Shown piece by piece: positions 1 to 64,000 of a stretch of 64,000 nt of DNA. Origin of the DNA: Sphingomonas sp. 67-36 (lineage in GTDB: Bacteria; Pseudomonadota; Alphaproteobacteria; Sphingomonadales; Sphingomonadaceae); contig MKSU01000010.1 of NCBI GenBank assembly GCA_001897375.1, forward strand, positions 86,312-150,311, given 5' to 3'. The number at the start of each line of letters is the position of its first letter. Position 1 is the first letter of the stretch. The notes under the pieces are model-generated. The model saw only the letters and a program-made list of their open reading frames with translations, was not told where the DNA came from and searched no databases. The position numbers and the translations under genes are program-made.

Positions 1-774
1 GATATCTCGCCCAACGCGCGGCACCCGGTGCTGGGCGGCGCGCTCCAGCGGCGCGGGGGCACGGCGCGGCACGACAGCGTGGCATGGGGCTATGCCCGCG
101 CGGCGGCGGCGCTGGGGGTGGACATCATCCAGAATTGCGCCGTCACCGGCATAAGGCGCGGGCCGGACGGCGCGGTGCAGGGCGTGGAGACCGAGCGCGG
201 CTTCATCGCGGCGAAGAAGGTGGGCGTGTCGGCGGCGGGCAGCAGCTCGCTGGTGATGCGGATGGCGGGGCTGGATTTCCCGCTGGAAAGCTATCCGCTC
301 CAGGCTTTGGTGTCGGAGCCGGTGAAGCCGATTTTCCCCTGCGTCGTCATGTCGAACACGGTGCACGCCTATATCAGCCAGTCCGACAAGGGCGAGCTGG
401 TGATCGGCGCGGGGACCGATCAATATACCAGCTATTCGCAGCGCGGCGCGCTGCACATCATCGAGCATACGTTGGCATCGATCTGCGAGATCTTCCCGAT
501 CTTCACGCGGATGCGGATGCTCAGGAGCTGGGGCGGGATCGTCGACGTCACGCCGGACCGCTCGCCGATCCTTGGCAAGACGCCGGTGCCGGGGCTCTAC
601 GTCAATTGCGGCTGGGGCACCGGCGGGTTCAAGGCGACGCCGGGCGCGGGCGACCTGCTCGCCTATACGATGGCGCATGACGCGCCGCATCCGATCAACG
701 CGCCGTTCAACCTCGACCGCTTCCGTAACGGCGGCCTGATCGACGAGGCCGCCGCCGCGGCGGTCGCGCATTGA
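1..774 (+). CDS. soxB: Sarcosine oxidase subunit beta, 5' end cut by window
   Basis: C-terminal 257 residues of the FAD-binding beta subunit of heterotetrameric sarcosine oxidase, which oxidises sarcosine to glycine and passes the one-carbon unit to tetrahydrofolate on SoxA. The frame is open from base 1 and begins within the conserved block with [18 protein letters not shown], a region that in SoxB lies about 170 residues from the start. The C-terminal DAO fold motif [18 protein letters not shown], which contacts FAD, is present. The family is about 415 residues long, so roughly 160 are missing upstream of the window. It is the first visible gene of a soxBDAG operon, with soxD 13 bases downstream. 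Family and order make the call secure. Confidence 0.95.
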
Positions 775-787
775 GGGGAGCGGGACG

Positions 788-1060
788 ATGCTGCTGATCC
801 ATTGCCCCTATTGCGACGAGGACCGCGCCGAGGTGGAGTTCGTCTATGGCGGCGAGGCGCATATCGCCCGCCCGCCCGATCCCTCGGCGCTGGGCGACGC
901 GGAATGGGAAGCCTATCTCTACCTGCGCGCCAATCCGCGCGGTCGGCATCATGAGCGCTGGCGGCACACGCACGGCTGCGGCCGCTTCTTCAACGCGGTG
1001 CGCGACACGGTGACCGACCGTTTCGAGACCACCTACAAGGCGGGCGAGGCGCGGGCGTGA
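788..1060 (+). CDS. soxD: Sarcosine oxidase subunit delta
   Basis: Small 90-residue delta subunit of heterotetrameric sarcosine oxidase. The N-terminal MLLIHCPYCDEDR carries the CxxC that in this family helps bind a structural zinc ion, and THGCGRFF supplies a further Cys and His. Its length matches the family (about 90-100 residues). It lies between soxB and soxA in the usual order, and its stop overlaps the GTG start of soxA, so the two are probably translationally coupled. Cytoplasmic; it stabilises the complex rather than doing chemistry. Confidence 0.95.
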   Translation: MLLIHCPYCDEDRAEVEFVYGGEAHIARPPDPSALGDAEWEAYLYLRANPRGRHHERWRHTHGCGRFFNAVRDTVTDRFETTYKAGEARA

Positions 1061-3921
1061 GCGGATATCGGTTGCCCGCCGGCGGGCGTATCGACCGGAA
1101 TGCGCCGATCCGCTTCCGCTTCGACGGGAAGGACTATCGCGGGTTCGCGGGCGACACGCTCGCCTCCGCACTGGTGGCGAGCGGCGTCACCGTGTTCGGG
1201 CGCTCGTTCAAATATCACCGCCCGCGCGGATTGCTGGCGACGGGCGTGGAGGAGCCGAACGCGCTCGTCACGATCGATCGCGGGCCGGGGCGGGTGACGC
1301 CGAACCTGCGCGCGCCCTCCGTCGCGCTGCATGAGGGGCTGACGGCGGCGAGCCAGAATCGCTATCCCTCGCTGCGCTTGGATCTCGGCGCGGTGAACGA
1401 CAAGCTGGGGGCGTTCTTCCCGGCGGGCTTCTACAACAAGACTTTCATGTGGCCGCGCTCGGCGTGGGAGAAGGTCTACGAGCCGGCGATCCGCCGCATG
1501 GCCGGGCTGGGCGAAAGCCCCGTGACACGCGATCCCGATCATTACGCCGCCACCTATGCGCATTGCGAGACCTTGGTGATCGGCGGCGGCCCCGCCGGCA
1601 TCGCGGCGGCGCTGGAGGCGGGCGGGCGCGGCGGCCGGGTGATCCTGATCGACGAGCAGGAGGAACCGGGCGGTGGCGCGCTCGCCGATCCGGCGCAATG
1701 GGCGTGGCTGGAGGAGAGCTTGGCGAGGCTGGCGGCGCTCGCCAATGTCCGCGTGCTCACGCGGACGACGGCGTTCGGCTTCTATCACCGGAATTTCGTC
1801 GGCGCGGTCGAGCGGCTGACCGATCATCTTCCCCCCGCCGGAGCGAGCGGCGCGCGCGAGAAGCTGTGGCGCATCCGGGCGGGCGAGGTGGTGTTGGCGC
1901 AGGGTGCGATCGAGCGGCCTCTGGTGTTCGACGGCAATGACGTGCCCGGCGTGATGCTGGCGAGCGCGGCGCGAACGCTGGCGTTGCGCTACGGCGTTGC
2001 GGTCGGGCGGCGCGTCGTGGTGATGGCGGTGCATGACAGCGGCTGGCGCGACGCGCTCGCGCTGGCGGCGGCGGTCGTGACGATCGCGGCGATCGTGGAC
2101 CTGCGCGATGCGGTGGACTCGCGGCTGCTGTCGGCGGCGGAGGCGGCTGGGATCGCCTGCCGCACCGGCCATGCGGTGACGGGCGTGCGCGGCCGCCTCG
2201 CGGTGAGCGGCGTGGAGATCGCGCCCGGCGGCACCGGCGCGGCGGAGCGGATCGCGTGTGACGCATTGCTGATAGCGGGCGGCTGGACGCCCTCCGTCCA
2301 CCTGTGGAGCCATGCGCGCGGCACCTTGCGCTGGGATGACGCATGGGGGGCCTATCTCCCCGATGCCGCGATCGAGCAGGTGCGCTGCGTCGGCGCATGC
2401 GGCGGCGATTGGGATTTCGGAGGTGGCGTCGCGGTGCCGGCGCTGCCCTCCGCCAAGCCGGCGCACCGGCAGAAGGCGTTCGTCGATTACCAGAACGACG
2501 TGAAGTCGGGTGATATCGAACTGGCGGTGCGCGAAGGCTATCGCTCGATCGAGCATATCAAGCGCTACACCACCAACGGCATGGCGACCGATCAGGGCAA
2601 GACATCGAACCTGAACGGCCTGCGCATCGCGTCGGAGGCGCTGGCGCGGCCGGTGACGCAGGTCGGCCTCACCACCTTCCGCCCGCCCTATACGCCGCAG
2701 ACGTTCGGCGCGCTGATGGGGCATCACAAGGATGCCTTGTTCCAGCCGGTGCGCAAGACCGCGATCGACGGCTGGGCAATGGAACATGGCGCGGTGTTCG
2801 AGAATGTCGCGCAATGGCGGCGCGCGCGCTATTTCCCGCAAGCGGGCGAGGACATGCACGCGGCGGTGGCGCGCGAATGCCGCGCGGTGCGGGAGAGCGT
2901 CGGCATGTTCGACGCCTCGACGCTCGGCAAGATCGAGGTGGTCGGGCCGGACGCGGCGGAATTCCTCAACCGCATGTACACGAATCCGTGGAAGTCGCTC
3001 CTGCCCGGCCGCTGCCGCTATGGCCTGATGCTGCGCGAGGATGGGTTCATCACCGACGACGGCGTGGCGGGGCGGATGGCCGACGACCGCTTCCACGTCA
3101 CCACCACCACCGGCGGTGCGGCGCGCGTGCTGGCGATGATGGAGGATTACCTCCAGACCGAATGGCCCGGCCTGAACGTCTGGCTGACCAGCACGACCGA
3201 GCACTGGGCGGTGATCGCGGTGCAGGGCCCGCGCGCGCGCGATGTGATCGCGCCGCTGGTGGAGGGGATCGACCTGTCGCCCGACGCCTTCCCGCACATG
3301 GCGGTGCGTGAGGGGCGGATCTGCGGCGTGCCGACACGGCTGTTCCGGGTGAGCTTCACCGGCGAGCTTGGCTTCGAGGTCAACGTCCCCGCCGGCCATG
3401 CGCGCGCGGTGTGGGAGGCGATCGATGTGGCGGGGCAGCAGTTCGGCATCACGCCTTATGGCACCGAGACGATGCATGTGCTGCGCGCGGAAAAGGGCTT
3501 CATCATCGTCGGGCAGGATACCGACGGCACGGTGACGCCCGACGATGCCGGCATGGATTGGGCGATCGGCAAGAAGAAGCGCGATTTCGTCGGCAAGCGT
3601 TCCCTCGCGCGGCCGGACATGGTGGTGGGCGGGCGCAAGCAGTTCGTCGGCCTGCTCACCGACGATCCGGCCGAGGTGCTGGAGGAAGGCGCGCAGATCG
3701 TCGCCGATCCCGCGCAGCCGATGCCGATGACGATGATCGGTCACGTCACCTCCTCCTATTGGAGCGCGACGCTCGGCCGCTCGATCGCGCTGGCGCTGGT
3801 GCGGGACGGGCGGGCGCTCATGGGCGAGGCGCTGTATGTGCCGATGCCGGGGCGGACGATCCGTGCGACCGTCTGCCCGACGGTATTCTACGATGCGGAA
3901 GGGAGCCGTCTGAATGATTGA
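1057..3921 (+). CDS. soxA: Sarcosine oxidase subunit alpha
   Basis: Large 954-residue alpha subunit. Domains in order: an N-terminal ferredoxin-like fold (about 15-105, Fer2_4 type); a dinucleotide-binding domain with GGGPAGIAAALEAGG near residue 175, where NAD binds in this family; a linker; and a C-terminal GcvT-like aminomethyltransferase domain (about 570-950) that binds folate and makes 5,10-methylene-THF. Start is GTG at 1057, overlapping the soxD stop; the 3' end overlaps soxG by 8 bases. Length and domain order are typical. It transfers the methyl carbon of sarcosine to THF, which links functionally to purU 1.6 kb downstream. Confidence 0.95.
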   Translation: MSGYRLPAGGRIDRNAPIRFRFDGKDYRGFAGDTLASALVASGVTVFGRSFKYHRPRGLLATGVEEPNALVTIDRGPGRVTPNLRAPSVALHEGLTAASQNRYPSLRLDLGAVNDKLGAFFPAGFYNKTFMWPRSAWEKVYEPAIRRMAGLGESPVTRDPDHYAATYAHCETLVIGGGPAGIAAALEAGGRGGRVILIDEQEEPGGGALADPAQWAWLEESLARLAALANVRVLTRTTAFGFYHRNFVGAVERLTDHLPPAGASGAREKLWRIRAGEVVLAQGAIERPLVFDGNDVPGVMLASAARTLALRYGVAVGRRVVVMAVHDSGWRDALALAAAVVTIAAIVDLRDAVDSRLLSAAEAAGIACRTGHAVTGVRGRLAVSGVEIAPGGTGAAERIACDALLIAGGWTPSVHLWSHARGTLRWDDAWGAYLPDAAIEQVRCVGACGGDWDFGGGVAVPALPSAKPAHRQKAFVDYQNDVKSGDIELAVREGYRSIEHIKRYTTNGMATDQGKTSNLNGLRIASEALARPVTQVGLTTFRPPYTPQTFGALMGHHKDALFQPVRKTAIDGWAMEHGAVFENVAQWRRARYFPQAGEDMHAAVARECRAVRESVGMFDASTLGKIEVVGPDAAEFLNRMYTNPWKSLLPGRCRYGLMLREDGFITDDGVAGRMADDRFHVTTTTGGAARVLAMMEDYLQTEWPGLNVWLTSTTEHWAVIAVQGPRARDVIAPLVEGIDLSPDAFPHMAVREGRICGVPTRLFRVSFTGELGFEVNVPAGHARAVWEAIDVAGQQFGITPYGTETMHVLRAEKGFIIVGQDTDGTVTPDDAGMDWAIGKKKRDFVGKRSLARPDMVVGGRKQFVGLLTDDPAEVLEEGAQIVADPAQPMPMTMIGHVTSSYWSATLGRSIALALVRDGRALMGEALYVPMPGRTIRATVCPTVFYDAEGSRLND

Positions 3922-4438
3922 GATCGCCCCGCTCGCCATCGCAGCGACCGATCTCGCGGTGGGGGCGGAGCCGCTGGCTGGCCGTAACGTGCGGTTGTCG
4001 CTCGCCCCGTCCGCCGCGCGCTATTCGCTGCGCGCGCGGGATGCGGCGCTGCTGTCGGCGGTGATCGGACGCGCGCTGCCGGCGCGGATCGGCGAGATGG
4101 TGGAGGGCATCGCCTGCCTTGGGCCGGACGAATGGCTCGCCTTGCTACCGGCGGGCGGGGTGTTGGCGCTCGGCGAGGAGCAGGCGGTGAGCGTGGTGGA
4201 CATCTCCGATCGCGCGCTCGGCTTCGTGCTGGAGGGGCGCGGCGCGGCGGCGGCGATCGCCAGCGGCTGCCCCCTCGATCTGGAGCGTTTCGCCGTCGGC
4301 CGCGCGACGCGCACCTTGTTCGAGACGGTCGAGATCGTGCTGTTCCGCGAGGATGAGACTCGTTTCCGCGTCGAGGTGTGGCGCAGCTTCGCGCCGTGGC
4401 TGTGGCACGCGCTCGCCGCAGTAATAGCGGAGGGTTAG
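3914..4438 (+). CDS. soxG: Sarcosine oxidase subunit gamma
   Basis: 174-residue gamma subunit, the most divergent of the four and related in fold to the GcvT/YgfZ family. Position after soxA with an 8-base overlap, length, and segments such as LGPDEWLALLP and VVDISDRALGF fit SoxG. It completes the soxBDAG operon. Its stop overlaps by 4 bases the stop of the convergent LysR gene, leaving no room for a separate terminator, so antisense read-through is likely. Assignment rests largely on context. Confidence 0.9.
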   Translation: MIEIAPLAIAATDLAVGAEPLAGRNVRLSLAPSAARYSLRARDAALLSAVIGRALPARIGEMVEGIACLGPDEWLALLPAGGVLALGEEQAVSVVDISDRALGFVLEGRGAAAAIASGCPLDLERFAVGRATRTLFETVEIVLFREDETRFRVEVWRSFAPWLWHALAAVIAEG

Positions 4439-5382
4439 GCTGAGGGGACTGTCCAGGGCAATTGCGCCAATATCGGCGCCAGCGCCTGCTCGCGGATCAC
4501 CTCGCGCGCGAGATCGGCGGTATGTTCGGCGAGATCGCCAAGCTCGCCGGCACGCGCCACCACCTGGATGCGACGCGAGAAGCGCGCGCGCGGCAACGGC
4601 TCGATCCTGAGGCGCGGCATCAGCGACGGCATCGCCGCGAGGCACAGCAATGACGTGATGCTCCAGCCGATGCCGAGCGCGACGGTGGTGAGTTGCTGGT
4701 GGATAATGTCCACCTCGATCACGTTGGGCAGCGCCAGCTTCATCCGCGTAAGCTGGCTCTCGATCCTTTGTCCCATGCCGGTGTCGAGCGAATAGCGCAC
4801 GAACGGCAGCCGTCCGGCTGCCTCGCCGGGATCGGCCGGGCCGTCGTAATCGGCCGGAAATACCAGCACGAAGGGATCGTCCGTCACATCGTGATGCTCG
4901 ATGCCGGGATGCTTCTCCAGCGTGTTGCTGCCCGTCACCAGCATGTCGCAGCGCCGCGCGAGGAAATCCTGCTGCTGGTTGAGCGAAATGCCCGACCGCA
5001 CCCGCCAGCGCGCCACGCGCTTGCCGTGGCGGTGGAGCAAGGGTGCGGTGAGCAGGGTGGCGAACGTTTCCGACATGCCGATCGTGATCTGGTCGATCGG
5101 CTGGCGCGCGCCCTCGCGCACCTCGTCCACAACGCGCCGCGCCGCCGACAGCAATCCACGCGCCCGCTCATACAGTGCGCGGCCCGCCGGGGTGACGCCA
5201 AGCGGGCGCAGCGAGCGATCGAACAACGCGGTGCCGATGCCCTGCTCCAGTCGGGTGATCGTCTGCGACACCGCCGATTGCGTTATGCGGAGCTGCTGCG
5301 CGCTCGCCGTCATCCCGCCCAGCTCGACGGTGAGGACGAACACTTCCAGAGCATGAAGATCGAACTCGGCAGGCAGGCGCAT
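4435..5382 (-). CDS. LysR-family transcriptional regulator
   Basis: 315-residue LysR regulator. The N-terminal winged helix (about 6-65) contains the pattern LGGMTASAQQLRITQSAVSQ; the rest is the co-inducer-binding periplasmic-type domain. I take ATG at 5382 (MRLPAEFD) because GGAG lies 6-7 bases upstream; a TTG at 5400 in the same frame would add six residues. It is convergent with soxG and divergent from purU, so it most likely controls purU and itself, and perhaps the sox operon. The ligand cannot be read from sequence; a one-carbon or methylated-amine signal is inference. Confidence 0.85.
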   Translation of the reverse strand: MRLPAEFDLHALEVFVLTVELGGMTASAQQLRITQSAVSQTITRLEQGIGTALFDRSLRPLGVTPAGRALYERARGLLSAARRVVDEVREGARQPIDQITIGMSETFATLLTAPLLHRHGKRVARWRVRSGISLNQQQDFLARRCDMLVTGSNTLEKHPGIEHHDVTDDPFVLVFPADYDGPADPGEAAGRLPFVRYSLDTGMGQRIESQLTRMKLALPNVIEVDIIHQQLTTVALGIGWSITSLLCLAAMPSLMPRLRIEPLPRARFSRRIQVVARAGELGDLAEHTADLAREVIREQALAPILAQLPWTVPSA

Positions 5383-5406
5383 CGGTCGCTCCGCGATCAA
5401 ATCACC

Positions 5407-5416
5407 TGAAATTTCA
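5407..5416. promoter_or_regulatory. Perfect 10-bp palindrome in the lysR-purU intergenic region
   Basis: TGAAATTTCA is self-complementary and sits between the divergent LysR and purU genes, 24 bases from the chosen lysR start. LysR proteins often bind short AT-rich interrupted palindromes in such regions, but this one lacks the classical T-N11-A spacing, so the link is tentative. Confidence 0.35.
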
Positions 5417-5501
5417 TATTACATCTACTTATGAGAAGCCAATGATCTTTCCCACTTCCGTCCTTTTGCCTAGATGCGCGTTCGGGGAAGGTGGAGTGGC
5501 A

Positions 5502-6356
5502 ATGACGAAGCCCGATTTCGTGCTGCTGGTGTCGTGCGTCGATCGCAAGGGGATCGTCGCTGCGGTCGCCAATTCGATCGCGGCGCAGGATTGCAACATC
5601 GTCCATAGCGCGCAGTTCGGCGATGCGGAGAGCGGCCGGTTCTTCATGCGCGTCACCTTCGCCGCGCCCACGCGAATGACGACGGAGAGCTTCGGGCGCG
5701 GCTTCCTGCCGGTCGCCGCGGCCTTCGGCCTCGAATGGCAGGTGCATGATCTGGCGGTGAAGCAGCGCGCGCTGGTGATGGTCAGCCGGGGTGGGCATTG
5801 CCTCAACGACCTGCTCTATCGCACCGCGACCGGATATCTGCCGATGGAGGTGACGTCGGTCGTCTCGAACCACGAGGTCTGGCGCCGGCGCGTGGAGCAT
5901 GAGGGCATCGCCTATCACTGCCTGCCGGTCACGCCGGAGAGCAAGGCGGCGCAGGAGGAGAAATTGCTCGCGCTGATCGCGGAGCAGCGCGTCGATCTCA
6001 TCATCCTCGCGCGCTACATGCAGGTGCTGTCCGATGCCGCGTGCCGCGCGCTGGAGGGACGGGTCATCAACATCCACCACAGCTCGCTCCCGGCCTTCAA
6101 GGGCGCGCGGCCCTATCATCGCGCGTGGGAGCGCGGCGTGAAGCTGGTCGGCGCGACGGCGCATTACGTCACGCCCGATCTCGACGAAGGCCCGATCATC
6201 GCGCAGGACGTGTCGACGGTCGATCACGCCGATACGGTCGACGACCTCATTGCCCAGGGCCAGGAGACGGAAAGTCGCGTGCTGACCCGTGCGGTGAAGG
6301 CGCATTGCGAGCATCGCGTGATGCTCAACGGCCAGCGGACGGTGGTGTTCAGATGA
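5502..6356 (+). CDS. purU: Formyltetrahydrofolate deformylase
   Basis: 284-residue cytoplasmic enzyme hydrolysing 10-formyl-THF to formate and THF. An N-terminal ACT domain (about 1-80, starting FVLLVSCVDRKGIVAAVA) is followed by a formyltransferase-type catalytic domain with NIHHSSLPAFKGARPYHRA and THYVTPDLDEGPIIAQD-like segments, carrying the His and Asp used in catalysis. The frame is open upstream to 5442, but ATG at 5502 is preferred: it has GGTGGAG upstream and gives the usual length. Next to sarcosine oxidase it recycles THF loaded with one-carbon units from demethylation, a known pairing in betaine-degrading bacteria. Its stop overlaps the next gene by 4 bases. Confidence 0.95.
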   Translation: MTKPDFVLLVSCVDRKGIVAAVANSIAAQDCNIVHSAQFGDAESGRFFMRVTFAAPTRMTTESFGRGFLPVAAAFGLEWQVHDLAVKQRALVMVSRGGHCLNDLLYRTATGYLPMEVTSVVSNHEVWRRRVEHEGIAYHCLPVTPESKAAQEEKLLALIAEQRVDLIILARYMQVLSDAACRALEGRVINIHHSSLPAFKGARPYHRAWERGVKLVGATAHYVTPDLDEGPIIAQDVSTVDHADTVDDLIAQGQETESRVLTRAVKAHCEHRVMLNGQRTVVFR

Positions 6357-6847
6357 GCGAGGAAGCGCTGCGCGCAGCGTTCGCCGATCATGGCATCGCA
6401 TGGGACGCGCTGGAGCATCCGGCGGTGTTCACCGTCGAGGAAAGCGCCGCGATCCATGATGCGCTGCCGGGTGCGCATACCAAGAACCTGTTCCTGAAAG
6501 ATGCCGGAGGCGCGTTCTGGCTGGTGACGGTCGATCATGCCAGGCGTGTCGACCTCAAGGCGCTGGCCAGCGCGCTCGGCGCGCGGAAGCTGAGCTTCGG
6601 CAAGGCGGAGGACATGGAGCGGCTGCTCGGCGTCACGCCCGGATCGGTGACGCCGCTCGCCGCGATCAACGATCGCGAGGGCCTGGTGCGCGTGGTGATC
6701 GACGCTGATCTCGCGGAAGCGGCGCGGGTCAACGTCCACCCGCTGCGTAACACCGCGACGGTGGGATTGTCGGGGAGCGCGTTACGCGGGTTGCTGGCGC
6801 ACTGGGGGCATGAGCCGTTGGTGGCGGTGATCGCGGAACGGGCCTGA
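6353..6847 (+). CDS. YbaK/ProX-type aminoacyl-tRNA deacylase
   Basis: 164-residue single-domain YbaK/EbsC protein of the trans-editing family that hydrolyses mischarged tRNAs, such as Ala-tRNA(Pro). Family features: HTKNLFLKDAGGAFWLV, with the conserved lysine, and VTPGSVTPLAAIND, a variant of the GSVSPFG-type loop. ATG at 6353 gives an ATGA overlap with purU; a longer reading into purU is not credible. The tRNA specificity cannot be decided, but the PrdX/ProXp-ala subgroup is most similar in layout. The coupling to purU is unexplained. Confidence 0.88.
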   Translation: MSEEALRAAFADHGIAWDALEHPAVFTVEESAAIHDALPGAHTKNLFLKDAGGAFWLVTVDHARRVDLKALASALGARKLSFGKAEDMERLLGVTPGSVTPLAAINDREGLVRVVIDADLAEAARVNVHPLRNTATVGLSGSALRGLLAHWGHEPLVAVIAERA

Positions 6848-6886
6848 ATCGACCTAAAGCCCTCCTGGAGAGGAGGAGCTTCAAGC

Positions 6887-7933
6887 TTACCGCTTCGCCC
6901 AGGCGCAAATCCCCAAGGTCGCGCCCTTCGTCACCAGCGCGTTGGCTTCCTTCGCCGGCACCGCGCGGGTCTTGCCGGCGTCGCACAGCACGGTCTGGTC
7001 GGTGAAGCCGGCAAGCTCGATCAGCACCTGATCCCAGTGGCGGTATTGCACGTCATGGCCCTCGCCCGGAAAGACGCGGAACGAGGCGACGTTGGGGAAG
7101 TGGCCGCGCCAATATTCGGCCTGGTCGATCTTCACCAGCGGGTCCGCGCCGCCCTGATAGATATGCACCGGTGCGGTCACCTTCGACACGTCCGCCGCCG
7201 GGCCGCAATAGCGCAGCATCTCCGCCGCTTCTGGCGTGGGGTCGCCCATCTGGCCGCGAATGAAGAAGGTGCGCGCGCCTTCCTCATAAGCGCGGTCGGC
7301 GAATCCGGGGATGCGATGCGTCGGGCTGTTCGCCGGGAAGGCCCACCAATTCTGCGGATTCTGCACCGAGCCGGCGACACCCTTGCTCGCCTGCTCCAGC
7401 GTCACCTTGCAACGGTCCGACCCTTGCGCGGTCGCCGCCGTAGCGAGCATGTGGAGCGAGATCAGCCGCTCCGGCATGGCGCTGGCCACCGCCGCCATAT
7501 ACGGGCCGCCGCCGGAGATCGCGACGCCGGCGAAGCGCTTCACGCCGAGGTGATCGAGCACCGCGCGTACCTCGGCGGCGTAATCGGCCACGCCCCAGTC
7601 GGGCTTGAAGGCGGTGTCGCCGAAACCGTTGCGCTCCACGACGATGAAGCGCAGCCTGAGCTGGCGGCGCAATGTCTGGAGGAAATCGGTCATCCCCGCC
7701 GCCCGCGCGCTGGTGCCGGTGCCGCCGATGAACAGCACGGTGCGGCCGCCGGTCTCCCCGGTGTCGGTGAAATGCACGACGCGGCCGGAGGGCAGGGTGA
7801 GCGACTGCACCGCCGGCCCGAAATCGTCGAAATCGGACTGGATCGGGCCGATCGCTGGCACCGAGGGCGCTTCGGCCAACAAAGGCGTCGCGCCGAGCAG
7901 CGCAAGCGGCATCGCGAGCAATCCGATCTTCAT
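6887..7933 (-). CDS. Exported alpha/beta hydrolase in carnitine operon
   Basis: 348 residues. ATG at 7933 is followed by a Sec signal peptide (MKIGLLAMPLALLGATPLLA). The alpha/beta hydrolase core has LFIGGTGTSARA as oxyanion region, the nucleophile motif AISGGGP, an acidic residue near YQGGADPLVKID, and a late His in GEGHDVQ. It is the third gene of an apparent operon behind the BKACE and carnitine dehydrogenase genes, 28 bases after the latter. From context it may release carnitine, choline or betaine from an ester in the periplasm; short-chain acylcarnitine hydrolases of this superfamily are known in Pseudomonas. The substrate is inference; the fold and export are clear. Confidence 0.8.
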   Translation of the reverse strand: MKIGLLAMPLALLGATPLLAEAPSVPAIGPIQSDFDDFGPAVQSLTLPSGRVVHFTDTGETGGRTVLFIGGTGTSARAAGMTDFLQTLRRQLRLRFIVVERNGFGDTAFKPDWGVADYAAEVRAVLDHLGVKRFAGVAISGGGPYMAAVASAMPERLISLHMLATAATAQGSDRCKVTLEQASKGVAGSVQNPQNWWAFPANSPTHRIPGFADRAYEEGARTFFIRGQMGDPTPEAAEMLRYCGPAADVSKVTAPVHIYQGGADPLVKIDQAEYWRGHFPNVASFRVFPGEGHDVQYRHWDQVLIELAGFTDQTVLCDAGKTRAVPAKEANALVTKGATLGICAWAKR

Positions 7934-7961
7934 CCGTCCTCTCCTTATCGTATCCGTGCGG

Positions 7962-9443
7962 TCATTTCCCCGGCATCGCGATCCGCCGCCCCGCGCCATC
8001 GGGCAAGGGGAGCACCGCCTGCGCCTTCCCCAGCGCCGCGGCCCGCGCGGCCGGCGCGCCGGAAGCGGGGCCGCCGCGCCCGGTGGCGGCATCGACGTGA
8101 AGCAGCATCTGCTCGGCGGTCGCGACGCACGCGCCGTCGCTTCCGCGCGACAGGCTGTGGAAGACGTGCAGCCGTTTCTCGTCCGCGCCCAGCACCTGCG
8201 TCGTCGCGGTCAGCCGGTCGCCGGCCTTCGCCTCGCCGAGATGGCGGATATGCGTCTCGACCGTGTACCAGCTTCCGTGGTTCGCCAGATAATCGGCATC
8301 GACCGACAGATGGCGCAGCAGCGCATCGGTCGTGTCGCCGAACACCTGGAGATAGCGATGCTCGGTCATATGGCCGTTATAGTCGATCCACTCCGCTGCC
8401 ACGTCCGCCTCATGGAGCGCGAGCGGCCGCGTCTCATCGACCTCGCCGGAGGCGGCGGGCATCTTCGCCATCAGCACACGTGCATAATCGGCGAGCGTCC
8501 TGCCCGCGCCGTAATCCTGTCCGCGCAGGCCGGAGAGCACCGCGACCAAAGCATCGTCGCGCGTCCGTTCAAGCTCTCGGATCGAGACGCCGGCGGCCTG
8601 ATCGTCGGACTGTTCGGCCACGCGATCGACCAGCGCGTCGGTCAGCTCCGGCGCCTCCAGCTTCGTCCACGGCAGCTTCAGCGCCGGGCCGAACTGCGCG
8701 AGGAAATGCCGCATCCCCGCCTCGCCGCCCGCGACGCGGTAGATCAGGAATGTCCCCATGAACGACCAGCGCAGCCCCGCGCCGTAACGGATCGCGTCGT
8801 CGATCTCCTCGGTCGTGGCGATGCCGTCGTTGACCAGCCACAGAGCCTCGCGCCACAGCGCCTCCAGCAGGCGATCGGCGATGAAGCCGTCGATCTCCTT
8901 GCGGACGTGCAAGGGGTGCATCCCGAGCGAGGCGTAGAAATCCGCCGCCCATTGCTTCGCCGCGTTGGAGGTGGCGTCGCCGCCGCAGATCTCGACCAGA
9001 GGCAGCAGATAGACCGGGTTGAACGGATGGCCGACCACCAGCCGCTCCGGGTGCGCCATCCCCGATTGCAGCCGCGTCGGCAGCAGGCCGGAGGTGGACG
9101 AGCCGATCACCACATCGGGCCGCGTCGCGCGATCGATGCGGCCGAGGATATCGATCTTGAGGTCCTCGCGCTCCGGCAGGCTCTCCTGCACGAAATCCGC
9201 GTCCGCCACCGCATCCTCGACCGACGAGGCGAGGCGCAGCTTTCCCTCGGCGGGCAGGCCGGACGGGATCAGCTTCGTCCACGCCCGCCGCGCGCCGGCC
9301 AGCACCGTCTCCATCTTGCGACCGATCTCGGGATCGGGATCGAAGATCGCCACGTCGATTCCGTTGAGCAGCAGGCGCGCCGCCCAGCCCGCGCCGATCA
9401 CCCCGCCGCCGACCAGCCCGGCCCTGCGCACCGCGCCCGCCAC
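7962..9443 (-). CDS. lcdH: L-carnitine dehydrogenase fused to thioesterase
   Basis: 493-residue two-domain protein. Residues about 5-310 are a 3-hydroxyacyl-CoA dehydrogenase-type NAD enzyme, with Rossmann motif GLVGGGVIGAGWAARLL and EICGGDATS, fitting L-carnitine 3-dehydrogenase (carnitine to dehydrocarnitine). Residues about 340-480 are a hot-dog thioesterase (AAEWIDYNGHMTEHRYL), matching the betainyl-CoA thioesterase that is a separate protein in Pseudomonas and fused in many alphaproteobacteria. Start is GTG at 9443, two bases after the upstream stop; longer readings run through the neighbouring gene in another frame. With the BKACE enzyme the pair converts carnitine to glycine betaine. 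Domain fusion plus neighbour make this specific call likely. Confidence 0.88.
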   Translation of the reverse strand: MAGAVRRAGLVGGGVIGAGWAARLLLNGIDVAIFDPDPEIGRKMETVLAGARRAWTKLIPSGLPAEGKLRLASSVEDAVADADFVQESLPEREDLKIDILGRIDRATRPDVVIGSSTSGLLPTRLQSGMAHPERLVVGHPFNPVYLLPLVEICGGDATSNAAKQWAADFYASLGMHPLHVRKEIDGFIADRLLEALWREALWLVNDGIATTEEIDDAIRYGAGLRWSFMGTFLIYRVAGGEAGMRHFLAQFGPALKLPWTKLEAPELTDALVDRVAEQSDDQAAGVSIRELERTRDDALVAVLSGLRGQDYGAGRTLADYARVLMAKMPAASGEVDETRPLALHEADVAAEWIDYNGHMTEHRYLQVFGDTTDALLRHLSVDADYLANHGSWYTVETHIRHLGEAKAGDRLTATTQVLGADEKRLHVFHSLSRGSDGACVATAEQMLLHVDAATGRGGPASGAPAARAAALGKAQAVLPLPDGAGRRIAMPGK

Positions 9444-9445
9444 GA

Positions 9446-10339
9446 TCAGGCGGCCTTCCTGAGCTTGAGCTTCTCGCGCACCGCCGCCGGCCCCATCACA
9501 TTGACGTTCATCGCCTCGATGATCGCGCGGGCGCGGTCGACGAGATCGCCGTTCGACGCCTTCACCCCGCGCGAGAGATACAGGTTGTCCTCCAGCCCGA
9601 CACGCACATTGCCGCCCGCCAGCACCGCCATCGCCACATACGGCAACTGGCGCGGCCCGATCGAGAAGGCGGAGAAGGTCGCGCCGGCGGGAAGCTGGGC
9701 GACCATCGCCATCGTCGTCATCGGATCGTCCGGCGCGCCATAGGGGATGCCCATGCAGAGCTGGATCATCAGCGGATCGTCGAGCAGCGCTTCCTTGACG
9801 AGATCCTTCACGAACACGAGGTGACCGAAATCGAACACCTCCAGCTCCGGCCGCACGCCAAGCTCCTGCACGCGCTTCGCCATCGTGCGCAGGTGCGTCG
9901 GCGTGTTGGTCATCACATAATCGCCGGCCGAGAAGTTCATCGTGCCGCAGTCGAGCGTGCAGATTTCCGGCAGCAGCTTCTCGACATGCACCAGCCGCTC
10001 CAGCGGGCCGATCATGTCGGTGCCGACCGGATTGAGCGGCAGCGGCGTCTCGCCCGGCCCGAACACGACGTCGCCACCCATGCCGGCGGTGAGGTTGATG
10101 ATCACGTCGGTGTCCGATTCGCGGATGCGTTCCACCACCTCGCGATAGAGCGACGGATCGCGGCTGGCGGCGCCGGTTTCGGGATCGCGGACATGAATAT
10201 GCGCAATCGCCGCGCCCGCCTTCGCCGCCTCGATCGACGCCTCGGCGATCTGCTTCGGCGTGATCGGCAGGCCGGGATGCCGGCTGGCGGTATCGCCCGA
10301 TCCCGTCACGGCGCAGGTGATGAACACGTCGCTTTGCAT
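9446..10339 (-). CDS. BKACE-family 3-keto acid cleavage enzyme (dehydrocarnitine cleavage)
   Basis: 297-residue beta-keto acid cleavage enzyme (formerly DUF849), a zinc TIM barrel. The N-terminal [21 protein letters not shown] and [10 protein letters not shown] carry the family signature with the HxH metal ligands, and NLTAGMGG and [10 protein letters not shown] are further conserved blocks. In carnitine loci this enzyme condenses dehydrocarnitine with acetyl-CoA to give betainyl-CoA and acetoacetate; the next gene, fused to a thioesterase, supports that substrate. A ribosome site (GAGAGG) lies just ahead of the ATG. It is the first gene of the operon and faces the regulator across a 110-bp gap. 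Confidence 0.9.
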
Positions 10340-10395
10340 GTGGCCCTCTCGCTATCCTGCCGGGAAGTCTGCTTGACGCTTTCGCGATGCGTGGG

Positions 10396-10425
10396 GTGAT
10401 AAGCGACATAATTGGTGCATTTCAC
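10396..10425. promoter_or_regulatory. Imperfect 30-bp palindrome between regulator and carnitine operon
   Basis: Half-sites GTGATAAGC (10396-10404) and GCATTTCAC (10417-10425) are inverted, and the inner CA/TG bases also pair; 11 of 15 positions are symmetric. It lies in the divergent region between the BKACE gene and the GATase1/AraC regulator, where that protein would be expected to bind. Operator function is inference. Confidence 0.4.
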
Positions 10426-10450
10426 GACAAAAGATGCTTCAATCCGCGTC

Positions 10451-11404
10451 ATGGCCGATGGCGTCGAGACGGTGGATTTCCTGCTGGTGGAGGGCTTTTC
10501 CGCGCTCGCCTTCTTCTCGGCGGTCGAGCCGCTGCGCGTCGCCAATCGCATCGCCGGGCGGACGGTCTTTGCGTGGCGGCTCCATTCGGAAAACGGCGAG
10601 CCGGTGCCGGCGTCGAGCGCGATGCGCTTCCCGGTCGATCGTCCGCTGGCGGCGATCGCCGCGCCGGGCACGCTGATCGTCTGTGCCGGCTTCCGGCCGG
10701 AGCGCGCGGTCGGGCGCGCCGGTCTCGCGGCGCTGCGCCGTTTCGCGCACGACGGCGGGCGGCTCGGCGCGCTCGATACCGGCGTCGAGGTGCTGGCGCG
10801 TGCCGGCGTCGCGGGGCGCGGGCCGGTCGCGATCCACTGGGAGGCGGCGCCCGAGTTCCGCGAGCGCTGGCCGGACATCCCCGTCACCGACGCGCTCTAC
10901 GCGATCGGCGAGCGCGTGTTCACCTGCGCCGGGGGGACGGCGGCGCTCGACATGATGCTGGAGCGGCTGGCGCTGAGCCACGGCCTCGCCTTCGCCCATG
11001 CGGTGTCGGAGCAGTTCATCCATGACCGCATCCGCCGCGCGGGCGAGGCGCAGCGGATGGCGCTCGGCCGGCGACTGGCGGTGCGCAACCGCGCGGTGCT
11101 GGGGGTGATCACGGTGATGGAGGCGCATCTCGACGCGCCGCTCGCCTCCGCCGCGCTGGCGGCGCGCGCCGGGCTGTCGGTGCGGCAGGTCGAGCGGCTG
11201 TTCGACGCGCATGTCGGCATGTCGCCGCAGGATTATTACCGCCGGCTGCGCGTCGAGCGGGCGCGGGCGATGCTGGAAACCACCGAGATGCGCGTGCTCG
11301 ATGTGGCGCTGGCGACCGGGTTCGATTCAGCCTCCGCGCTTGCCCGTGTGTTTCGTCGGGCTTTCGGCATTAGCCCGGCAGCGGTGCGCAAGCCAGGGCG
11401 CTGA
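10451..11404 (+). CDS. GlxA/CdhR-like regulator (GATase1 domain plus AraC HTH)
   Basis: 317 residues from ATG at 10451; a TTG 39 bases upstream is possible but adds an uncharacteristic tail. The N-terminal DJ-1/PfpI-like domain (about 5-185, starting VDFLLVEGFSALAFFS) senses a ligand, and the C-terminal AraC domain has two helix-turn-helices (LAARAGLSVRQVERLF and VALATGFDSASALARVF). This architecture is shared with CdhR, the carnitine-responsive activator of Pseudomonas, and with GbdR. Divergent placement from the carnitine genes supports the same role. Ligand identity (carnitine) is inference from context. Confidence 0.88.
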   Translation: MADGVETVDFLLVEGFSALAFFSAVEPLRVANRIAGRTVFAWRLHSENGEPVPASSAMRFPVDRPLAAIAAPGTLIVCAGFRPERAVGRAGLAALRRFAHDGGRLGALDTGVEVLARAGVAGRGPVAIHWEAAPEFRERWPDIPVTDALYAIGERVFTCAGGTAALDMMLERLALSHGLAFAHAVSEQFIHDRIRRAGEAQRMALGRRLAVRNRAVLGVITVMEAHLDAPLASAALAARAGLSVRQVERLFDAHVGMSPQDYYRRLRVERARAMLETTEMRVLDVALATGFDSASALARVFRRAFGISPAAVRKPGR

Positions 11405-11495
11405 ACCCCCTTGCGGGGCCAAAAAGCCGGCCCCAGCATCGCGTGCGTACATACGGGCGCGCGCCGAAGCCGCCCCGAAACAGGGAGGAGCGGCG

Positions 11496-12883
11496 ATGTC
11501 GAGCCAGTCATTGATCGAGGTGCGGTCGATCGATTTCGTGCCGCTGGAGGAGCGGCACGGCAAGGTGTGGCACCTGTGGCCGATCTGGTTCGCGGGCGAC
11601 GCGCATCTCGCCACGCTCGCGACGGGCGCGCTGGGCATCGCGATGGGGATCAACCTGTTCTGGTCGATCGTCGCGATCGTCGGGGGATGCGCGCTCGGCA
11701 CCTTCTTCATGGCGTTCCACGCGGCGCAGGGGCCGCAACTCGGCCTGCCGCAGATGATCCAGTCGCGGCCGCAGTTCGGGCACCTCGGCGCGCTGCTGGT
11801 GTGGGGCGTCGCGCTGGTCACCTATATCGGATATAACGCCTTCAATCAGGTGCTTGCCGGGCAGACGATGCGCGAGTTGGCGGCGCTGCCGGTGCATCCG
11901 ACGATGGTGGTGTTCACGTTGGTCGGCCTGGGCGTGGCGCTGATCGGATGCGACCTGATCCATCGGGCGCAGCGCGTGCTGGCCTTCACGCTGATCGTGA
12001 TCCTCGCGGTGTTCAGCGTCGGCGCGATGCTGTTCGTGCCGCTGCCGGCGGGGCAGCTCGATCCGGGCAGGTTCCTGGTCGTGCCGTTCATGATGCAGTT
12101 CTTCGCGGCGGCGGCCTATCAGCTCAGCTGGTCGATCTACGTTTCGGATTATTCGCGCTACCTGCCGCCCGACGTCGGCGTGCGATCGGCCTTCTGGTGG
12201 ACCTTCGCCGGCGCGATGATCGGCGGGGTGTGGATGATGCTGGTCGGCGCAATCGCGGTCGCCGCCTTCCCGCACATGAACGTGATCGCCGCCGCGCGCG
12301 TGGTGGGCGATGCCATCATCTCCGGCTTCGGCACCGTGCTGCTGGTGGTCGCCTTCGCCAGCCTGATCACCGCCACCTCGCTCAATTTCTACGGCGCCTC
12401 GCTCACCCTGCTCAGCATCGCGGACGCGTTCCGCAAGGTGACGGCGTCGGTGAGGAACAGGGTGATCGCGCTGGTGATCGTGATGCTCGCATCATCGATC
12501 CTCTCCTTCTCCGCCTCGGGCAGTTTCATGCACCAATATGAGCTGCTGCTGTCGATCCTGATCTACCTGTTCACGCCGTGGACCGCGATCAACCTCGTCG
12601 ATTTCTACATCGTGCGGAAATGCCATTATTCGATTCCCGACATCTTCGATCCCGACGGCATCTACGGCCGGTGGAACGCGGCGGGGCTGATCGCCTATCT
12701 GATCGGCTTCGCGGCGATGGTACCTTCAGCACGCATCTGTTCACCGGCACGGCGGCGCGGCTGATGGGCGGGGTGGACGTGTCGATGCTGATCGGCCTGC
12801 CGGTTTCCGCCTTCGCCTATCTGTGGCTGTGCCGGCGTGAAAAGACCGTGGAGTTCACGGAGGAGCGTGTCGCCCAACCATAA
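11496..12883 (+). pseudogene. NCS1-family cytosine/purine permease, frameshifted near C-terminus
   Basis: Starts MSSQSLIEVRSIDFVPLEER at ATG 11496 behind AGGGAGGAG. It has the NCS1 features (IWFAGDAHLATLATG, YIGYNAFNQVLAGQTM, INLVDFYIVRK) and about 11-12 membrane helices. In the starting frame it reads to FAAMV at 12722 and then into an unrelated tail that stops at 12764. The expected continuation (TFSTHLFTGTAARLMGG, a last helix, stop at 12883) is in the -1 frame, so one base is missing near 12720-12726. Only the last helix region is affected. It may be a true recent inactivation or a base-calling error. The substrate, a nucleobase or related compound, is not resolvable. Confidence 0.8.
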
Positions 12884-12906
12884 GCAAAACGCGCCTTGAC
12901 CATAAG
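12877..12906. repeat. Direct repeat ACCATAAG x2, 22 bp apart
   Basis: ACCATAAG occurs at 12877-12884, spanning the permease stop, and at 12899-12906. The spacing is exactly two helical turns, upstream of the TonB receptor gene. A tandem regulator site is possible. Confidence 0.3.
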
Positions 12907-13038
12907 AACCTTTGCTGAATAGCCTCGCGCTCAAGCAGTTTCATAGCAGTAGAAGCAACAAAAACACGTCCGATGGATCGACAGCCGGGAATGTCGATTC
13001 CCGGGGCGATGGTGATCGTGATCAAAGGGGGGATAGAT

Positions 13039-15321
13039 ATGGTTCGACATCAGCTTCTGGCCGGCGCCGCCGCCTTCGTCGCCCTGACGCTGCCGGCATT
13101 GCCCGCGACGGCGCAAGCGCACGACGATGCCGCGCAGGAAGATATCGTCGTTTACGGCAAGGGCGAGACGCGGCAGGTGCAGACGCTCACCGCTGCCGAT
13201 ATCGCCGCCAGCGCGCCGGGCACCAGTGCGCTCAAGGTGCTGGAGAAGCTGCCGAGCGTGTCCTTCCAGTCGGCGAACGCGCTGGGCACCAACGAATGGT
13301 CGACGCGCATCTCGGTGCGCAGCTTCGCGCAGAATCAACTCGGCTTCACGCTGGACGACGTGCCGCTGGGCGACATGAGCTATGCCAATTTCAACGGCCT
13401 GCACATCAGCCGCGCGATCGCGTCGGAGAACATCGCCCGGTCCACGCTGGCGCAGGGCTCGGGCGCGCTCGATACGGCGTCCAGCTCCAATCTCGGCGGC
13501 ACGCTGCAATTCTTCAGCAAGACGCCGGACGACAAGATGGGTGGCGATCTGGAGGCGAGCTACGGCAGCTCGAACGCCTATCGCCTGTTCGGCCGGCTGG
13601 AGAGTGGCGATATCGGCGGCGGGGTGAAAGGCTATGTCAGCGGTTCGTGGCTCGATGCGCCGAAATGGAAGGGCGAGGGCAAGCAGCAGGCGTGGTCGAT
13701 CAACAGCAAGCTGCTGATCCCGCTCGGCGCGCAGGGCAGCATCACCGCCTTCGCCAATTATTCGGATTTCAAGGACGACGACTACATGGACACGTCCCTG
13801 GCCCTGATAAAAAAATACGGCTGGGACTGGGATTACATCCGCAACGACTATCCCACCGCGCTGGCGATCGCCAAGAACCTTCAGTCCGATCTGGTATATT
13901 ACAGCAAATATTGCGCGAACTACCCCGGATATTCGCAGACGATCTGCGCCGACGATACCTATTACAACGGCTATGGCCTGCGTAAGGATTTCCTCGCCGG
14001 CGCGAATATCGATTACAAGTTCAGCGACGCGGTATCGATCCGCCTGACCCCTTATTATCACCACAACAAGGGCATCGGCACATGGTGGACCCCTTATGTC
14101 GGCACACCGGGCGGCGCGGCGCTCTCGATCCGCTCGACCGCTTACGATATCGATCGCGGCGGGCTGACCGGCGCGCTGACCTTCAAGGTGGCGAACCATA
14201 CGATCGAGGCCGGCGGCTGGTACGAGCACAACAGCTATGTGCTGACGCGCGAATATTTCCCGCTCGCGGCAGGCAACGTGTCGAGCATCGACAATCGCGA
14301 ATGGCCGCAGAACCCGTTCTACATCGATTATAAATACGACGATACGATCGATACCTATCAATATTTCGTGCAGGATACCTGGCAGGTCACGCCGGACTTC
14401 AAGATCAGCGCCGGCTTCAAGGGGCTGAACGTCAAGATCGACAACAGGCTCGATCCGGCGAGCCAGGGCTCGCTCGCGGCGCGCGACACGACCGGCAAGC
14501 TCCAGTCGAAGGATATGTTCATCCCGCAGGCCGGCGCGAACTACAGCTTCTCGGACGCGATCGAGGGCTTCGTCAGCTACGCCGAGAACATGCGCGCCTT
14601 CACGATCGAGCCGTTCCAGACCAGCAAGGCCGGTTTTCAGGCGATCCAGCATGCGATCAAGCCAGAAACCTCCTGGACGCTGGAAGGCGGCCTGCGCTTC
14701 CACCTGCCTGACTTCGAGGGGTCGATCGCCGGCTATCACGTCAAGTTCAGCAACCGCCTGCTGTCGATCCAGAATTGCGCGGCGGTGGTTGGCTGCCCGA
14801 GCGTGCTGTCGAACGTCGGCTCGGTCACCACCAACGGCGTCGAACTGGCGGGAACCTATCGCTTCACCCCCGTCCTCTCGCTCTACGGCTCCTATGCCTA
14901 CACCGACGCGACCTATGACGACGACGTGACCAGCAACAACGTCACCTATGCGACCACGGGCAAGGCAGTGGTCAACACGCCGAAGCATCTCGCCAACGGG
15001 AGTCTCTCGTATGACGATGGCGCGATCATCGCCCGGATCGGCGGCAACTATCAGAGCCGGCGCTATTATACCTACACCAACGACGCCAGCGCGCCGGGCC
15101 GGGTGCTGGTCGACGTGACGCTGGGCTATCGCTTCCATGATACCGGTGGCCTGCTCGACGGGCTGGAGATCCAGGGCAACGTCACCAACCTGTTCGACAA
15201 GAAATATGTCGGCACGCTAGGGCAGAACGGCTTCGCTTTCACCGATCCGAACCGCACGCTCCAGTCGATGCTGGTCGGCGCGCCGCGACAAGCGTTCATC
15301 TCGCTGCGGAAGAGGTTCTGA
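13039..15321 (+). CDS. TonB-dependent outer-membrane receptor
   Basis: 760 residues from ATG 13039, preceded by AAGGGGGGA. Signal peptide MVRHQLLAGAAAFVALTLPA, cleaved near TAQA. Then a TonB-box-like stretch (EDIVVYGKGE), a plug domain (about 40-160, LKVLEKLPSVSFQS, IARSTLAQGSGALDTASSSN) and a 22-strand barrel ending in the aromatic terminal strand FISLRKRF. TonB receptors import bulky or scarce nutrients in sphingomonads. It follows the NCS1 permease by about 155 bases, hinting at a nitrogenous-base ligand. The substrate is unknown. Confidence 0.9.
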   Translation: MVRHQLLAGAAAFVALTLPALPATAQAHDDAAQEDIVVYGKGETRQVQTLTAADIAASAPGTSALKVLEKLPSVSFQSANALGTNEWSTRISVRSFAQNQLGFTLDDVPLGDMSYANFNGLHISRAIASENIARSTLAQGSGALDTASSSNLGGTLQFFSKTPDDKMGGDLEASYGSSNAYRLFGRLESGDIGGGVKGYVSGSWLDAPKWKGEGKQQAWSINSKLLIPLGAQGSITAFANYSDFKDDDYMDTSLALIKKYGWDWDYIRNDYPTALAIAKNLQSDLVYYSKYCANYPGYSQTICADDTYYNGYGLRKDFLAGANIDYKFSDAVSIRLTPYYHHNKGIGTWWTPYVGTPGGAALSIRSTAYDIDRGGLTGALTFKVANHTIEAGGWYEHNSYVLTREYFPLAAGNVSSIDNREWPQNPFYIDYKYDDTIDTYQYFVQDTWQVTPDFKISAGFKGLNVKIDNRLDPASQGSLAARDTTGKLQSKDMFIPQAGANYSFSDAIEGFVSYAENMRAFTIEPFQTSKAGFQAIQHAIKPETSWTLEGGLRFHLPDFEGSIAGYHVKFSNRLLSIQNCAAVVGCPSVLSNVGSVTTNGVELAGTYRFTPVLSLYGSYAYTDATYDDDVTSNNVTYATTGKAVVNTPKHLANGSLSYDDGAIIARIGGNYQSRRYYTYTNDASAPGRVLVDVTLGYRFHDTGGLLDGLEIQGNVTNLFDKKYVGTLGQNGFAFTDPNRTLQSMLVGAPRQAFISLRKRF

Positions 15322-15763
15322 ACACCGTAGGTCGGGGCCGATGTGTTCGTCGTAACCCTGCCACGTCGTGGAGCATGTGCGCGCATAACGTGCGTTGGCG
15401 TTCAACGGCCGGATTTTACCCAGATAGTGCGTTTCTGAGCCGAGGAGGACCGCCGACGGGACGGGCGTCGGTGCATCGCTCTTGATGCCTTGCTATAGCC
15501 ACATGACTGGCGGTTATTCGGGCGGGCAGGGGGCATGAGCGGGTTACCGCTCGGCTATCTCACCAGTTCCGGCGAGCGCGCCGCCGCGAGGCCCAGGAAA
15601 TAACTGCGCATGGCGTGCGGACTCCGATTGCCTCGATGGTTTGCAACCGCTGCGGCGTTCATTCCGTTCCGGCGTCGCCAGCGGAAATAAATCTATGTTT
15701 CAAAATAAATCCTTTGGGAGAAAACCGGCGTCCCATGCATTGTGTTTCGCACGAGGCGTTTCA
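15322..15763. other. 442-bp gap with no convincing gene
   Basis: Between the TonB receptor and the small membrane protein. It holds one short reading frame, 15535-15603, beginning MSGLPLGYLTSSGERAAA behind AGGGGGC, which resembles the N-terminus of a cytochrome oxidase subunit II and stops after 23 residues. It may be a gene remnant. No RNA gene or terminator was identified; the remainder looks non-coding. Confidence 0.4.
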
Positions 15764-15895
15764 ATGAATCAGCATCGCGATCCCGGAAGACGCAGGATAG
15801 GCAAGGGGCTTGCCTCGATTTTCGTTATCATCGCCGGGCTGGCGCTGGTGATTTTCGTGGGGTTCAACGTATATTATCTGGTGCGCGCGAAGTGA
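15764..15895 (+). CDS. Small single-helix membrane protein, possible anchor of the following cytochrome c
   Basis: 43 residues from ATG 15764: a basic N-terminus (NQHRDPGRRRIGKG), then one transmembrane helix (LASIFVIIAGLALVIFVGFN) and a short tail YYLVRAK before TGA. A frame-open extension to 15641 exists but starts poorly. The next gene, a cytochrome c domain, is in the same reading frame and has no signal of its own, so this may be the severed N-terminus of a membrane-anchored cytochrome c. As an independent peptide no function is known to me. Confidence 0.5.
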   Translation: MNQHRDPGRRRIGKGLASIFVIIAGLALVIFVGFNVYYLVRAK

Positions 15896-15946
15896 CCGCG
15901 CGGAATTGCAAAAAATCCTATTCCGGGTCCGCCCGCCGTTGAATCC

Positions 15947-16327
15947 ATGTCGAAAGCGCGAGTTCGGCCGCGGGCGCCGAGGCTTTACGAGCAGCGCTGC
16001 ATTGCCTGTCACGGCGGTCCAGGCATCGCGCGGGCGCAATGGGCGAGCGCCATGCTCCCCACGCCGCCCTATCTGGTCGGTGCTTCAGCGCGATGGTCTC
16101 ATGTCGAGCTTTACACGCTGGTCCATGACGGCGTTAAAATGACCGGTATGCCGGCATGGGGCGAAGTCTCCTCGCCGGAGGAGATCGCAAAGATCGTCGC
16201 GCTGGTCGAAGCGATACCGAAAATGACGCCGGATCAATTCGAGGCGCTTCGACGGGAAGCCGCACGCGGCGAAACTGCATTCGAACGGAGACGTACTGCT
16301 GCTCAAGGCGAATCCCGCGCGCGCTAG
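15947..16327 (+). CDS. Cytochrome c domain protein lacking a signal peptide
   Basis: 126 residues with one heme-binding CIACH near residue 18 and a Met-ligand region VKMTGMPAWGE. It resembles the small membrane-anchored mono-heme cytochromes c of alphaproteobacteria. As written it has no signal peptide or anchor, which a c-type cytochrome needs for heme attachment in the periplasm. The open frame extends upstream without a stop to the TGA at 15893-15895 that ends the small membrane protein, so the two probably form one gene interrupted by that TGA. The 3' end overlaps the convergent DUF72 gene by 4 bases. Possibly a pseudogene. Confidence 0.6.
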   Translation: MSKARVRPRAPRLYEQRCIACHGGPGIARAQWASAMLPTPPYLVGASARWSHVELYTLVHDGVKMTGMPAWGEVSSPEEIAKIVALVEAIPKMTPDQFEALRREAARGETAFERRRTAAQGESRAR

Positions 16328-17073
16328 CGACGTTGGTGTTCATTTTGATCTGATGGCCCGCTATGCAGGAGTTCCATTAGCGACAGCGCGTTGCCTGTGG
16401 CGGCGAACGCTGCGGTGTTGTCGAATATGCACCATGGTGTGATTCCGCGGTCGGTTTCCGCGCGAAGGCGCTCTGCGCAAAGTGCGATCGCCTGTGCGCT
16501 GTACATCGAGTGATACATTACCGGCGATCCATGCAGGCGCCAGTATGTCAGGCCGCGCCATCCCCCGGGAGCGGCGGCTGCCGCTACCGGCGCCGGATCG
16601 GCACCGGCCCGCGCAATTTGAAGCCGATCGAGAGCCGCATCGGCTTCATCGGTGAACCATGTCGCATTGCGCGGCTCGCAGGCGATTTCCGCATCGATCG
16701 CCTCCCGCAACTTGGTGAAGAATCGGTTGGCGACGCTGGCGTCATAGCGGAGACTTGGCGGCAATTGCACCAGTAATACCGCCAGCTTGCTCCCCAGCTC
16801 TGTCACTTCGCCGGCGAACCGGGTGATCAGCGGATCGACGTCGATGAGTTTCGCGTGATGGGTGATTGTTCTCGGAACCTTCACCGAGAAGCGGAACGAT
16901 TCGGGTGTGCTTGCCGCCCATTTCTGCCAGGTCGAGGGCCGATGCGCCCGATAGAAGGAGGAGTTCACTTCCACCGCGTCGAATATCCGGGAATAGCGTT
17001 CCAGCGACGTGCCTTCTGCCGGAAAAGCTGCCGCGTCGCGGCTCGCAATGCTCCAGCTTGCTGTCCCTATCAT
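16324..17073 (-). CDS. DUF72 family protein
   Basis: 249 residues. The N-terminal MIGTASWSI and internal FDAVEVNSSFYRAHRPSTWQ are classic DUF72 blocks (TIM-barrel fold, YecE-like), with FRFSVKVPRTITH and LVQLPPSLRYD. Start chosen at ATG 17073 with GAGAG five bases upstream; the frame stays open to 17190. Biochemical function of the family is undefined. It lies 64 bases behind the DUF1989 gene on the same strand and may belong to that operon. Confidence 0.8.
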   Translation of the reverse strand: MIGTASWSIASRDAAAFPAEGTSLERYSRIFDAVEVNSSFYRAHRPSTWQKWAASTPESFRFSVKVPRTITHHAKLIDVDPLITRFAGEVTELGSKLAVLLVQLPPSLRYDASVANRFFTKLREAIDAEIACEPRNATWFTDEADAALDRLQIARAGADPAPVAAAAAPGGWRGLTYWRLHGSPVMYHSMYSAQAIALCAERLRAETDRGITPWCIFDNTAAFAATGNALSLMELLHSGPSDQNEHQRR

Positions 17074-17137
17074 CGCATCTCTCGGGCGACGACCTTCGCT
17101 TTTCCCCCGCGGATGCATCCCGATCGCACCAGTCTGT

Positions 17138-17740
17138 TTATTGGAGCGGTGCATCGATGCGGTAATGAATCGGCTTGAAGGAGCCGCCATTGGAATCGGG
17201 CGCCGAGCAGGCGGTCAGCCCGATGATCAGGTCCATCTCCGCGCGGAAGGAGATATGATCGCCTGCCTTGCTGATCGGCGGCAACACCTTGAGTCGGCCG
17301 GAATTTGCGTCGACGGGCACATTCATGAAGCAATTGAACGCGATCGGGATGTGGTCCGGGCCAATGCCATAAGGCTGCAATGCTTCCGCCAGGTTGCCGA
17401 AGCATCCGCGATGCGGCGGCAGGTCGGGGTAGAAATGCAGGAAGGTGTCGACCGAGCAAGGCGTAAGCAGGAAATCGTGGCATCCCACGCTGTCGTCGAC
17501 GATCGTCAGCATGACGCGCGAGCGGTTTGAGTAGAGTTTGTGCCCCACGGTGAGCCTGATCGTTTCGGCATAGTCGAGCGTGCGTCCCGAAGAGATAACC
17601 TCATCCGTATCTTCGGCATTATAGGCGAGCAGATCGGCGACCTGCTCGCCGCGTGGATCGATCACGGTCAGCGTGGCGCCTTGGGGGAGGCGGAAAGCGG
17701 TGCCGCTGCGCTCGGGGATGACCTGCACCTCGGGGGTCAT
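17138..17740 (-). CDS. DUF1989 / urea carboxylase-associated family protein
   Basis: 200 residues. Conserved blocks: GATLTVIDPRGEQVADLLAY, SSGRTLDYAETIRLT, LYSNRSRVMLTIVDD, GCHDFLLTPCS and FNCFMNVPVD, with the Cys/His residues that bind zinc in the family. Characterised members include the carboxyguanidine deiminase subunits of guanidine degradation. The ATG overlaps the stop of the YqcI/YcgG gene (ATGA). No urea or guanidine carboxylase is adjacent, so the reaction is open; an activity on a guanidino or N-oxygenated product of the partner is inference. Confidence 0.85.
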   Translation of the reverse strand: MTPEVQVIPERSGTAFRLPQGATLTVIDPRGEQVADLLAYNAEDTDEVISSGRTLDYAETIRLTVGHKLYSNRSRVMLTIVDDSVGCHDFLLTPCSVDTFLHFYPDLPPHRGCFGNLAEALQPYGIGPDHIPIAFNCFMNVPVDANSGRLKVLPPISKAGDHISFRAEMDLIIGLTACSAPDSNGGSFKPIHYRIDAPLQ

Positions 17741-18423
17741 TCGATCTTCCCGCGATATTCGAACGGCGCTTGCCAGTCTTGATCCACTATCCGGCCCGAA
17801 TATTGCCGCGCTTCGCTTGCCTCTCCGTGGCGGGCGAGCATCGGGTTGATGGAGCCGGCGAGCCGCTCGTCGCGGACGAGTATCTTCTTACGCAACCCTT
17901 CATATTTGTCGGCGTCGCGCAGGCGCTCGAATTGGTCGTGCAGGTTGAACACCAGTGCGGGGTGTTCGAAACGGCGCGCCGGGCGACTGGCGTTCGGGTT
18001 CAGCCCGACGATAAAGAATGCCTCCCCGCCAAAGCTTAGCGAGAAATGCGGGTTCACGGGATCTGCGCTTACGCGTGCGTCATATTCCTGACCGCGCCAT
18101 ACGTCCTTGTCGCTGAGCGATTGCACGCGCGCCCACAACGCTGCCTCGAACTCCCGCTCGGTCAGGTCCGTGGGGCCGTCGAAGACCACGGCATAACTTT
18201 GGAAGATAACGGGATCGGCGCGATAGTCCTGGGCGAACCGCAGCAACCCTTCATGAATCCTCAGGTCATCCCACGCGCTGTCGATACGGTCGCAGGCCAG
18301 AACGGTAAGGCGACCATGCGCGAGCGCAGATTTCGCTCCCACGCACGGGAACGATGCTGCCGCGACTTGCGCGAAAAGTTTTCGCTCAAGCTTTACCTGA
18401 GCTTCGTGGGTCCAATGAAACAT
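17737..18423 (-). CDS. YqcI/YcgG family heme-dependent N-oxygenase homologue
   Basis: 228 residues, the usual length. Family blocks include SFPCVGAKSALAHGRLTV near the N-terminus, the central SADPVNPHFSLSFGGEAFFIVGLNPNASRPARR split by short variations, and ALVFNLHDQFERLR. A characterised relative is GntA of the guanitoxin pathway, a heme enzyme that N-hydroxylates a guanidino group. The conserved HF/SFGG and LHDQF region probably contains heme-ligating His. First gene of a two- or three-gene operon with DUF1989 and perhaps DUF72. Substrate unknown. Confidence 0.8.
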   Translation of the reverse strand: MFHWTHEAQVKLERKLFAQVAAASFPCVGAKSALAHGRLTVLACDRIDSAWDDLRIHEGLLRFAQDYRADPVIFQSYAVVFDGPTDLTEREFEAALWARVQSLSDKDVWRGQEYDARVSADPVNPHFSLSFGGEAFFIVGLNPNASRPARRFEHPALVFNLHDQFERLRDADKYEGLRKKILVRDERLAGSINPMLARHGEASEARQYSGRIVDQDWQAPFEYRGKIE

Positions 18424-18888
18424 GGATCGTTTTCACCCGGAGATTGGCAGGAATTGCGCACGACCGGACGAACGATCCGGATCGTCGATGGTTTCAAACA
18501 CGCCGGCAGGCGTCGATCCGTTTGCGGTCGATAATCCTAAGGCTCGACTCTTTGATCGCGATCTTCGGGTTCGCGTTCCAGTTCAAGATATCCCGCGGCG
18601 GAATCGTCGGACTTGGAAGATGTGGATAACTGTAGAATCACCGAAAATTCGAAAGCGGTCCATCGGTAGTCGGTCCACCCCTTCGGTTCGGATCACGGTG
18701 AATCCGTGATCGCTTAACGCCAAGATTTTGCCGAGAGATTTTGCTGGTCCAGCCACTTGTCAAGTCATTGAAGATGGGGGAGGAGACGAGTCAGCATGTC
18801 GTCGGGTCATGGCTCGATAGGAGCGAGTTGCGTTGCATCGGGGAAGTGCAGTGTAGCTCGGTCGATTGCTTGGCAAAGGGGGAAGATA
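18424..18888. other. 465-bp intergenic region with one perfect inverted repeat
   Basis: Divergent region between the YqcI/YcgG gene and the TbpB-like lipoprotein, so promoters for both should be here. It contains an inverted repeat, GATCACGG (18691-18698) and CCGTGATC (18704-18711), with a 5-base gap and no T-run, more like an operator than a terminator. A 95-codon open frame at 18422-18709 lacks the codon bias of neighbours and I do not call it. Confidence 0.5.
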
Positions 18889-20601
18889 ATGCGGAAATTC
18901 ACGACGCTCCTGAGTGCGACGGCTTTCTTGTCGCTTGCGGGATGCGGAGGAGGGGGCGGCACCTCCAGCGCCGGGAGCACGCCGGTCAATCCGCCCGCAG
19001 CAACAAACAGCACGCTCACCAATCTCCAATACAGTCAATCCTTCGTCAATGACGCGACGACCGCCGCTGTCGCGCTGGACCTCACGACGAAGACCGGAAT
19101 CTCAGGCGATACCGCTGTAAGCACATTGACCATCAGCTATGATGCAAAAAACCAGAGTTATACGGTGGCCGTGGATAGCCGCAGCCAGACATTCGGGCAG
19201 GCCGACATCAAGAGCAATGACCCGGGCCAAACGCTTTACCAGAAGTCCGATGGCACCAATCGCGATTATCTGACGTTGGTGAAAATCCCCTATACCGGCA
19301 CGCAGGCGACGCAATATGTCGGTTTGGGATATTGGCAGCGAAACGTTCTAGCCGATACTCGGCAGGATACCAATTACACGGCTTTTACTTATGGCTTGCC
19401 GACTGCGGCGGCGGCTGTCCCGCGAACCGGCATCGGTGTATTCGGTATCGATGCCTTTGGTTTTGCGTCGAAACCGGGGTCCGAGCCAATCTCGTTTCAA
19501 GGGCATGGGCAATTTAGCGTCGATTTCGGCGCCGCGATTTTTACGGCTCAGGCTTACACGACCGAAACGGGCCTGGTGTCCGGAAGCTCCACGAGCGGGG
19601 GCGGGATCGACCTCCTCGCCGGCGGGCACCTGTCCTCTAACGGCACCTTCTCCGGCAGTGCCTTATATGAAAGTATGCTCGGCAGCGCTGGGGGTAGCCT
19701 GAGCGGGAGGTTCTACGGGCCATCGGCGGAGGAACTGGGCGCGAGCTTCAATGGGCAGGGAGCTGATGGTTTGACCGCGGTGGGGTCATTCACAGGGCAG
19801 CGTGACAGCAGTGCCAAACCGGTAAACCTGACCCTTACCAACATGACACAGCAACAGCTTTTCTATACCCAATATGGCGGTAACTTGGTCGGCCAGTTGA
19901 ACTGGCAGAATGCCGAAACCTTTACCGCATCGCCGCCTACCTCCGACCTTTATGGCGGGCAGTTCACTATCAACGACAAAGTGGCGAGCACTAATCCGAA
20001 CTTTATCACCTATCGTAAGACGTTCACCGGTACGATCGGTAGTGAGGATGTGGTGCTGGAGCTTTTTAAGCCCGGCGCCGGCAACAGTGAACTTGCACTG
20101 ACCTACGCCAGCTTTGGTCACTGGTCGTCCAGTGGATCATATGGCAACAACCAGCCCAATGATCAATTTTTTACCTATGGACTGGATACCCCCGCGCGCC
20201 TGCTCACCGGAAAAACGGGTTCAGGTCATTACGAAGGCGTCGCCTACGGAAACGCGATAAACGGGACCGGCGGACGCTATGACGTTCACGGCTCGTCACG
20301 GTTTGACGTGAACTTCACAAGCCAGAGTTATACAGGCGGGATGACTATTTCCGGCACCGCCAGAGGTGACGGTAGCGCTATCGATTTCGGCAGTTTCGAC
20401 TTCGCTGGCAAGATCGGTGGCTACAGTGCCGGAACCGTCGCGGATATATTGCGCAACGGGCAGGCGATTGGTCAACTCACCACTCGGTTTTACGGACCCG
20501 ACGGAGATGAGATCGCCGGTCCGTTTTACGTTTTGACCCCTGCCGGTGGGCCGGCGGGCAATATCGGGATATCCGGCGTCGTGGCTGCCAAACGACAGTG
20601 A
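18889..20601 (+). CDS. TbpB-like surface lipoprotein, probable Slam substrate
   Basis: 570 residues from ATG 18889 behind AAGGGGGAA. Lipoprotein signal with lipobox LAGC (Cys19) followed by a Gly-rich flexible stretch. Two copies of the barrel hallmark FYGPxxxExxGxF occur: FYGPSAEELGASFNG near residue 275 and FYGPDGDEIAGPF near 535, implying two TbpB-type beta-barrel lobes. Such lipoproteins are flipped to the cell surface by Slam and bind host or environmental ligands, often metals or metalloproteins. The next gene is a Slam and overlaps by 4 bases. GC and codon use are lower than in flanking metabolic genes, suggesting transfer. The ligand is unknown. Confidence 0.8.
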   Translation: MRKFTTLLSATAFLSLAGCGGGGGTSSAGSTPVNPPAATNSTLTNLQYSQSFVNDATTAAVALDLTTKTGISGDTAVSTLTISYDAKNQSYTVAVDSRSQTFGQADIKSNDPGQTLYQKSDGTNRDYLTLVKIPYTGTQATQYVGLGYWQRNVLADTRQDTNYTAFTYGLPTAAAAVPRTGIGVFGIDAFGFASKPGSEPISFQGHGQFSVDFGAAIFTAQAYTTETGLVSGSSTSGGGIDLLAGGHLSSNGTFSGSALYESMLGSAGGSLSGRFYGPSAEELGASFNGQGADGLTAVGSFTGQRDSSAKPVNLTLTNMTQQQLFYTQYGGNLVGQLNWQNAETFTASPPTSDLYGGQFTINDKVASTNPNFITYRKTFTGTIGSEDVVLELFKPGAGNSELALTYASFGHWSSSGSYGNNQPNDQFFTYGLDTPARLLTGKTGSGHYEGVAYGNAINGTGGRYDVHGSSRFDVNFTSQSYTGGMTISGTARGDGSAIDFGSFDFAGKIGGYSAGTVADILRNGQAIGQLTTRFYGPDGDEIAGPFYVLTPAGGPAGNIGISGVVAAKRQ

Positions 20602-21902
20602 TTGCCGCGATCGCGCTGGCGTTGACCGCCCCTGCACAGGAGCAGACCACGGCGGCGACACGGATGGAAAATCTGTCGGTGGTCGAGATGTTTTCGCTCG
20701 CGGATCGTGCGCGTGCCGCAAACCGGATCGATGATGCGATCGGCTTCTATGACGCGCTGATGCATGATCCTAACCCTGATATCCGGGCGGAGGCGCGCTT
20801 TCGCAAGGGCATGATGCTCGCAAACGCACGGCGTTATCGGGAGGCAGCCGTCGCTTTTCGCAGCGTGCTCGATGAGAAGCCCGATGCCGCCCGCGCGCGG
20901 CTGGAGTTGGCGCGTATGCTCGCAGCGATCGGCGATGAAAGGGCTGCTCGACGCGAACTGAGACAAGTTCAGGCTAGTGGTCTGCCGTCGGATGTCGCTG
21001 CGACGGTTGGTCAATTCGACCAGATCCTGCGATCACGCAAGCGGGTGGGTGGATCATTCGAAGTCGCGCTGGCACCCGATTCGAACATTAACCGCGCAAC
21101 GCAAGCGCGCTTGCTGGATACGATTATCGCGCCGGTCACCTTGTCCGATGACGCACGCGCTAAATCCGAGATGGGACTGCATGCCGCCGGCCAGATTTAC
21201 GCCCGTGTCCCGCTTTCGGACTCGATCGCGTTGGTTCCGCGCGCTGCGGGATTGGCGAACCTGTACCGCCAGTCCGAATTCGACGATATCTCAGCGTCCG
21301 CTCTCGTCGGTGTGGAATGGCGGCGCCAGCAGGACCGCTTCAGCCCATCGTTGGGACGGACGTGGCGATGGTATGGCAACAAACTTTACGCGCGAACCGA
21401 TGCTGCGGCGCTCGACTGGCTGCATGTTGTTGGAAAGCGTGCGCAACTTATCATCACCGCCAGCGTCAGCCGCGCTGATTATCTGCAAAACGATCTCCAA
21501 GACGGGACGATCGCGGATCTGGGCATTTCGATCGAGCGAGCGGTGTCATCACGGGTGGGGGGCAGCATCAGTCTTTCCGTGACGCGGCAGTCGGCCCGAG
21601 ATTCCGGTTATGCGACATGGGCGGGAGGGGTTACTGGCTTGGGTTGGCGCGAGATCGGTAAAACGACTCTGTTTCTTTCGGGCGGGTTACGTCGAACGGA
21701 AGGAGACGCAGCGTTGTTTCTGTTTGGCGATCGGCGGCGGGAATGGCTTGTCACCGGGCGTGCGGGTGCAACCTTCCGCAACCTAAAGGTCGGAACCTTC
21801 GCGCCGTATGTGCGCGTAACCTACGAGCGGAACGCATCAAGTTTACAACTCTACGATTATTCACGATTGGCAACTGAGGCCGGGTTGACGCGTGCTTTCT
21901 AA
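20598..21902 (+). CDS. Slam, surface lipoprotein assembly modifier (DUF560)
   Basis: 434 residues from a GTG overlapping the lipoprotein stop. The N-terminal third has TPR-like helical repeats (IDDAIGFYDALMHDPNPD; YREAAVAFRSVLDEKPDAAR). The rest is a DUF560-type outer-membrane barrel, opening with GGSFEVALAPDSNINRAT, a Slam signature, and ending in a strand with terminal Phe. Slam flips TbpB-like lipoproteins through the outer membrane. The predicted signal sequence (IAAIALALTAPAQ) lacks the usual basic residues, but no better start exists in frame. Adjacent substrate lipoprotein makes the role likely. Confidence 0.85.
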   Translation: MIAAIALALTAPAQEQTTAATRMENLSVVEMFSLADRARAANRIDDAIGFYDALMHDPNPDIRAEARFRKGMMLANARRYREAAVAFRSVLDEKPDAARARLELARMLAAIGDERAARRELRQVQASGLPSDVAATVGQFDQILRSRKRVGGSFEVALAPDSNINRATQARLLDTIIAPVTLSDDARAKSEMGLHAAGQIYARVPLSDSIALVPRAAGLANLYRQSEFDDISASALVGVEWRRQQDRFSPSLGRTWRWYGNKLYARTDAAALDWLHVVGKRAQLIITASVSRADYLQNDLQDGTIADLGISIERAVSSRVGGSISLSVTRQSARDSGYATWAGGVTGLGWREIGKTTLFLSGGLRRTEGDAALFLFGDRRREWLVTGRAGATFRNLKVGTFAPYVRVTYERNASSLQLYDYSRLATEAGLTRAF

Positions 21903-22130
21903 ATTCACAACACGCTCAGGTCGGCGACGGTAATTCGACCGACATGTCGGTCTGAGCCGTCAACGCCGGCCAGCGTTGATGAAAGGCGACGATGTTCGCT
22001 TCTCCTCGATAATGAACGCCGTCGATAAATATCGCTGGGGCCAGTTGCCAAATCCTTGATTTTCCACCCGGCGACTGTCTCGTGATTGCCGCCGTGACGC
22101 TTGACACCATCAAACGCCGAAACCAGCCAT

Positions 22131-23165
22131 TTAAGTGGTGCGCGCGATCAACCGGGTAGGCAACATCGCCGATTTCGGGCGGTGGCCGTCGAGAAGCTGC
22201 ATCAGCTTCTCGACGAGCATGGCGCCCGCTACGGCGGTGGGCTGCTCGATCGTGGTGATCGCGGGGGTGAAATGTGCGGCGGGCGGGATGTTGTTGTAGC
22301 CGACCAGCGAATAATCGCGCGGCGTGAGATGGCCGTGGCGTGAGAAAGCGCCGATGATCGCCATCGCGGCGGTGTCGGAAAAGGCGAAGACCGCATCCGG
22401 CAACTCGCCGCGCCCGATATATTGCCCGGCCGCCTCCTGGATCGAGGCGAAGGCGAGCGAATCCGTCACCAGCTGCTCGACCCGCACTTCGGGATGCGTG
22501 GCTGCGATCTCTGCCAGACCATCGTAGCGCAGGCGCAATTCCTCATGCGCCGGATCGCCGACGAACAGCCAGCGGCGGCGATCCATCTTCAGGAAATGCT
22601 CGCCGGCGAGCCGACCGCCGAGGAAATTGTCGCTGCCGACCGCGCAATAATCGGAAACCTGATGCACCGCGCCCCATACGACGATCGGGATGCCGCGCCG
22701 CGCCACGTCGCACAGCATCCACTCGCGCGCGCCCTGGCCCAGCACGATGAAGCCGTCCGCGCCACGCGAGCGATGCAACTCGACGAACCCATCCACCCGA
22801 TCCAGCCCGACCGGGGAGAGGAGCAGGTCGATCTCCCGCACCGACAGCGCTTCCGAGACTCCCGCTAGCAACTCAAAAATGAAGGGGTCGCCGATCGCGC
22901 CGTGGCGGTGCGAGCCGAAGTCGAGCACGACGGCGACGGTGTTGGCGCGCTCCTGCCGCAGGCGTTGCGCGTTGCGGTTGACGACATAGCCCTGCGCGCG
23001 CGCGGCCTCCAGCACGCGCTCGCGGGTTTCGGCGTTCACCAGCGGGCTGTTGTTGAACACACGCGAGACGGTGGGCTTCGATACGTTCGCGGCGCGCGCG
23101 ATGTCCGCCATCGTGGGCCGCGCGCGGCGTGGGGAGGAAGGTCTGTCTGAAACGTCGCTGGGCAT
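22131..23165 (-). CDS. LacI-family transcriptional regulator
   Basis: 344 residues. The N-terminal HTH (PTMADIARAANVSKPTVSRV, with hinge LRQERANTVAVVLDFG) is followed by a periplasmic-binding-protein-like sensor domain (about 75-340) containing GADGFIVLGQG and SLVGYNNIPPAA. A shorter start at 23111 (MADIA) is possible. It is divergent from the catabolic operon that ends in trehalase, with a LacI-type operator between them. The inducer is probably the imported glycoside or a product such as trehalose; that is inference. Confidence 0.9.
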   Translation of the reverse strand: MPSDVSDRPSSPRRARPTMADIARAANVSKPTVSRVFNNSPLVNAETRERVLEAARAQGYVVNRNAQRLRQERANTVAVVLDFGSHRHGAIGDPFIFELLAGVSEALSVREIDLLLSPVGLDRVDGFVELHRSRGADGFIVLGQGAREWMLCDVARRGIPIVVWGAVHQVSDYCAVGSDNFLGGRLAGEHFLKMDRRRWLFVGDPAHEELRLRYDGLAEIAATHPEVRVEQLVTDSLAFASIQEAAGQYIGRGELPDAVFAFSDTAAMAIIGAFSRHGHLTPRDYSLVGYNNIPPAAHFTPAITTIEQPTAVAGAMLVEKLMQLLDGHRPKSAMLPTRLIARTT

Positions 23166-23233
23166 CGGAGCCGGAAACTATGGGACGCGCCGCCCGCGCG
23201 CAATCGCCAAAGCGAGCCGATAGAAACAAATCT

Positions 23234-23247
23234 TGAAACCGATTTCA
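23234..23247. promoter_or_regulatory. LacI-type operator candidate
   Basis: TGAAACCGATTTCA: inverted TGAAA/TTTCA half-sites around a CG-containing centre, the usual architecture for LacI/GalR operators. It lies 64 bp before the TonB receptor start and 69 bp before the lacI start, consistent with repression of both directions. Confidence 0.65.
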
Positions 23248-23310
23248 GCAAGTGATAGCCAACCCGTGTCGAAGCGGGAAACATGCCCGCTGGTAACGGG
23301 GAGGTGCTCG

Positions 23311-25815
23311 ATGCGCGCGATTCGCAAATTGTCTTATGGCCTGTCCGCGAGTGCCTCGGCGTTCGCGCTTCTCGTCGCGGTTCCGGCGCTGGCGCTGGCG
23401 CAGGAGGGCGAGGGCGCGCAGCAGGCGGCGCCCGCCGATTCCGGCCTGGGCGACGTGGTGGTCACCGCCCGGCGCACCGAGGAGAGGGCACAGAAAGTGC
23501 CTGTCGCGATCACCGCCTTCACGCAGGACACGATCCGCGAGAAGGCGATCAGCAACGGCACCGACCTTCAGAATTTCACCCCTTCGCTGACCGTGCTGGG
23601 CGACGTCGCGCGCAACCAGGAAACCTATACGATCCGCGGCATGGGGGGCACCGAAAGCCAGGGATCGGGCAGCGGCCCCGGCGTGGTGGCCTATTTCGCC
23701 GAGGTGCCGACCTCCGCCAGCGGGCCGGGCAATTTCTTCGACCTCGCCTCGCTTCAGGTGCTGAAGGGACCGCAGGGCACATTGTTCGGCCGCAACACCA
23801 CCGGCGGCGCGGTGCTGCTGGAGCCGGCGCGGCCGAAGATGAACACGATCGAGGGCTATGTGCGGGGCACGCTCGGCAGCCTCCGCCGGCGCAGCGCCGA
23901 GGGCGCGCTCAACGTGCCGATCATCGACAACGTGCTGGCGATCCGCGTCGCCGGCCAGTTCGACAAGCGCGACGGCTATGTGAAGGATGTCGTCACCGGG
24001 CGCGACTACCTCAACCGCAACAATTACTCGCTGCGGCTGGGCATCCAGTTCAACCCGACCGACACGATCAGCAGCTATACGGCGGTCAATTACATCGACG
24101 TGGACGAGCATGGCGGCGGCAGCGTGCTGCTCGCGGTGCGACCGGGCAGCCCCTATGCCGACCTGCTCGCGCCCTATCTCGCGGCGCAGCAGGCGCGCGG
24201 GCCATACAAGACGGCGCTCAGCACGCCGACGTTCGAGAAGGCGAAGAGCCTGCTGATCCTCAACAACACGCAATGGCAGCCGACGCAGACGCTGACGATC
24301 AAGAACATCTTCAGCTACGCCCGCGACCGCTCGACCAGCGCGACCGACCGCGATTCCACCCCGCTGCCGATCGCCGACCTGCTCGGCGCCTTCCCCGGCA
24401 GCTACAACAACAACCTGCGCACGATCACGGAGGAATTGCAGGTCCGCTACGACGACGGCACCTTCCGCTTGCAGGCGGGCGGCTTCTTCCTCGACCAGAA
24501 AAGCCCGCAGTCGGAGCCGCTGACCTTCCTGACGCGCAACCCGTTGCAGGCGCTGGGCATCCTCGGCGGCGGCCCGGTCGTCCTCCCACCGGCGCTGCAG
24601 GCTGCTCTCGGCGTCGATGGTCCGCTGCTGCCGGCGCTGAGCGTCCAGCCCTATGCCTCGGTATGGTCGCGCAGCAAGGCGGCCTATGCGCAGGCGCAAT
24701 ACAAGATCACGCCGACGCTGACCGCCACCGCCGGCTTCCGCTGGACGTGGGATTCGTTCGGCGGCAACATCATGGCCTATCAGGACCCCGCCAGCTATCA
24801 GGTGTTCAACCAACTGGCCGCGCTGGGCGTGATCACGCAGGATCAGGCGGCGCAGGTGATCGGCCTCAACGCCAACCTGTGCGTCTATGACGCTTACAAG
24901 GCGGTCGCGGCGGGCGGTTTCCCCACGCTTTATTATCCGAATTGCACCAGGCCGACCTTCAGCGGCAAGAGCAACGGGCCGACCTGGCAGGTCGGGCTGG
25001 ACTGGCAGGCCGATCCCTCCACGCTCGTCTATGCCGTCTCGCGGCGCGGCTATAAGTCGGGCGCGAACAACCCGATCGTCACCTTGTTCCTCGGCGACGA
25101 TTATCCGCTGGCGATCGTGAAGCCGGAGCGCGTGACCGACGCCGAGGTCGGGCTGAAGCGCGACTGGACGATCGGCGGGATGAAGGCGCGCACCAACATC
25201 GCCGCCTTCTACACCTGGTTCAACAATATCCAGGTGATCCAGCGCGCGGCGATCGCCGGCGCGGACATCCTCGCCAATGCGCAGAAGGCGCGCGTGATGG
25301 GTCTGGAGTTCGAAGGCGTGCTCCAGCCGTTCCGCGCGCTGACGCTGAGCGGCACCTATTCGTATAACGACGCGAAATATCTCGATTATACGACGATCGC
25401 GATCCCGGCGATCCCCTCCGCGCTGACCGCCGCGCAGCCCTCGATGAACCTTGCGAGCACGCCGTTCACCTTCGTCGCGCGGCACAAGTTCAGCCTCGAC
25501 GGGCGGCTCGCGCTGCCGATCGCGGCGGCGGCGGGCGACATGGCGCTGCGCGCGACCTATTCGTGGCAGTCGCGCGAGCGGGTGGCGTCCGATCCGCAGC
25601 CGTTCGACACACAGGCGCCCTATGGCCTGCTCAACCTGCGGCTGGAATGGAACAACGTGCGCGGCGCGCCGCTCGACCTCGCCTTCTACGGCACGAACGT
25701 CACCGGCACGAAATATCGCGTCACGGCCAATACGGGCTACAACAACACCGGCTTCTCCAATTCGATCTACGGCGAGCCGGCGCAATATGGGTTCGAACTG
25801 AGGTATCGTTTCTGA
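23311..25815 (+). CDS. TonB-dependent outer-membrane receptor of glycoside operon
   Basis: 834 residues from ATG 23311 with GGGGAGG upstream. Signal peptide ending ALALAQ; TonB-box region GLGDVVVTARRTEERAQKVP; plug domain (about 50-170) with YTIRGMGGTESQGSGSGPG, LKGPQGTLFGRNTTGGAVL; long barrel to a C-terminal YGFELRYRF. It is of the type common in sphingomonads for import of sugars and glycosides. First gene of a seven-gene co-directional operon, directly behind the LacI operator; its TGA overlaps the next ATG. A trehalose-containing ligand is inferred from the trehalase at the operon end. Confidence 0.92.
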   Translation: MRAIRKLSYGLSASASAFALLVAVPALALAQEGEGAQQAAPADSGLGDVVVTARRTEERAQKVPVAITAFTQDTIREKAISNGTDLQNFTPSLTVLGDVARNQETYTIRGMGGTESQGSGSGPGVVAYFAEVPTSASGPGNFFDLASLQVLKGPQGTLFGRNTTGGAVLLEPARPKMNTIEGYVRGTLGSLRRRSAEGALNVPIIDNVLAIRVAGQFDKRDGYVKDVVTGRDYLNRNNYSLRLGIQFNPTDTISSYTAVNYIDVDEHGGGSVLLAVRPGSPYADLLAPYLAAQQARGPYKTALSTPTFEKAKSLLILNNTQWQPTQTLTIKNIFSYARDRSTSATDRDSTPLPIADLLGAFPGSYNNNLRTITEELQVRYDDGTFRLQAGGFFLDQKSPQSEPLTFLTRNPLQALGILGGGPVVLPPALQAALGVDGPLLPALSVQPYASVWSRSKAAYAQAQYKITPTLTATAGFRWTWDSFGGNIMAYQDPASYQVFNQLAALGVITQDQAAQVIGLNANLCVYDAYKAVAAGGFPTLYYPNCTRPTFSGKSNGPTWQVGLDWQADPSTLVYAVSRRGYKSGANNPIVTLFLGDDYPLAIVKPERVTDAEVGLKRDWTIGGMKARTNIAAFYTWFNNIQVIQRAAIAGADILANAQKARVMGLEFEGVLQPFRALTLSGTYSYNDAKYLDYTTIAIPAIPSALTAAQPSMNLASTPFTFVARHKFSLDGRLALPIAAAAGDMALRATYSWQSRERVASDPQPFDTQAPYGLLNLRLEWNNVRGAPLDLAFYGTNVTGTKYRVTANTGYNNTGFSNSIYGEPAQYGFELRYRF

Positions 25816-27155
25816 TGCGCCGGGTGCGCCGCGCGATCGTGCCGCTGGCGCTGCTGCTGCTCGCCTCGTGCGGTTCCTCGCCTGAGCGGCGGGCGATCGA
25901 CGGCGCGCAGCAGCGGCTGGTCGAGCGGATGCGGCAGGCCGGGGCGACCGACCTCGACACCAACGGCCGCGCCGATGGCGGGATGAGCGTGCGGGGCAAG
26001 CTCGCCGGGCGCGGCTTCGCCATCGCCGTGCCCGCGACGTGGAACGGCGAAGTGCTGCTGTTCGCCAACGGCTATTCGACGCCGGGCACGCCGATCCGGG
26101 TGCCGGCCGACCCGGTGGTCAGCGATCCCACCCTCGGCCTGTTCCCCGCCGCCTATCGCGACGGCTTCGCGGTGGGGGAAAGCGCCTATGACAAGTCGGG
26201 GATGGCGGTGAGGAGCGCCGTCCTCAACACGATGCGGCTGCGCGACTGGTTCGCGAAGCTGGGCGCGACCCGCTTCTATATCGGCGGCGGATCGATGGGC
26301 GGGAACATCACGCTGGCGCTGATCGAGAAATATCCGGCCGCCTTTTCCGGCGCGCTGGCGGCGTGCGGGGTGACGGGCGGCTGGGAGGAGGAGATCGGCC
26401 ACCTCGTCGATCTGCGCGCGAGCTACAATTATTTCACGAGGGGAACCGATTACGCGCTGCCCGGCGACAAGGACATCACCAGCGACGGCATATCGTCCAC
26501 CCCGCCGACCGGGCTGGGCTTCGCGCAGCCGGCGTGGCTGATGATGCAGATAAAACGGGTGGCGTCGCCGATCGCCCGGCTGTTCAAGGCGGCGCGCGCT
26601 GATCCGCAAGGGCCGGAGGCGAAGATGGTCGCGCGCATCGCCAGCGTCGCCGACGCCGATGCCGATCCGATGAGCGTCGCCTTTCCGATCATGACCGCGA
26701 TGGTCGGGATGGACGACATGAAGGCGAGCTTCGGCGGCCTCGTCTATGGCAACCGGAACAAGGCCTATGCCAGCCCGTTGCTGAACGCCGCGGAGACGCA
26801 GGCGCTCAATCGCGACATCCAGCGCAACGACGCCGATCCGGCGGCGGTCGCCTTCGCCGACCAATGGTATCGCCCCACCGGCCGCTTCCGCACCCCGCTG
26901 ATCGCGGTGCACAACCCGCATGACGGGCTGGTGTTCGCCGATCAGGCGCGGATGCTGCGCGCGCGTGTCGAGGCGGCGGGCAACGGCGCGCGGCTGTTCC
27001 AGATCTGGGCGCCGTCGCAGCAGAAGGAGATCCCCACCACCGGCCTGACCGGCTGGGGTCATTGCGCGTTCACGCCGCGCCAGATGGGCGTGCTGTGGAT
27101 CACCTTGCGCCGCTGGGTCGAGACCGGGCAGCGGCCGGCGGACGGGAGATACTGA
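25815..27155 (+). CDS. Alpha/beta hydrolase lipoprotein
   Basis: 446 residues. N-terminal lipoprotein signal (IVPLALLLLASC, Cys about residue 19). The hydrolase core has nucleophile motif IGGGSMGGN, an acidic residue in HNPHDGLVF and a late His in GWGHCAF. The long insertion between core elements and overall size resemble tannase/feruloyl-esterase-like or prolyl-peptidase-like exported hydrolases, but no family is certain. It overlaps the receptor by one base (TGATG), so tight coupling. Probably outer- or inner-membrane tethered, acting on the imported compound in the periplasm. Confidence 0.75.
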   Translation: MRRVRRAIVPLALLLLASCGSSPERRAIDGAQQRLVERMRQAGATDLDTNGRADGGMSVRGKLAGRGFAIAVPATWNGEVLLFANGYSTPGTPIRVPADPVVSDPTLGLFPAAYRDGFAVGESAYDKSGMAVRSAVLNTMRLRDWFAKLGATRFYIGGGSMGGNITLALIEKYPAAFSGALAACGVTGGWEEEIGHLVDLRASYNYFTRGTDYALPGDKDITSDGISSTPPTGLGFAQPAWLMMQIKRVASPIARLFKAARADPQGPEAKMVARIASVADADADPMSVAFPIMTAMVGMDDMKASFGGLVYGNRNKAYASPLLNAAETQALNRDIQRNDADPAAVAFADQWYRPTGRFRTPLIAVHNPHDGLVFADQARMLRARVEAAGNGARLFQIWAPSQQKEIPTTGLTGWGHCAFTPRQMGVLWITLRRWVETGQRPADGRY

Positions 27156-27156
27156 C

Positions 27157-28464
27157 ATGACGATGATCGACCGGCGCGGCGCGATCGGCGCTCTGGCCGG
27201 CGGCGCGGCGGCGGCGGCGCTTCCCGCGAGGGCGGCGGCGAAATCCGGCTTCCTGTGGGGCGCGGCGACCGCCGGGCATCAGGTGGAGGGCAATAACGTC
27301 AACGCCGATATCTGGCTGCTGGAGCAGGTGAGGCCGACCATCTTCGTCGAGCCGTCCGGCGACGCGTGCGACAGCCTCAACCGCTGGCGCGAGGATGTCG
27401 CGCTGGTGAAGGCGCTGGGGCTGAACTGCTATCGCTTCTCGGTCGAATGGTCGCGGATCGAGCCGGCGCCGGGGCAGTTCAGCCAGGCCTATCTCGATCA
27501 TTATGCGCGCATGGTCGATCATTGCCGCGACCAGGGGATCGCGCCGGTCGTCACGCTCAACCATTTCACCTGCCCGCGCTGGTTCGCGGCGGCCGGCGGA
27601 TGGCTCCAGCAGGATGCGCCGGAACTGTTCGCGCGCTATTGCGGCAAGGTGGCGGGCGCGATGGCGGCGGGGATGAGCCATGCGCTGACCTTCAACGAGC
27701 CGAACGGGCCGCTCGCCGAGCCGTGGTCGCTCAACCCGCCCACGGCGGCGGTGCGCGCACGGGTGGCGGCGAGCGTCGCGGCGGCGGCGAAGGCGAGCGG
27801 GTCGGACCGCTTCTCGCTGCTCAACGGCGGCGATCCCGAGCCGATGATCCCGGGCATCACCGCCGCGCACGTCAAGGCGCGGGAGGCGATCCGTGCTGCG
27901 CGCGACGACCTGCCGATCGGCATGAGCCTCGCGCTGCCCGACGACGTGGCGGTCGGCGCGGACAGCGCGATCGAGCGCAAGCGCGCCGCCGTCTACGGCC
28001 CGTTCTTCGCGGTGATGGACAAGGACGATTTCGTCGGCGTCCAGACCTATGAGCGCCGCTATATCGGCCGCGAGCGCGAGGTTCCGCCGCCGCCGGGCAC
28101 GCCGCGCCGCGCGAACGGCGCGGAATGGTTCCCGGCCGCCGTCGGCAACGCCGTCCGCTATGCGCACAAGGCGACCGGCAAGCCGGTGATGGTCACGGAG
28201 AACGGCATCGAGGCGAGCGACGATGCCGATCGCGCGCGCTTCATCCCGGAAGCGGTCGCCTCGGTCGAGGCGGCGATGCGCGACGGGGTGCCCGTGCTCG
28301 GCTATATCCACTGGTCGCTGCTCGACAATTTCGAGTGGATCAGGGGCTATGGCCCCAAGTTCGGGCTGGTCGCGGTCGATCGCACGACCTTCAAGCGCAC
28401 GCCCAAGCCCAGCGCGCGGGTGTTGAGCCGGATCGCCCGCGCGGGCGGGACGGCGCGGGCATGA
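27157..28464 (+). CDS. Exported glycoside hydrolase family 1 enzyme
   Basis: 435 residues. A Tat-like signal (MTMIDRRGAIGALAGGAAAAA, RR followed by hydrophobic stretch) and then a complete GH1 barrel from FLWGAATAGHQVEG. The acid/base Glu lies in TFNEPNGP (E181) and the nucleophile in VTENGIE (E348), with DNFEWIRGYGPKFGLVAVD near the end. GH1 members cleave beta-glucosides, beta-galactosides or 6-phospho forms; no phosphate-binding motif is evident. ATG follows the previous stop by one base. It would remove a beta-linked sugar from the substrate before or after trehalase acts. Confidence 0.9.
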   Translation: MTMIDRRGAIGALAGGAAAAALPARAAAKSGFLWGAATAGHQVEGNNVNADIWLLEQVRPTIFVEPSGDACDSLNRWREDVALVKALGLNCYRFSVEWSRIEPAPGQFSQAYLDHYARMVDHCRDQGIAPVVTLNHFTCPRWFAAAGGWLQQDAPELFARYCGKVAGAMAAGMSHALTFNEPNGPLAEPWSLNPPTAAVRARVAASVAAAAKASGSDRFSLLNGGDPEPMIPGITAAHVKAREAIRAARDDLPIGMSLALPDDVAVGADSAIERKRAAVYGPFFAVMDKDDFVGVQTYERRYIGREREVPPPPGTPRRANGAEWFPAAVGNAVRYAHKATGKPVMVTENGIEASDDADRARFIPEAVASVEAAMRDGVPVLGYIHWSLLDNFEWIRGYGPKFGLVAVDRTTFKRTPKPSARVLSRIARAGGTARA

Positions 28465-29429
28465 TGCGCCGCGCGGCGACGCTCCTCGCCGGGATCGCGC
28501 TGGTCGCGGGCGCCGCCGACGCGCAGCAACTCCGCCTGTGGTCCGACACCGTCTCGCCCGGGGCCAGAGCGGCGCTGGCGGCCGAGGCGGCACGCCCGCC
28601 GGCGGGCCCGACGCCCGAGGCGCAGCGCGCGCCCATCGACGTGGTGCAGCGCGATCTCGGCGGCCGCCGCCTCGCGCGCTATCGCGTGACGATGAAGGAG
28701 GATGTCGTCGCCGGCGTGCCGGTGCGGATCTTCTCGCCGCCGGGCAAGGCGAAAGGCGGCGCGGTGCTGATGAACCTGCACGGCGGCGGCTTCGTCACCG
28801 ATGCCGGCTCGATCACCGAGAATGTCGCGATCGCCGCGCTGACCGGCTATCGCGTGGTGGCGGTGCGCTACCGGCTCGCCCCGGAACATCCCTTTCCGGC
28901 GGCGCTGGACGATGCGCTGGCGGTGTATCGCGCGCTGCTGAAACAGGCGCCGGGCGGGCGGATCGGGGTTTACGGCACGTCGGCCGGCGCGATCCTCTCC
29001 GCCGAACTGGTCGCGCGGCTGCGCGCGGCGCATCTGCCGCAACCGGCGGCGCTGGGCTTCTTCTCCGGCACCGCCGATTTCGGCGCGACGGGAGACAGCG
29101 TTTCGCTGTTCGCGAACCCGGCGGCGCTCGCCGCGGTCACGAGCGCCTATCTCGGCGGCACCGATCCGGCCACGCCGGGGCTGTCCCCCGCGCGCGGCGA
29201 CCTCAAGGGCTGGCCGGCGACGCTGTGCGTCGCCAGCACGCGCGATTTCCTGCTGAGCGCGACCGCCGGCTTCTGCCGCAAGCTCGACGCCGCCGGGGTC
29301 GATGCGCGGCTGGTGGTGTTCGACGGCCTGCCGCACGCCTTCTGGGCTTATATCGACGCGCCCGAGAGCGACGAGGCGATGGCCGCCATGGCCCGCTTCC
29401 TGTCGGCGCGACTGGAGGGAAGGAAATGA
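28461..29429 (+). CDS. Exported HSL-type esterase 1
   Basis: 322 residues from ATG 28461, overlapping the GH1 stop (ATGATG/TGA; the second ATG also fits). Short signal peptide ending GAADA. Hormone-sensitive-lipase (family IV) esterase: oxyanion motif NLHGGGFVTDAG, nucleophile GVYGTSAGA, acid in ASTRDFLLS, catalytic His in DGLPHAFWAY, and RYRLAPEHPFPAAL. It would remove acyl groups from a carbohydrate or phenolic ester. A paralogue follows immediately; the pair suggests a multiply acylated substrate. Confidence 0.88.
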   Translation: MMRRAATLLAGIALVAGAADAQQLRLWSDTVSPGARAALAAEAARPPAGPTPEAQRAPIDVVQRDLGGRRLARYRVTMKEDVVAGVPVRIFSPPGKAKGGAVLMNLHGGGFVTDAGSITENVAIAALTGYRVVAVRYRLAPEHPFPAALDDALAVYRALLKQAPGGRIGVYGTSAGAILSAELVARLRAAHLPQPAALGFFSGTADFGATGDSVSLFANPAALAAVTSAYLGGTDPATPGLSPARGDLKGWPATLCVASTRDFLLSATAGFCRKLDAAGVDARLVVFDGLPHAFWAYIDAPESDEAMAAMARFLSARLEGRK

Positions 29430-30484
29430 ACCGATCGCTCGCGGCGCTGGCCGCGTTTTCGCTCGCCGCGCCGGCGGCGGTGCAGATCGCCGTGCCGGCG
29501 GCGGTGCAGATCGCCGTGCCGGCGTTCAACCTGCCGATGTCGAACCAGCTCAGCCCGGAGGCGCTGAAGGTGCTGGAGCGGATGAAGGCCGCCACCGCAC
29601 CGCCCGCGATCGAGGGCGACGTCGCGAAGCAGCGCGCCTTCTACCAGAAATACAATGATGACCGGCTGGCGGAGATGCGCCGCCATTTCGCGACGCGCGA
29701 GACGCATATGACGATGGGCGGCGTGGCGGTCGACGTGGTCGAGCCGAAGGCCGGCATCGCGCCGGGCAACGCGCAGCGCGTGCTGATCAACGTGCACGGC
29801 GGCGGCTTCATGTGGGGCGCGGGGAGCGGCGCGCTGGTCGAGGCGATCCCGATCGCCGCGACGATGCGGGTTAAGGTGGTGACGGTCGATTACCGGCTCG
29901 CGCCCGAGCATCGCTACCCGGCGGCGTCGGAGGACGTGACGGCGGTCTATCGCGAACTGCTCAGAAGCTATCGGGCGGAGAATATCGGCATCTACGGCTG
30001 TTCGGCCGGCGGGGTGATCACCGCGCAGGCGACCGCGTGGATCGCCTCGAAGGGATTGCCGCGCCCCGGCGCGCTCGGCACCTTCTGCGGCACCGGCGCG
30101 CCGTTTTCGGGGGACAGCCCGTATCTCGCGGGGCCGATCACCGGCGGCGCGGCGCTGCCCGCGCCCGCGCTGCCCCCGGTGCTGCCGGTTTCGTACATGG
30201 CGGGCGTGCCGGCGAGCGACCCGCTCGCCTATCCGCTGACCTCGGCGGACGAGATCAGGGCGATGCCGCCGACGCTGCTGCTGGCGGGCGGGCGTGATTT
30301 CGCGGTCAGCGCGCTGACGCTGGCGCATCGCCGCCTTGCCGCCGCCGGGATGGAAAGCGAGCTGCAAGTGTTCGACGGCCTGCCGCACGCCTTCTTCGTC
30401 TGGCCCGACATGCCGGAATCGACCGAGGCGTTCGCGACGATCGCGCGCTTCTTCGATCGCCATCTGGGGCGCCGCCCGCGCTGA
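29426..30484 (+). CDS. Exported HSL-type esterase 2
   Basis: 352 residues, overlapping esterase 1 by 4 bases. HSL family: NVHGGGFMWGAG, DYRLAPEHRYPAASED, nucleophile GIYGCSAGG, acid LAGGRDFAVS and His DGLPHAFFVW. The N-terminal export signal contains a perfect in-frame 24-bp duplication that doubles AAVQIAVP, extending the hydrophobic core. Compared with esterase 1 it has an extra N-terminal helical segment (LSPEALKVLERMKAATAPP). Substrate unknown; context as for its neighbour. Confidence 0.87.
   Translation: MNRSLAALAAFSLAAPAAVQIAVPAAVQIAVPAFNLPMSNQLSPEALKVLERMKAATAPPAIEGDVAKQRAFYQKYNDDRLAEMRRHFATRETHMTMGGVAVDVVEPKAGIAPGNAQRVLINVHGGGFMWGAGSGALVEAIPIAATMRVKVVTVDYRLAPEHRYPAASEDVTAVYRELLRSYRAENIGIYGCSAGGVITAQATAWIASKGLPRPGALGTFCGTGAPFSGDSPYLAGPITGGAALPAPALPPVLPVSYMAGVPASDPLAYPLTSADEIRAMPPTLLLAGGRDFAVSALTLAHRRLAAAGMESELQVFDGLPHAFFVWPDMPESTEAFATIARFFDRHLGRRPR
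29474..29521 (+). repeat. Perfect tandem 24-bp duplication in signal-peptide coding region
   Basis: Bases 29474-29497 are repeated exactly at 29498-29521, in frame, encoding AAVQIAVP twice within the signal peptide of esterase 2. Exact identity, including third positions, points to a recent slippage duplication. Confidence 0.9.
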
Positions 30485-31707
30485 TGCGGACGCGCACCAT
30501 CATTGCGCTGGCGCTGGGATATGCGTTGCTCGGCATCCTGATGAACAGCGTCGGGGTGGTGATCCTGCAATCGATCCGCCATTTCGACGCGACCAAGCCG
30601 ATGGGATCGACGCTGGAGGCGTGCAAGGACCTGTCGGTGGTCGCGGCAAGCTTCCTGCTGGCGACGCGCATCCCCGCCTTCGGCTATCGCCGCACGCTGA
30701 TGGCGGTGATGGCCGCGATGGCGCTGGCCTGCGTGGCGGCATCCTTCGCCAATGCCTTCGCCGCGATGCAATTGCTGTTCGTGGCGACCGGGCTGTCGTT
30801 CGGCGCGGCGAAGGTGGCGACCTATGCGGCGATCGGTCTCGTCGCGCGCGACGCGGACGATCATGCCGCCGTCACCGGGCAGATCGAGGGCGTGTTCATG
30901 ATCGGGCTGCTGGCCGGCGTGTGGCTGTTCGGCGCGTTCGTAGCGCGCGATGCGGACGGCGGGTCGTGGCTGGGCGTCTATCGCGTGCTGGCGGCGGGCT
31001 TCGCACTGGTCGCGCTGGCGTGGCTGGCGGTGCCGCTCGACGAGCGCGGGGCGACCGCGCCGGAGGCCGCGCGCGCCGGCTGGCGGCAGATGGCGACGCT
31101 GGCCGCGCTGCCGGTCACGATCGCCGTGCTCGCGGCGCTATTCCTCTACGTGCTGATCGAGCAGGGGGTGGGGAGCTGGCTGCCGACCTTCAACAACGAG
31201 GTGCTGCGCCTGCCGCCCGCGATGAGCGTGGAGATGTCCAGCATCTATGTCGGCGCGCTCGCATTCGGGCGGTTCGCGTCCGCGCCGCTGTTCCGCCGGT
31301 TCGGCTGGCTGGCGGTGCTGCTCGGCTGTGTGACGGGGGCGGCGGCGCTGATGGCGGTCGCCCTGCCGCTGGCACGCGGCGTGGACGCCAGCGCGGCGCG
31401 AGGATGGGCGGATGCGCCGCCCGCCGCCTTCCTCTTTCCGCTGATCGGGGTGATGCTCGCGCCGATCTATCCCACGATCTGTTCCGTCGCGCTGAGCGGC
31501 CTCGCACAAGGGCGGCAGGCGGCGCTGATGGGGCTGATCGTGATCTTCTCCGCGCTCGGCGGGACGCTCGGCTCGCTGATCGTCAGCCTGATGTTCCAGC
31601 ACGCGCCGGGCCGATATGTCTTCTACATCCTGCTGCTGCCGCTCGCGCTGATCGGCGCGATCCTGCCCGTCATCCGGCGACGGCAGGCGCGCGAGGTGGC
31701 GGCATGA
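30484..31707 (+). CDS. MFS transporter, sugar type
   Basis: 407 residues with about 12 hydrophobic helices and the central cytoplasmic loop typical of the major facilitator superfamily. It starts at an ATG overlapping the previous TGA (TGATG) and its end overlaps trehalase by 4 bases. The position between periplasmic hydrolases and a cytoplasmic trehalase suggests it carries trehalose or a deacylated derivative across the inner membrane. Similarity to the FucP/glucose-galactose type is suggested by IVIFSALGGTLGSLIVSLMF but is not firm. Confidence 0.85.
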   Translation: MRTRTIIALALGYALLGILMNSVGVVILQSIRHFDATKPMGSTLEACKDLSVVAASFLLATRIPAFGYRRTLMAVMAAMALACVAASFANAFAAMQLLFVATGLSFGAAKVATYAAIGLVARDADDHAAVTGQIEGVFMIGLLAGVWLFGAFVARDADGGSWLGVYRVLAAGFALVALAWLAVPLDERGATAPEAARAGWRQMATLAALPVTIAVLAALFLYVLIEQGVGSWLPTFNNEVLRLPPAMSVEMSSIYVGALAFGRFASAPLFRRFGWLAVLLGCVTGAAALMAVALPLARGVDASAARGWADAPPAAFLFPLIGVMLAPIYPTICSVALSGLAQGRQAALMGLIVIFSALGGTLGSLIVSLMFQHAPGRYVFYILLLPLALIGAILPVIRRRQAREVAA

Positions 31708-33230
31708 CGCTCGCCCCGCCGCCCTCGGCGCTGTTCGGCCCATTGTTCGAGGCGGTGCAGCGCGCGCGTCTCCATGCCGATTCCAAGACGTTCGCCGACG
31801 CCGTGCCGCGCCGCGCGCCGGCCGCCATCCTTGCCGACTGGCTCGCCGCGCCGGTTCGCGATGCCACCGCGCTCAGGACGTTCGTCGTCGCCAATTTCGA
31901 ATTGCCGCCGGAGCGAGGAGAACTCTCCGCTGGCATGGAGGAACTGGCCGACCATATCGCGCGGCTGTGGCCGTGGCTGACCCGGCCGCCGCTGGTAACG
32001 CGCGAAGGGGAATCGGCGCTGGCGGTGGCGCGGCGCCATGTCGTGCCCGGCGGACGCTTCCGCGAGCTTTATTACTGGGACAGCTATTTCACGATGCTCG
32101 GCCTCGTCCGTTCGGGGCGGCAGGATCTGGTTGAGGACATGATCGCGGTGTTCGGCGATCTGCTCGACAGCTACGGCCATATCCCGAACGGCACGCGCAG
32201 CTATTATCTGTCGCGCTCGCATCCGCCGGTCTTCTACCTGATGGCGGCCTTGTCGCGGGACGGATCGGCGGCGGCGCGGCGCGGGCGGCTGGAATGGATG
32301 CGGATCGAGCATCGCTTCTGGATGGCGGGGGAGGAGAATCTGGCCCCCGGCGACGCGCATCGCCGCGTGGCGCGGCTCCCCGACGGCAACCTGCTCAACC
32401 GCTATTGGGACGACCGCCCCGCGCCGCGCGACGAATCCTGGCGCGAGGACGTCGCGCTGGCCGAAGCCAATCCGGGACGCAACGCGAGCGCCTTGTGGCG
32501 CGAGTTGCGCGCCGGAGCGGAGAGCGGCTGGGATTTCAGCTCGCGCTGGCTGGACGATCCGGCCGACCTCGCCTCGATCCGCACCACCAGCCTGCTGCCG
32601 ATCGACCTCAACAGCCTGCTGCACGGGCTGGAGCGCGCGATCGCGACAGCGGCGGACGAACTGGGCGAGGCGCAAACGGCGGCGCTGTTCGCCGCCCGCG
32701 CGGCGGCGCGCGGCGCCGCGATCGAGAAGCACCTGTGGAACGATGCGCGGGGCTATTACGCCGATCACGATCTGGCCCGTGGCCGGGTCGACGAACGGCT
32801 GACCGGCGCGAGCGCTTTTCCCCTGTTCTGCGGCGTCGCGCGGCCGGATCGCGCGCGTCGGACGGCGGAGTCGCTCGCGGGCCTGCTGCGGCCCGGCGGG
32901 CTGCTGGCGACGGCGGTCCATTCCGGGCAGCAATGGGATGCGCCGAACGGCTGGGCGCCGCTGCAATGGATCGCGGTGGAGGGGCTGCGCGCCTATGGCT
33001 GCGACGCACTGGCGGCGGACGTCGCCGGCCGCTGGGTCGCGATGGTCGAGGCGACCTATCGCGAAACCGGGCTGCTGTTCGAGAAATATGACGTGGAGAC
33101 ATGCCGCGGCGGCGGCGGCGGCGAATATGCACCGGTCACCGGCTTCGGCTGGACCAACGGGGTGACGCTGGCGCTAATGGAGCAAGGTCGCGCCCGAAAC
33201 GATCGGGAGGGAGAGAGGCGTTGCGGATGA
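31704..33230 (+). CDS. treF: Trehalase (GH37), cytoplasmic type
   Basis: 508 residues, no signal peptide. Both trehalase signatures are present: PGGRFRELYYWDSYFTMLG at about residue 115 and QWDAPNGWAPLQW at about residue 409; the Gly-rich GGGGGEYAPVTGFGWTNGV near the C-terminus is also typical. It hydrolyses trehalose to two glucose molecules in the cytoplasm. Last gene of the LacI-controlled operon, overlapping the MFS gene. This enzyme gives the strongest hint to the operon's substrate. I use treF for the cytoplasmic form by absence of a signal only. Confidence 0.93.
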   Translation: MTLAPPPSALFGPLFEAVQRARLHADSKTFADAVPRRAPAAILADWLAAPVRDATALRTFVVANFELPPERGELSAGMEELADHIARLWPWLTRPPLVTREGESALAVARRHVVPGGRFRELYYWDSYFTMLGLVRSGRQDLVEDMIAVFGDLLDSYGHIPNGTRSYYLSRSHPPVFYLMAALSRDGSAAARRGRLEWMRIEHRFWMAGEENLAPGDAHRRVARLPDGNLLNRYWDDRPAPRDESWREDVALAEANPGRNASALWRELRAGAESGWDFSSRWLDDPADLASIRTTSLLPIDLNSLLHGLERAIATAADELGEAQTAALFAARAAARGAAIEKHLWNDARGYYADHDLARGRVDERLTGASAFPLFCGVARPDRARRTAESLAGLLRPGGLLATAVHSGQQWDAPNGWAPLQWIAVEGLRAYGCDALAADVAGRWVAMVEATYRETGLLFEKYDVETCRGGGGGEYAPVTGFGWTNGVTLALMEQGRARNDREGERRCG

Positions 33231-33312
33231 TGACGGAGCTGCCATCGGCGGCGCACCCGTCCCGTCGATGCCGTTGCCGCCCGTTGCCAGTCACGCGCGC
33301 GGCAGCGCTCGC

Positions 33313-33600
33313 TCATCTCATGGATTCCGCTTCGACCTGCACGCCGAACGAATTGAGCATGATCGAGACCATCACATATTCACTCGCGTGAAGACGACAT
33401 CCATCATCTGCCGCTCGGTGACATGCCGGGCGAGCGCAGCCCGGTTCGCGTCGTTGACGAAATGGTCGGCGACAATATCGTCCACGCGCGGATCAGCGCA
33501 GCCTCGCGCGCGGGCCAGCCGCCTGGCGATCCGTAGCGGATGCGCGCCAGCTCGTTTTCGCTGGCCGCCGGACGTCGAGTAGCTGCGGCACGAAGCGACA
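33313..33600 (-). pseudogene. Remnant of a carboxymuconolactone decarboxylase-family gene
   Basis: Reading the minus strand from about 33600, three frames in turn give conserved pieces of the CMD family: ENELARIRYGSPGGWPAREA, then DDIVADHFVNDANRAALARH followed by VTERQMMDVVFT, then EYVMVSMILNSFGVQ and a stop at 33313-33315. Two frameshifts (near 33487 and 33390) separate them, and the N-terminal half is missing. The gene is dead. It sits between trehalase and ctaG, so the adjacent gap of almost 400 bases is gene debris rather than regulatory DNA. Confidence 0.8.
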
Positions 33601-33625
33601 GGTGTCGGCTGTTGCGCCAGGCCGC

Positions 33626-34666
33626 TCAGCAATGCGGGTCGGCGCAGCGGGACAGCATGTACAGCCGCAAGTTCTCGCGCCGGTTGACGCGATAGGCGCC
33701 GGTGACGACGCCGCATACGGCGGCGAAGATCAGCAGCGCGAAGCTGGCGAGTCCGATCGCCATCCGCTTGTTCTTCGGCTCGGCCATCGCGCGCAGCGCT
33801 CGCCCGGTCTGCGGATAGAGCAGGATCGCGGAATTGGACGGCGACCATTGCGTACGCTTCAGGTCCATCCGCGTCTCGTGGCGGCCCCACATGTCGATCA
33901 CCACGATCATCGCGAGCAGCGAGAGCAGCGCGCTCGGCACCCAGATCATGAAACCGCCGCGCTGCTCGTCGACGATCGGCGCGATCATCGCCAACTGCTC
34001 GGTCGCGGCATAGGCCGGATACAGCACATTGCTCTTGACCGTGAGATAGGCGCCGAGGAGGATCTGCGCGAGGATCGCCAGCCAGATCATCATCAGCCGC
34101 TCGCCGTGGCTCACGCCCAATGGCGCCGGCCTGCGCCCGGCGATCCGGCTCCAGAACAGCAGGCCGCTGAGCAGCAGGCTGAGATGCATCGCCAGCCCGA
34201 TCGCGGCGTTGTCCAGGGCGGCGGACTGGAGGGCGGGAAGCTCCCAGAGATAGAAGGTGCCGACATAGAGCAGCAGGGCGATGGCCGGATGGGAGAGGAT
34301 CGGCCATGCTCGCCGCGTGGCGGGGGCGAGCAGCGCCGGCCGCAGGACGCGCCGCCGCAGCGATTGCGGGAGGCCGGCGACCAGCGTGCCGGCGGGCCGC
34401 GCCATCGCGATCAGGATCGGCGTGGCGATCCGCGCCACGATGATGCTGATCTGATGCACGTAGAACAATTCGTGCGCCCATTCCGCGAACGGCCATTGCA
34501 GCGACAGGAACAGCATCGCCAGCCCCGCCGCGAAGGCGTAGTGACGCAGCATATCGGCCCGCCGGTGGCTTGCCGCGCGCCGCCGCAAGCCCCGCAGATA
34601 GATCAGGGCGACCAGCAGGATCGGCACGCCGCCCGCCACGAAGAAGAGGGGGCCGGGAAGAGTCAT
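33626..34666 (-). CDS. CtaG-type cytochrome c oxidase assembly protein 1
   Basis: 346-residue multi-pass membrane protein of the caa3_CtaG family (PF09678 type). About seven to nine helices, with conserved HQISIIVARIATPILIAMA, LWELPALQSAALDN and RGGFMIWVPSALLS. These proteins help insert copper or heme into terminal oxidases. Start chosen at ATG 34666 (MTLPGPLFF); the frame remains open upstream but through unlikely sequence. A final helix after GRALRAMAEPKNKRM is extra to the family core. Divergent from a second CtaG homologue and near SCO, so an oxidase-maturation cluster, though no oxidase subunit genes are in view. Confidence 0.85.
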   Translation of the reverse strand: MTLPGPLFFVAGGVPILLVALIYLRGLRRRAASHRRADMLRHYAFAAGLAMLFLSLQWPFAEWAHELFYVHQISIIVARIATPILIAMARPAGTLVAGLPQSLRRRVLRPALLAPATRRAWPILSHPAIALLLYVGTFYLWELPALQSAALDNAAIGLAMHLSLLLSGLLFWSRIAGRRPAPLGVSHGERLMMIWLAILAQILLGAYLTVKSNVLYPAYAATEQLAMIAPIVDEQRGGFMIWVPSALLSLLAMIVVIDMWGRHETRMDLKRTQWSPSNSAILLYPQTGRALRAMAEPKNKRMAIGLASFALLIFAAVCGVVTGAYRVNRRENLRLYMLSRCADPHC

Positions 34667-34789
34667 GGCCCTAGCCCCTAGGCCGCGCGAATATGACGGT
34701 CCAATGAAAATCCCGTCATCTTTCGCCGCTTGGTCATGGACTTCCGAAGGTCTAGCAAAAGCGCCGAGAGGCAGGTCGAGTCGCCCGTC

Positions 34790-35776
34790 ATGACAGATAT
34801 CCGTGGCCGATCCGGTCCGCTTTCCCCGGAGTTGCTCGCGTCGACGGACGTGCGCGCGGCGCTCGCGCTGGCGGCGGCGAGCATGGTCTTGTGGTGGCTG
34901 TGCCGCTTCCACGCCGCCGCGCTTCCCGCGATCGCGCCGTGGGACTTCTCGTTCTCGTGGTTCTTCGCCACGACTTTCCCGCTGTGGTGGTACTGGCGCG
35001 GGCTGCGCGCGACCGAACTGGCGGAGCGCCCGTCGCGATGGCGCTCGGCGGCGTTCCTGATCGGCATGGCCGCGATCTACATCGTGCTCCAGACGCGGTT
35101 CGAATATCTCGCCGAGCACATGTTCTTCCTGAACCGGCTTCAGCATGTGGTGATGCACCATCTGGGGCCGTTCTTCATCGCGCTCGCCTGGCCGTGGCCG
35201 ACGATCCTGCGCGGGATGCCGGAACGGGTGCGGCGGCTGGCGCTCGCGCCGCCGGTGCTGCGTTTCCTCCATATCGTCCGCCAGCCGCTGCTCGCCGCGT
35301 TCCTGTTCGTCGGCCTGATCGCGCTGTGGCTGGTGCCAGCGATCCACTTTCGCGCGATGATCGACCCCCGGCTCTATCTGGTGATGAACTGGTCGATGGT
35401 GGGCGACGGCGTGCTGTTCTGGAGCGTCGTGCTCGACCGGCGTGATCGCGCGCGGGCCGGGATATCCTTCGGGATGCGCGCGGCGCTGGCCATCGGGGTG
35501 ATGTTCCCCCAGATCCTGATCGGCGCGATCATCGCGCTGTCGCGCCACGATCTCTATGGCTTCTATGCGTGGTGCGGCCGCATCTATCCCGGCATCGGCG
35601 CGCTGGACGATCAGGCCTATGGCGGGCTGATCATCTGGATTCCGCCGGCGATGATGAGCGTCGCGTCGCTGCTGCTCGTGCTCGATGCGCTGCGCCGCGC
35701 CGAGGAGAAGGCGGAGAAGCAGAGGACGCCGGGCGGCGGCGCCCGGATATCGGCATCGAGCTGGACGGGGCGCTGA
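34790..35776 (+). CDS. CtaG-type cytochrome c oxidase assembly protein 2
   Basis: 328 residues from ATG 34790 (an upstream ATG at 34736 is possible). Multi-pass membrane protein with family motifs HVVMHHLGPFFIALAWPWP and YGGLIIWIPPAMMS, equivalent to the blocks in its divergent neighbour, but distinct in sequence. Its 3' end nearly abuts the convergent SCO gene. Predicted role: copper handling for a terminal oxidase. The presence of two non-identical CtaG proteins suggests specialisation. Confidence 0.85.
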   Translation: MTDIRGRSGPLSPELLASTDVRAALALAAASMVLWWLCRFHAAALPAIAPWDFSFSWFFATTFPLWWYWRGLRATELAERPSRWRSAAFLIGMAAIYIVLQTRFEYLAEHMFFLNRLQHVVMHHLGPFFIALAWPWPTILRGMPERVRRLALAPPVLRFLHIVRQPLLAAFLFVGLIALWLVPAIHFRAMIDPRLYLVMNWSMVGDGVLFWSVVLDRRDRARAGISFGMRAALAIGVMFPQILIGAIIALSRHDLYGFYAWCGRIYPGIGALDDQAYGGLIIWIPPAMMSVASLLLVLDALRRAEEKAEKQRTPGGGARISASSWTGR

Positions 35777-35782
35777 AGCGCC

Positions 35783-36400
35783 TCAGTCGCCGTTTTCGAC
35801 CAGCCGGCGCAGATCTGCGCCCGCGCTGTCCAGGTCCGCATTCTGCGTCGACAGCGAACTGACCAGCAGGCGCGCCGCGCCGCCGCGATCGAAGACGTAG
35901 ATGCCGGAGCTGTGCGTCACCTCATAATCCCGGCCCGGCCGCACCGAATAGGCCACACGATATCGTCGGGCGAGCGCGGCCAGCGCATCGGGGTCGCCGC
36001 GCAGGCCATCGACCTGCGGGCCGAACGCCGCGACATATTGCCGGAGCACCGGCAGCGTGTCGCGATTCGGATCGACCGTCACGAACAGCACGCGGACCGA
36101 GCCGGCGTCGCGGCCGAGCCGGCGCAGCACCTGCCCGACATTGGCGAGCGTCATCGGGCACACGTCCGGGCAACTGGCGTAGCCGAAATAGAGCAAGGTG
36201 ACCTTGCCGCGATAATCGGCCGCCGTCACCGGCTTGCGGTCATTGGCCCGCGTCATGTCGAACGCCAGCGCCGGCAGGCCGGTGACGACGGTATCGTGCC
36301 AACCCGCTTGCCGGGCGCAGGCGCTCGCCAGCGTCAGCATGAGCGAGGCGGCGAGCAGGCGGGCCATGCTCCGCCGGACTGGACGATGATCGGTGGGCAC
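35783..36400 (-). CDS. SCO1/SenC-family copper chaperone
   Basis: 205 residues from GTG 36400, which has AAAGGA at good spacing; an internal ATG at 36367 has a poor site. The N-terminus has a lipoprotein-like signal (LMLTLASAC). The thioredoxin fold has the copper-binding CPDVC in GYASCPDVCPMTLA and the later His in VTHSSGIYVFD, the three ligands of SCO. Delivers copper to the CuA site of cytochrome oxidase. Convergent with ctaG2, close to ctaG1 and the bufferin locus, so this stretch is rich in copper functions. Confidence 0.92.
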   Translation of the reverse strand: MPTDHRPVRRSMARLLAASLMLTLASACARQAGWHDTVVTGLPALAFDMTRANDRKPVTAADYRGKVTLLYFGYASCPDVCPMTLANVGQVLRRLGRDAGSVRVLFVTVDPNRDTLPVLRQYVAAFGPQVDGLRGDPDALAALARRYRVAYSVRPGRDYEVTHSSGIYVFDRGGAARLLVSSLSTQNADLDSAGADLRRLVENGD

Positions 36401-36608
36401 GGGCGGTTCCTTTCAACCGCCGCTCATCGGCGCAAAGGAGTCGCGATGCAACGCCTGCCTCGGCATCAGATATTTCCGATGCTGGGACACGTCGGCCTGT
36501 GGCGAGCCGTAGGCCGACGCCGCGTCCAGCGATAATCCATCCAGGGGCAGCGACCCGCGTCGCCGACGGGCTGCCCTGACCTGTTCCGCTAGAGGGAAGG
36601 CTTCGGGG

Positions 36609-37307
36609 CTACAGGAGCCAGGAGAAGGCACGGCGCAGGTAATCCTCGCCCCCGGTTCGAACTATCTCGCCGTGCGCCACGATCACGCGCTCGGGATGCG
36701 CGTCGAGCAAGGCGCGTATCCTGGGCCGCGCCGCCGTTCGGTGCCGGAAGCTGAGGCGATATTCGGGCGGAGGATAGCCCCAGCCTTCGACCATCTTCGC
36801 CGTGCCGGCGATCGTCCGCAGCCACCACGGCCAGTGACGCGCGAGGAACGCCTTGCTGAACGGCTGTGACAGGTCGGCGATGATCGCGGTGCGCGAGGCG
36901 CGATGATAAAAGAGCAGCTCATCGAGCAGCGGCGAGTTGGTGAAATGGAACTGGTCGATCTGTCCCGCCCATTCCGGCGGCGGATCATCTCCCAGCGTTC
37001 CCGAGAAGCTCAGCGCCGCAAGCTTCGCGATGGTCGATCGAGTGCCCCACATGCGCGCGTCGGGGAAGGCCTTCTGCCACGCATCGAGGAACAGGTAGTG
37101 AAGCTTGTTCGGACTGACGAGGTGCCGCACGGGGCCGAGCGCGCGTACCTGCCTTTCGATGTCCGCCGTCAGCTCGACCGGCGACCAAATCCACAGGCCA
37201 CCGTCATCGAGGCGCACCACCGCCATGCGGGTCGGATAATCGTATCCCAAGAACGGGACGATTCCGCCATCTCCTGTCCAGATGTCCGGGCCGAGAGGCT
37301 CCAGCAT
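36609..37307 (-). CDS. DUF4336 domain protein
   Basis: 232 residues. MLEPLGPDIWTGDG, PTRMAVVRLDDGGLWIWSPV, HLVSPNKLHYLFLDAWQKAF and IVAHGEIV match DUF4336, a metallo-beta-lactamase-like fold of unknown function. Conserved metal-ligand residues are reduced relative to true hydrolases of that fold. It lies 69 bases downstream of bufC on the same strand, so could be transcribed with the bufferin genes, but nothing ties it functionally. Confidence 0.8.
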   Translation of the reverse strand: MLEPLGPDIWTGDGGIVPFLGYDYPTRMAVVRLDDGGLWIWSPVELTADIERQVRALGPVRHLVSPNKLHYLFLDAWQKAFPDARMWGTRSTIAKLAALSFSGTLGDDPPPEWAGQIDQFHFTNSPLLDELLFYHRASRTAIIADLSQPFSKAFLARHWPWWLRTIAGTAKMVEGWGYPPPEYRLSFRHRTAARPRIRALLDAHPERVIVAHGEIVRTGGEDYLRRAFSWLL

Positions 37308-37376
37308 GGCGACTCACCAAGGAATGAAAACCGCGATTGCCGCGATATTGTCCCCGAACACCGCCTGATGGAAGGT

Positions 37377-38144
37377 TCATCGCCTGCGGATGGCGGAAGG
37401 CTGTGCCGCGACGATCAGGCCGTCGCCGATCCACCGGCCGAGCATCCGGCCGGCGCGGGCGATCCCCGCTTCCTCGCCGAACGCGTCGGCCATCGCCGTG
37501 CATAGATCGGCGAACCGCATCCCCGCCCGGATCGAGAGCAGCGCCTGCCGCTCATATTGATCGATTGCGCGGAATCGGGCGGTATAGCCCTGCCGCCACA
37601 CGAGGATCGCGCCCGGCTCCGGCAGCAATTCCACCGACGGCGGCTCCTCGCCTTCCGCCAGCGCGGACCAGATCGCGGTGGCGTTGGTCGTCAGGTCGCC
37701 CAAGTCGAGCGTCGGCGTGAGGCGCAGCACGGCGCGGTCCCAGTCGATATCGGTGAGATCATCCGCCGTCAGCGCCACGGCGTCGGTGGCGACGAACGCT
37801 TCGCCCAGCGCCATGTCGAGCCAGGCCAGTTCGGCCACTTCCGGGTCGGCGGGGTAGAGCGCCGCCAGCGTCGCGGGGAAATCGCGCCCGTAAGCGTCGA
37901 GCGTCCAGCTATGCGGCGGCACGCGATCGACATGCGCCACGACCGCCCGGTGGAACGCCTCCCCGCCGATCCAGTCGCGCGTGCGCTCGAAGCTTTCCCC
38001 AAGGCAGGCGGCGAGTTGGGCGCGATAATTGTTCTGATAGACGCGCAGGCCCGGCGCGGTGTCGTCGCCAAGACGAGCGGCGGCATCGCCGTCCTCGCGC
38101 GTCAGCCAGAGGCGCATGTCGCGCTGGAGGGCGAGCAGGCTCAT
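37377..38144 (-). CDS. bufC: DUF2063 partner protein of MNIO enzyme (BufC)
   Basis: 255 residues from ATG 38144, overlapping bufB by 4 bases. The N-terminal DUF2063 domain (MSLLALQRDMRLWLTRED, GLRVYQNNYRAQLAACLGES, RVPPHSWTLDAYGRDFP) is the precursor-binding partner of MNIO enzymes; the C-terminal part is family-typical. Together with BufB it modifies Cys residues of bufferin precursors in the cytoplasm. Order bufA2-bufB-bufC is canonical. Confidence 0.88.
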   Translation of the reverse strand: MSLLALQRDMRLWLTREDGDAAARLGDDTAPGLRVYQNNYRAQLAACLGESFERTRDWIGGEAFHRAVVAHVDRVPPHSWTLDAYGRDFPATLAALYPADPEVAELAWLDMALGEAFVATDAVALTADDLTDIDWDRAVLRLTPTLDLGDLTTNATAIWSALAEGEEPPSVELLPEPGAILVWRQGYTARFRAIDQYERQALLSIRAGMRFADLCTAMADAFGEEAGIARAGRMLGRWIGDGLIVAAQPSAIRRR

Positions 38145-38971
38145 GCCGCTTCCCGCAGCGCGCCGCTCGCGATCCGGCGGGCGGTGTCGAGTTCGGCGAG
38201 CAGGTCGGCGAGGGGAGGGATATCGTCGTCGCGCTCGATCATCGTCGCGACCGGGCCGAGGCGCGGCAGGACATGCGCGTAGAGATCCCACACCGATGCG
38301 GGCACCGGGCGGTCATGCGTGTCGATCAGCAATTCCTTGCCCCGGCTGTGGCCGGCGAGATGGACCTGCCGCACGCGATCATGCGGCACGCCGTCGAGAT
38401 AGGCGATCGGGTCGAAGCCGTGGTTGCTCGCGCTCACGAACACATTGTTGACGTCGAGCAGCAGGCCGCAGCCGGTGCGCGCGCAGATGCTATCGAGGAA
38501 GTGCCATTCGGTCATGTCGGCGGGGGCGAAGTCGATATAGCTGGATGGGTTCTCGATCAGCATCTCGCGTCCCAGCGCCTCCTGCGCGCGATCGATATTG
38601 GCGCAGACCACCTCCAGCGCCTCCGCGGTATAGGGAAGCGGCAGCAGGTCGTGCGAGCTGAAGCCCTCGATCCGCGTCCAGCTCAGGTGATCGGAGACGA
38701 ACAGCGGCTCGATCTCGTCGACCAATGCCCTGAGGCGTGCGAGATAGGCGCCGTCCAGCCCGTCGGCCGAACCGATCGACATCGACACGCCGTGCAGCGC
38801 AACCGGATAAAGTTCGCGCACGTCGCGCAGGATCTGGCGCGGCCTGCCGCCGTCGACCATGAAATTCTCCGAGATCACCTCGACGAAATCGACCGCGACG
38901 CGGGTATCGAGGAAATCGGCGTAATGCGGCTTGCGCAGGCCAAGGCCGAAGCCGCCGAAGGAGGGTATCAT
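38141..38971 (-). CDS. bufB: DUF692 multinuclear iron oxygenase (MNIO), BufB
   Basis: 276-residue TIM barrel of the DUF692 family. Metal-site segments are visible in order: VALHGVSMSIG, FVSDHLSW, LIENPSSY, LLLDVNNVFVSASNHG, VHLAGHS, LLIDTHDRPV and MIERDDDIP. MNIO enzymes oxidise Cys side chains of peptide substrates; in bufferin loci they make thiooxazole-type groups that bind copper. It overlaps bufC and follows bufA2 after a 59-base gap containing a strong hairpin. Only one MNIO gene is in the locus although two precursor genes are present. Confidence 0.92.
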   Translation of the reverse strand: MIPSFGGFGLGLRKPHYADFLDTRVAVDFVEVISENFMVDGGRPRQILRDVRELYPVALHGVSMSIGSADGLDGAYLARLRALVDEIEPLFVSDHLSWTRIEGFSSHDLLPLPYTAEALEVVCANIDRAQEALGREMLIENPSSYIDFAPADMTEWHFLDSICARTGCGLLLDVNNVFVSASNHGFDPIAYLDGVPHDRVRQVHLAGHSRGKELLIDTHDRPVPASVWDLYAHVLPRLGPVATMIERDDDIPPLADLLAELDTARRIASGALREAA

Positions 38972-38993
38972 CGTCTAGCTCCCGAAAAGGAGA

Positions 38994-39023
38994 ACCGGCC
39001 CGGCCGTTGCGCACCGGGCCGGT
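38994..39023 (-). terminator. GC-rich hairpin between bufA2 and bufB
   Basis: Perfect 10-bp stem (ACCGGCCCGG / CCGGGCCGGT) with a 10-base loop, just after the bufA2 stop. There is no T-run, so it is more likely an attenuator or mRNA 3'-end stabiliser giving more precursor than enzyme. Confidence 0.6.
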
Positions 39024-39030
39024 GGGCCGG

Positions 39031-39294
39031 TCAGTTCGGCGCGGTCAGGCTGCCGCCCGCTGCGGTGCAGGCCTTGGCGGTCAATTCCTTGAAGCCTTGC
39101 CCCTTGCAGTCGTTCTGCCCCTTGCAATCGTTCTTCGCCGTCTTGCAGTCCGACTGGCCCTTGCAGGTGTTGACGCCGTAGCAATGGACCTTGGTGGCGC
39201 CCTTGGCGACGGCGGCGGTCGGCGCGGCGGCCACGCCGATCGCGACGACTGCGGCGGCGGCGGCGATGCTGGTGCCGGTGCGGATGATGGTCAT
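39031..39294 (-). CDS. bufA2: Bufferin precursor, BufA2 type
   Basis: 87 residues from ATG 39294 with GGAG upstream. A Sec signal peptide (about 1-30, ending AAVAK) is followed by a Cys-rich core: VHCYGVNTCKGQSDCKTAKN and repeats DCKGQNDCKGQGF, with six Cys at 38, 44, 50, 57, 63 and 76. Bufferins are periplasmic copper-binding ribosomal peptides modified by MNIO and partner before export. The Lys/Gly-spaced CKGQ repeats mark the BufA2 subtype. A SigF-type promoter lies 43 bases upstream of the start. Confidence 0.9.
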   Translation of the reverse strand: MTIIRTGTSIAAAAAVVAIGVAAAPTAAVAKGATKVHCYGVNTCKGQSDCKTAKNDCKGQNDCKGQGFKELTAKACTAAGGSLTAPN

Positions 39295-39337
39295 GCTGGT
39301 CTCCGAAAGATGAGGTTGGCCTTGTTGGCCTCCGCAA

Positions 39338-39364
39338 TTCGACCGCCGCGCCTTTCCGGTTACA
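39338..39364 (-). promoter_or_regulatory. ECF (SigF-type) promoter of bufA2
   Basis: On the minus strand: TGTAACC, 16-base spacer, CGAA. The same pattern with the same spacer is found at the other two expected targets (sigF and bufA1). CGAA ends 43 bases before the bufA2 ATG. Confidence 0.8.
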
Positions 39365-39377
39365 GCGCGCGCGAAAA

Positions 39378-40019
39378 TCACCAGCGCAGCAGGCGCGGCC
39401 CGAGCAACGCGCCGATCGATGCCGCCAGCAGGATGCCGAGCGAGTACCAGGTCAGCACGAAGATCGCCGAAACCTCCGGGCAATGGACGCAATAGACCGT
39501 CGCGGCGAACGCCCCCGCCGAAAGCCCGGCCGCCGCGCCCGCCGCGCGCAGCCGGGTCGGCGCGAGTCGGCGGAACGACCAAAGCAGCCCCGCGAAGATC
39601 GGCATCGCCAGCGCCAGCACGATCCACGGGCACACCTTCCAGCTATGCCCGAGCCACATCGCCAGCCACGCGCCCGGCGGAGTCCGCGCCAGTTCGACAA
39701 TGCCCGCGCCGGCGAGCAATACCACCGGCACTGCGAGCAGCCACGCCCAGCGGATGCGCCCGCTGTCCGGCCGGGCGAGTTGCGCGGTCATCCCCAGCGC
39801 CACCACCGACAGCGAGATCGTATAGGTCCATTTCACCCAGAAGCTGAAGCCGTGCATCGCGACGTGCAGGTCGGGCCGAATGCCGAGGGTCCCCACCACC
39901 GCAATCCCGGCGACCAGCGCGCCAAGCAGCAGCCCGATCGCCAGCCGCCGCCCGATCGCATGGCGGGGCACCTTCGGCACGTCGGCGGAGAGGCGCGCGA
40001 TCAGATCGTCGGTGTTCAT
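39378..40019 (-). CDS. nrsF: NrsF-type anti-sigma factor (DUF1109)
   Basis: 213-residue inner-membrane protein with six predicted helices and a short cytoplasmic N-terminus (MNTDDLIARLSADVPKVPRH) that holds the sigma factor. Cys130 in KVCPW and Cys177/Cys180 in YCVHCPE sit where the Caulobacter NrsF has its two essential metal-sensing cysteines. The ATG overlaps the sigF stop (ATGA). It should release SigF when copper or another thiophilic metal is sensed. Confidence 0.88.
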   Translation of the reverse strand: MNTDDLIARLSADVPKVPRHAIGRRLAIGLLLGALVAGIAVVGTLGIRPDLHVAMHGFSFWVKWTYTISLSVVALGMTAQLARPDSGRIRWAWLLAVPVVLLAGAGIVELARTPPGAWLAMWLGHSWKVCPWIVLALAMPIFAGLLWSFRRLAPTRLRAAGAAAGLSAGAFAATVYCVHCPEVSAIFVLTWYSLGILLAASIGALLGPRLLRW

Positions 40020-40555
40020 CGCGCGCCTCCCTGTATTCGCGCCATCAGCGCCTTGAGGCCGCGATGGACCGAGACCTTCACGTCGGATTCGCCGATCCCG
40101 TCCACGGCCGCCGCCTCGCTGATGCTCAGCCCCTCGATCCGGGTCGCGCGGATCATCCGCGCCTGCTTTGGCGGGAGCGTGCCGAGCAGTTCCTCCACGT
40201 CCAGCCGCGCGCCGGATGCGTCCTCGAACCCGTCGGCGACCAGTACCTCTTCCAGCCCCTCGATCGGCTGGAGGCGGCGGACGCGGCGGAAATGGTCGAT
40301 CATCTTGTAACGCGCCACCGCGAACAGCCATGCGGTGAAGGCGCGCTCGCGATCGTAGCTTGCGCGGCGGGTGTGCACCGCAATCAACGTCTCCTGCACC
40401 AGATCCTCGATATCGTCGTCCGCGCCGCTGGAGCGCCGCCGGTAGAAGCCGCGCAGCACGGGCACGAGCAGGCGCAACAATGCGGCGTGGTCGGCGGCAT
40501 TGCCGTCGAGCCCGCTGATCATCAACCGGCGCAACTCGTCCTCGTTCGCCCGCAT
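40016..40555 (-). CDS. sigF: ECF sigma factor, SigF type
   Basis: 179 residues with sigma-2 (about 25-95, DDDIEDLVQETLIAVHTRR and AFTAWLFAVARYKMIDHFRR) and sigma-4 (about 115-170, LPPKQARMIRATRIEGLSIS, with EAAAVDGIGESDVKVSVHRG) regions, no other domain. Paired with a DUF1109 anti-sigma factor as in Caulobacter, where SigF-NrsF controls bufferin genes. It has its own SigF-type promoter, so is probably autoregulated; that promoter lies only about 20 bases before the ATG, giving a very short leader. Confidence 0.92.
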   Translation of the reverse strand: MRANEDELRRLMISGLDGNAADHAALLRLLVPVLRGFYRRRSSGADDDIEDLVQETLIAVHTRRASYDRERAFTAWLFAVARYKMIDHFRRVRRLQPIEGLEEVLVADGFEDASGARLDVEELLGTLPPKQARMIRATRIEGLSISEAAAVDGIGESDVKVSVHRGLKALMARIQGGAR

Positions 40556-40575
40556 TCGCGCTCCTCGTCGGAGGA

Positions 40576-40602
40576 TTCGGCGCAGCCGGGATAAAGGTTA
40601 CA
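40576..40602 (-). promoter_or_regulatory. ECF (SigF-type) promoter of sigF-nrsF
   Basis: Minus strand TGTAACC, 16-base spacer, CGAA, ending 20 bases before the sigF ATG. The GAGGAGCG ribosome site fits between. Identical pattern to the bufA1 and bufA2 promoters. Confidence 0.8.
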
Positions 40603-40633
40603 GCGCCGCGCCGCCATTTTTTCCGCATCGGCC

Positions 40634-40660
40634 TGTAACCGCCCCCGCCGACCGGCCGAA
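40634..40660 (+). promoter_or_regulatory. ECF (SigF-type) promoter of bufA1-doxX
   Basis: TGTAACC at 40634-40640, 16-base spacer, CGAA at 40657-40660. Divergent from the sigF promoter 31 bases away, so one control region drives both directions. About 105 bases separate it from the bufA1 ATG, leaving a leader of nearly 100 bases. Confidence 0.8.
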
Positions 40661-40765
40661 TTGCCGTCGTGATCCGGGCCATCCGCCTCCTTCCGGAGTC
40701 ACCGCGCGGCCCGGCCATTCTCCCGTCCGGGCCGCGCGCAGAGGCGCAGACACAAAGGAAAACCC

Positions 40766-41044
40766 ATGCGTTCCACTCACGCCACGATCGCGGCCACGCT
40801 GGCGATGGCCGTCGCCGGCACCGCGCTCGCCACATCCGCCTCTGCACAGGACAAGCCGACGATGGAGAAATGCTACGGCGTCGCCAAGGCCGGCAAGAAC
40901 GATTGCAAGGCAGGCGCTGGCACGACCTGCGCCGGCACGTCGAAGGCCGATTATCAGGGCAATGCGTGGAAGCTGGTGAAGGCCGGCACCTGCACGTCGA
41001 TCAGGACGCCGAAGGGCAACGGCTCGCTGACGCCCAAGGCCTGA
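40766..41044 (+). CDS. bufA1: Bufferin precursor, BufA1 type (DUF2282)
   Basis: 92 residues with AAAGGA upstream. Signal peptide about 1-28 (ending SASAQ), then the DUF2282 core: [35 protein letters not shown] and VKAGTCTSI, with four Cys at 36, 47, 55 and 76 as in characterised BufA1. In that type two Cys become thiooxazoles and bind copper. There is no bufB/bufC next to it on this strand; it probably uses the enzymes of the divergent bufA2 operon. Followed by a hairpin and doxX. Confidence 0.93.
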
Positions 41045-41050
41045 TCCGTT

Positions 41051-41073
41051 CCGGCCGGGCGCGTTCCGGCCGG
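41051..41073 (+). terminator. GC-rich hairpin between bufA1 and doxX
   Basis: CCGGCCGG at 41051-41058 and again at 41066-41073; the motif is self-complementary, so an 8-bp stem with 7-base loop forms. No T-run. It parallels the hairpin after bufA2 and probably sets precursor excess by attenuation or stabilisation. Confidence 0.5.
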
Positions 41074-41092
41074 ACATCCATGGAGAGATGAG

Positions 41093-41548
41093 ATGACCTT
41101 GCCGATCGCGCTATACGAGCGTTCCGTCCGTTCCCTGTCGGCGCTGGTGCCGGATGCCTTCCTGCTGCTCGTCGCCCGGCTGGGCATCGCGGGCGTTTTC
41201 TTCATGTCCGGCCGCACCAAGGTGGACGGGGTCATCCACATCACCGACGCCACCTATGAACTGTTCCGCACCGAATATGCGCTGCCGTTGATCCCGCCCG
41301 ATATCGCTGCCGTCGCCGCGACATGGTCCGAGCATGTCTTCTCGATCCTGCTGGTGCTCGGGCTGTTCACGCGCGTCTCGGCGCTGGCGCTGTTCACGAT
41401 GACGCTGACGATCGAGGTGTTCGTCTATCCAGACGCCTGGCCGACGCATCTGAGCTGGGCCGCGATCCTGCTGCCGCTGATGTTCCGCGGCGGAGGCGCG
41501 TGGTCGGCGGACAATTGGTTGAGGAAACGGGAATCCTTCGGGGTGTAA
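41093..41548 (+). CDS. DoxX-family membrane protein
   Basis: 151 residues with four hydrophobic helices. DoxX features: [19 protein letters not shown], the conserved RTK/E after helix 1, and [18 protein letters not shown]. DoxX proteins commonly accompany bufferin operons, where they may link to the respiratory chain or redox state; the exact role is not known. It lies 48 bases after bufA1 and should share its SigF promoter. A short linker joins it to the ClC gene, which probably has its own promoter. Confidence 0.88.
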
Positions 41549-41579
41549 AAGGCACCGCAACGTCCTAAGCGGGCCGGAT

Positions 41580-42881
41580 ATGATCGACTCGCCTCCAGTG
41601 AAGCGCGACACGATGCGCCGGACCAGGGTCCTGCTCCGGCGTCACGGCCCGACCGCCCCGGTATGGCGGGGCCGCGCCGCGATCATCGGCGGCGCGGTAT
41701 TCGTCGGCCTCGCTGCGATTTCCTTCGCGTGGCTCGCCGATCGGGCGAACGAACTGTTCCACCTCCTCGTGACGCATTGCTGGTGGCTGCCGCTGCTGGT
41801 GACGCCGGCCGGCTATGTCCTCATCATCTGGATCACCAACCGGCTGGCGCCCGCCGCGCGCGGATCTGGCATCCCCCAGATCATCGCGGCCAAGCGCGAT
41901 CCGGCCGGCGCGATGGCCGATCTCACCTCGGGGCGCACCGCCGTGCTGAAGGCGGTCCTCACCGCCGGCGCGCTGACGATCGGCGCATCGGTCGGGCGCG
42001 AGGGGCCGACCGTCCAGCTCGGCGCGACGATCATGGCCTATGCGCACAGGCTGCTGCGGGTGCCGCTCAACGCCTCGGTGCTGGTGGCGGGCGCGGCGGC
42101 CGGCGTCGCGGCGGCGTTCAACACGCCGCTGGCGGGGGTCGCCTTCGCGATCGAGGAGCTTGCGGCCGCCTATGAGCAGCGCATGACCTTGCTGGTGATG
42201 ACTGCCGTGCTGATCGCCGGGATGGTCGCGCAGGGCGTGGCGGGCGATTACGTCTATTTCGGGATCGTCGGCCAGACCCTGCCGTTCACCTCCGTGCTGA
42301 TCGTGGCGCCGGTCGCGGGTGTGCTGGGCGGCGCTTTCGGCGGCCTGTTCTCCAGGCTCACCCTATGGTTCGCCCGCGGCGGCGCCAGCCGTATCTCGGG
42401 CGGGCGTCCGTTGCTGCTCGCGGGCGTTTGCGGGCTGATCGTCGCGGGGATCGGCGTTGCGAGCGGCATGACCTGGGGAACGGGCTATGGTGCCGCCCGC
42501 GCGATCATCGAAGGGCACGATGCGCCGCTCTCGTTCGGCGCGGCCAAGTTCGTCAGCACGCTGGCGACCGCCGCCGCCGGCTTGCCGGGTGGAATCTTCG
42601 CGCCGAGCCTCGCGACCGGAGCTGGATTGGGGAACCTGCTCCACGCGCTCTTCCCGAACGAGCCGACCGGCGCGCTCGTGTTGCTGGCGATGGCGGGTTA
42701 CTTCACCGGTGTCGTACGCGCGCCGCTGACGGCCGTCATCATCATGTCCGAGACGACCGGCAGCCGCGGGTTGATGCTCCCGCTGCTCGCCACCGCGCTG
42801 ATCGCCGAACCTGTCGCCTCGCTCGTCTGCCGGGAGCGGCTGTATCACGGTCTCTCGATGGGATTCTTGCGGCCTCGCTGA
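41580..42881 (+). CDS. ClC-family chloride channel or antiporter
   Basis: 433-residue membrane protein. Selectivity-filter motifs are complete: GSGIPQ, the gating-glutamate motif GREGPTVQLG, and GIFAPSLATGAGLG, plus a conserved C-terminal Tyr region. The gating Glu in GREGP points to the usual ClC mechanism, though channel versus H+/Cl- exchanger cannot be decided. No CBS domains follow. Convergent with kdpD, with a gap of 16 bases. Confidence 0.92.
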   Translation: MIDSPPVKRDTMRRTRVLLRRHGPTAPVWRGRAAIIGGAVFVGLAAISFAWLADRANELFHLLVTHCWWLPLLVTPAGYVLIIWITNRLAPAARGSGIPQIIAAKRDPAGAMADLTSGRTAVLKAVLTAGALTIGASVGREGPTVQLGATIMAYAHRLLRVPLNASVLVAGAAAGVAAAFNTPLAGVAFAIEELAAAYEQRMTLLVMTAVLIAGMVAQGVAGDYVYFGIVGQTLPFTSVLIVAPVAGVLGGAFGGLFSRLTLWFARGGASRISGGRPLLLAGVCGLIVAGIGVASGMTWGTGYGAARAIIEGHDAPLSFGAAKFVSTLATAAAGLPGGIFAPSLATGAGLGNLLHALFPNEPTGALVLLAMAGYFTGVVRAPLTAVIIMSETTGSRGLMLPLLATALIAEPVASLVCRERLYHGLSMGFLRPR

Positions 42882-42897
42882 AGCTGGCGGCAACCCG

Positions 42898-45522
42898 TCA
42901 CGCTCCCGATCCCAACGCGAAATCCAGCGTGAACACCGCGCCACCGTCCTCGCGGTCGCTCGCGCTGATCCGCACGTTCATCACCTCCGCGAAGCTGCGC
43001 GCGATGGCGAGGCCGAGGCCGCTGCCGCCACGGCTGTCGGAGCCGGTGCCGCGCGCGAACGCCTCGAACAGCGCATCCGCGCCGCCCGGCGGCAGGCCCG
43101 GCCCTTGGTCGGCGATCGACAGCCGCACGCCGTGGGGCAACCGCTCGCCCGCGATCGTCACCTTGCCCGCGCCATGCGTCGCGGCATTGGTCAGCAGGTT
43201 GAGCAGGATATGGTGCAGCAATCGCGGATCGGCCGGCACCAGCGGCAGATCCGGCGGGACGCGGAAATCGAGGCGCGCGTCGGGCAGCAGGTCACGCAGG
43301 TCATGCACCGCGCCCGCCACCGCGTCGGTGAGGTCGACCGGCTCGATCGCCGCCGCCAGCGTGCCGCTGTCGATCCGCACCATCTCGATCAGGTTGGCGA
43401 GGAAGCGCCGCAGCCGCGCCAGCTCGCCGCGCGCGATCGCCAGCGCCGGCTCGCCCGGATGATTGACCGCGATCGCATCGAGCGCGCCGCCGACCGCCGT
43501 CAGCGGCGTGCGCAGGTCGTGCCCGATCGAGGAGAGCAGCGCGGAACGCAACCGGTCGCGCTCCTCGATCACCCGCACCTCGCGAAGCTGGTCCTCCAGT
43601 CGCAGCCGCTCATGTGCCAGCGCCGCCTGCCCCAGCAGGGTGGAGAGCAATGTCGCGCGCGTCGCGGGCACAGGTGGCCCGCCGTCGCCGCGCGCCAGCG
43701 CCACCACCGCGAGCGTGCCCAGCGTCGTGCGCAGCGGATGGAATTGCCAGTCCGCCGCGTTGAGCGTGCCGGTGTCGTATCCCGTCACCTCGCCCCGGCT
43801 CCACGCCCATTCCGCCGCCGCGCGATCGACCGGGCTGAGGTCCGGCAGGTCGGGCGGGCAGGCGGCGACGATCGCCAGCTTTCCCTCCCGCTGGACGAGC
43901 AGCAGCACCGACACGTCGAGCGTCCGCGCCAGCTCGTTGCACACCGTGTCGCTGGTCGATTGCCAGTCCGAGCAGCGCGCCAGCGCCTGGCCGAACGCCG
44001 CCACCGCCGCATTCTCCACCGCGCTCCGCGCGCCGATCGAGGCGCGGACGCGCAGCCGGTCGGCGAGGCTGGCGACGAACACCGCGATGCCGAGCAGCAC
44101 GATCACCGTCAGCACGCTTTCGGGATCGGCGATGGTGAAGGTATAGAGCGGCGGCAGGAAGAAGAAGTTATAGGCCAGCCCCGCCAGCGCCCCGGTCACG
44201 ATTCCCGGCCAGCGGCCGAACATCAGCGAGACCAGGATGACGGGGAGCAGATAGATCAGATCGATCGCCCCGGTGCCGATCAGCGGCTCCACCACCGTCG
44301 CGAGCGCGGTGGTGCCCGCCACCGCCACCGCGCCGGCGCCGATGCCGCCCCAGTCGATCCGCCGCCGCGCCCGCTCGGCGCGGGGCGCCGGCGGGGCGGT
44401 CTCGGACGGGATGACGTGGACCGCCAGCCCCTCGCTCTCGCGCAGTAATTGCTCGACCACCGAGCCGTGGCGCAGCTCGAACCACCAGCTTCGCCGCGAA
44501 CGGCCGAGCACGAGCTGGGTGGCGCGCATCCCGGCGATATGCGTCGTCAGCCCCTCGATCACCGTCTCCGCCGGCACGCTGGCGATCGTCGCGCCGAGGC
44601 TGGCGGCGAGTTGCAGCGTCTCGGCGACGCGCCGCCGCTCGTCCGGGCCGAAGCCGGCGGTGCGCGGCGTCTCGATATGCACCGCCTGCCACGGCGCGCG
44701 CAGGGCATCTGACAGGCGCTTGCCGGCGCGGACGAGGGCATCGCTGCCGGGCAATTCGCTCACCGCCACCAGCACGCGCTCGCCACCCGCAAAGGTGCCG
44801 GAGACGGCGTGGGCGTCGAGGAAATCGACCAGGCTGCGATCGACGCTCTGCGCGGCGCGGCGCAGCGCCATCTCGCGCAGGGCGGAGAGGTTCTCCTTGG
44901 AGAAGAAATGGCCGAGCGCCCGCGTCGCCTCGGCGGGGACATAGACCTTGCCCTCCTTCAGCCGTTCGATCAGCTCGTCGGGCGGCAGGTCCACCACCTC
45001 GATCTCCGCGTCCTCCAGCACATGATCGGGCACCGTCTCGCGCACGCGGACGCGGGTGAAGCTCGCCACCACGTCGTTGAGGCTCTCGACATGCTGGACG
45101 TTGAGCGTGGTGAGCACGTCGATCCCGGCGTCTAGCAATTCCTCCACGTCCTGCCAGCGCTTCGCGTGGCGGCAGCCCTCGGCATTGGTATGGGCAAGCT
45201 CGTCGACCAGCGCGAGCCGCGGCGCGCGGGCCAGCACCGCGTCGAGGTCCATCTCCTCCAGCACATGCCCGCGATGTTCGATCCGGCGGCGCGGGATCGT
45301 CGGCAGCGGCGCGGCGAGCCGCTCGGTATCCTGCCGCCCGTGCGTCTCGACCACTGCGATCGCCACGTCCACCCCGGCGGCAAGCCGTTCCGCGCCCTCG
45401 CGCAGCATCTCGAACGTCTTGCCGACGCCGGGCGCCGCGCCGAGGAAGATCTTCAGCCGCCCGCGCTTCTCCCGCGCGGCGGCGCGGAGCAGGGCTTCCG
45501 GCGATGGACGGCGATCGGTCAA
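42898..45522 (-). CDS. kdpD: Sensor histidine kinase KdpD
   Basis: 874 residues. Start is TTG 45522, supported by a strong AAGGAGGA five bases upstream. Order: KdpD N-terminal domain with Walker A GAAPGVGKTFEML (about 28-42), a universal-stress-protein-like domain (about 245-370), four membrane helices (about 395-495), a GAF-like segment, then the His-kinase domain with SSIGHDLRTPLTAVGG (His near 668) and ATPase N/G boxes (NLLTNAATHGAG, DQGPGLPPGG). Senses low potassium or turgor and phosphorylates KdpE. It is placed divergently from kdpFABC rather than downstream of kdpC as in enteric bacteria. Confidence 0.95.
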   Translation of the reverse strand: MTDRRPSPEALLRAAAREKRGRLKIFLGAAPGVGKTFEMLREGAERLAAGVDVAIAVVETHGRQDTERLAAPLPTIPRRRIEHRGHVLEEMDLDAVLARAPRLALVDELAHTNAEGCRHAKRWQDVEELLDAGIDVLTTLNVQHVESLNDVVASFTRVRVRETVPDHVLEDAEIEVVDLPPDELIERLKEGKVYVPAEATRALGHFFSKENLSALREMALRRAAQSVDRSLVDFLDAHAVSGTFAGGERVLVAVSELPGSDALVRAGKRLSDALRAPWQAVHIETPRTAGFGPDERRRVAETLQLAASLGATIASVPAETVIEGLTTHIAGMRATQLVLGRSRRSWWFELRHGSVVEQLLRESEGLAVHVIPSETAPPAPRAERARRRIDWGGIGAGAVAVAGTTALATVVEPLIGTGAIDLIYLLPVILVSLMFGRWPGIVTGALAGLAYNFFFLPPLYTFTIADPESVLTVIVLLGIAVFVASLADRLRVRASIGARSAVENAAVAAFGQALARCSDWQSTSDTVCNELARTLDVSVLLLVQREGKLAIVAACPPDLPDLSPVDRAAAEWAWSRGEVTGYDTGTLNAADWQFHPLRTTLGTLAVVALARGDGGPPVPATRATLLSTLLGQAALAHERLRLEDQLREVRVIEERDRLRSALLSSIGHDLRTPLTAVGGALDAIAVNHPGEPALAIARGELARLRRFLANLIEMVRIDSGTLAAAIEPVDLTDAVAGAVHDLRDLLPDARLDFRVPPDLPLVPADPRLLHHILLNLLTNAATHGAGKVTIAGERLPHGVRLSIADQGPGLPPGGADALFEAFARGTGSDSRGGSGLGLAIARSFAEVMNVRISASDREDGGAVFTLDFALGSGA

Positions 45523-45583
45523 CGCTTCCTCCTTGCCGGGGCGTTCGACATAACGCGGACCGGCGCAAGCGTCAGCCCGCGAT

Positions 45584-45635
45584 CTTTACGCGATCCTTAT
45601 GCGAAACGCCCATATTCGCCCGCGAAACCTTATGC
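45584..45635. promoter_or_regulatory. Candidate KdpE-binding direct repeats
   Basis: CTTTACGC (45584), CCTTATGC (45595) and CCTTATGC (45628) are direct repeats between kdpD and kdpF. The first two are 11 bp apart, the spacing typical of tandem OmpR-family half-sites, and they are T-rich like the E. coli KdpE site. Confidence 0.45.
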
Positions 45636-45689
45636 CCCGGCCTCCTAATTGAGCCGCCAAGCCGCATCCCGCGGCCGCGAGGCATATCC

Positions 45690-45773
45690 ATGTCCGACCT
45701 GATCTGGCTCGCCCTGCTCGGCGGCCTGTTCGCGCTGACGCTGGCGTTCGTGCGCCTGTGCGACGGGGCCTGA
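45690..45773 (+). CDS. 27-residue membrane peptide preceding kdpF
   Basis: A tiny frame, MSDLIWLALLGGLFALTLAF plus VRLCDGA, forming one transmembrane helix ending in a Cys-Asp. Similar short hydrophobic peptides ending VxxCDxx lie directly before kdpF or kdpA in other alphaproteobacteria, from memory. It is 4 bases upstream of kdpF. It may be a further small subunit or stabiliser of the Kdp complex. Confidence 0.6.
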   Translation: MSDLIWLALLGGLFALTLAFVRLCDGA

Positions 45774-45777
45774 CGCC

Positions 45778-45867
45778 ATGACGCTGCACCTCTGGCTCGC
45801 CGGGCTGACGGCGCTCGCCCTGCTCGGCTATCTCGTCGCCGTGCTCGTGCGGCCGGAGCGGTTCTGA
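45778..45867 (+). CDS. kdpF: KdpF, small stabilising subunit
   Basis: 29 residues: one transmembrane helix ([20 protein letters not shown]) ending in PERF, the signature end of KdpF. It sits one base before kdpA. KdpF helps stabilise the KdpABC complex in the membrane. Too short to be found by usual gene callers. Confidence 0.88.
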
Positions 45868-45868
45868 C

Positions 45869-47572
45869 ATGACCGTGCAGGGCTGGGCGCTGATCGCCCT
45901 TTTCGTCATCATCCTCGGCCTCGCCGCCAGGCCGGTCGGGCTGTGGCTGTTCGCGCTCTATGAGGGACGCCGCACGCCGCTCCACATCGTGCTCGGCCCG
46001 GTGGAGCGCGGCTTCTACCGCCTCGCCGGCGTCGATCCGGCCAAGGAGCAGGGCTGGCGCACCTACGCGCTGCACATGCTGCTGTTCCAGCTCGCCACGG
46101 CGCTGCTCACCTATCTGCTGCTCCGCGCGCAAGGCGCGTTGCCGCTCAACCAGCGCGGGCTGCCCGGCGTCGGCGCGGACGGGGCGATGAACGTCGCCAT
46201 CTCGTTCGTCACCAACACCAACTGGCAATGGTATACCGGCGAGGCGACGCTTTCGAACCTCAGCCAGATGCTCGCGCTGACGATCCACAATTTCCTCTCC
46301 GCCGCGACTGGCATCGCGGTCGCCTTCGCGCTGTTCCGTGGCTTCGCCCGGCGGGAGTGCGCGACGGTCGGCAATTTCTGGGCCGACATGACGCGGGTGA
46401 CGCTCTACCTGCTGCTGCCGATCTGCATCGCTTATGCGCTTTATCTGGTGTGGGCCGGCGTGCCGCAGACCTTCGCCGCTGCGATCGACGCGCATACGCT
46501 GGAGGGCGCCAAGCAGGTGATCGCGCTTGGCCCGGTCGCCAGCCAGGAGGCGATCAAGATGCTTGGCACCAATGGTGGCGGCTTCTTCAACGCCAATTCC
46601 GCGCATCCGTTCGAGAATCCGACGGCAATGACCAACCTCGTCCAGATGCTGTCGATCTTCCTGATCGGCATCGGCCTCACCTACACCTTCGGCAAGGCGG
46701 TGGGGGACACGCGGCAGGGCTGGGCGATCCTCGTCGCGATGACGATCCTGTTCCTCGCCGGCGTCGTGGTCGCCTATTGCATGGAGGCGCATTCCACGCC
46801 GCTGATGCACCGGCTGGGCCTCGACGGCGGCAACATGGAGGGCAAGGAGGTGCGCTTCGGCGTGGTCGGCTCCGCGCTGTTCGCGGTGGTGACGACGGCG
46901 GCCTCGTGCGGCGCGGTCAATGCGATGCACGACAGCTTCACCGCGCTCGGCGGGCTGATCCCGCTGTTCAACATGGAGCTGGGCGAGGTGGTGGTCGGCG
47001 GGGTCGGCGCGGGCATCTACGGCTTCCTGCTGTTCGCCATCCTCGCGGTGTTCGTCGCCGGGCTGATGGTCGGCCGCACGCCGGAATATGTCGGCAAGAA
47101 GATCGAGGCGCGCGAGGTGAAGCTGGCGGTGCTGGCGATCGCGGTGCTGCCGCTGATGATCCTCGGCGGCAGCGCGATCGCCGCCGTCACGCAAGCAGGG
47201 CTGGCCGGTCCGCTCAACAAGGGGCCGCACGGCTTCTCGGAGATCCTCTACGCCTTTTCCTCCGCCACCGCGAACAACGGCTCGGCCTTCGCGGGGCTGA
47301 GCGCGGGGACGCCGTTCTACAACGCGCTGCTCGGCGTCGCGATGTGGGTCGGGCGCTTCTTCATCATCGTGCCGGTGCTGGCGATCGCCGGCAGCCTCGC
47401 CGCGAAGAGGCGCACGCCGGCAGGTGCGGGTTCATTCCCCACCACCGGCGCCCTGTGGGTGGGGCTGCTCGTCGGGATCATCCTGATCGTCGGCGGCCTC
47501 ACCTTCCTGCCGGGCCTCGCGCTCGGGCCGGTCGCCGATCACCTCACGGCCGCCGCCGGCCAGCTTTTCTGA
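45869..47572 (+). CDS. kdpA: Potassium-transporting ATPase potassium-binding subunit KdpA
   Basis: 567-residue membrane subunit holding the K+ selectivity filter. Filter loops are visible: [57 protein letters not shown] and [12 protein letters not shown], the four pore-loop repeats. Length and motifs match the family. First large gene of kdpFABC, expressed when potassium is low. Confidence 0.97.
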
Positions 47573-47584
47573 AGGGCACCTGTC

Positions 47585-49612
47585 ATGGACACCGCAACCT
47601 CCATGTTCTCCCCGGCGCTCGTCGTGCCCGCGATCGGCGACGCCTTCCGCAAGCTCGATCCGCGCGCGCTGGTCAGGAACCCGGTGCTGTTCGTCACCGC
47701 CTGCGTCGCGCTGCTGCTCACCCTGTTCCTCGCGATCGGCGGCGAGCAGGTGTCGGCCGGCTTCCTCGCGCAGCTTATCGCGTGGCTGTGGCTGACCGTG
47801 CTGTTCGGCACCTTCGCCGAGGCGCTGGCGGAGGGGCGCGGACGCGCGCAGGCCGCCTCGCTGCGCGCCACCAAGTCGGAGCTGCGCGCGAAGCTGCTTT
47901 CCGGCGTCGGCGAGACATGGGAGATGGTCGCCGCCGCGCAGCTCGAAAAGGGCGAGCTGGTGCTGGTCGAGACCGGCGACCTGATCCCCGCCGACGGCGA
48001 GGTGGTGGAGGGCGTCGCCAGCGTCAACGAGGCGGCGATCACCGGCGAGAGCGCCCCCGTCATCCGCGAGGCGGGCGGCGACCGCTCCGCCGTCACCGCC
48101 GGCACGCGCGTCATCTCGGACCGGATCAAGGTGCGCGTCACCGCCGAGCCGGGGCACGGCTTTCTCGATCGCATGATCGCGCTGGTCGAGGGCGCGGAGC
48201 GGCAGAAGACACCGAACGAGGTGGCGCTGACCATCCTGCTCGTCGGCCTGACGATCATCTTCCTGATCGCGGTCGGCACCATCCCGAGCTTCGCGCATTA
48301 TGCTGGCGGCGCGGTGCCGGTGGCGATCCTCGCGGCGCTGCTCATCACGCTGATCCCCACGACGATCGCCGCGCTGCTTTCCGCGATCGGCATCGCGGGG
48401 ATGGATCGGCTGGTGCGGTTCAACGTGCTCGCCAAGTCCGGCCGCGCGGTGGAGGCGGCGGGCGATTGCGACGTGCTGCTGCTCGACAAGACCGGCACGA
48501 TCACGATCGGCGACCGGCAGGCGAGCGCCTTCGTGCCGCTGACCGGCATCGAGGAGCGCGCGCTCGCGGAAGCCGCGCTGCTCGCCAGCCTCGCCGACGA
48601 GACGCCGGAGGGCCGCTCGATCGTCGCCCTCGCGCGCGAGAAGCATGGCCTGTCGCAGACGCTGCCCGCCGATGCGGAGGCGATCCCCTTCACCGCGCAG
48701 ACGCGGCTTTCCGGCCTGAGCTTCGGCGGCGGCCTGATCCACAAGGGCGCGGTCGATTCGGTGCTGCGCGCGCATCCCGATCTCGACGCCACCGTCGCGG
48801 CGATCGAGCTTCGCCGCGCCACCGACGAGATCGCCCGCGCCGGGCAGACCCCGCTCGCGGTGGTGCGCGACGGACGGCTGCTGGGCGCGGTCGCGCTCAA
48901 GGACGTGGTGAAGGCCGGCGTGCGCGAGCGTTTCGCGGAGCTGCGCCGCATGGGCATCCGCACGGTGATGATCACCGGCGACAACCCGCTCACCGCCGCC
49001 GCCATCGCTGCCGAGGCCGGAGTGGACGATTTCCTCGCGGAGGCGACACCGGAAGACAAGCTCGCGCTGATCCGCCGCGAGCAGCAGGGCGGCAAGCTCG
49101 TCGCGATGTGCGGCGACGGCACCAACGACGCGCCCGCGCTCGCCCAGGCCGATGTCGGCGTAGCGATGAACACCGGCACGCAGGCCGCGCGCGAGGCGGG
49201 CAACATGGTTGATCTCGACAGCGACCCCACGAAGCTGATCGAGATCGTCGGGCTGGGCAAGCAATTGCTGATGACGCGCGGCGCGCTCACCACCTTCTCG
49301 GTCGCCAACGACGTCGCGAAATATTTCGCGATCATCCCGGCGATGTTCGTGGTGCTCTATCCCGGCCTCGCCGCGCTCAACGTGATGCACCTTTCCAGCC
49401 CGCGGAGCGCGATCCTGTCGGCGATCATCTTCAACGCCCTCATCATCCCGGCGCTGGTGCCGTTGGCGCTGCGCGGCGTGACGTACCGGCCGATGGGCGC
49501 GGGGCCGCTGCTCGCGCGCAACCTCGCCATCTACGGCATCGGCGGGCTGGTCGCGCCGTTCGCCGGCATCAAGCTGATCGACCTCGCGGTCAGCGCGCTC
49601 CATCTCGCCTGA
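47585..49612 (+). CDS. kdpB: Potassium-transporting ATPase ATP-binding subunit KdpB
   Basis: 675-residue P-type ATPase. Actuator motif [11 protein letters not shown], phosphorylation site [12 protein letters not shown] with Asp301, and hinge motif [18 protein letters not shown] are intact, as is the nucleotide-binding region. Couples ATP hydrolysis to K+ uptake through KdpA. 12 bases after kdpA and 12 before kdpC. Confidence 0.97.
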
Positions 49613-49624
49613 AGGGTTCGTCTC

Positions 49625-50212
49625 ATGCTCAACGATATCAGGTCCGGCCTTCGCCCGACGCTCGTCTTCACCCTGCTGTTCGCCGCCTTGCTCGGCCTCG
49701 CCTATCCGGCGCTGATCGCCGGGATCGGCCAGATCGTCTTCCCGTGGCAGGCGAACGGCAGCATCGTCCGGGATGCGCGCGGGCAGGCGATCGGCTCGGC
49801 GATCATCGGCCAGCAATTCGCCAGCCCGCGCTATTTCCACGGCCGCCCCTCCGCCGCCGGCAAGGGCTATGACCCGCTTGCCTCCTCCGGCTCGAACTAC
49901 GGCCCCGCCGCGAAACCACTCGCGGACCGGCTCAAGGGCGATCTTTCCGCAACCACCGCATCGCCAGACGCATTGGCTCCTCCTGCCGATCTGGTGACTG
50001 CCTCCGCCTCGGGGCTCGATCCCGATATCAGCCCCGAGGCGGCCTTGTATCAGGCACCGCGCGTCGCGGCCGCGCGGCATGTCGATCCGGCGACGGTTCG
50101 CGCTTTGGTCGATCGGCATATCGAGCGCCCGCTGCTCGGCTTCATCGGTGAGCCGCGCGTCAACGTGCTGGCGCTGAACCCCGCGCTCGACGCCGCCGCG
50201 CCGCGCCCGTAA
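49625..50212 (+). CDS. kdpC: Potassium-transporting ATPase subunit KdpC
   Basis: 195 residues. One N-terminal membrane helix (LVFTLLFAALLGLAYPALIA) and a periplasmic domain with GSAIIGQQFASPRYFHGRPS, ASSGSNYGP and VARHVDP-like VAAARHVDPATVRALVDRH. Stabilises the KdpAB interaction. Typical length. Confidence 0.95.
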   Translation: MLNDIRSGLRPTLVFTLLFAALLGLAYPALIAGIGQIVFPWQANGSIVRDARGQAIGSAIIGQQFASPRYFHGRPSAAGKGYDPLASSGSNYGPAAKPLADRLKGDLSATTASPDALAPPADLVTASASGLDPDISPEAALYQAPRVAAARHVDPATVRALVDRHIERPLLGFIGEPRVNVLALNPALDAAAPRP

Positions 50213-50216
50213 CAGG

Positions 50217-50945
50217 ATGCGGATGACGAATGCCGCCCGCGTCCTGCTGGTCGAGGATGATGCCGCGATCCGCCGCCTGCTCCATGCGGCGCTGACGCGC
50301 GCGGGCTATCGCGCCAGCCAGGCCGCGACGGCGCGCGAGGCGATGAGCGTCGTCGATATCGAGCGGCCCGATGCGGTGCTGCTCGATCTCGGCCTGCCGG
50401 ATCGCGACGGGCTGGAGTTGGTCCAGCTCATCAAAGCGCGGGGCGATGCGGTGCTGCTGGTCGTCTCCGCCCGCAACGAGACGGAGGACAAGGTCGCCGC
50501 GCTCGATCTGGGCGCGGACGATTATCTCACCAAGCCGTTCGACACCGAGGAGCTGCTCGCTCGCATCCGCACTGCGCTGCGCCACCGCCGCGCCGGCGCG
50601 GCGATCGACGAGGTGCTGGAGGCGGGGCCGGTCACGATCGACCTCGCGCATCGCCGCGTCGCCCGCGGTGGCGCGGATATCCACCTGACGCCGAAGGAAT
50701 ATGGCGTGCTGGCGGAGCTGGCGCGGCATCCCGACCGGGTGATCGGCCACGCGCAATTGCTGCGCAGCGTATGGGGACCGGCGCAGGAGGATCACGTCGA
50801 ATATCTCCGCATCGTGATCCGCGCGCTGAGGCACAAGCTGGAGGCCGATCCCGCGCAGCCGCGCCTGATCGTCAACGAACTGGGGATCGGATATCGATTG
50901 GTCACAACCGGTTCGATGGCGAGACGCGACCAACCCGGTCGATAG
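50217..50945 (+). CDS. kdpE: Response regulator KdpE
   Basis: 242 residues; ATG 50217, with a second ATG at 50223. Receiver domain with LVEDD acid pocket, phospho-acceptor Asp57 in VLLDLGLPD and LTKPF switch Lys; OmpR-type winged helix (about 135-230) containing LTPKEYGVLAELARHPDRV and IVIRALRHKLEADP. Partner of KdpD, here separated from it by the kdpFABC genes. It has a short extra C-terminal tail (SMARRDQPGR). Confidence 0.93.
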   Translation: MRMTNAARVLLVEDDAAIRRLLHAALTRAGYRASQAATAREAMSVVDIERPDAVLLDLGLPDRDGLELVQLIKARGDAVLLVVSARNETEDKVAALDLGADDYLTKPFDTEELLARIRTALRHRRAGAAIDEVLEAGPVTIDLAHRRVARGGADIHLTPKEYGVLAELARHPDRVIGHAQLLRSVWGPAQEDHVEYLRIVIRALRHKLEADPAQPRLIVNELGIGYRLVTTGSMARRDQPGR

Positions 50946-51100
50946 GGGATCGATCGTCCCAGGCGCGCCGGGCGGCCATGGCGGTTCTTACGTAGGGGTT
51001 ATCTCGGCGGGATTGTGCGACGACGCAAAACAAGCCGCCGCGCGATCCGATATTCCCGTTGCCGCCGCGATCGCGCGGACAACAGGAAAGGAACCTAGAA

Positions 51101-51955
51101 ATGGGCAAATCGAAGCTCGTCGTTGGCGCCGCCGCGGCTGTCGCGCTCGGAGCGGCCATTCCCGCGCTCGCGCAAACCAGTTCAGGCGGCTCGACCTCCA
51201 GCGCCGGCGGCTCGAACGTGACGGGGGCATCGGGCAATCATAGCGACACGTCGGTCAGCACCAGCAATTCGACCGACACCAACAGCACGACGCTGACCTT
51301 CTCCCCGAGCAAGACCAGCAACAACACCAAGAACCTGACGTGGAGCAGCAGCAGCAGCGACAGTTCGCAGCACACGAAAAATGTGACTGCGGACAGCAAC
51401 AACAGCGACAGCTCCCAGAACACCAAGAATATCGGCAGCTACAACACCAAGAATGTGACGGCCGACAGCAACAACACCGATAATTCGCAGCGCACCAAGA
51501 ATGTCGCTCTTGGCAGCTACAACACGAAGAACGTGACGGCTGACAGCAACAATACCGACAATTCTCAGCGCACTAAAACGGTGGCTGTCGGCAGCTACAA
51601 CACCGACAATTCGCAACGCACCAAGACGCTGACGCTGGACAGCAACAATTCGGATAGCTCCCAGCACAACAAGGCGATCGCGATCGGCAGCTACAACACC
51701 GATAATTCCCAGCGGAACGGCAACATCCATCTCGTCGCCGATCAATCGCTCGATGCATCGGTGAGCAGCCACGGCAAGCTGAACTTCAGCGGCCGCAGCG
51801 CGACCTATAACAGCGGCGCGAATTCCATCGGTGGCAGCGCGTTCGCGGCCTATTCCGGTATCCTGAACCAGGGCTGGAACACCGGCAACAACAGCGCGTC
51901 CCAGGCTGCGACCAACATCGCGGCGCAAGGCACCACCAGCTTCGCGACGCATTGA
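51101..51955 (+). CDS. Repeat-rich exported protein, putative amyloid-like fibre subunit
   Basis: 284 residues from ATG 51101 with AAAGGA upstream. Signal peptide about 1-25 (ending PALAQ). Then a Ser/Gly/Thr-rich stretch; residues about 83-205 form 16-residue repeats of form S-[NY]-N-[ST]-D-[NS]-S-Q-x-x-K-x-[VI]-x-x-[GD]; the C-terminal part is Asn/Gln/Ser/Gly-rich (NQGWNTGNNSASQAATNIAA). Composition (Asn, Ser, Thr, Asp, Lys; no Cys) suits a beta-solenoid or functional amyloid. Neighbouring C39 peptidase and coiled-coil barrel match the gene content of Pseudomonas Fap, where the fibre is FapC. No sequence match to FapC is claimed. A strong terminator follows. Confidence 0.65.
   Translation: MGKSKLVVGAAAAVALGAAIPALAQTSSGGSTSSAGGSNVTGASGNHSDTSVSTSNSTDTNSTTLTFSPSKTSNNTKNLTWSSSSSDSSQHTKNVTADSNNSDSSQNTKNIGSYNTKNVTADSNNTDNSQRTKNVALGSYNTKNVTADSNNTDNSQRTKTVAVGSYNTDNSQRTKTLTLDSNNSDSSQHNKAIAIGSYNTDNSQRNGNIHLVADQSLDASVSSHGKLNFSGRSATYNSGANSIGGSAFAAYSGILNQGWNTGNNSASQAATNIAAQGTTSFATH
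51347..51716 (+). repeat. Sixteen-codon tandem repeats in fibre-like gene
   Basis: About seven complete 16-residue units plus two shortened 10-residue units (SYNTKNVTAD) that lack the D-x-S-Q-x-x segment. Units alternate SNN and SYN starts; several are near-identical at DNA level, indicating recent duplication. Confidence 0.8.
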
Positions 51956-51965
51956 TGCCCCGCCT

Positions 51966-51997
51966 GCCGGGCGGGTTTTCCCGCCCGGCGGTTTTTT
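51966..51997 (+). terminator. Rho-independent terminator after fibre-like gene
   Basis: Stem GCCGGGCGGG / CCCGCCCGGC (10 bp, perfect), TTTT loop, then GG and a run of six T. It lies between the repeat protein and the next co-directional gene, so it should make the fibre transcript dominant with limited read-through. Confidence 0.85.
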
Positions 51998-52028
51998 CGT
52001 TGCAAGCGCGGATGCAAGGAGACTCGTG

Positions 52029-52409
52029 ATGTCGATCTCTTCCCTCCGGCGCCGTATCGCGACCGGCTCCGCCGCCGCCCTCGCGTCGCTTGTCGCCAAT
52101 ACGGCTTTCGCCCAGACGGGCGCGCCGCCGCCGGCTCCTCCGGTCGAGACCGCGCGGCCGCCGGTCGTCGCGCTCGATGATGCGCAGCTGGGGCAGGAGC
52201 GTGGCGGGCAGGCGATCGTCGTCGGCAACCAGACGCTCAACAGCAGCCTCACCGGCAACACGATCGCCGGCAACTATACCGCCGGGGCGATCACCCTTTC
52301 GGACAATGCCTTCGCCAATTTCAACGGCATGGGCAATGTCGTGATCAATTCCGGCGCTCAGGCCAATCTGCAAAGCGCGATGAACCTCACCGTCAATCTG
52401 GGGAACTGA
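52029..52409 (+). CDS. Exported 126-residue protein with double-glycine leader motif
   Basis: ATG 52029 (a GTG three bases earlier is also in frame). Sec signal about 1-28 (ending NTAFA). After a Pro-rich stretch, ALDDAQLGQERGG places Leu49 at -12, Leu54 at -7 and Gly59-Gly60 at -2/-1, the canonical C39-peptidase leader pattern. The remainder (about 66 residues) is Asn/Gly/Ala-rich: VVGNQTLNSSLTGNTIAGN, FNGMGNVVINSGAQANLQ. It may be a nucleator or minor fibre component processed by the adjacent C39 peptidase. In Fap terms it occupies the place of FapB or FapA. Confidence 0.65.
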   Translation: MSISSLRRRIATGSAAALASLVANTAFAQTGAPPPAPPVETARPPVVALDDAQLGQERGGQAIVVGNQTLNSSLTGNTIAGNYTAGAITLSDNAFANFNGMGNVVINSGAQANLQSAMNLTVNLGN

Positions 52410-52411
52410 TC

Positions 52412-53188
52412 ATGGGCAGCCGGAGTGCCGCCCCGCTTCACTGGCTCGCGGCGGCGATCGCGTTTTCGAGCATGGCCGCGATCGCCGCCGCGGCACAGAC
52501 GCCGCCGCTCGCGCGGATGCCGGTCGATGCGCCCGGACGCGCGGCGGGCTTCACCGTGCGCGTGCGGAGCTGGGCCGAGATTCCGTTCCGCACGATCGTG
52601 CGCCAGCGTTACGATTACAGCTGCGGCTCGGCGGCGGTCGCCACGCTGCTCACCTATCAATATGGCACGCCCACCGACGAAACCCAGCCGTTCAAGGCGA
52701 TGTACGAGAAAGGCGATCAGACGAAGATCCGCGAGAAGGGCTTCTCGCTGCTCGACATGAAGAATTATCTTCTCGCGCGCGGGTTCGGCGCGCAGGGCTA
52801 CCGGCTCGGGATCGAGGACATGCGCGCATTGGGCAAGCCGATGATCGCGCTGATAAACGTGCGCGGCTACACGCATTTCGTCGTCGTCAAGGGCGCGCGC
52901 GGCGGGCGCGTGCTGATCGGCGATCCGGCGCGCGGGCTGCTCAAGGTGCCCGATGCCGAGTTCGCGAAGATGTGGAGCGGGATCGCGCTGATCGTCACCG
53001 ATCCGCCGACCGGGGTGAGCGGTGCGTTCAACCTCGCGCGGGACTGGGATCCATGGTCGACCTCGCCGACGCGGATCTTCCAGGGCGAGCGCAGCATCAC
53101 CGCGACCACCGACAACCTGCCGCCGATCTACCAGATCCAGCAGCAGATCCTGCCCAACATCCGCGTCGGAGGCGTAGGGGTGCCATGA
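52412..53188 (+). CDS. Stand-alone exported C39 peptidase (FapD-like)
   Basis: 258 residues with N-terminal signal (AIAFSSMAAIAAAAQ). Peptidase C39 core: Gln65 and Cys71 in RQRYDYSCGSAAVATLL, His155 in GYTHFVVVKG, Asp171 in LIGDPARG, the full catalytic set. There is no ABC transporter or membrane domain, unlike bacteriocin C39 exporters; this arrangement is that of FapD, essential for Fap fibre export. It starts 2 bases after the preceding gene and overlaps the next by 4. Its probable substrates are the flanking GG-leader proteins. Confidence 0.85.
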   Translation: MGSRSAAPLHWLAAAIAFSSMAAIAAAAQTPPLARMPVDAPGRAAGFTVRVRSWAEIPFRTIVRQRYDYSCGSAAVATLLTYQYGTPTDETQPFKAMYEKGDQTKIREKGFSLLDMKNYLLARGFGAQGYRLGIEDMRALGKPMIALINVRGYTHFVVVKGARGGRVLIGDPARGLLKVPDAEFAKMWSGIALIVTDPPTGVSGAFNLARDWDPWSTSPTRIFQGERSITATTDNLPPIYQIQQQILPNIRVGGVGVP

Positions 53189-53766
53189 GCCGTCCGGCCT
53201 TATATCGCGCGCTGCGCATCGCGGCGCTGGCGCCGGCGGTGTGGATCGTCCCAGCCGCCGCCGATGAACTCCCTGTCGCCGCGCAGATCGCGCCGCATAT
53301 GGTCGCCATGACCGACGAGGAGATGGCCGAAGCGCATGGCGGTTTCGACTGGGGCGGGATGAACATCACCTTCGGCGCCGACGTACAGACCTATCTCAAC
53401 GGCCAGCTCGCCTTGCAGACGGTGGTCAACTGGACCGCCAACGGCGCGACGACGCAGACGATCGTCGGCAGCCAGCTTATGCTCGCGGACGTCGCTTCTG
53501 CGAGCGGGACGGGAGGCGGCATCGCCATTCCGGCGAACCTCTCGAACAGCGCCGTCTATCTCGCCAACGCCGGGCAGACCGCGCTGATCCAGAACACCAA
53601 CGGCGCGTTGCAGAACGTGCTGGTCAACGCGATGGCCAATCTCAACGCGGTGCAGCAGACCAACGCCACCGTCACGCTCGGCAATTATGCGGCCTTCGCG
53701 GCGACGCTACGCACCGGGGCGCTCAACATGGGGCTGGGGCGCGAGATCGCGACCTTCTCGCATTGA
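53185..53766 (+). CDS. Exported 193-residue protein with double-glycine leader motif (FapE-like position)
   Basis: ATG overlaps the C39 gene stop. Signal peptide about 1-26 (ending VPAAA). AMTDEEMAEAHGG places Met42 at -12, Glu46 at -8, Met47 at -7 and Gly52-Gly53 at -2/-1, a close match to the C39 leader consensus. The mature part starts FDWGGMNITFGADVQTYL and is rich in Asn, Gln, Ala and Thr (LQNVLVNAMANLNAVQQTN). Probably a second fibre or accessory subunit. Convergent with the barrel gene, 13 bases away. Confidence 0.65.
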   Translation: MSRPALYRALRIAALAPAVWIVPAAADELPVAAQIAPHMVAMTDEEMAEAHGGFDWGGMNITFGADVQTYLNGQLALQTVVNWTANGATTQTIVGSQLMLADVASASGTGGGIAIPANLSNSAVYLANAGQTALIQNTNGALQNVLVNAMANLNAVQQTNATVTLGNYAAFAATLRTGALNMGLGREIATFSH

Positions 53767-53779
53767 AGGAATGCGGCGT

Positions 53780-55102
53780 TCAGAACGTGAAGGGCAGGCG
53801 CAGCGTCATCGCCACGCCCGGCGCATCCTGCGTCACCCCGAACTGGAACGCGAGCGTCACCGATTGCCGCTGGTTGACGCGATAGGACATGCCGAGATCG
53901 AGCGTGCCGACCTGAAGCGTCGAGGAATCCTGGAAACCGCCGTTCAGCTCGGTCCGCGTCGGCATGATATAGGTGTGGCTGTAGCCGAGCGAGAAGGAGA
54001 AGCGCGGGTTGATCGCGAAGCCGAAGCCGATGTTCGCGGTGATCGCGCCGCCCGGCCGGACATGGCCGATCAGCGTGCCGTTGACGGTGCGGTCGATATC
54101 GCGCGCGAACTGATAGAGATAGGATATTCCTCCATAGATGACCGCTGGATCGGACGGCAGCAGCACCGTCAGCCCCGGCTGCACGCCCCAGAATCCCGAT
54201 CCGGTCGCCAGCCCATGCGCGATGCCGAATTCGTCATAGGCGATCGAGAACGGGCTGACGCCGGTATCGCTCTTCACGCGCAGCCCGGCGATGAAGATCG
54301 GCGCCTCGGGATTGAGCGGGGCGTTGATCTGCCAGCGCAGCGCGCCTTCGATGTCGCCGATCGCCCGCGCATGCAGGTCGAAGCCCTCGGTCACGGTGCC
54401 GTCGCGTACCTGTGACAGATGGATGCTGTCGGTGCGGATCATCGCCGGGATCATCAATTCGCCCTCGAGCCGGCTGGTGAAGCCGTGCCAGATCGTCAGC
54501 GCGTCGATCGTCGTGTTGCGATCGGCGGTCGACGCCTGGATCGAACCGATCTGCAACCCCGGCACCAGCTCGATCCCGGCGAACACCAGCCGGTCGTTGG
54601 CGGAGCGGATATAGGTCAGCGAGGCCTGCACGGTGGTCTTTCCGGCAGGGGTGAGGACGCCCTGGCCCTGCGGCACGGCCTGCGTCTTGTCCGCGATATC
54701 GGGCTTGGCCGCCTGCGCGTCGCCCACTGTTCCTTGCGGCGGGGCGGAATCGGTCTGGTTCGCCGGTGCCCCGGTTTGCGGGCCGATGCCGGCGGCGCGC
54801 GCCGCGGCGAGATCCGCGGCGGTTTCGCGGCGCAGCGCCACGATCTCCTCGCGATCCGCCGCGATCTGCTTCTGCTGGGCGTCGATCTGCGCCTGTTGCG
54901 CGGCGACTCTCGCGGTGAGATCGGCGAGCTGCCGCTCGATCGAGGGAGCGGCTTGCGCCGGGGCTGCGGCCTGCATCGAGGCGGCTGGCAGCGCCGAAGC
55001 TGGCGCCGCTTGCGGGGGCGCCGGATCGTCGGCCGCCCACGCCGTGCCGGGAAGGACGGTCAGGCAGCTGGCGCAGAGCCAGCGGGTCGTTGCGTGGGAC
55101 AT
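53780..55102 (-). CDS. Outer-membrane barrel with N-terminal coiled coil (FapF-like)
   Basis: 440 residues. Signal peptide about 1-23 (ending GTAWA), an Ala/Pro-rich stretch, a coiled coil about 54-100 (SIERQLADLTARVAAQQAQI and following heptads), a flexible linker, then a barrel of about 290 residues with alternating strands ending RLPFTF. Pseudomonas FapF, the pore for Fap fibres, has the same layout of coiled coil, linker and barrel and the same length. Start ATG overlaps by one base the stop of the upstream Crp gene (TGATG). I infer it exports the fibre subunits of the opposite-strand operon. Confidence 0.7.
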   Translation of the reverse strand: MSHATTRWLCASCLTVLPGTAWAADDPAPPQAAPASALPAASMQAAAPAQAAPSIERQLADLTARVAAQQAQIDAQQKQIAADREEIVALRRETAADLAAARAAGIGPQTGAPANQTDSAPPQGTVGDAQAAKPDIADKTQAVPQGQGVLTPAGKTTVQASLTYIRSANDRLVFAGIELVPGLQIGSIQASTADRNTTIDALTIWHGFTSRLEGELMIPAMIRTDSIHLSQVRDGTVTEGFDLHARAIGDIEGALRWQINAPLNPEAPIFIAGLRVKSDTGVSPFSIAYDEFGIAHGLATGSGFWGVQPGLTVLLPSDPAVIYGGISYLYQFARDIDRTVNGTLIGHVRPGGAITANIGFGFAINPRFSFSLGYSHTYIMPTRTELNGGFQDSSTLQVGTLDLGMSYRVNQRQSVTLAFQFGVTQDAPGVAMTLRLPFTF

Positions 55103-55737
55103 CAGTGGGTTATCCCTGGAGAAAAGGAAGGCAGGTGGTTTTCGGAAGCGAACAGCGGGCCTTCGTTGGCGATTTCGCGCAGGCGATCGGTTTGCGTGAT
55201 CGTGAAGACGCGCCCACGCCCCTGCCGCAGCACGCCGCGCCGCCGGAACTCGGTGAGCGTGCGGCTGATGGTGTGCAGCGTCAGCCCGAGATGATCCGCA
55301 AGGTCGGTGAGCGAAAGCGGCAGGCGAAACTCGGTGCCCAGCCGGCGCCCGGCGAGATCGAGCAGGAACGCCGCGACCCGCGCCCGCGCATGCCGCCGCG
55401 AGCGGATCGCGAGCACGAAATAGGTCTGGCGCAGCGCCAGCGAGAGCAGCCGGATCTTTCGCGGCCCGTCGTTCTCCTGCTCGGCCGACGGAGATTCATA
55501 TACCATCACCGACGTCGCGGCCTCTGCCGTCAGCATCTGGTGATCGTCGATCAGCCCGACGATATCGCCGGGAAAGGCAAAGCCGACGATCACACGCTGC
55601 CCATCTGCGAGGTAGAGGCAGAGTCGCACTATGCCTTCCTCGATCCTGAGCAGGCCATGAGTGGGATCGCCGGGGGCATAAACCACCGCATCCTTCGGAA
55701 GGATCCGGCGTCGACCGGACGGATGCGTCATCACCAT
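55102..55737 (-). CDS. Crp/Fnr-family regulator coupled to the barrel gene
   Basis: 211 residues. An N-terminal cyclic-nucleotide-binding-like barrel (about 15-115, VVYAPGDPTHGLLRIEEGIV, FAFPGDIVGLIDD) and a C-terminal HTH (about 150-195, LSLTDLADHLGLTLHTISRT). It lacks the N-terminal Cys cluster of oxygen-sensing FNR and has FixK-like features. Translational coupling to the barrel gene suggests it controls the secretion locus; signal unknown. Confidence 0.85.
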   Translation of the reverse strand: MVMTHPSGRRRILPKDAVVYAPGDPTHGLLRIEEGIVRLCLYLADGQRVIVGFAFPGDIVGLIDDHQMLTAEAATSVMVYESPSAEQENDGPRKIRLLSLALRQTYFVLAIRSRRHARARVAAFLLDLAGRRLGTEFRLPLSLTDLADHLGLTLHTISRTLTEFRRRGVLRQGRGRVFTITQTDRLREIANEGPLFASENHLPSFSPGITH

Positions 55738-55954
55738 GTGCCGGTCCCATCAACAGCGTTCGCTCACGTTGGAACCCGGCCGTGGGAAAGACCATTCGCG
55801 GAAACTCTTAGTAAAATTGCGCAGCGTGCGGGTTGAGTAATCTTGCTGTAAGCAAGCGGTGCTACTGTCCTCCTGTGAGTCGGGATACGGATTGAAGATT
55901 CGGGCGCGCGTATCTCGACCCGTTACGGTTAAGTACCGAAACAGGAGGTGCCCG

Positions 55955-56266
55955 ATGTCCCTGCTCAGCGACCAAGCGCTTGGCGTTTGCCTTACGCCTC
56001 GTGAACTCGAGGTGCTCGCACTCGTCGCCGGGGGGCTTTCGGCGAAGGAGATCGCGCTGCACATCGCGATCGCGCCACGCACGGTGGAACGTCACATCGA
56101 CAATGCCCGGCTGAAGATGCGCGCGCGGAACCGCACCCACCTTTTCACGCGCGCGATCGCCAGCGGCCTGCTCGATGCGCCGGTCCGCGACGAGAAGGAT
56201 GTCCCGCTGTCCGCGCCGTTCGCCGGCCAGGCGCACGGCGGGATGGAGGCGATCCTGCTGCTCTGA
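55955..56266 (+). CDS. Stand-alone LuxR-type HTH regulator
   Basis: 103 residues from ATG 55955, preceded by ACAGGAGGTG. Essentially only a GerE/LuxR DNA-binding domain: LTPRELEVLALVAGGLSAKE, then IALHIAIAPRTVERHIDNAR and LKMRARNRTHL. No receiver or ligand domain, so it must be regulated by expression level or partners. It lies in the divergent region next to the Crp-barrel operon, whose regulators it may join. Confidence 0.85.
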   Translation: MSLLSDQALGVCLTPRELEVLALVAGGLSAKEIALHIAIAPRTVERHIDNARLKMRARNRTHLFTRAIASGLLDAPVRDEKDVPLSAPFAGQAHGGMEAILLL

Positions 56267-56279
56267 TCGATCGGCGTGC

Positions 56280-56948
56280 CTAGCGGGCGACGAGCATGTA
56301 GCCGATCCCGCGCAGCGTGCGGATCGACACGTCGCCCTGGGGCTCTATCTTGCGCCGCAGGCGGTGGACATAGACTTCGAGCGCGTTCGAGGTGACGCCG
56401 TCGCCGGGGCCGAACAGCTGATCCTCGAGCAATCGGCGCGGGGTCGCGCGGTTATTGCGACGAATGAGGATTTCCGCGAGATCCGCCTCGCGCGAGGAAA
56501 GCTCGATCGCCTCGCCGCCGATCGACAATTGCCGCGACATGGTATCGAACGTGAGCGCGCCGGCATGGATCGACGGGTCGGGAAAGCCATCACGTCGGCG
56601 AACGATCGCGTCGATACGCGCGTGAAGCTCGTCGACGAAGAACGGCTTGAGCAGATAATCGTCGGCGCCCGCGCGCAGTGCCGCGACACGCGCGACCACG
56701 CCGTCGCGCCCGCTCACCACCAGGATCGGCTCGCTATGCCCACCAGCTCGCCAGCGCCGCACCAGCGCCGTGCCCTCGTCATCGGGCAGGCCCAGATCGA
56801 GGATGACCGCGGCGAACAATGTGGTGGAGAGCAGCAGTTCCGCGTCGGCGGCGGTATGCGCGACGTCGGCTATCATGTCACGCTCCGCCAACGCCGTCCG
56901 CAACATGCCGGCGAAATCCGCATCATCGTCGACAAGCAGCAGCCGCAT
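56280..56948 (-). CDS. Orphan OmpR-family response regulator
   Basis: 222 residues. Receiver domain with VDDDAD acid pocket, Asp51 in VILDLGLPDDE and LLKPFF Lys; C-terminal winged helix with LSSREADLAEILIRRNNRAT, SNALEVYVHRLRRKIEP and RTLRGIGYMLVAR (QseB/TctD-like). No histidine kinase gene is beside it in this window. Convergent with the LuxR-type gene. Confidence 0.9.
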   Translation of the reverse strand: MRLLLVDDDADFAGMLRTALAERDMIADVAHTAADAELLLSTTLFAAVILDLGLPDDEGTALVRRWRAGGHSEPILVVSGRDGVVARVAALRAGADDYLLKPFFVDELHARIDAIVRRRDGFPDPSIHAGALTFDTMSRQLSIGGEAIELSSREADLAEILIRRNNRATPRRLLEDQLFGPGDGVTSNALEVYVHRLRRKIEPQGDVSIRTLRGIGYMLVAR

Positions 56949-57224
56949 GATTCCCGCACCTTCATCAGGTCCGGCGTTCGCCCGGTTGCGGCCCTGTAGT
57001 CCGGAAGACCGTCGGTCAATCGCGCGCCCGCACCGGCGCTTTCAAGTACAGGGCGGAGTCGCTGGGTGAGCATAAACCCTGCTACAACCAAAGAAAAGTG
57101 CGAGGCCAATCCCTCGCGCTTCGTTGCTGGAACCACGGGCCCATTGCACCGCTGGTCCATTTCTTCCGGAAGCGCGGCCCCACTTCGCCCTTGCCTTTTG
57201 GAGCGATCGCGCAATTCAGGGGTG

Positions 57225-57704
57225 ATGAATCAGGAATCGGGACGCAAGAGCGAAGGGGAGGGCGGCGCCGGGCCGCTTGACCTGCGCATGTGGGTGCGCC
57301 TGCTCGGCTGCGCCAAGATCATCGAGAAGCAGCTTCGCCGCAATTTCCAGGATCAGTTCGACACCACCCTCCCGCGCTTCGACGTGATGGCGGCGCTGGA
57401 CCGCGCGGTGGAGGGGCTGACGATGGGGGCGCTGTCGCGCGCGCTGCTGGTGTCGAACGGCAACGTCACCGCGATCGTGCGGCAATTGCAGGATCTGGGC
57501 ATGGTCGTGTCGCGCACCGATCCGGCGGACGGCCGCTCGGCGATCGTCGCGCTGACGCCGCGCGGCAAGGCGCATTTCGCGACGCTGGCCGCGGCGCATC
57601 ATCAGTGGGTGCGCGCGGCGCTGAAGGACTTTCCGCCCGACCGGCAGGAACAATTGCTGACGCTGTTAACAGACCTGCGCCGCTCGCTCGCGGGAGGGGA
57701 ATGA
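57225..57704 (+). CDS. MarR-family regulator of aromatic acyl-CoA genes
   Basis: 159 residues from ATG 57225; the open frame reaches 57066 but the longer N-terminus is not family-like. Winged helix with LTMGALSRALLVSNGNVTAI and wing RTDPADGRSAIVALTPRG. It is followed at once (GTG, 1 base after the stop) by a thioesterase and then the anthraniloyl-CoA-type operon. MarR proteins such as BadR, CouR and HcaR respond to aromatic CoA thioesters, so similar control is likely here. Confidence 0.85.
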   Translation: MNQESGRKSEGEGGAGPLDLRMWVRLLGCAKIIEKQLRRNFQDQFDTTLPRFDVMAALDRAVEGLTMGALSRALLVSNGNVTAIVRQLQDLGMVVSRTDPADGRSAIVALTPRGKAHFATLAAAHHQWVRAALKDFPPDRQEQLLTLLTDLRRSLAGGE

Positions 57705-57705
57705 G

Positions 57706-58119
57706 GTGAGCTTCGAGACGCAGGTGCTGGTGCGGTTCGCGCATGTCGATCCGGCGGGGATCGTCTTTTATCCGCGCTATTTCGAGATGCTGAATGGCGC
57801 GGTCGAGGACTGGTTCGCCGGGGCGCTGGGGATGGATTTCCGCACGCTGCATCAGGATCGCCGCCTCGGCGCGCCGACCGTGAAACTCGATGTGACCTTC
57901 GTCGCGCCGAGCCGGCTGGGCGACCAACTGACTATCGCTATCACCCCGCGCGTGGTTGGGCGCAGCAGTTGCACGATCGAGGCGGTGTTCACCGGGGACG
58001 GGCAGGAGAGAATGCGCGTGGAGACCGTGCTCGTCTGCATGGACCTCAACACGCAGCGCGCCATGCCGTGGCCCGAGACGATTCGCGAGCGGATGATGGC
58101 AGACCTCGCGCCGCGTTGA
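57706..58119 (+). CDS. Acyl-CoA thioesterase, 4-hydroxybenzoyl-CoA type
   Basis: 137-residue hot-dog enzyme from GTG 57706. The active-site motif VRFAHVDPAGIVFYPRYFEM (Asp17 in HVDPAG) matches the 4HBT family. It would hydrolyse aromatic or dead-end CoA thioesters to recover free CoA. Coupled to the MarR gene. A likely safety valve for the 2-aminobenzoyl-CoA route. Confidence 0.88.
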   Translation: MSFETQVLVRFAHVDPAGIVFYPRYFEMLNGAVEDWFAGALGMDFRTLHQDRRLGAPTVKLDVTFVAPSRLGDQLTIAITPRVVGRSSCTIEAVFTGDGQERMRVETVLVCMDLNTQRAMPWPETIRERMMADLAPR

Positions 58120-58188
58120 CGTCGCCGACGGTCTACTACCTTGTTTCTAAACGGTTTGTGTCCTTCTTACGGGTCCGCAGGGTCAATA

Positions 58189-58206
58189 TATTTTATGCTT
58201 GAAATA
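58189..58206. promoter_or_regulatory. AT-rich inverted repeat upstream of monooxygenase operon
   Basis: TATTT and AAATA half-sites around an 8-base centre, in a marked AT-rich patch 50 bp before the operon start. A MarR operator or -10 region is possible; evidence is weak. Confidence 0.3.
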
Positions 58207-58255
58207 AATTCGTGACGGCCTAAGCTGAGCGCGTTCTTGAAATGAGGATGCGCAG

Positions 58256-60586
58256 ATGAAGGTGGCATGCGTCGGTGGCGGCCCGGCCGGGCTGTATTTC
58301 GCGATCTCGATGATGCTGCGCGATCCCTCGCACGACATCACCGTGTTCGAGCGCAACCGGCCCGGCGACACGTTCGGCTGGGGCGTGGTGTTCTCCGACC
58401 AGACGATGGAGCACCTTCAGGAGAACGATCCGGTCAGCGCGCAGGCGATGATCGACGAGCTGGCGCATTGGGATGATATCGAGGTCCATATCGAGGACGG
58501 CGACCGCAACGTCACGAACCGGTCGAGCGGTCACGGCTTCATCGGCATCGGCCGCAAGCGCCTGCTCAACATCCTTCAGGACCGTGCCCGCGAACTCGGC
58601 GTCAGGCTGGAGTTCGAGGCGGAGGTCGAGCCGGACGATGCTTTCCTCGATCAATATGATCTGGTGATCGCCGCCGATGGCCTCAACAGCAAGCTGCGCA
58701 AGCGGTTCGAGACGGATTTCCAGCTCGACCTTGACGTCAAACGCAACAAGTTCGTGTGGCTAGGCACGCACCAGCGGTTCGACGCGTTCAACTTTATCTT
58801 CAAGAACACGCGCTTCGGCTGGATCTGGGCGCACGCCTATCAGTTCGACAAGGACACCGCGACCTTCATCGTCGAGTGCGAGCCGGAAACCTATGACCGC
58901 GCCGGCTTCGCGCATCTGACGCAGGAGGAATCCTGCCGGCTGTGCGAGGAGATCTTCGCCGACCATCTCGGCGGGCACGAGCTGATGACCAACGCGAAGC
59001 ACATTCGCGGCTCGGCGTGGATCAACTTCCCGCGCATCATCTGCCGCCAGTGGAGCCATCGCAACATCGTCCTCCTGGGCGACGCGGCGCATACCGCGCA
59101 TTTCTCGATCGGCTCCGGCACCAAGCTGGCGCTGGAGGATGCGATCAAGCTCGCTGAGGTGATGAACCGGCCGGGGATCGGCAAGGATGTGGCGGGGGGG
59201 GACGCGCTGCAAAAGGGCCTCGTTGAATATCAGGATGAGCGGCAGCTCGAGGTCGTCAAGCTCCAGAACGCGGCGCGCAACTCGACCGAATGGTTCGAAC
59301 ACCTCGACCGCTACCTGAAGATGGACCCGATGCAGTTCACCTACACGCTGCTGACGCGCAGCCAGCGGGTGAGCCACGAGAACCTGCGGCTGCGCGATCC
59401 GGCATGGCTGGCGAAGCTGGAGCGGAGCCTGACCGAAGCCGCGCTCGGCGAGACAGTGGAGCAGCCGCTGCCGCCGATGTTCCTGCCGTTCCGCCTGCGC
59501 GGGATGACGATGCGCAACCGCGTGGTCATGTCGCCGATGGCGATGTATTCCGCCGAGGATGGCGTGCCCAACGACTTCCATCTCGTCCATTACGGCGCGC
59601 GCGCGCTGGGCGGGGCAGGGCTGATCGTCACCGAGATGACCTGCGTGTCGCCCGAAGGCCGCATCACGCCGGGCTGCACTGGCATGTGGAACGAGGAGCA
59701 GGTGGAGGCGTGGAAGCGCATCACCGATTTCGTCCACACCCAGCCCGGCGCGCGCATCTGCATGCAGCTCGGCCACAGCGGCTCCAAGGGTTCGACCCGC
59801 GTGGCATGGGAGGGGATGGACAAGCCGCTGGAGAACGGCAACTGGCAGGTAGTCGCGCCGTCCAACGTGCCGTGGACGGCGGAGAACCAGGTGCCGCTTG
59901 CGCTCGATCGCGTGGGGATGGACCGGATCCGCGATGAGTTCGTCACGGCGACGCAACTCGCGGACGCGGCCGGGTTCGACATGGTGGAGCTGCATTGCGG
60001 CCACGGCTATCTCCTGTCCGCCTTCATCAGCCCGACGCAGAACCGGCGCACCGACGATTACGGCGGCTCGCTCGCCAACCGGCTGCGCTATCCGCTGGAG
60101 ATATTCCGGGCGATGCGCGCGGGGTGGCCGCAGGACAAGCCGATGTCGGTGCGCATCTCCGCGCACGACTGGGTGGGCGAGGACGGCGTGACCCCCGACG
60201 AGGCGGTGGAGATCGCGCGCGCCTTCAGTGAGGCGGGCGTGGACCTGATCGACGTGTCCTCGGGACAGGTCACCAAGGCCGAGAAGCCGGTCTATGGCCG
60301 CATGTTCCAGACGCCCTTCTCGGACCAGATCCGCAACGAGCTGGGCGTGGCGACGATGGCGGTCGGCAACATCTACGAGGTCGATCACGTCAATTCGATC
60401 ATCGCCGCCGGCCGCGCGGACCTTTGTGCGATGGGCCGCCCGCACCAGATGGACCCGAACTTCACCATCCACGCGGCGGCGGTGCACCAGCTAGATAAGG
60501 CGCCGGTGCCGGTGCAATACGCCAGCGGCTATTTCCAGCTCAAGCTCAACACCGCGCGGGCCGGACAGATGGTGACGATCAAGTGA
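58256..60586 (+). CDS. 2-aminobenzoyl-CoA (anthraniloyl-CoA) monooxygenase/reductase-type bifunctional enzyme
   Basis: 776 residues, two fused flavoenzymes. Residues about 1-390: FAD monooxygenase with [16 protein letters not shown] and [20 protein letters not shown]. Residues about 400-770: old-yellow-enzyme (NADH:flavin oxidoreductase) domain with [31 protein letters not shown] and [14 protein letters not shown]. This fusion is known in 2-aminobenzoyl-CoA monooxygenase/reductase and in the related salicylyl-CoA 5-hydroxylase type. It hydroxylates and then reduces the aromatic ring of the CoA thioester. Salicylate is an alternative substrate, but the RidA gene downstream favours an amino compound. 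Clear GAGGA site seven bases before ATG. Confidence 0.9.
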
Positions 60587-61341
60587 GCATGGCCTCCCAC
60601 GCAGTCGTGACCGGCGGCGGCAGCGGGATCGGGCTGGCGATCGCGCGCGCGCTGGCCGGGGCGGGGCATCGCGTCACCATCATGGGGCGCAGCGCCGCGC
60701 GGCTCGACGGTGCGCTGGCGTCGTTGCCGGGCGCGGCGGCGATCGCGTGCGACGTGGCAGATGCCGCATCGGTCGAGGCGGCGTTCGGCGCGGCGGCGGA
60801 GCGGCATGGGCCGGTTGGCATCCTCGTCAACGCCGCCGGGGTGGTGCGCACCGCACCGTTCGAGGCGTCTTCCGACGAATTGTGGAACGACTTGTGGCGC
60901 GTCAACGTGATGGGCGCGGTCCACGCCTGCCGCGCGGTGCTGCCGGCGATGCGCGGTCTGGAGGCCGGGCGGATCGTCAACGTCGCCAGCACCGCCTCGC
61001 TCAAGGGCTATGCCTATGTCAGCGCCTATAGCGCGACCAAGCACGCGCTGCTGGGCATGACGCGCGCGCTGGCGCTGGAGCTGGCGAAGACCGCGATCAC
61101 GGTCAACGCTTTGTGCCCCGGCTATACCGACACCGACCTGATCCGCGACGCGATCGCCAATATCGTCGCGAAGACGGGCCGGACGGAGACGCAGGCGCTC
61201 GCCAGCTTCACCGCGACCAATCCGCAAGGGCGGCTGATCGAACCGGAGGAGGTGGCCGGCGCGATCGCGTGGCTGGTCTCGCCCGCCGCGCGATCGGTCA
61301 CGGGGCAGGCCATCACCATCGCCGGCGGCGAGATCATGTGA
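60583..61341 (+). CDS. SDR-family dehydrogenase of the aromatic acyl-CoA operon
   Basis: 252 residues. GTG 60583 overlaps the previous stop; ATG 60589 is an equal alternative. NAD(P)-binding [15 protein letters not shown]-equivalent NAAGVVR, catalytic Ser and [10 protein letters not shown] (Tyr, Lys) are intact. Probably a 3-hydroxyacyl-CoA dehydrogenase acting on the reduced ring. Fourth bases of overlap and order indicate co-transcription. Confidence 0.9.
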
Positions 61342-61352
61342 GGAGAATGAGG

Positions 61353-62168
61353 ATGGAGTTCGACGCCGCGGCCTATCGGCCAAGCCATTTCGCCTATGCG
61401 TTCGCCGATCGCGTCGCGACGATCACGCTCAACCGGCCGGAGCGCAAGAACCCGCTGACCTTCGAATCCTATGCCGAGCTGCGCGACCTGTTCCGCGCGC
61501 TCGTCTATACGCCCGCCGTGAAGGCGGTGGTCGTCACCGGCGCGGGCGGCAATTTCTGCTCGGGCGGCGACGTGCACGAGATCATCGGGCCGCTGACGAA
61601 GATGGCGATGCCCGAGCTGCTCGCCTTCACGCGGATGACCGGCGATCTGGTCAAGGCGATGCGCAAATGCCCGCAGCCGATCGTCGCGGCGATCGACGGC
61701 GTGTGCGCGGGCGCGGGCGCGATCATGGCGATGGCGTCGGACATCCGCTTCGGCACGCCGGCGGCCAAGACGGCCTTCCTCTTCACCCGTGTCGGGCTGG
61801 CGGGCGCGGACATGGGCGCCTGCGCGATCCTGCCGCGCATCATCGGACAGGGCCGGACCGCGGACCTTTTGTTCAGCGGCCGCTCCTTCTCCGCCGAGGA
61901 AGGCGAGCGCTGGGGCTTCTTCAACCGTATCGTCGCGGCGGACGCGCTGCAGGGCGAGGCCGCCGCTTATGCCGCGATGCTCGCCCACGGCCCGACTTTC
62001 GCGCACGGCATGACCAAGAACCAGCTCGAGATGGAATGGGCGATGCCGGTCGAAACCGCGATCGAGGCCGAGGCGCAGGCACAGGCGATCTGCATGCAGA
62101 CCAGGGATTTCGAGCGCGCCTATCACGCCTTCGTCGCCAAGCAAAAGCCGGCGTTCGAGGGGGACTGA
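61353..62168 (+). CDS. Enoyl-CoA hydratase/isomerase family protein
   Basis: 271 residues; ATG 61353 chosen as AGGAGA lies at normal spacing (ATG 61347 would place it adjacent). Crotonase fold: oxyanion-hole [18 protein letters not shown] and [18 protein letters not shown], but the usual catalytic Glu positions are altered in part ([19 protein letters not shown] retains a possible acid). Could hydrate an enoyl-CoA or open the alicyclic ring of the 2-aminobenzoyl-CoA product. Confidence 0.88.
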
Positions 62169-62169
62169 C

Positions 62170-63351
62170 ATGGCCGACGACAGCTTCATCCACTGGCCGT
62201 TCTTCGACGACAGCCACCGCGCACACCTCGCCGAATTGAACGACTGGTGCGCCGCCAATGCCGATGTGCTCCATGTCGAGACCGACGACGTGAACGCAGA
62301 CTGCCGCACGCTGGTGGCCTTGCTCGGCGCGGCGGGCGTGTTCCGCAACGCCGTGCCCGCAGCCCACGGCGGCACGCGCGAGCGGGTCGACGTGCGCACG
62401 CTGTGCCTGACGCGGCAGACGCTCGCCTATCATTCCGGGCTAGCCGATTTCGCCTTCGCGATGCAGGCGCTCGGCACAGGCGCGCTGGCGTTGGCCGGTG
62501 CGGAATCGGCGAAGGCGCGCTATCTGCCGGGCGTCGCGGCGGGCGAGTTGATCGCCGGTTTCGCGCTGTCGGAGAAGGAAGCCGGGTCGGACGTCGCCGC
62601 GATGGCGACCAGCGCCGAGAAGCTGCCCGGCGGCTGGCGGATCGATGGCGAGAAGACGTGGATCTCGAACGGCCCGATCGCCGATGTGCTCACCGTCTTC
62701 GCGCGCACCGGGGAGGCCGGGGCGAAGGGCATCTCCGCCTTCTTCGTGCCGACCGCGACGCCGGGCTTCTCGGTGGTGGAGGAGATCGACGTGATCGCGC
62801 CGCACCCGCTGGCGACGATCCGCTTCGATGGCTGCATCGTGCCGGACGATCACCTGATCGGCGCGGCGGGCGAGGGTTTCAAGGTCGCGATGGCGACGCT
62901 CGACATGTTGCGCTCCACGGTCGGCGCGGCGGCGCTCGGCTTCGCGCGGCGGGCGACCGACGAGGCGCTGGCGCGCGTCACCACGCGCAAATTGTTCGGC
63001 GGTGTGCTCGCCGATCTGCAACTGACGCAAGCGGCTCTGGCCGACATGGCGCTGGGCAATGACGCGAGCGCGCTCCTCATCTACCGCGCCGCCTGGGCGA
63101 AGGACCGGGGCCAGCCTCGCATCACGCGCGAGGCGGCGATGGCCAAGCTCTACGCCACCGATACCGCGCAGGCGACGATCGACAAGGCGGTGCAATTGTT
63201 CGGCGGCGCGGGCGTCGCGCGCGGCAACATGGTCGAGCGGCTCTATCGCGAGGTGCGCGCGCTGCGCATCTACGAAGGCGCGAGCGAGGTGCAGAAGGTG
63301 GTGATCGCCCGCGCGGCGATCGCCGATTTCCAGGCGGGAGCGAAGACATGA
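62170..63351 (+). CDS. Acyl-CoA dehydrogenase
   Basis: 393 residues, FAD-dependent. Motifs: [50 protein letters not shown] and [16 protein letters not shown] near the end, with the Glu that often serves as base. Starts 1 base after the hydratase stop and overlaps RidA by 4. Acts on an intermediate of ring cleavage in this operon; the exact substrate is unknown. Confidence 0.92.
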
Positions 63352-63740
63352 GGGTGCTGCAACCGGCCGGCTGGCCGCGCCCCAAGGGCTATTCGAACGG
63401 GATCGAGGTGCGCGGGCGGCAGATTTTCGTCGCCGGCCTGATCGGCTGGAACGCCGAGGAGAAGTTCGAGGCCAAGGATCTTCCCGGCCAGTTCGAGCAG
63501 CTGCTGCGCAACCTGATCGCTGTGCTCGCCGAGGCGGAAGCCGGGCCGGAGCATGTCGTGCGCATGACGTGGTACATCACCGACAAACAGGCCTATCTGC
63601 GCGATGCGAAGCGGATCGGCGAAATCTATCGCGCGATCATGGGCCGCGTCTTTCCGGTGATGGCGGTGGTGCAGGTCGTCGCGCTGATGGAAAACGAAGC
63701 GAAGATCGAGATCGAGGTGACGGCGGTCGTTCCAGACTGA
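63348..63740 (+). CDS. RidA-family enamine/imine deaminase
   Basis: 130 residues, YjgF/RidA fold. Conserved [19 protein letters not shown], a central [10 protein letters not shown], and the terminal [10 protein letters not shown] where the usual P-x-R-x-x-x-E motif is replaced. It hydrolyses enamines or imines, releasing ammonia. In an anthranilate-CoA operon it would remove the amino group from the ring-opened or reduced intermediate. Its presence is the main reason to prefer an amino-substituted substrate. Confidence 0.85.
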
Positions 63741-63763
63741 CCCGCTTTTAAAGGATTTGTGGC

Positions 63764-64000
63764 ATGACCCCTTTCGACTGGTCCGATCCGTTCCTGCTCG
63801 ACGATCAGTTGAGCGAGGACGAGCGGATGGTGCGCGATACCGCGCGCGCTTATGCCGAAGACCGGCTCGCGCCGCGCGTGATCGATGCCTTCGCCAACGA
63901 GCATACCGACCCGGCGATCTTCCGCGAGATGGGCGAACTCGGCCTGCTCGGCCCGACCGTGCCGGAGCAATATGGCGGGGTCGGCGCGAGCTATGTCGCC
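63764..64000 (+). CDS. Glutaryl-CoA dehydrogenase-like acyl-CoA dehydrogenase, 3' end cut by window
   Basis: First 79 residues, starting [20 protein letters not shown], with AAAGGA upstream. The N-terminal [13 protein letters not shown] and [32 protein letters not shown] match glutaryl-CoA dehydrogenase. This fits conversion of a C5 dicarboxylic CoA ester from ring cleavage to crotonyl-CoA. The gene continues past the window. Confidence 0.88.

Follow-up and report, generated by a model that had tools for sequence, protein, structure and literature searches.

RESULTS

Organisation of the locus

The window, by which we mean the whole analysed stretch of 64,000 nucleotides, carries a compact gene cluster at positions 51101–55737. 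Genes A, B, C39 peptidase and D lie on the forward strand, and the genes for a FapF-type barrel protein and a Crp/Fnr-type regulator on the reverse strand. The five linked genes and the regulator gene named in the original prediction are all open reading frames, with the coordinates and strands listed here together with associated features.

51101..51955, forward: A, predicted exported repeat protein and fibre candidate, 284 aa (open reading frame; tandem repeats; heads the conserved gene order in relatives)
51395..51715, forward: repeat array within A, 16-residue units plus shorter ones (tandem-repeat finding, unit comparison)
51821..51952, forward: C-terminal module of A, weak likeness to FapB/FapC repeats (hhalign)
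51964..51991, forward: terminator-like hairpin in the A–B gap, 12 pairs then T6 (hairpin prediction)
52029..52409, forward: B, small predicted exported partner, 126 aa (open reading frame; kept ahead of the C39 gene in relatives)
52173..52208, forward: double-glycine leader motif of B, LDDAQLGQERGG (motif model, rank 1 of 344 ORFs)
52412..53188, forward: C39 peptidase, FapD-like, 258 aa (Pfam, NCBIfam and PDB matches; catalytic residues)
53185..53766, forward: D, second predicted exported partner, in the place of FapE, 193 aa (open reading frame; kept behind the C39 gene in relatives)
53308..53343, forward: double-glycine leader motif of D, MTDEEMAEAHGG (motif model, rank 2 of 344 ORFs)
53780..55102, reverse: FapF-like outer-membrane barrel with an N-terminal coiled-coil-like stretch, 440 aa (PDB, Pfam, NCBIfam)
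55102..55737, reverse: Crp/Fnr-type regulator, 211 aa (HTH_Crp_2; a Crp-type gene adjoins the barrel gene in relatives)
55955..56266, forward: small LuxR-type (GerE) regulator, about 103 aa (GerE match; recurs in relatives)

The C39 peptidase and D genes overlap in an ATGA, and the Crp/Fnr gene overlaps the start of the FapF-like gene. Compared with L044, the nearest relative with the locus, dN/dS was 0.19 for A, 0.27 for B, 0.22 for the C39 gene, 0.24 for D and 0.08 for the FapF-like gene (282 codons only, as the L044 contig ends there), indicating that these genes are under purifying selection and are not chance reading frames. In Pfam and NCBIfam, A, B and D reached no curated cut-off and had no credible match. 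The Crp/Fnr-type protein matched HTH_Crp_2 at 5e-18. The LuxR-type gene, on a longer reading from 55859, matched GerE at 1.5e-15, and six of seven relatives among the sphingomonads likewise have such a gene adjoining the locus. Two terminator-like sites were predicted for the region, no more than in shuffled sequences (mean 3.7), and hairpins of the terminator type occur in only 28 of 82 A–B gaps.

Peptidase and barrel are related to FapD and FapF

The peptidase matches Pfam Peptidase_C39 (1.3e-21), and its gene is the sole match to this family in the genome. It has the C39 domain and the catalytic residues of a FapD, and is predicted to be periplasmic; Q65, C71, H155 and D171 are conserved in 109 of 109 peptidases, a count made without seven distant loci (L059 and L071–L076) and four redundant loci. 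The NCBIfam FapD model was matched at 2.3e-38, with 131.7 bits against a curated cut-off of 330. Similarly, the barrel protein is homologous to the solved FapF structures (5.5e-25; the next PDB chain scored 0.74, and FapF aside no PDB barrel fell below an E-value of 1), and it matched NCBIfam FapF at 1.1e-32, with 113.4 bits against a curated cut-off of 700. The relationships to FapD and FapF that had been proposed for the two proteins are therefore borne out, and this part of the claimed Fap layout stands, but the gene set is not fapABCDEF. We rejected the reading of the barrel as an ordinary porin from the phenol-degradation family, since Pfam Phenol_MetA_deg was matched at only 2.8e-05.

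In a quick peptidase tree, the side containing the window (92 rows) was separated with a support of 100 from 13 classical Fap loci and four others, and the window peptidase did not fall inside the classical FapD clade; the 13 loci had been assigned as classical before the tree, by gene order and FapB/FapC-like repeats. Moreover, both peptidase classes are present in three genomes. Taken with the FapD and FapF matches below the cut-offs, this indicates a sister class of Fap rather than Fap itself, and the tree fits the earlier suggestion that the locus represents a divergent or new class with shared export machinery.

Distribution of the sister class

Gene order was compared in a neighbourhood set of 60 (59 and the window), in which no C39 or FapF gene was called for L111, L114, L120 and L121. 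A second set comprised 80 named loci. These scored best, out of at least 588, for similarity to an alignment drawn mostly from the sister class, which is thus over-represented among them; 11 of the 80 have no called C39 gene, and four, being redundant with loci used for training, were excluded. The genes stay linked, as had been anticipated: of the 69 named loci with a called C39 gene (among the best 80 of at least 588), 59 also have a FapF-type gene. Like the other counts across related loci, this one does not comprise independent cases, and Fisher p-values computed over such loci overstate certainty. Some gene starts were misplaced by the caller, and a few genes escaped it, namely B in L124, A in L130 and C39 in L103.

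The sister class also occurs in Beta-, Gamma- and deltaproteobacterial genomes and in a Nitrospira MAG, and so is not special to the Alphaproteobacteria. Conversely, classical Fap is not confined to the beta-, gamma- and deltaproteobacteria in which Fap has mainly been described: classical-type Fap clusters are also present in the alphaproteobacterial loci L060, L062 and L063, the latter two from the family of the window.

Double-glycine leaders on both small partners

B and D each carry a double-glycine leader (LDDAQLGQERGG and MTDEEMAEAHGG, respectively) behind a signal-like sequence. The consensus of such leaders has hydrophobic residues 12 and 7 positions before the cut and Gly-Gly at the end, and both proteins match it. 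A leader motif model whose training set excluded the window and L044 placed B and D at ranks 1 and 2 among the 344 ORFs of the window, with D scored inside a longer ORF (52972–53766). These leaders had been missed in the original prediction.

In the neighbourhood set, the leader was found in 70 of 94 genes flanking the C39 gene versus 3 of 542 others, and these three are partner genes themselves. A model trained on one flank and tested on the other recovered 10 of 49 and 26 of 45 genes, versus 0 of 539. Among the named loci (the best 80 of at least 588), a leader was recognised in 50 of the 61 genes that follow the peptidase gene, in 32 of the 62 that precede it and in 1 of 558 others; the motif thus escaped the model in 30 of 62 genes at the B position and 11 of 61 at the D position, some of them owing to wrong gene starts. 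A regular expression, our first attempt and weaker than the later model, found the leader in 26 of 134 partner genes (<400 aa) versus 6 of 334 others in its strict form, and in 70 of 134 versus 31 of 334 in its loose form.

The last residue of the leader is Arg or Lys in 14 of 14 classical FapE proteins versus Gly in 27 of 27 sister-class D-position genes. D holds the gene position of FapE and bears its leader motif. Full-length D and FapE aligned with an hhalign probability of 95, while their mature parts showed no similarity (probability 0.1), and therefore the leader is what the two proteins share. The AlphaFold2 model of D, of low confidence (pLDDT 57), has a short helix at residues 44–50 just before the Gly-Gly, followed by strands.

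The repeat protein

The tandem repeats of A have a period of 78 bases (scores 227 and 255) and read as mostly 16-residue units, plus shorter ones of 14 and 10 residues. The array varies among relatives: A is shorter (229 aa) in L044 and is without most repeat units in L117. Classical FapC and FapB have 38–39-residue repeats, usually three. The prediction that the fibre repeats are unlike those of FapC thus holds for the central repeats of A, but its C-terminal module is weakly Fap-repeat-like as judged by profile comparison. Against the classical FapB/C C-termini, the A-type C-termini, a set in which the rows from L059 and L073 are not fibre proteins, aligned at 3.7e-4 (reversed control 0.44) and those of B at 4.3e-4 (reversed control 0.24), with hhalign probabilities of only 34–37. 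An iterated C-terminal search drifted, and its E-values were discarded in favour of this separate comparison. The classical FapB/C profile reached window B at an E-value of only 0.38 and did not list A, which was absent from the search set as its own gene call; the A C-terminus is in the A profile only. AlphaFold2 modelling of A was uninformative (pLDDT 35).

DISCUSSION

Our analyses indicate that the window probably carries a Fap-like locus for fibre biogenesis that belongs to a class sister to classical Fap, with a leader-cutting C39 peptidase. It shares with the Pseudomonas fapABCDEF system a FapD-type C39 peptidase, predicted to be periplasmic, a FapF-type barrel, a predicted exported partner that is encoded behind the peptidase and bears the same leader motif, and repeat subunits with a similar, albeit weakly matching, C-terminal module. 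Unlike Pseudomonas Fap, however, the window has a peptidase of a separate clade, a leader ending in Gly-Gly rather than Gly-Arg or Gly-Lys, a short leader-bearing B ahead of the peptidase, a putative fibre body of 16-residue units, and Crp/Fnr and LuxR-type regulators, and is without recognisable FapA, FapB or FapC. FapA is often absent from Fap systems.

Alternatively, A could be a non-amyloid surface protein, adhesin or pilus-like, that leaves the cell through the same machinery. The central repeats of A, which are not Fap repeats, would agree with this, as would the FilB model of the Fil 'putative pilus system' (NCBIfam; Acinetobacter), which matches the peptidase at 5.1e-35, nearly equal to FapD. 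The Fil system likewise combines a C39 peptidase with a barrel, but both profile matches stay below the cut-offs (FilB 121.2 versus 475 bits, FilC 45.3 versus 630 bits). Since the barrel fits the FapF model far better (1.1e-32) than FilC (7.4e-12), and the C-termini of A and B are weakly Fap-repeat-like, we consider this alternative unlikely.

For the preferred Fap-like locus, we propose the following mechanism. Sec would take A, B, the peptidase, D and the barrel protein across the inner membrane. In the periplasm, the FapD-type C39 peptidase would recognise the short leader on B and D and cut behind Gly-Gly, which may license the two proteins for engagement with the FapF-type pore, the putative export route of A, B and D. 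Outside the cell, B, with one Fap-like C-terminal module, may seed a presumably amyloid fibre composed mainly of A, with D as an anchor or chaperone. A might be kept in excess by the terminator-like hairpin behind it, and the locus would be controlled by the Crp/Fnr and LuxR-type regulators. On balance, we favour the view that such loci form a second widespread Fap-type class, in which a periplasmic C39 peptidase strips double-glycine leaders off two small subunits, while FapD cuts classical FapE at a leader ending in Gly-Arg or Gly-Lys; the changes of Tyr67 to Thr and Ser73 to Ala (window numbering) beside the active site would accompany this switch in specificity.

The leaders on B and D suggest what the protease of the system cuts. 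They could instead be docking tags for the peptidase or the barrel rather than cleavage sites, or FapD could cut FapF. The motif has Arg or Lys before the putative cut in classical FapE, which is not the usual C39 signal. The sister-class motif, in contrast, ends in Gly-Gly, after which C39 enzymes cut, in all 27 D-position genes. Cleavage of FapF is raised in the part of PMC5557850 dealing with processing, but there the whole N-terminus is lost by FapE only. Both variants therefore seem improbable to us. That the locus matures bacteriocins or signal peptides, with B and D as double-glycine peptides and the C39 protein as their maturase, is very improbable and was set aside: the leader type and the similarity to PCAT peptidase domains (6mpz, 4.9e-10) would agree with it, but the 258-aa peptidase is free-standing, with no ABC domain in Pfam, and is alone in the genome in matching Peptidase_C39, signal-like sequences precede the leaders, and a FapF-type barrel and a repeat protein are linked.

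Given that classical FapE carries the same leader with a Gly-Arg or Gly-Lys end, we predict that FapD targets FapE in the classical system. As far as the pertinent sections of PMC5557850 go, FapD is periplasmic, Fap secretion requires its catalytic Cys, the FapE N-terminus is lost, and the FapD target was called unclear in 2017; it was called undetermined in the corresponding part of a 2018 review (PMC6173800), and in December 2025 a passage of PMC12822426 had FapD only 'thought' to process FapE and FapF. The leader motif thus offers a prediction for this target. The same review, in its account of distribution, reports co-localised fapD–fapF homologues in five further phyla and infers that FapD and FapF interact. 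These pairs, which that account describes without partner genes or leader, very likely include loci of the sister class.

The plain leader of the sister class makes cleavage a question open to single-residue tests, also in the classical system. The candidate fibre proteins, with different repeats and a related export machine, lend themselves naturally to a comparison of what the exporter must recognise. FapA as a further carrier of the leader is only a lead.

Organization of the locus and its export machinery

Our analyses revealed that this is a real, conserved Fap-like export locus that belongs to a sister class of the classical, Pseudomonas-type Fap. Its mode of action is most likely that of Fap, with a putative amyloid product, but it is not a Fap member as defined by the FapB/FapC repeats and the gene set, in both of which it differs from the classical system. 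The predicted set of five genes and a Crp/Fnr regulator is borne out by the ORFs, all of which are present:

51101-51955, + strand, A, the exported repeat protein and fibre candidate
52029-52409, + strand, B, small exported partner
52412-53188, + strand, C39 peptidase
53185-53766, + strand, D, small exported partner; ATGA overlap with the peptidase gene
53780-55102, - strand, barrel protein
55102-55737, - strand, Crp/Fnr regulator

Signal-like N-termini, as judged by eye, are found on A, B, the peptidase, D and the barrel protein. The dN/dS values against the nearest relative with the locus (L044) are 0.19 for A, 0.27 for B, 0.22 for the peptidase, 0.24 for D and 0.08 for the barrel, and these five are therefore genes under selection.

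The barrel (residues 152-440) matched the solved FapF structures at 5.5e-25 in a search of PDB chains, and the next chain reached only 0.74, showing that it is related to FapF. The profile search that had been proposed gave 2.3e-38 for the peptidase with the NCBIfam FapD model and 1.1e-32 for the barrel with the FapF model, both far under the curated cut-offs; the Acinetobacter Fil models were next best (5.1e-35 and 7.4e-12, respectively). The peptidase is the sole Peptidase_C39 match in the genome. Its Q65, C71, H155 and D171, which we take to be the expected catalytic residues, are invariant in two alignments of relatives (24/24 and 109/109).

The locus is flanked by a kdp potassium-uptake cluster on one side and by a bifunctional salicylyl-CoA 5-hydroxylase/oxidoreductase gene on the other. 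Within the kdp cluster (42898-50945), the sensor gene is set apart from the remainder:

42898-45522, - strand, KdpD-like gene, divergent from the kdpABC and KdpE-like genes
45869-50945, + strand, kdpA, kdpB, kdpC and KdpE-like regulator

The hydroxylase/oxidoreductase gene (58256-60586) has an NCBIfam match that exceeds the cut-off, and the small genes beside it, at 57225 and 57706, have no NCBIfam match at 1e-20.

Two classes and their distribution

We fetched 59 neighbourhoods, called their genes and compared them. In the classical group, FapB- and FapC-like genes precede the peptidase gene; in the other group, which includes the window, the order is repeat protein, short B, peptidase and D, often with the barrel gene on the opposite strand. 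When 109 peptidases were placed in a quick maximum-likelihood tree, the 13 rows pre-labelled classical and four distant alphaproteobacterial rows separated from 92 that include the window (support 100), in agreement with the original suggestion of a divergent or new class using the same export machinery. Both classes occur in three genomes, G182 (L060, L061), G371 (L103, L104) and G420 (L105, L119); in G371 the classical locus is recognised from the barrel and a FapB-like gene, its peptidase not having been called.

The window and L044 cluster with L123, L117, L130, L124, L125, L128 and L129 (support 83), which are Sphingomonadales wherever named. Synteny extends to these seven relatives: a gene of Crp/Fnr size adjoins the barrel gene in 7/7 (all five tested were confirmed), and 6/7 have a small LuxR-type gene in the vicinity (4/4 tested confirmed).

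With its own genome counted, a relative of the barrel occurs in 17/61 near genomes and the peptidase in 50/295 genomes of the genus; FapD model matches occur in 23/289 genomes drawn from the class, and FapF model matches in 37/398 drawn from the phylum, 7 of them exceeding the cut-off. Named organisms on the window's side of the peptidase tree include Novosphingobium, Sphingopyxis, Asticcacaulis, Cupriavidus, Lysobacter, Halomonas, Vibrio, Geotalea and a Nitrospira MAG. The claim that Fap is mainly described in Beta-, Gamma- and Deltaproteobacteria agrees with the part of a 2013 survey that confines it to these classes (PMC3792158), but classical-type clusters are also present in Alphaproteobacteria (L060, L062, L063), L062 and L063 belonging to the window's own family. 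According to section 6 of a 2018 review, homologues of fapD and fapF are co-localised in another five phyla, so that the pairing itself is not new; partner genes are absent from the description in that section (PMC6173800).

Two variant layouts were seen. L113 (1988-7370) carries a tandem duplicate of the A-B-C39-D block, in which B, C39 and D are equal in length and printed ends and A differs slightly. L071-L076 are pared-down alphaproteobacterial loci of a C39 peptidase and a weakly FapF-like barrel, with no repeat protein called between the two genes; several also encode a small exported protein in which a related motif occurs, e.g. LSDTQMDSVVGG.

A leader motif shared by the partner proteins

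The new and directly testable part of our finding is a double-glycine leader and its prediction for FapD. The leader (LDDAQLGQERGG in B, MTDEEMAEAHGG in D) lies between the signal-like sequence and the remainder of the protein. A 12-position model built from the genes immediately before and after the peptidase gene marked, at a score of >=10, 70/94 of these flanking genes and 3/542 others, namely those of L068 (a second D), L105 (in the FapA place next to a classical cluster) and L047 (a B). Since the model was trained on the same flanking genes, independent checks were made. Trained on D-position genes only, it marked 10/49 B-position genes; trained on B-position genes only, 26/45 D-position genes; and in both cases 0/539 others, a set that omits the three partner genes of L068, L105 and L047. 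In the second, named set of loci, with four redundant ones dropped, 50/61 genes after the peptidase, 32/62 before it and 1/558 others were marked, the single one (L176) coming from a locus that has a further peptidase gene. With the window and L044 withheld from training, B (13.7) and D (12.3) ranked first and second of 344 window ORFs, and the next best scored 7.7. Full-length D matched full-length FapE, the classical partner encoded after the peptidase, with an hhalign probability of 95, signal sequences being included in both, while the mature parts gave 0.1; the leader is thus the part retained by both classes. Proteins in the FapA place (L098, L099, L100, L102, L103, L105) have a fainter related motif, e.g. 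LGDADFARVSGG and LSDRDIGGISSG, scoring 1 to 6, but 12.7 in L105. FapA is a possible second target for FapD.

Among genes after the peptidase that score >8, the motif closes with R or K in 14/14 classical ones (FapE by position) and with G in 27/27 non-classical ones. Because B ends in G-R or G-K and D in G-G at 10 of the 23 non-classical loci with both partners scoring >8, sequence comparison suggests that a single peptidase would accept both ends. Near the catalytic cysteine, Tyr67 (Y in 81 and F in 12 of 95, versus T in 12/14 classical) and Ser73 (88/95, versus Ala in 14/14 classical) separate the classes; further peptidase positions do so too, making these two a lead only. Parts of a 2017 study report that FapD acts in the periplasm and requires its catalytic cysteine, that canonical C39 sites are absent from Fap proteins, and that complete N-terminal processing was seen for FapE only, with no peptides across approximately its first 70 residues, a stretch exceeding the leader alone (PMC5557850). 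The leader was not named in titles or abstract openings in a literature search of open-licence papers.

Candidate fibre subunits and their expression

The centre of A, rich in Ser, Asn and Thr, consists of 16-residue units in succession, accompanied by shorter ones of 14 and 10 residues. FapC repeats, in contrast, have 38-39 residues according to section 6 of PMC12392863, consistent with the impression that the fibre repeats are unlike those of FapC. Despite this, the fibre subunits of the two classes are likely akin, if weakly, as judged from profile comparisons. In hhalign, the C-termini of A-type proteins matched those of classical FapB/FapC at E 3.7e-4 (probability 37; reversed control 0.44), B-type C-termini matched classical FapB/FapC at 4.3e-4 (probability 34; control 0.24), and A matched B at 6.8e-5 (probability 64). 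A classical FapB/FapC profile found 38 genes at E <0.01, of which 37 lie in clusters by our rule and the last is the FapB-like gene of L103; six belong to the window's class, the window's own B reaching only 0.38.

The gap between A and B contains a terminator-like hairpin (12 pairs, then six T). The fold of its RNA is better than that of most shuffled sequences (z -2.39, 5/200 as good); terminator-like sites in the region number 2, not above shuffles (mean 3.7). With the window left out, hairpin-plus-T signals of -15 kcal/mol or better occur in 28/82 A-B gaps, compared with 7/82 B-peptidase gaps and 28/257 other same-strand gaps. The hairpin could raise the level of A above that of its partners, as a modest and not universal effect.

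A itself varies among relatives: that of L044 is 229 aa long, and that of L117 lacks most repeat units. In L066 (8004-14825), the place of the fibre candidate is occupied by a 2273-aa ORF, far longer than the window's A.
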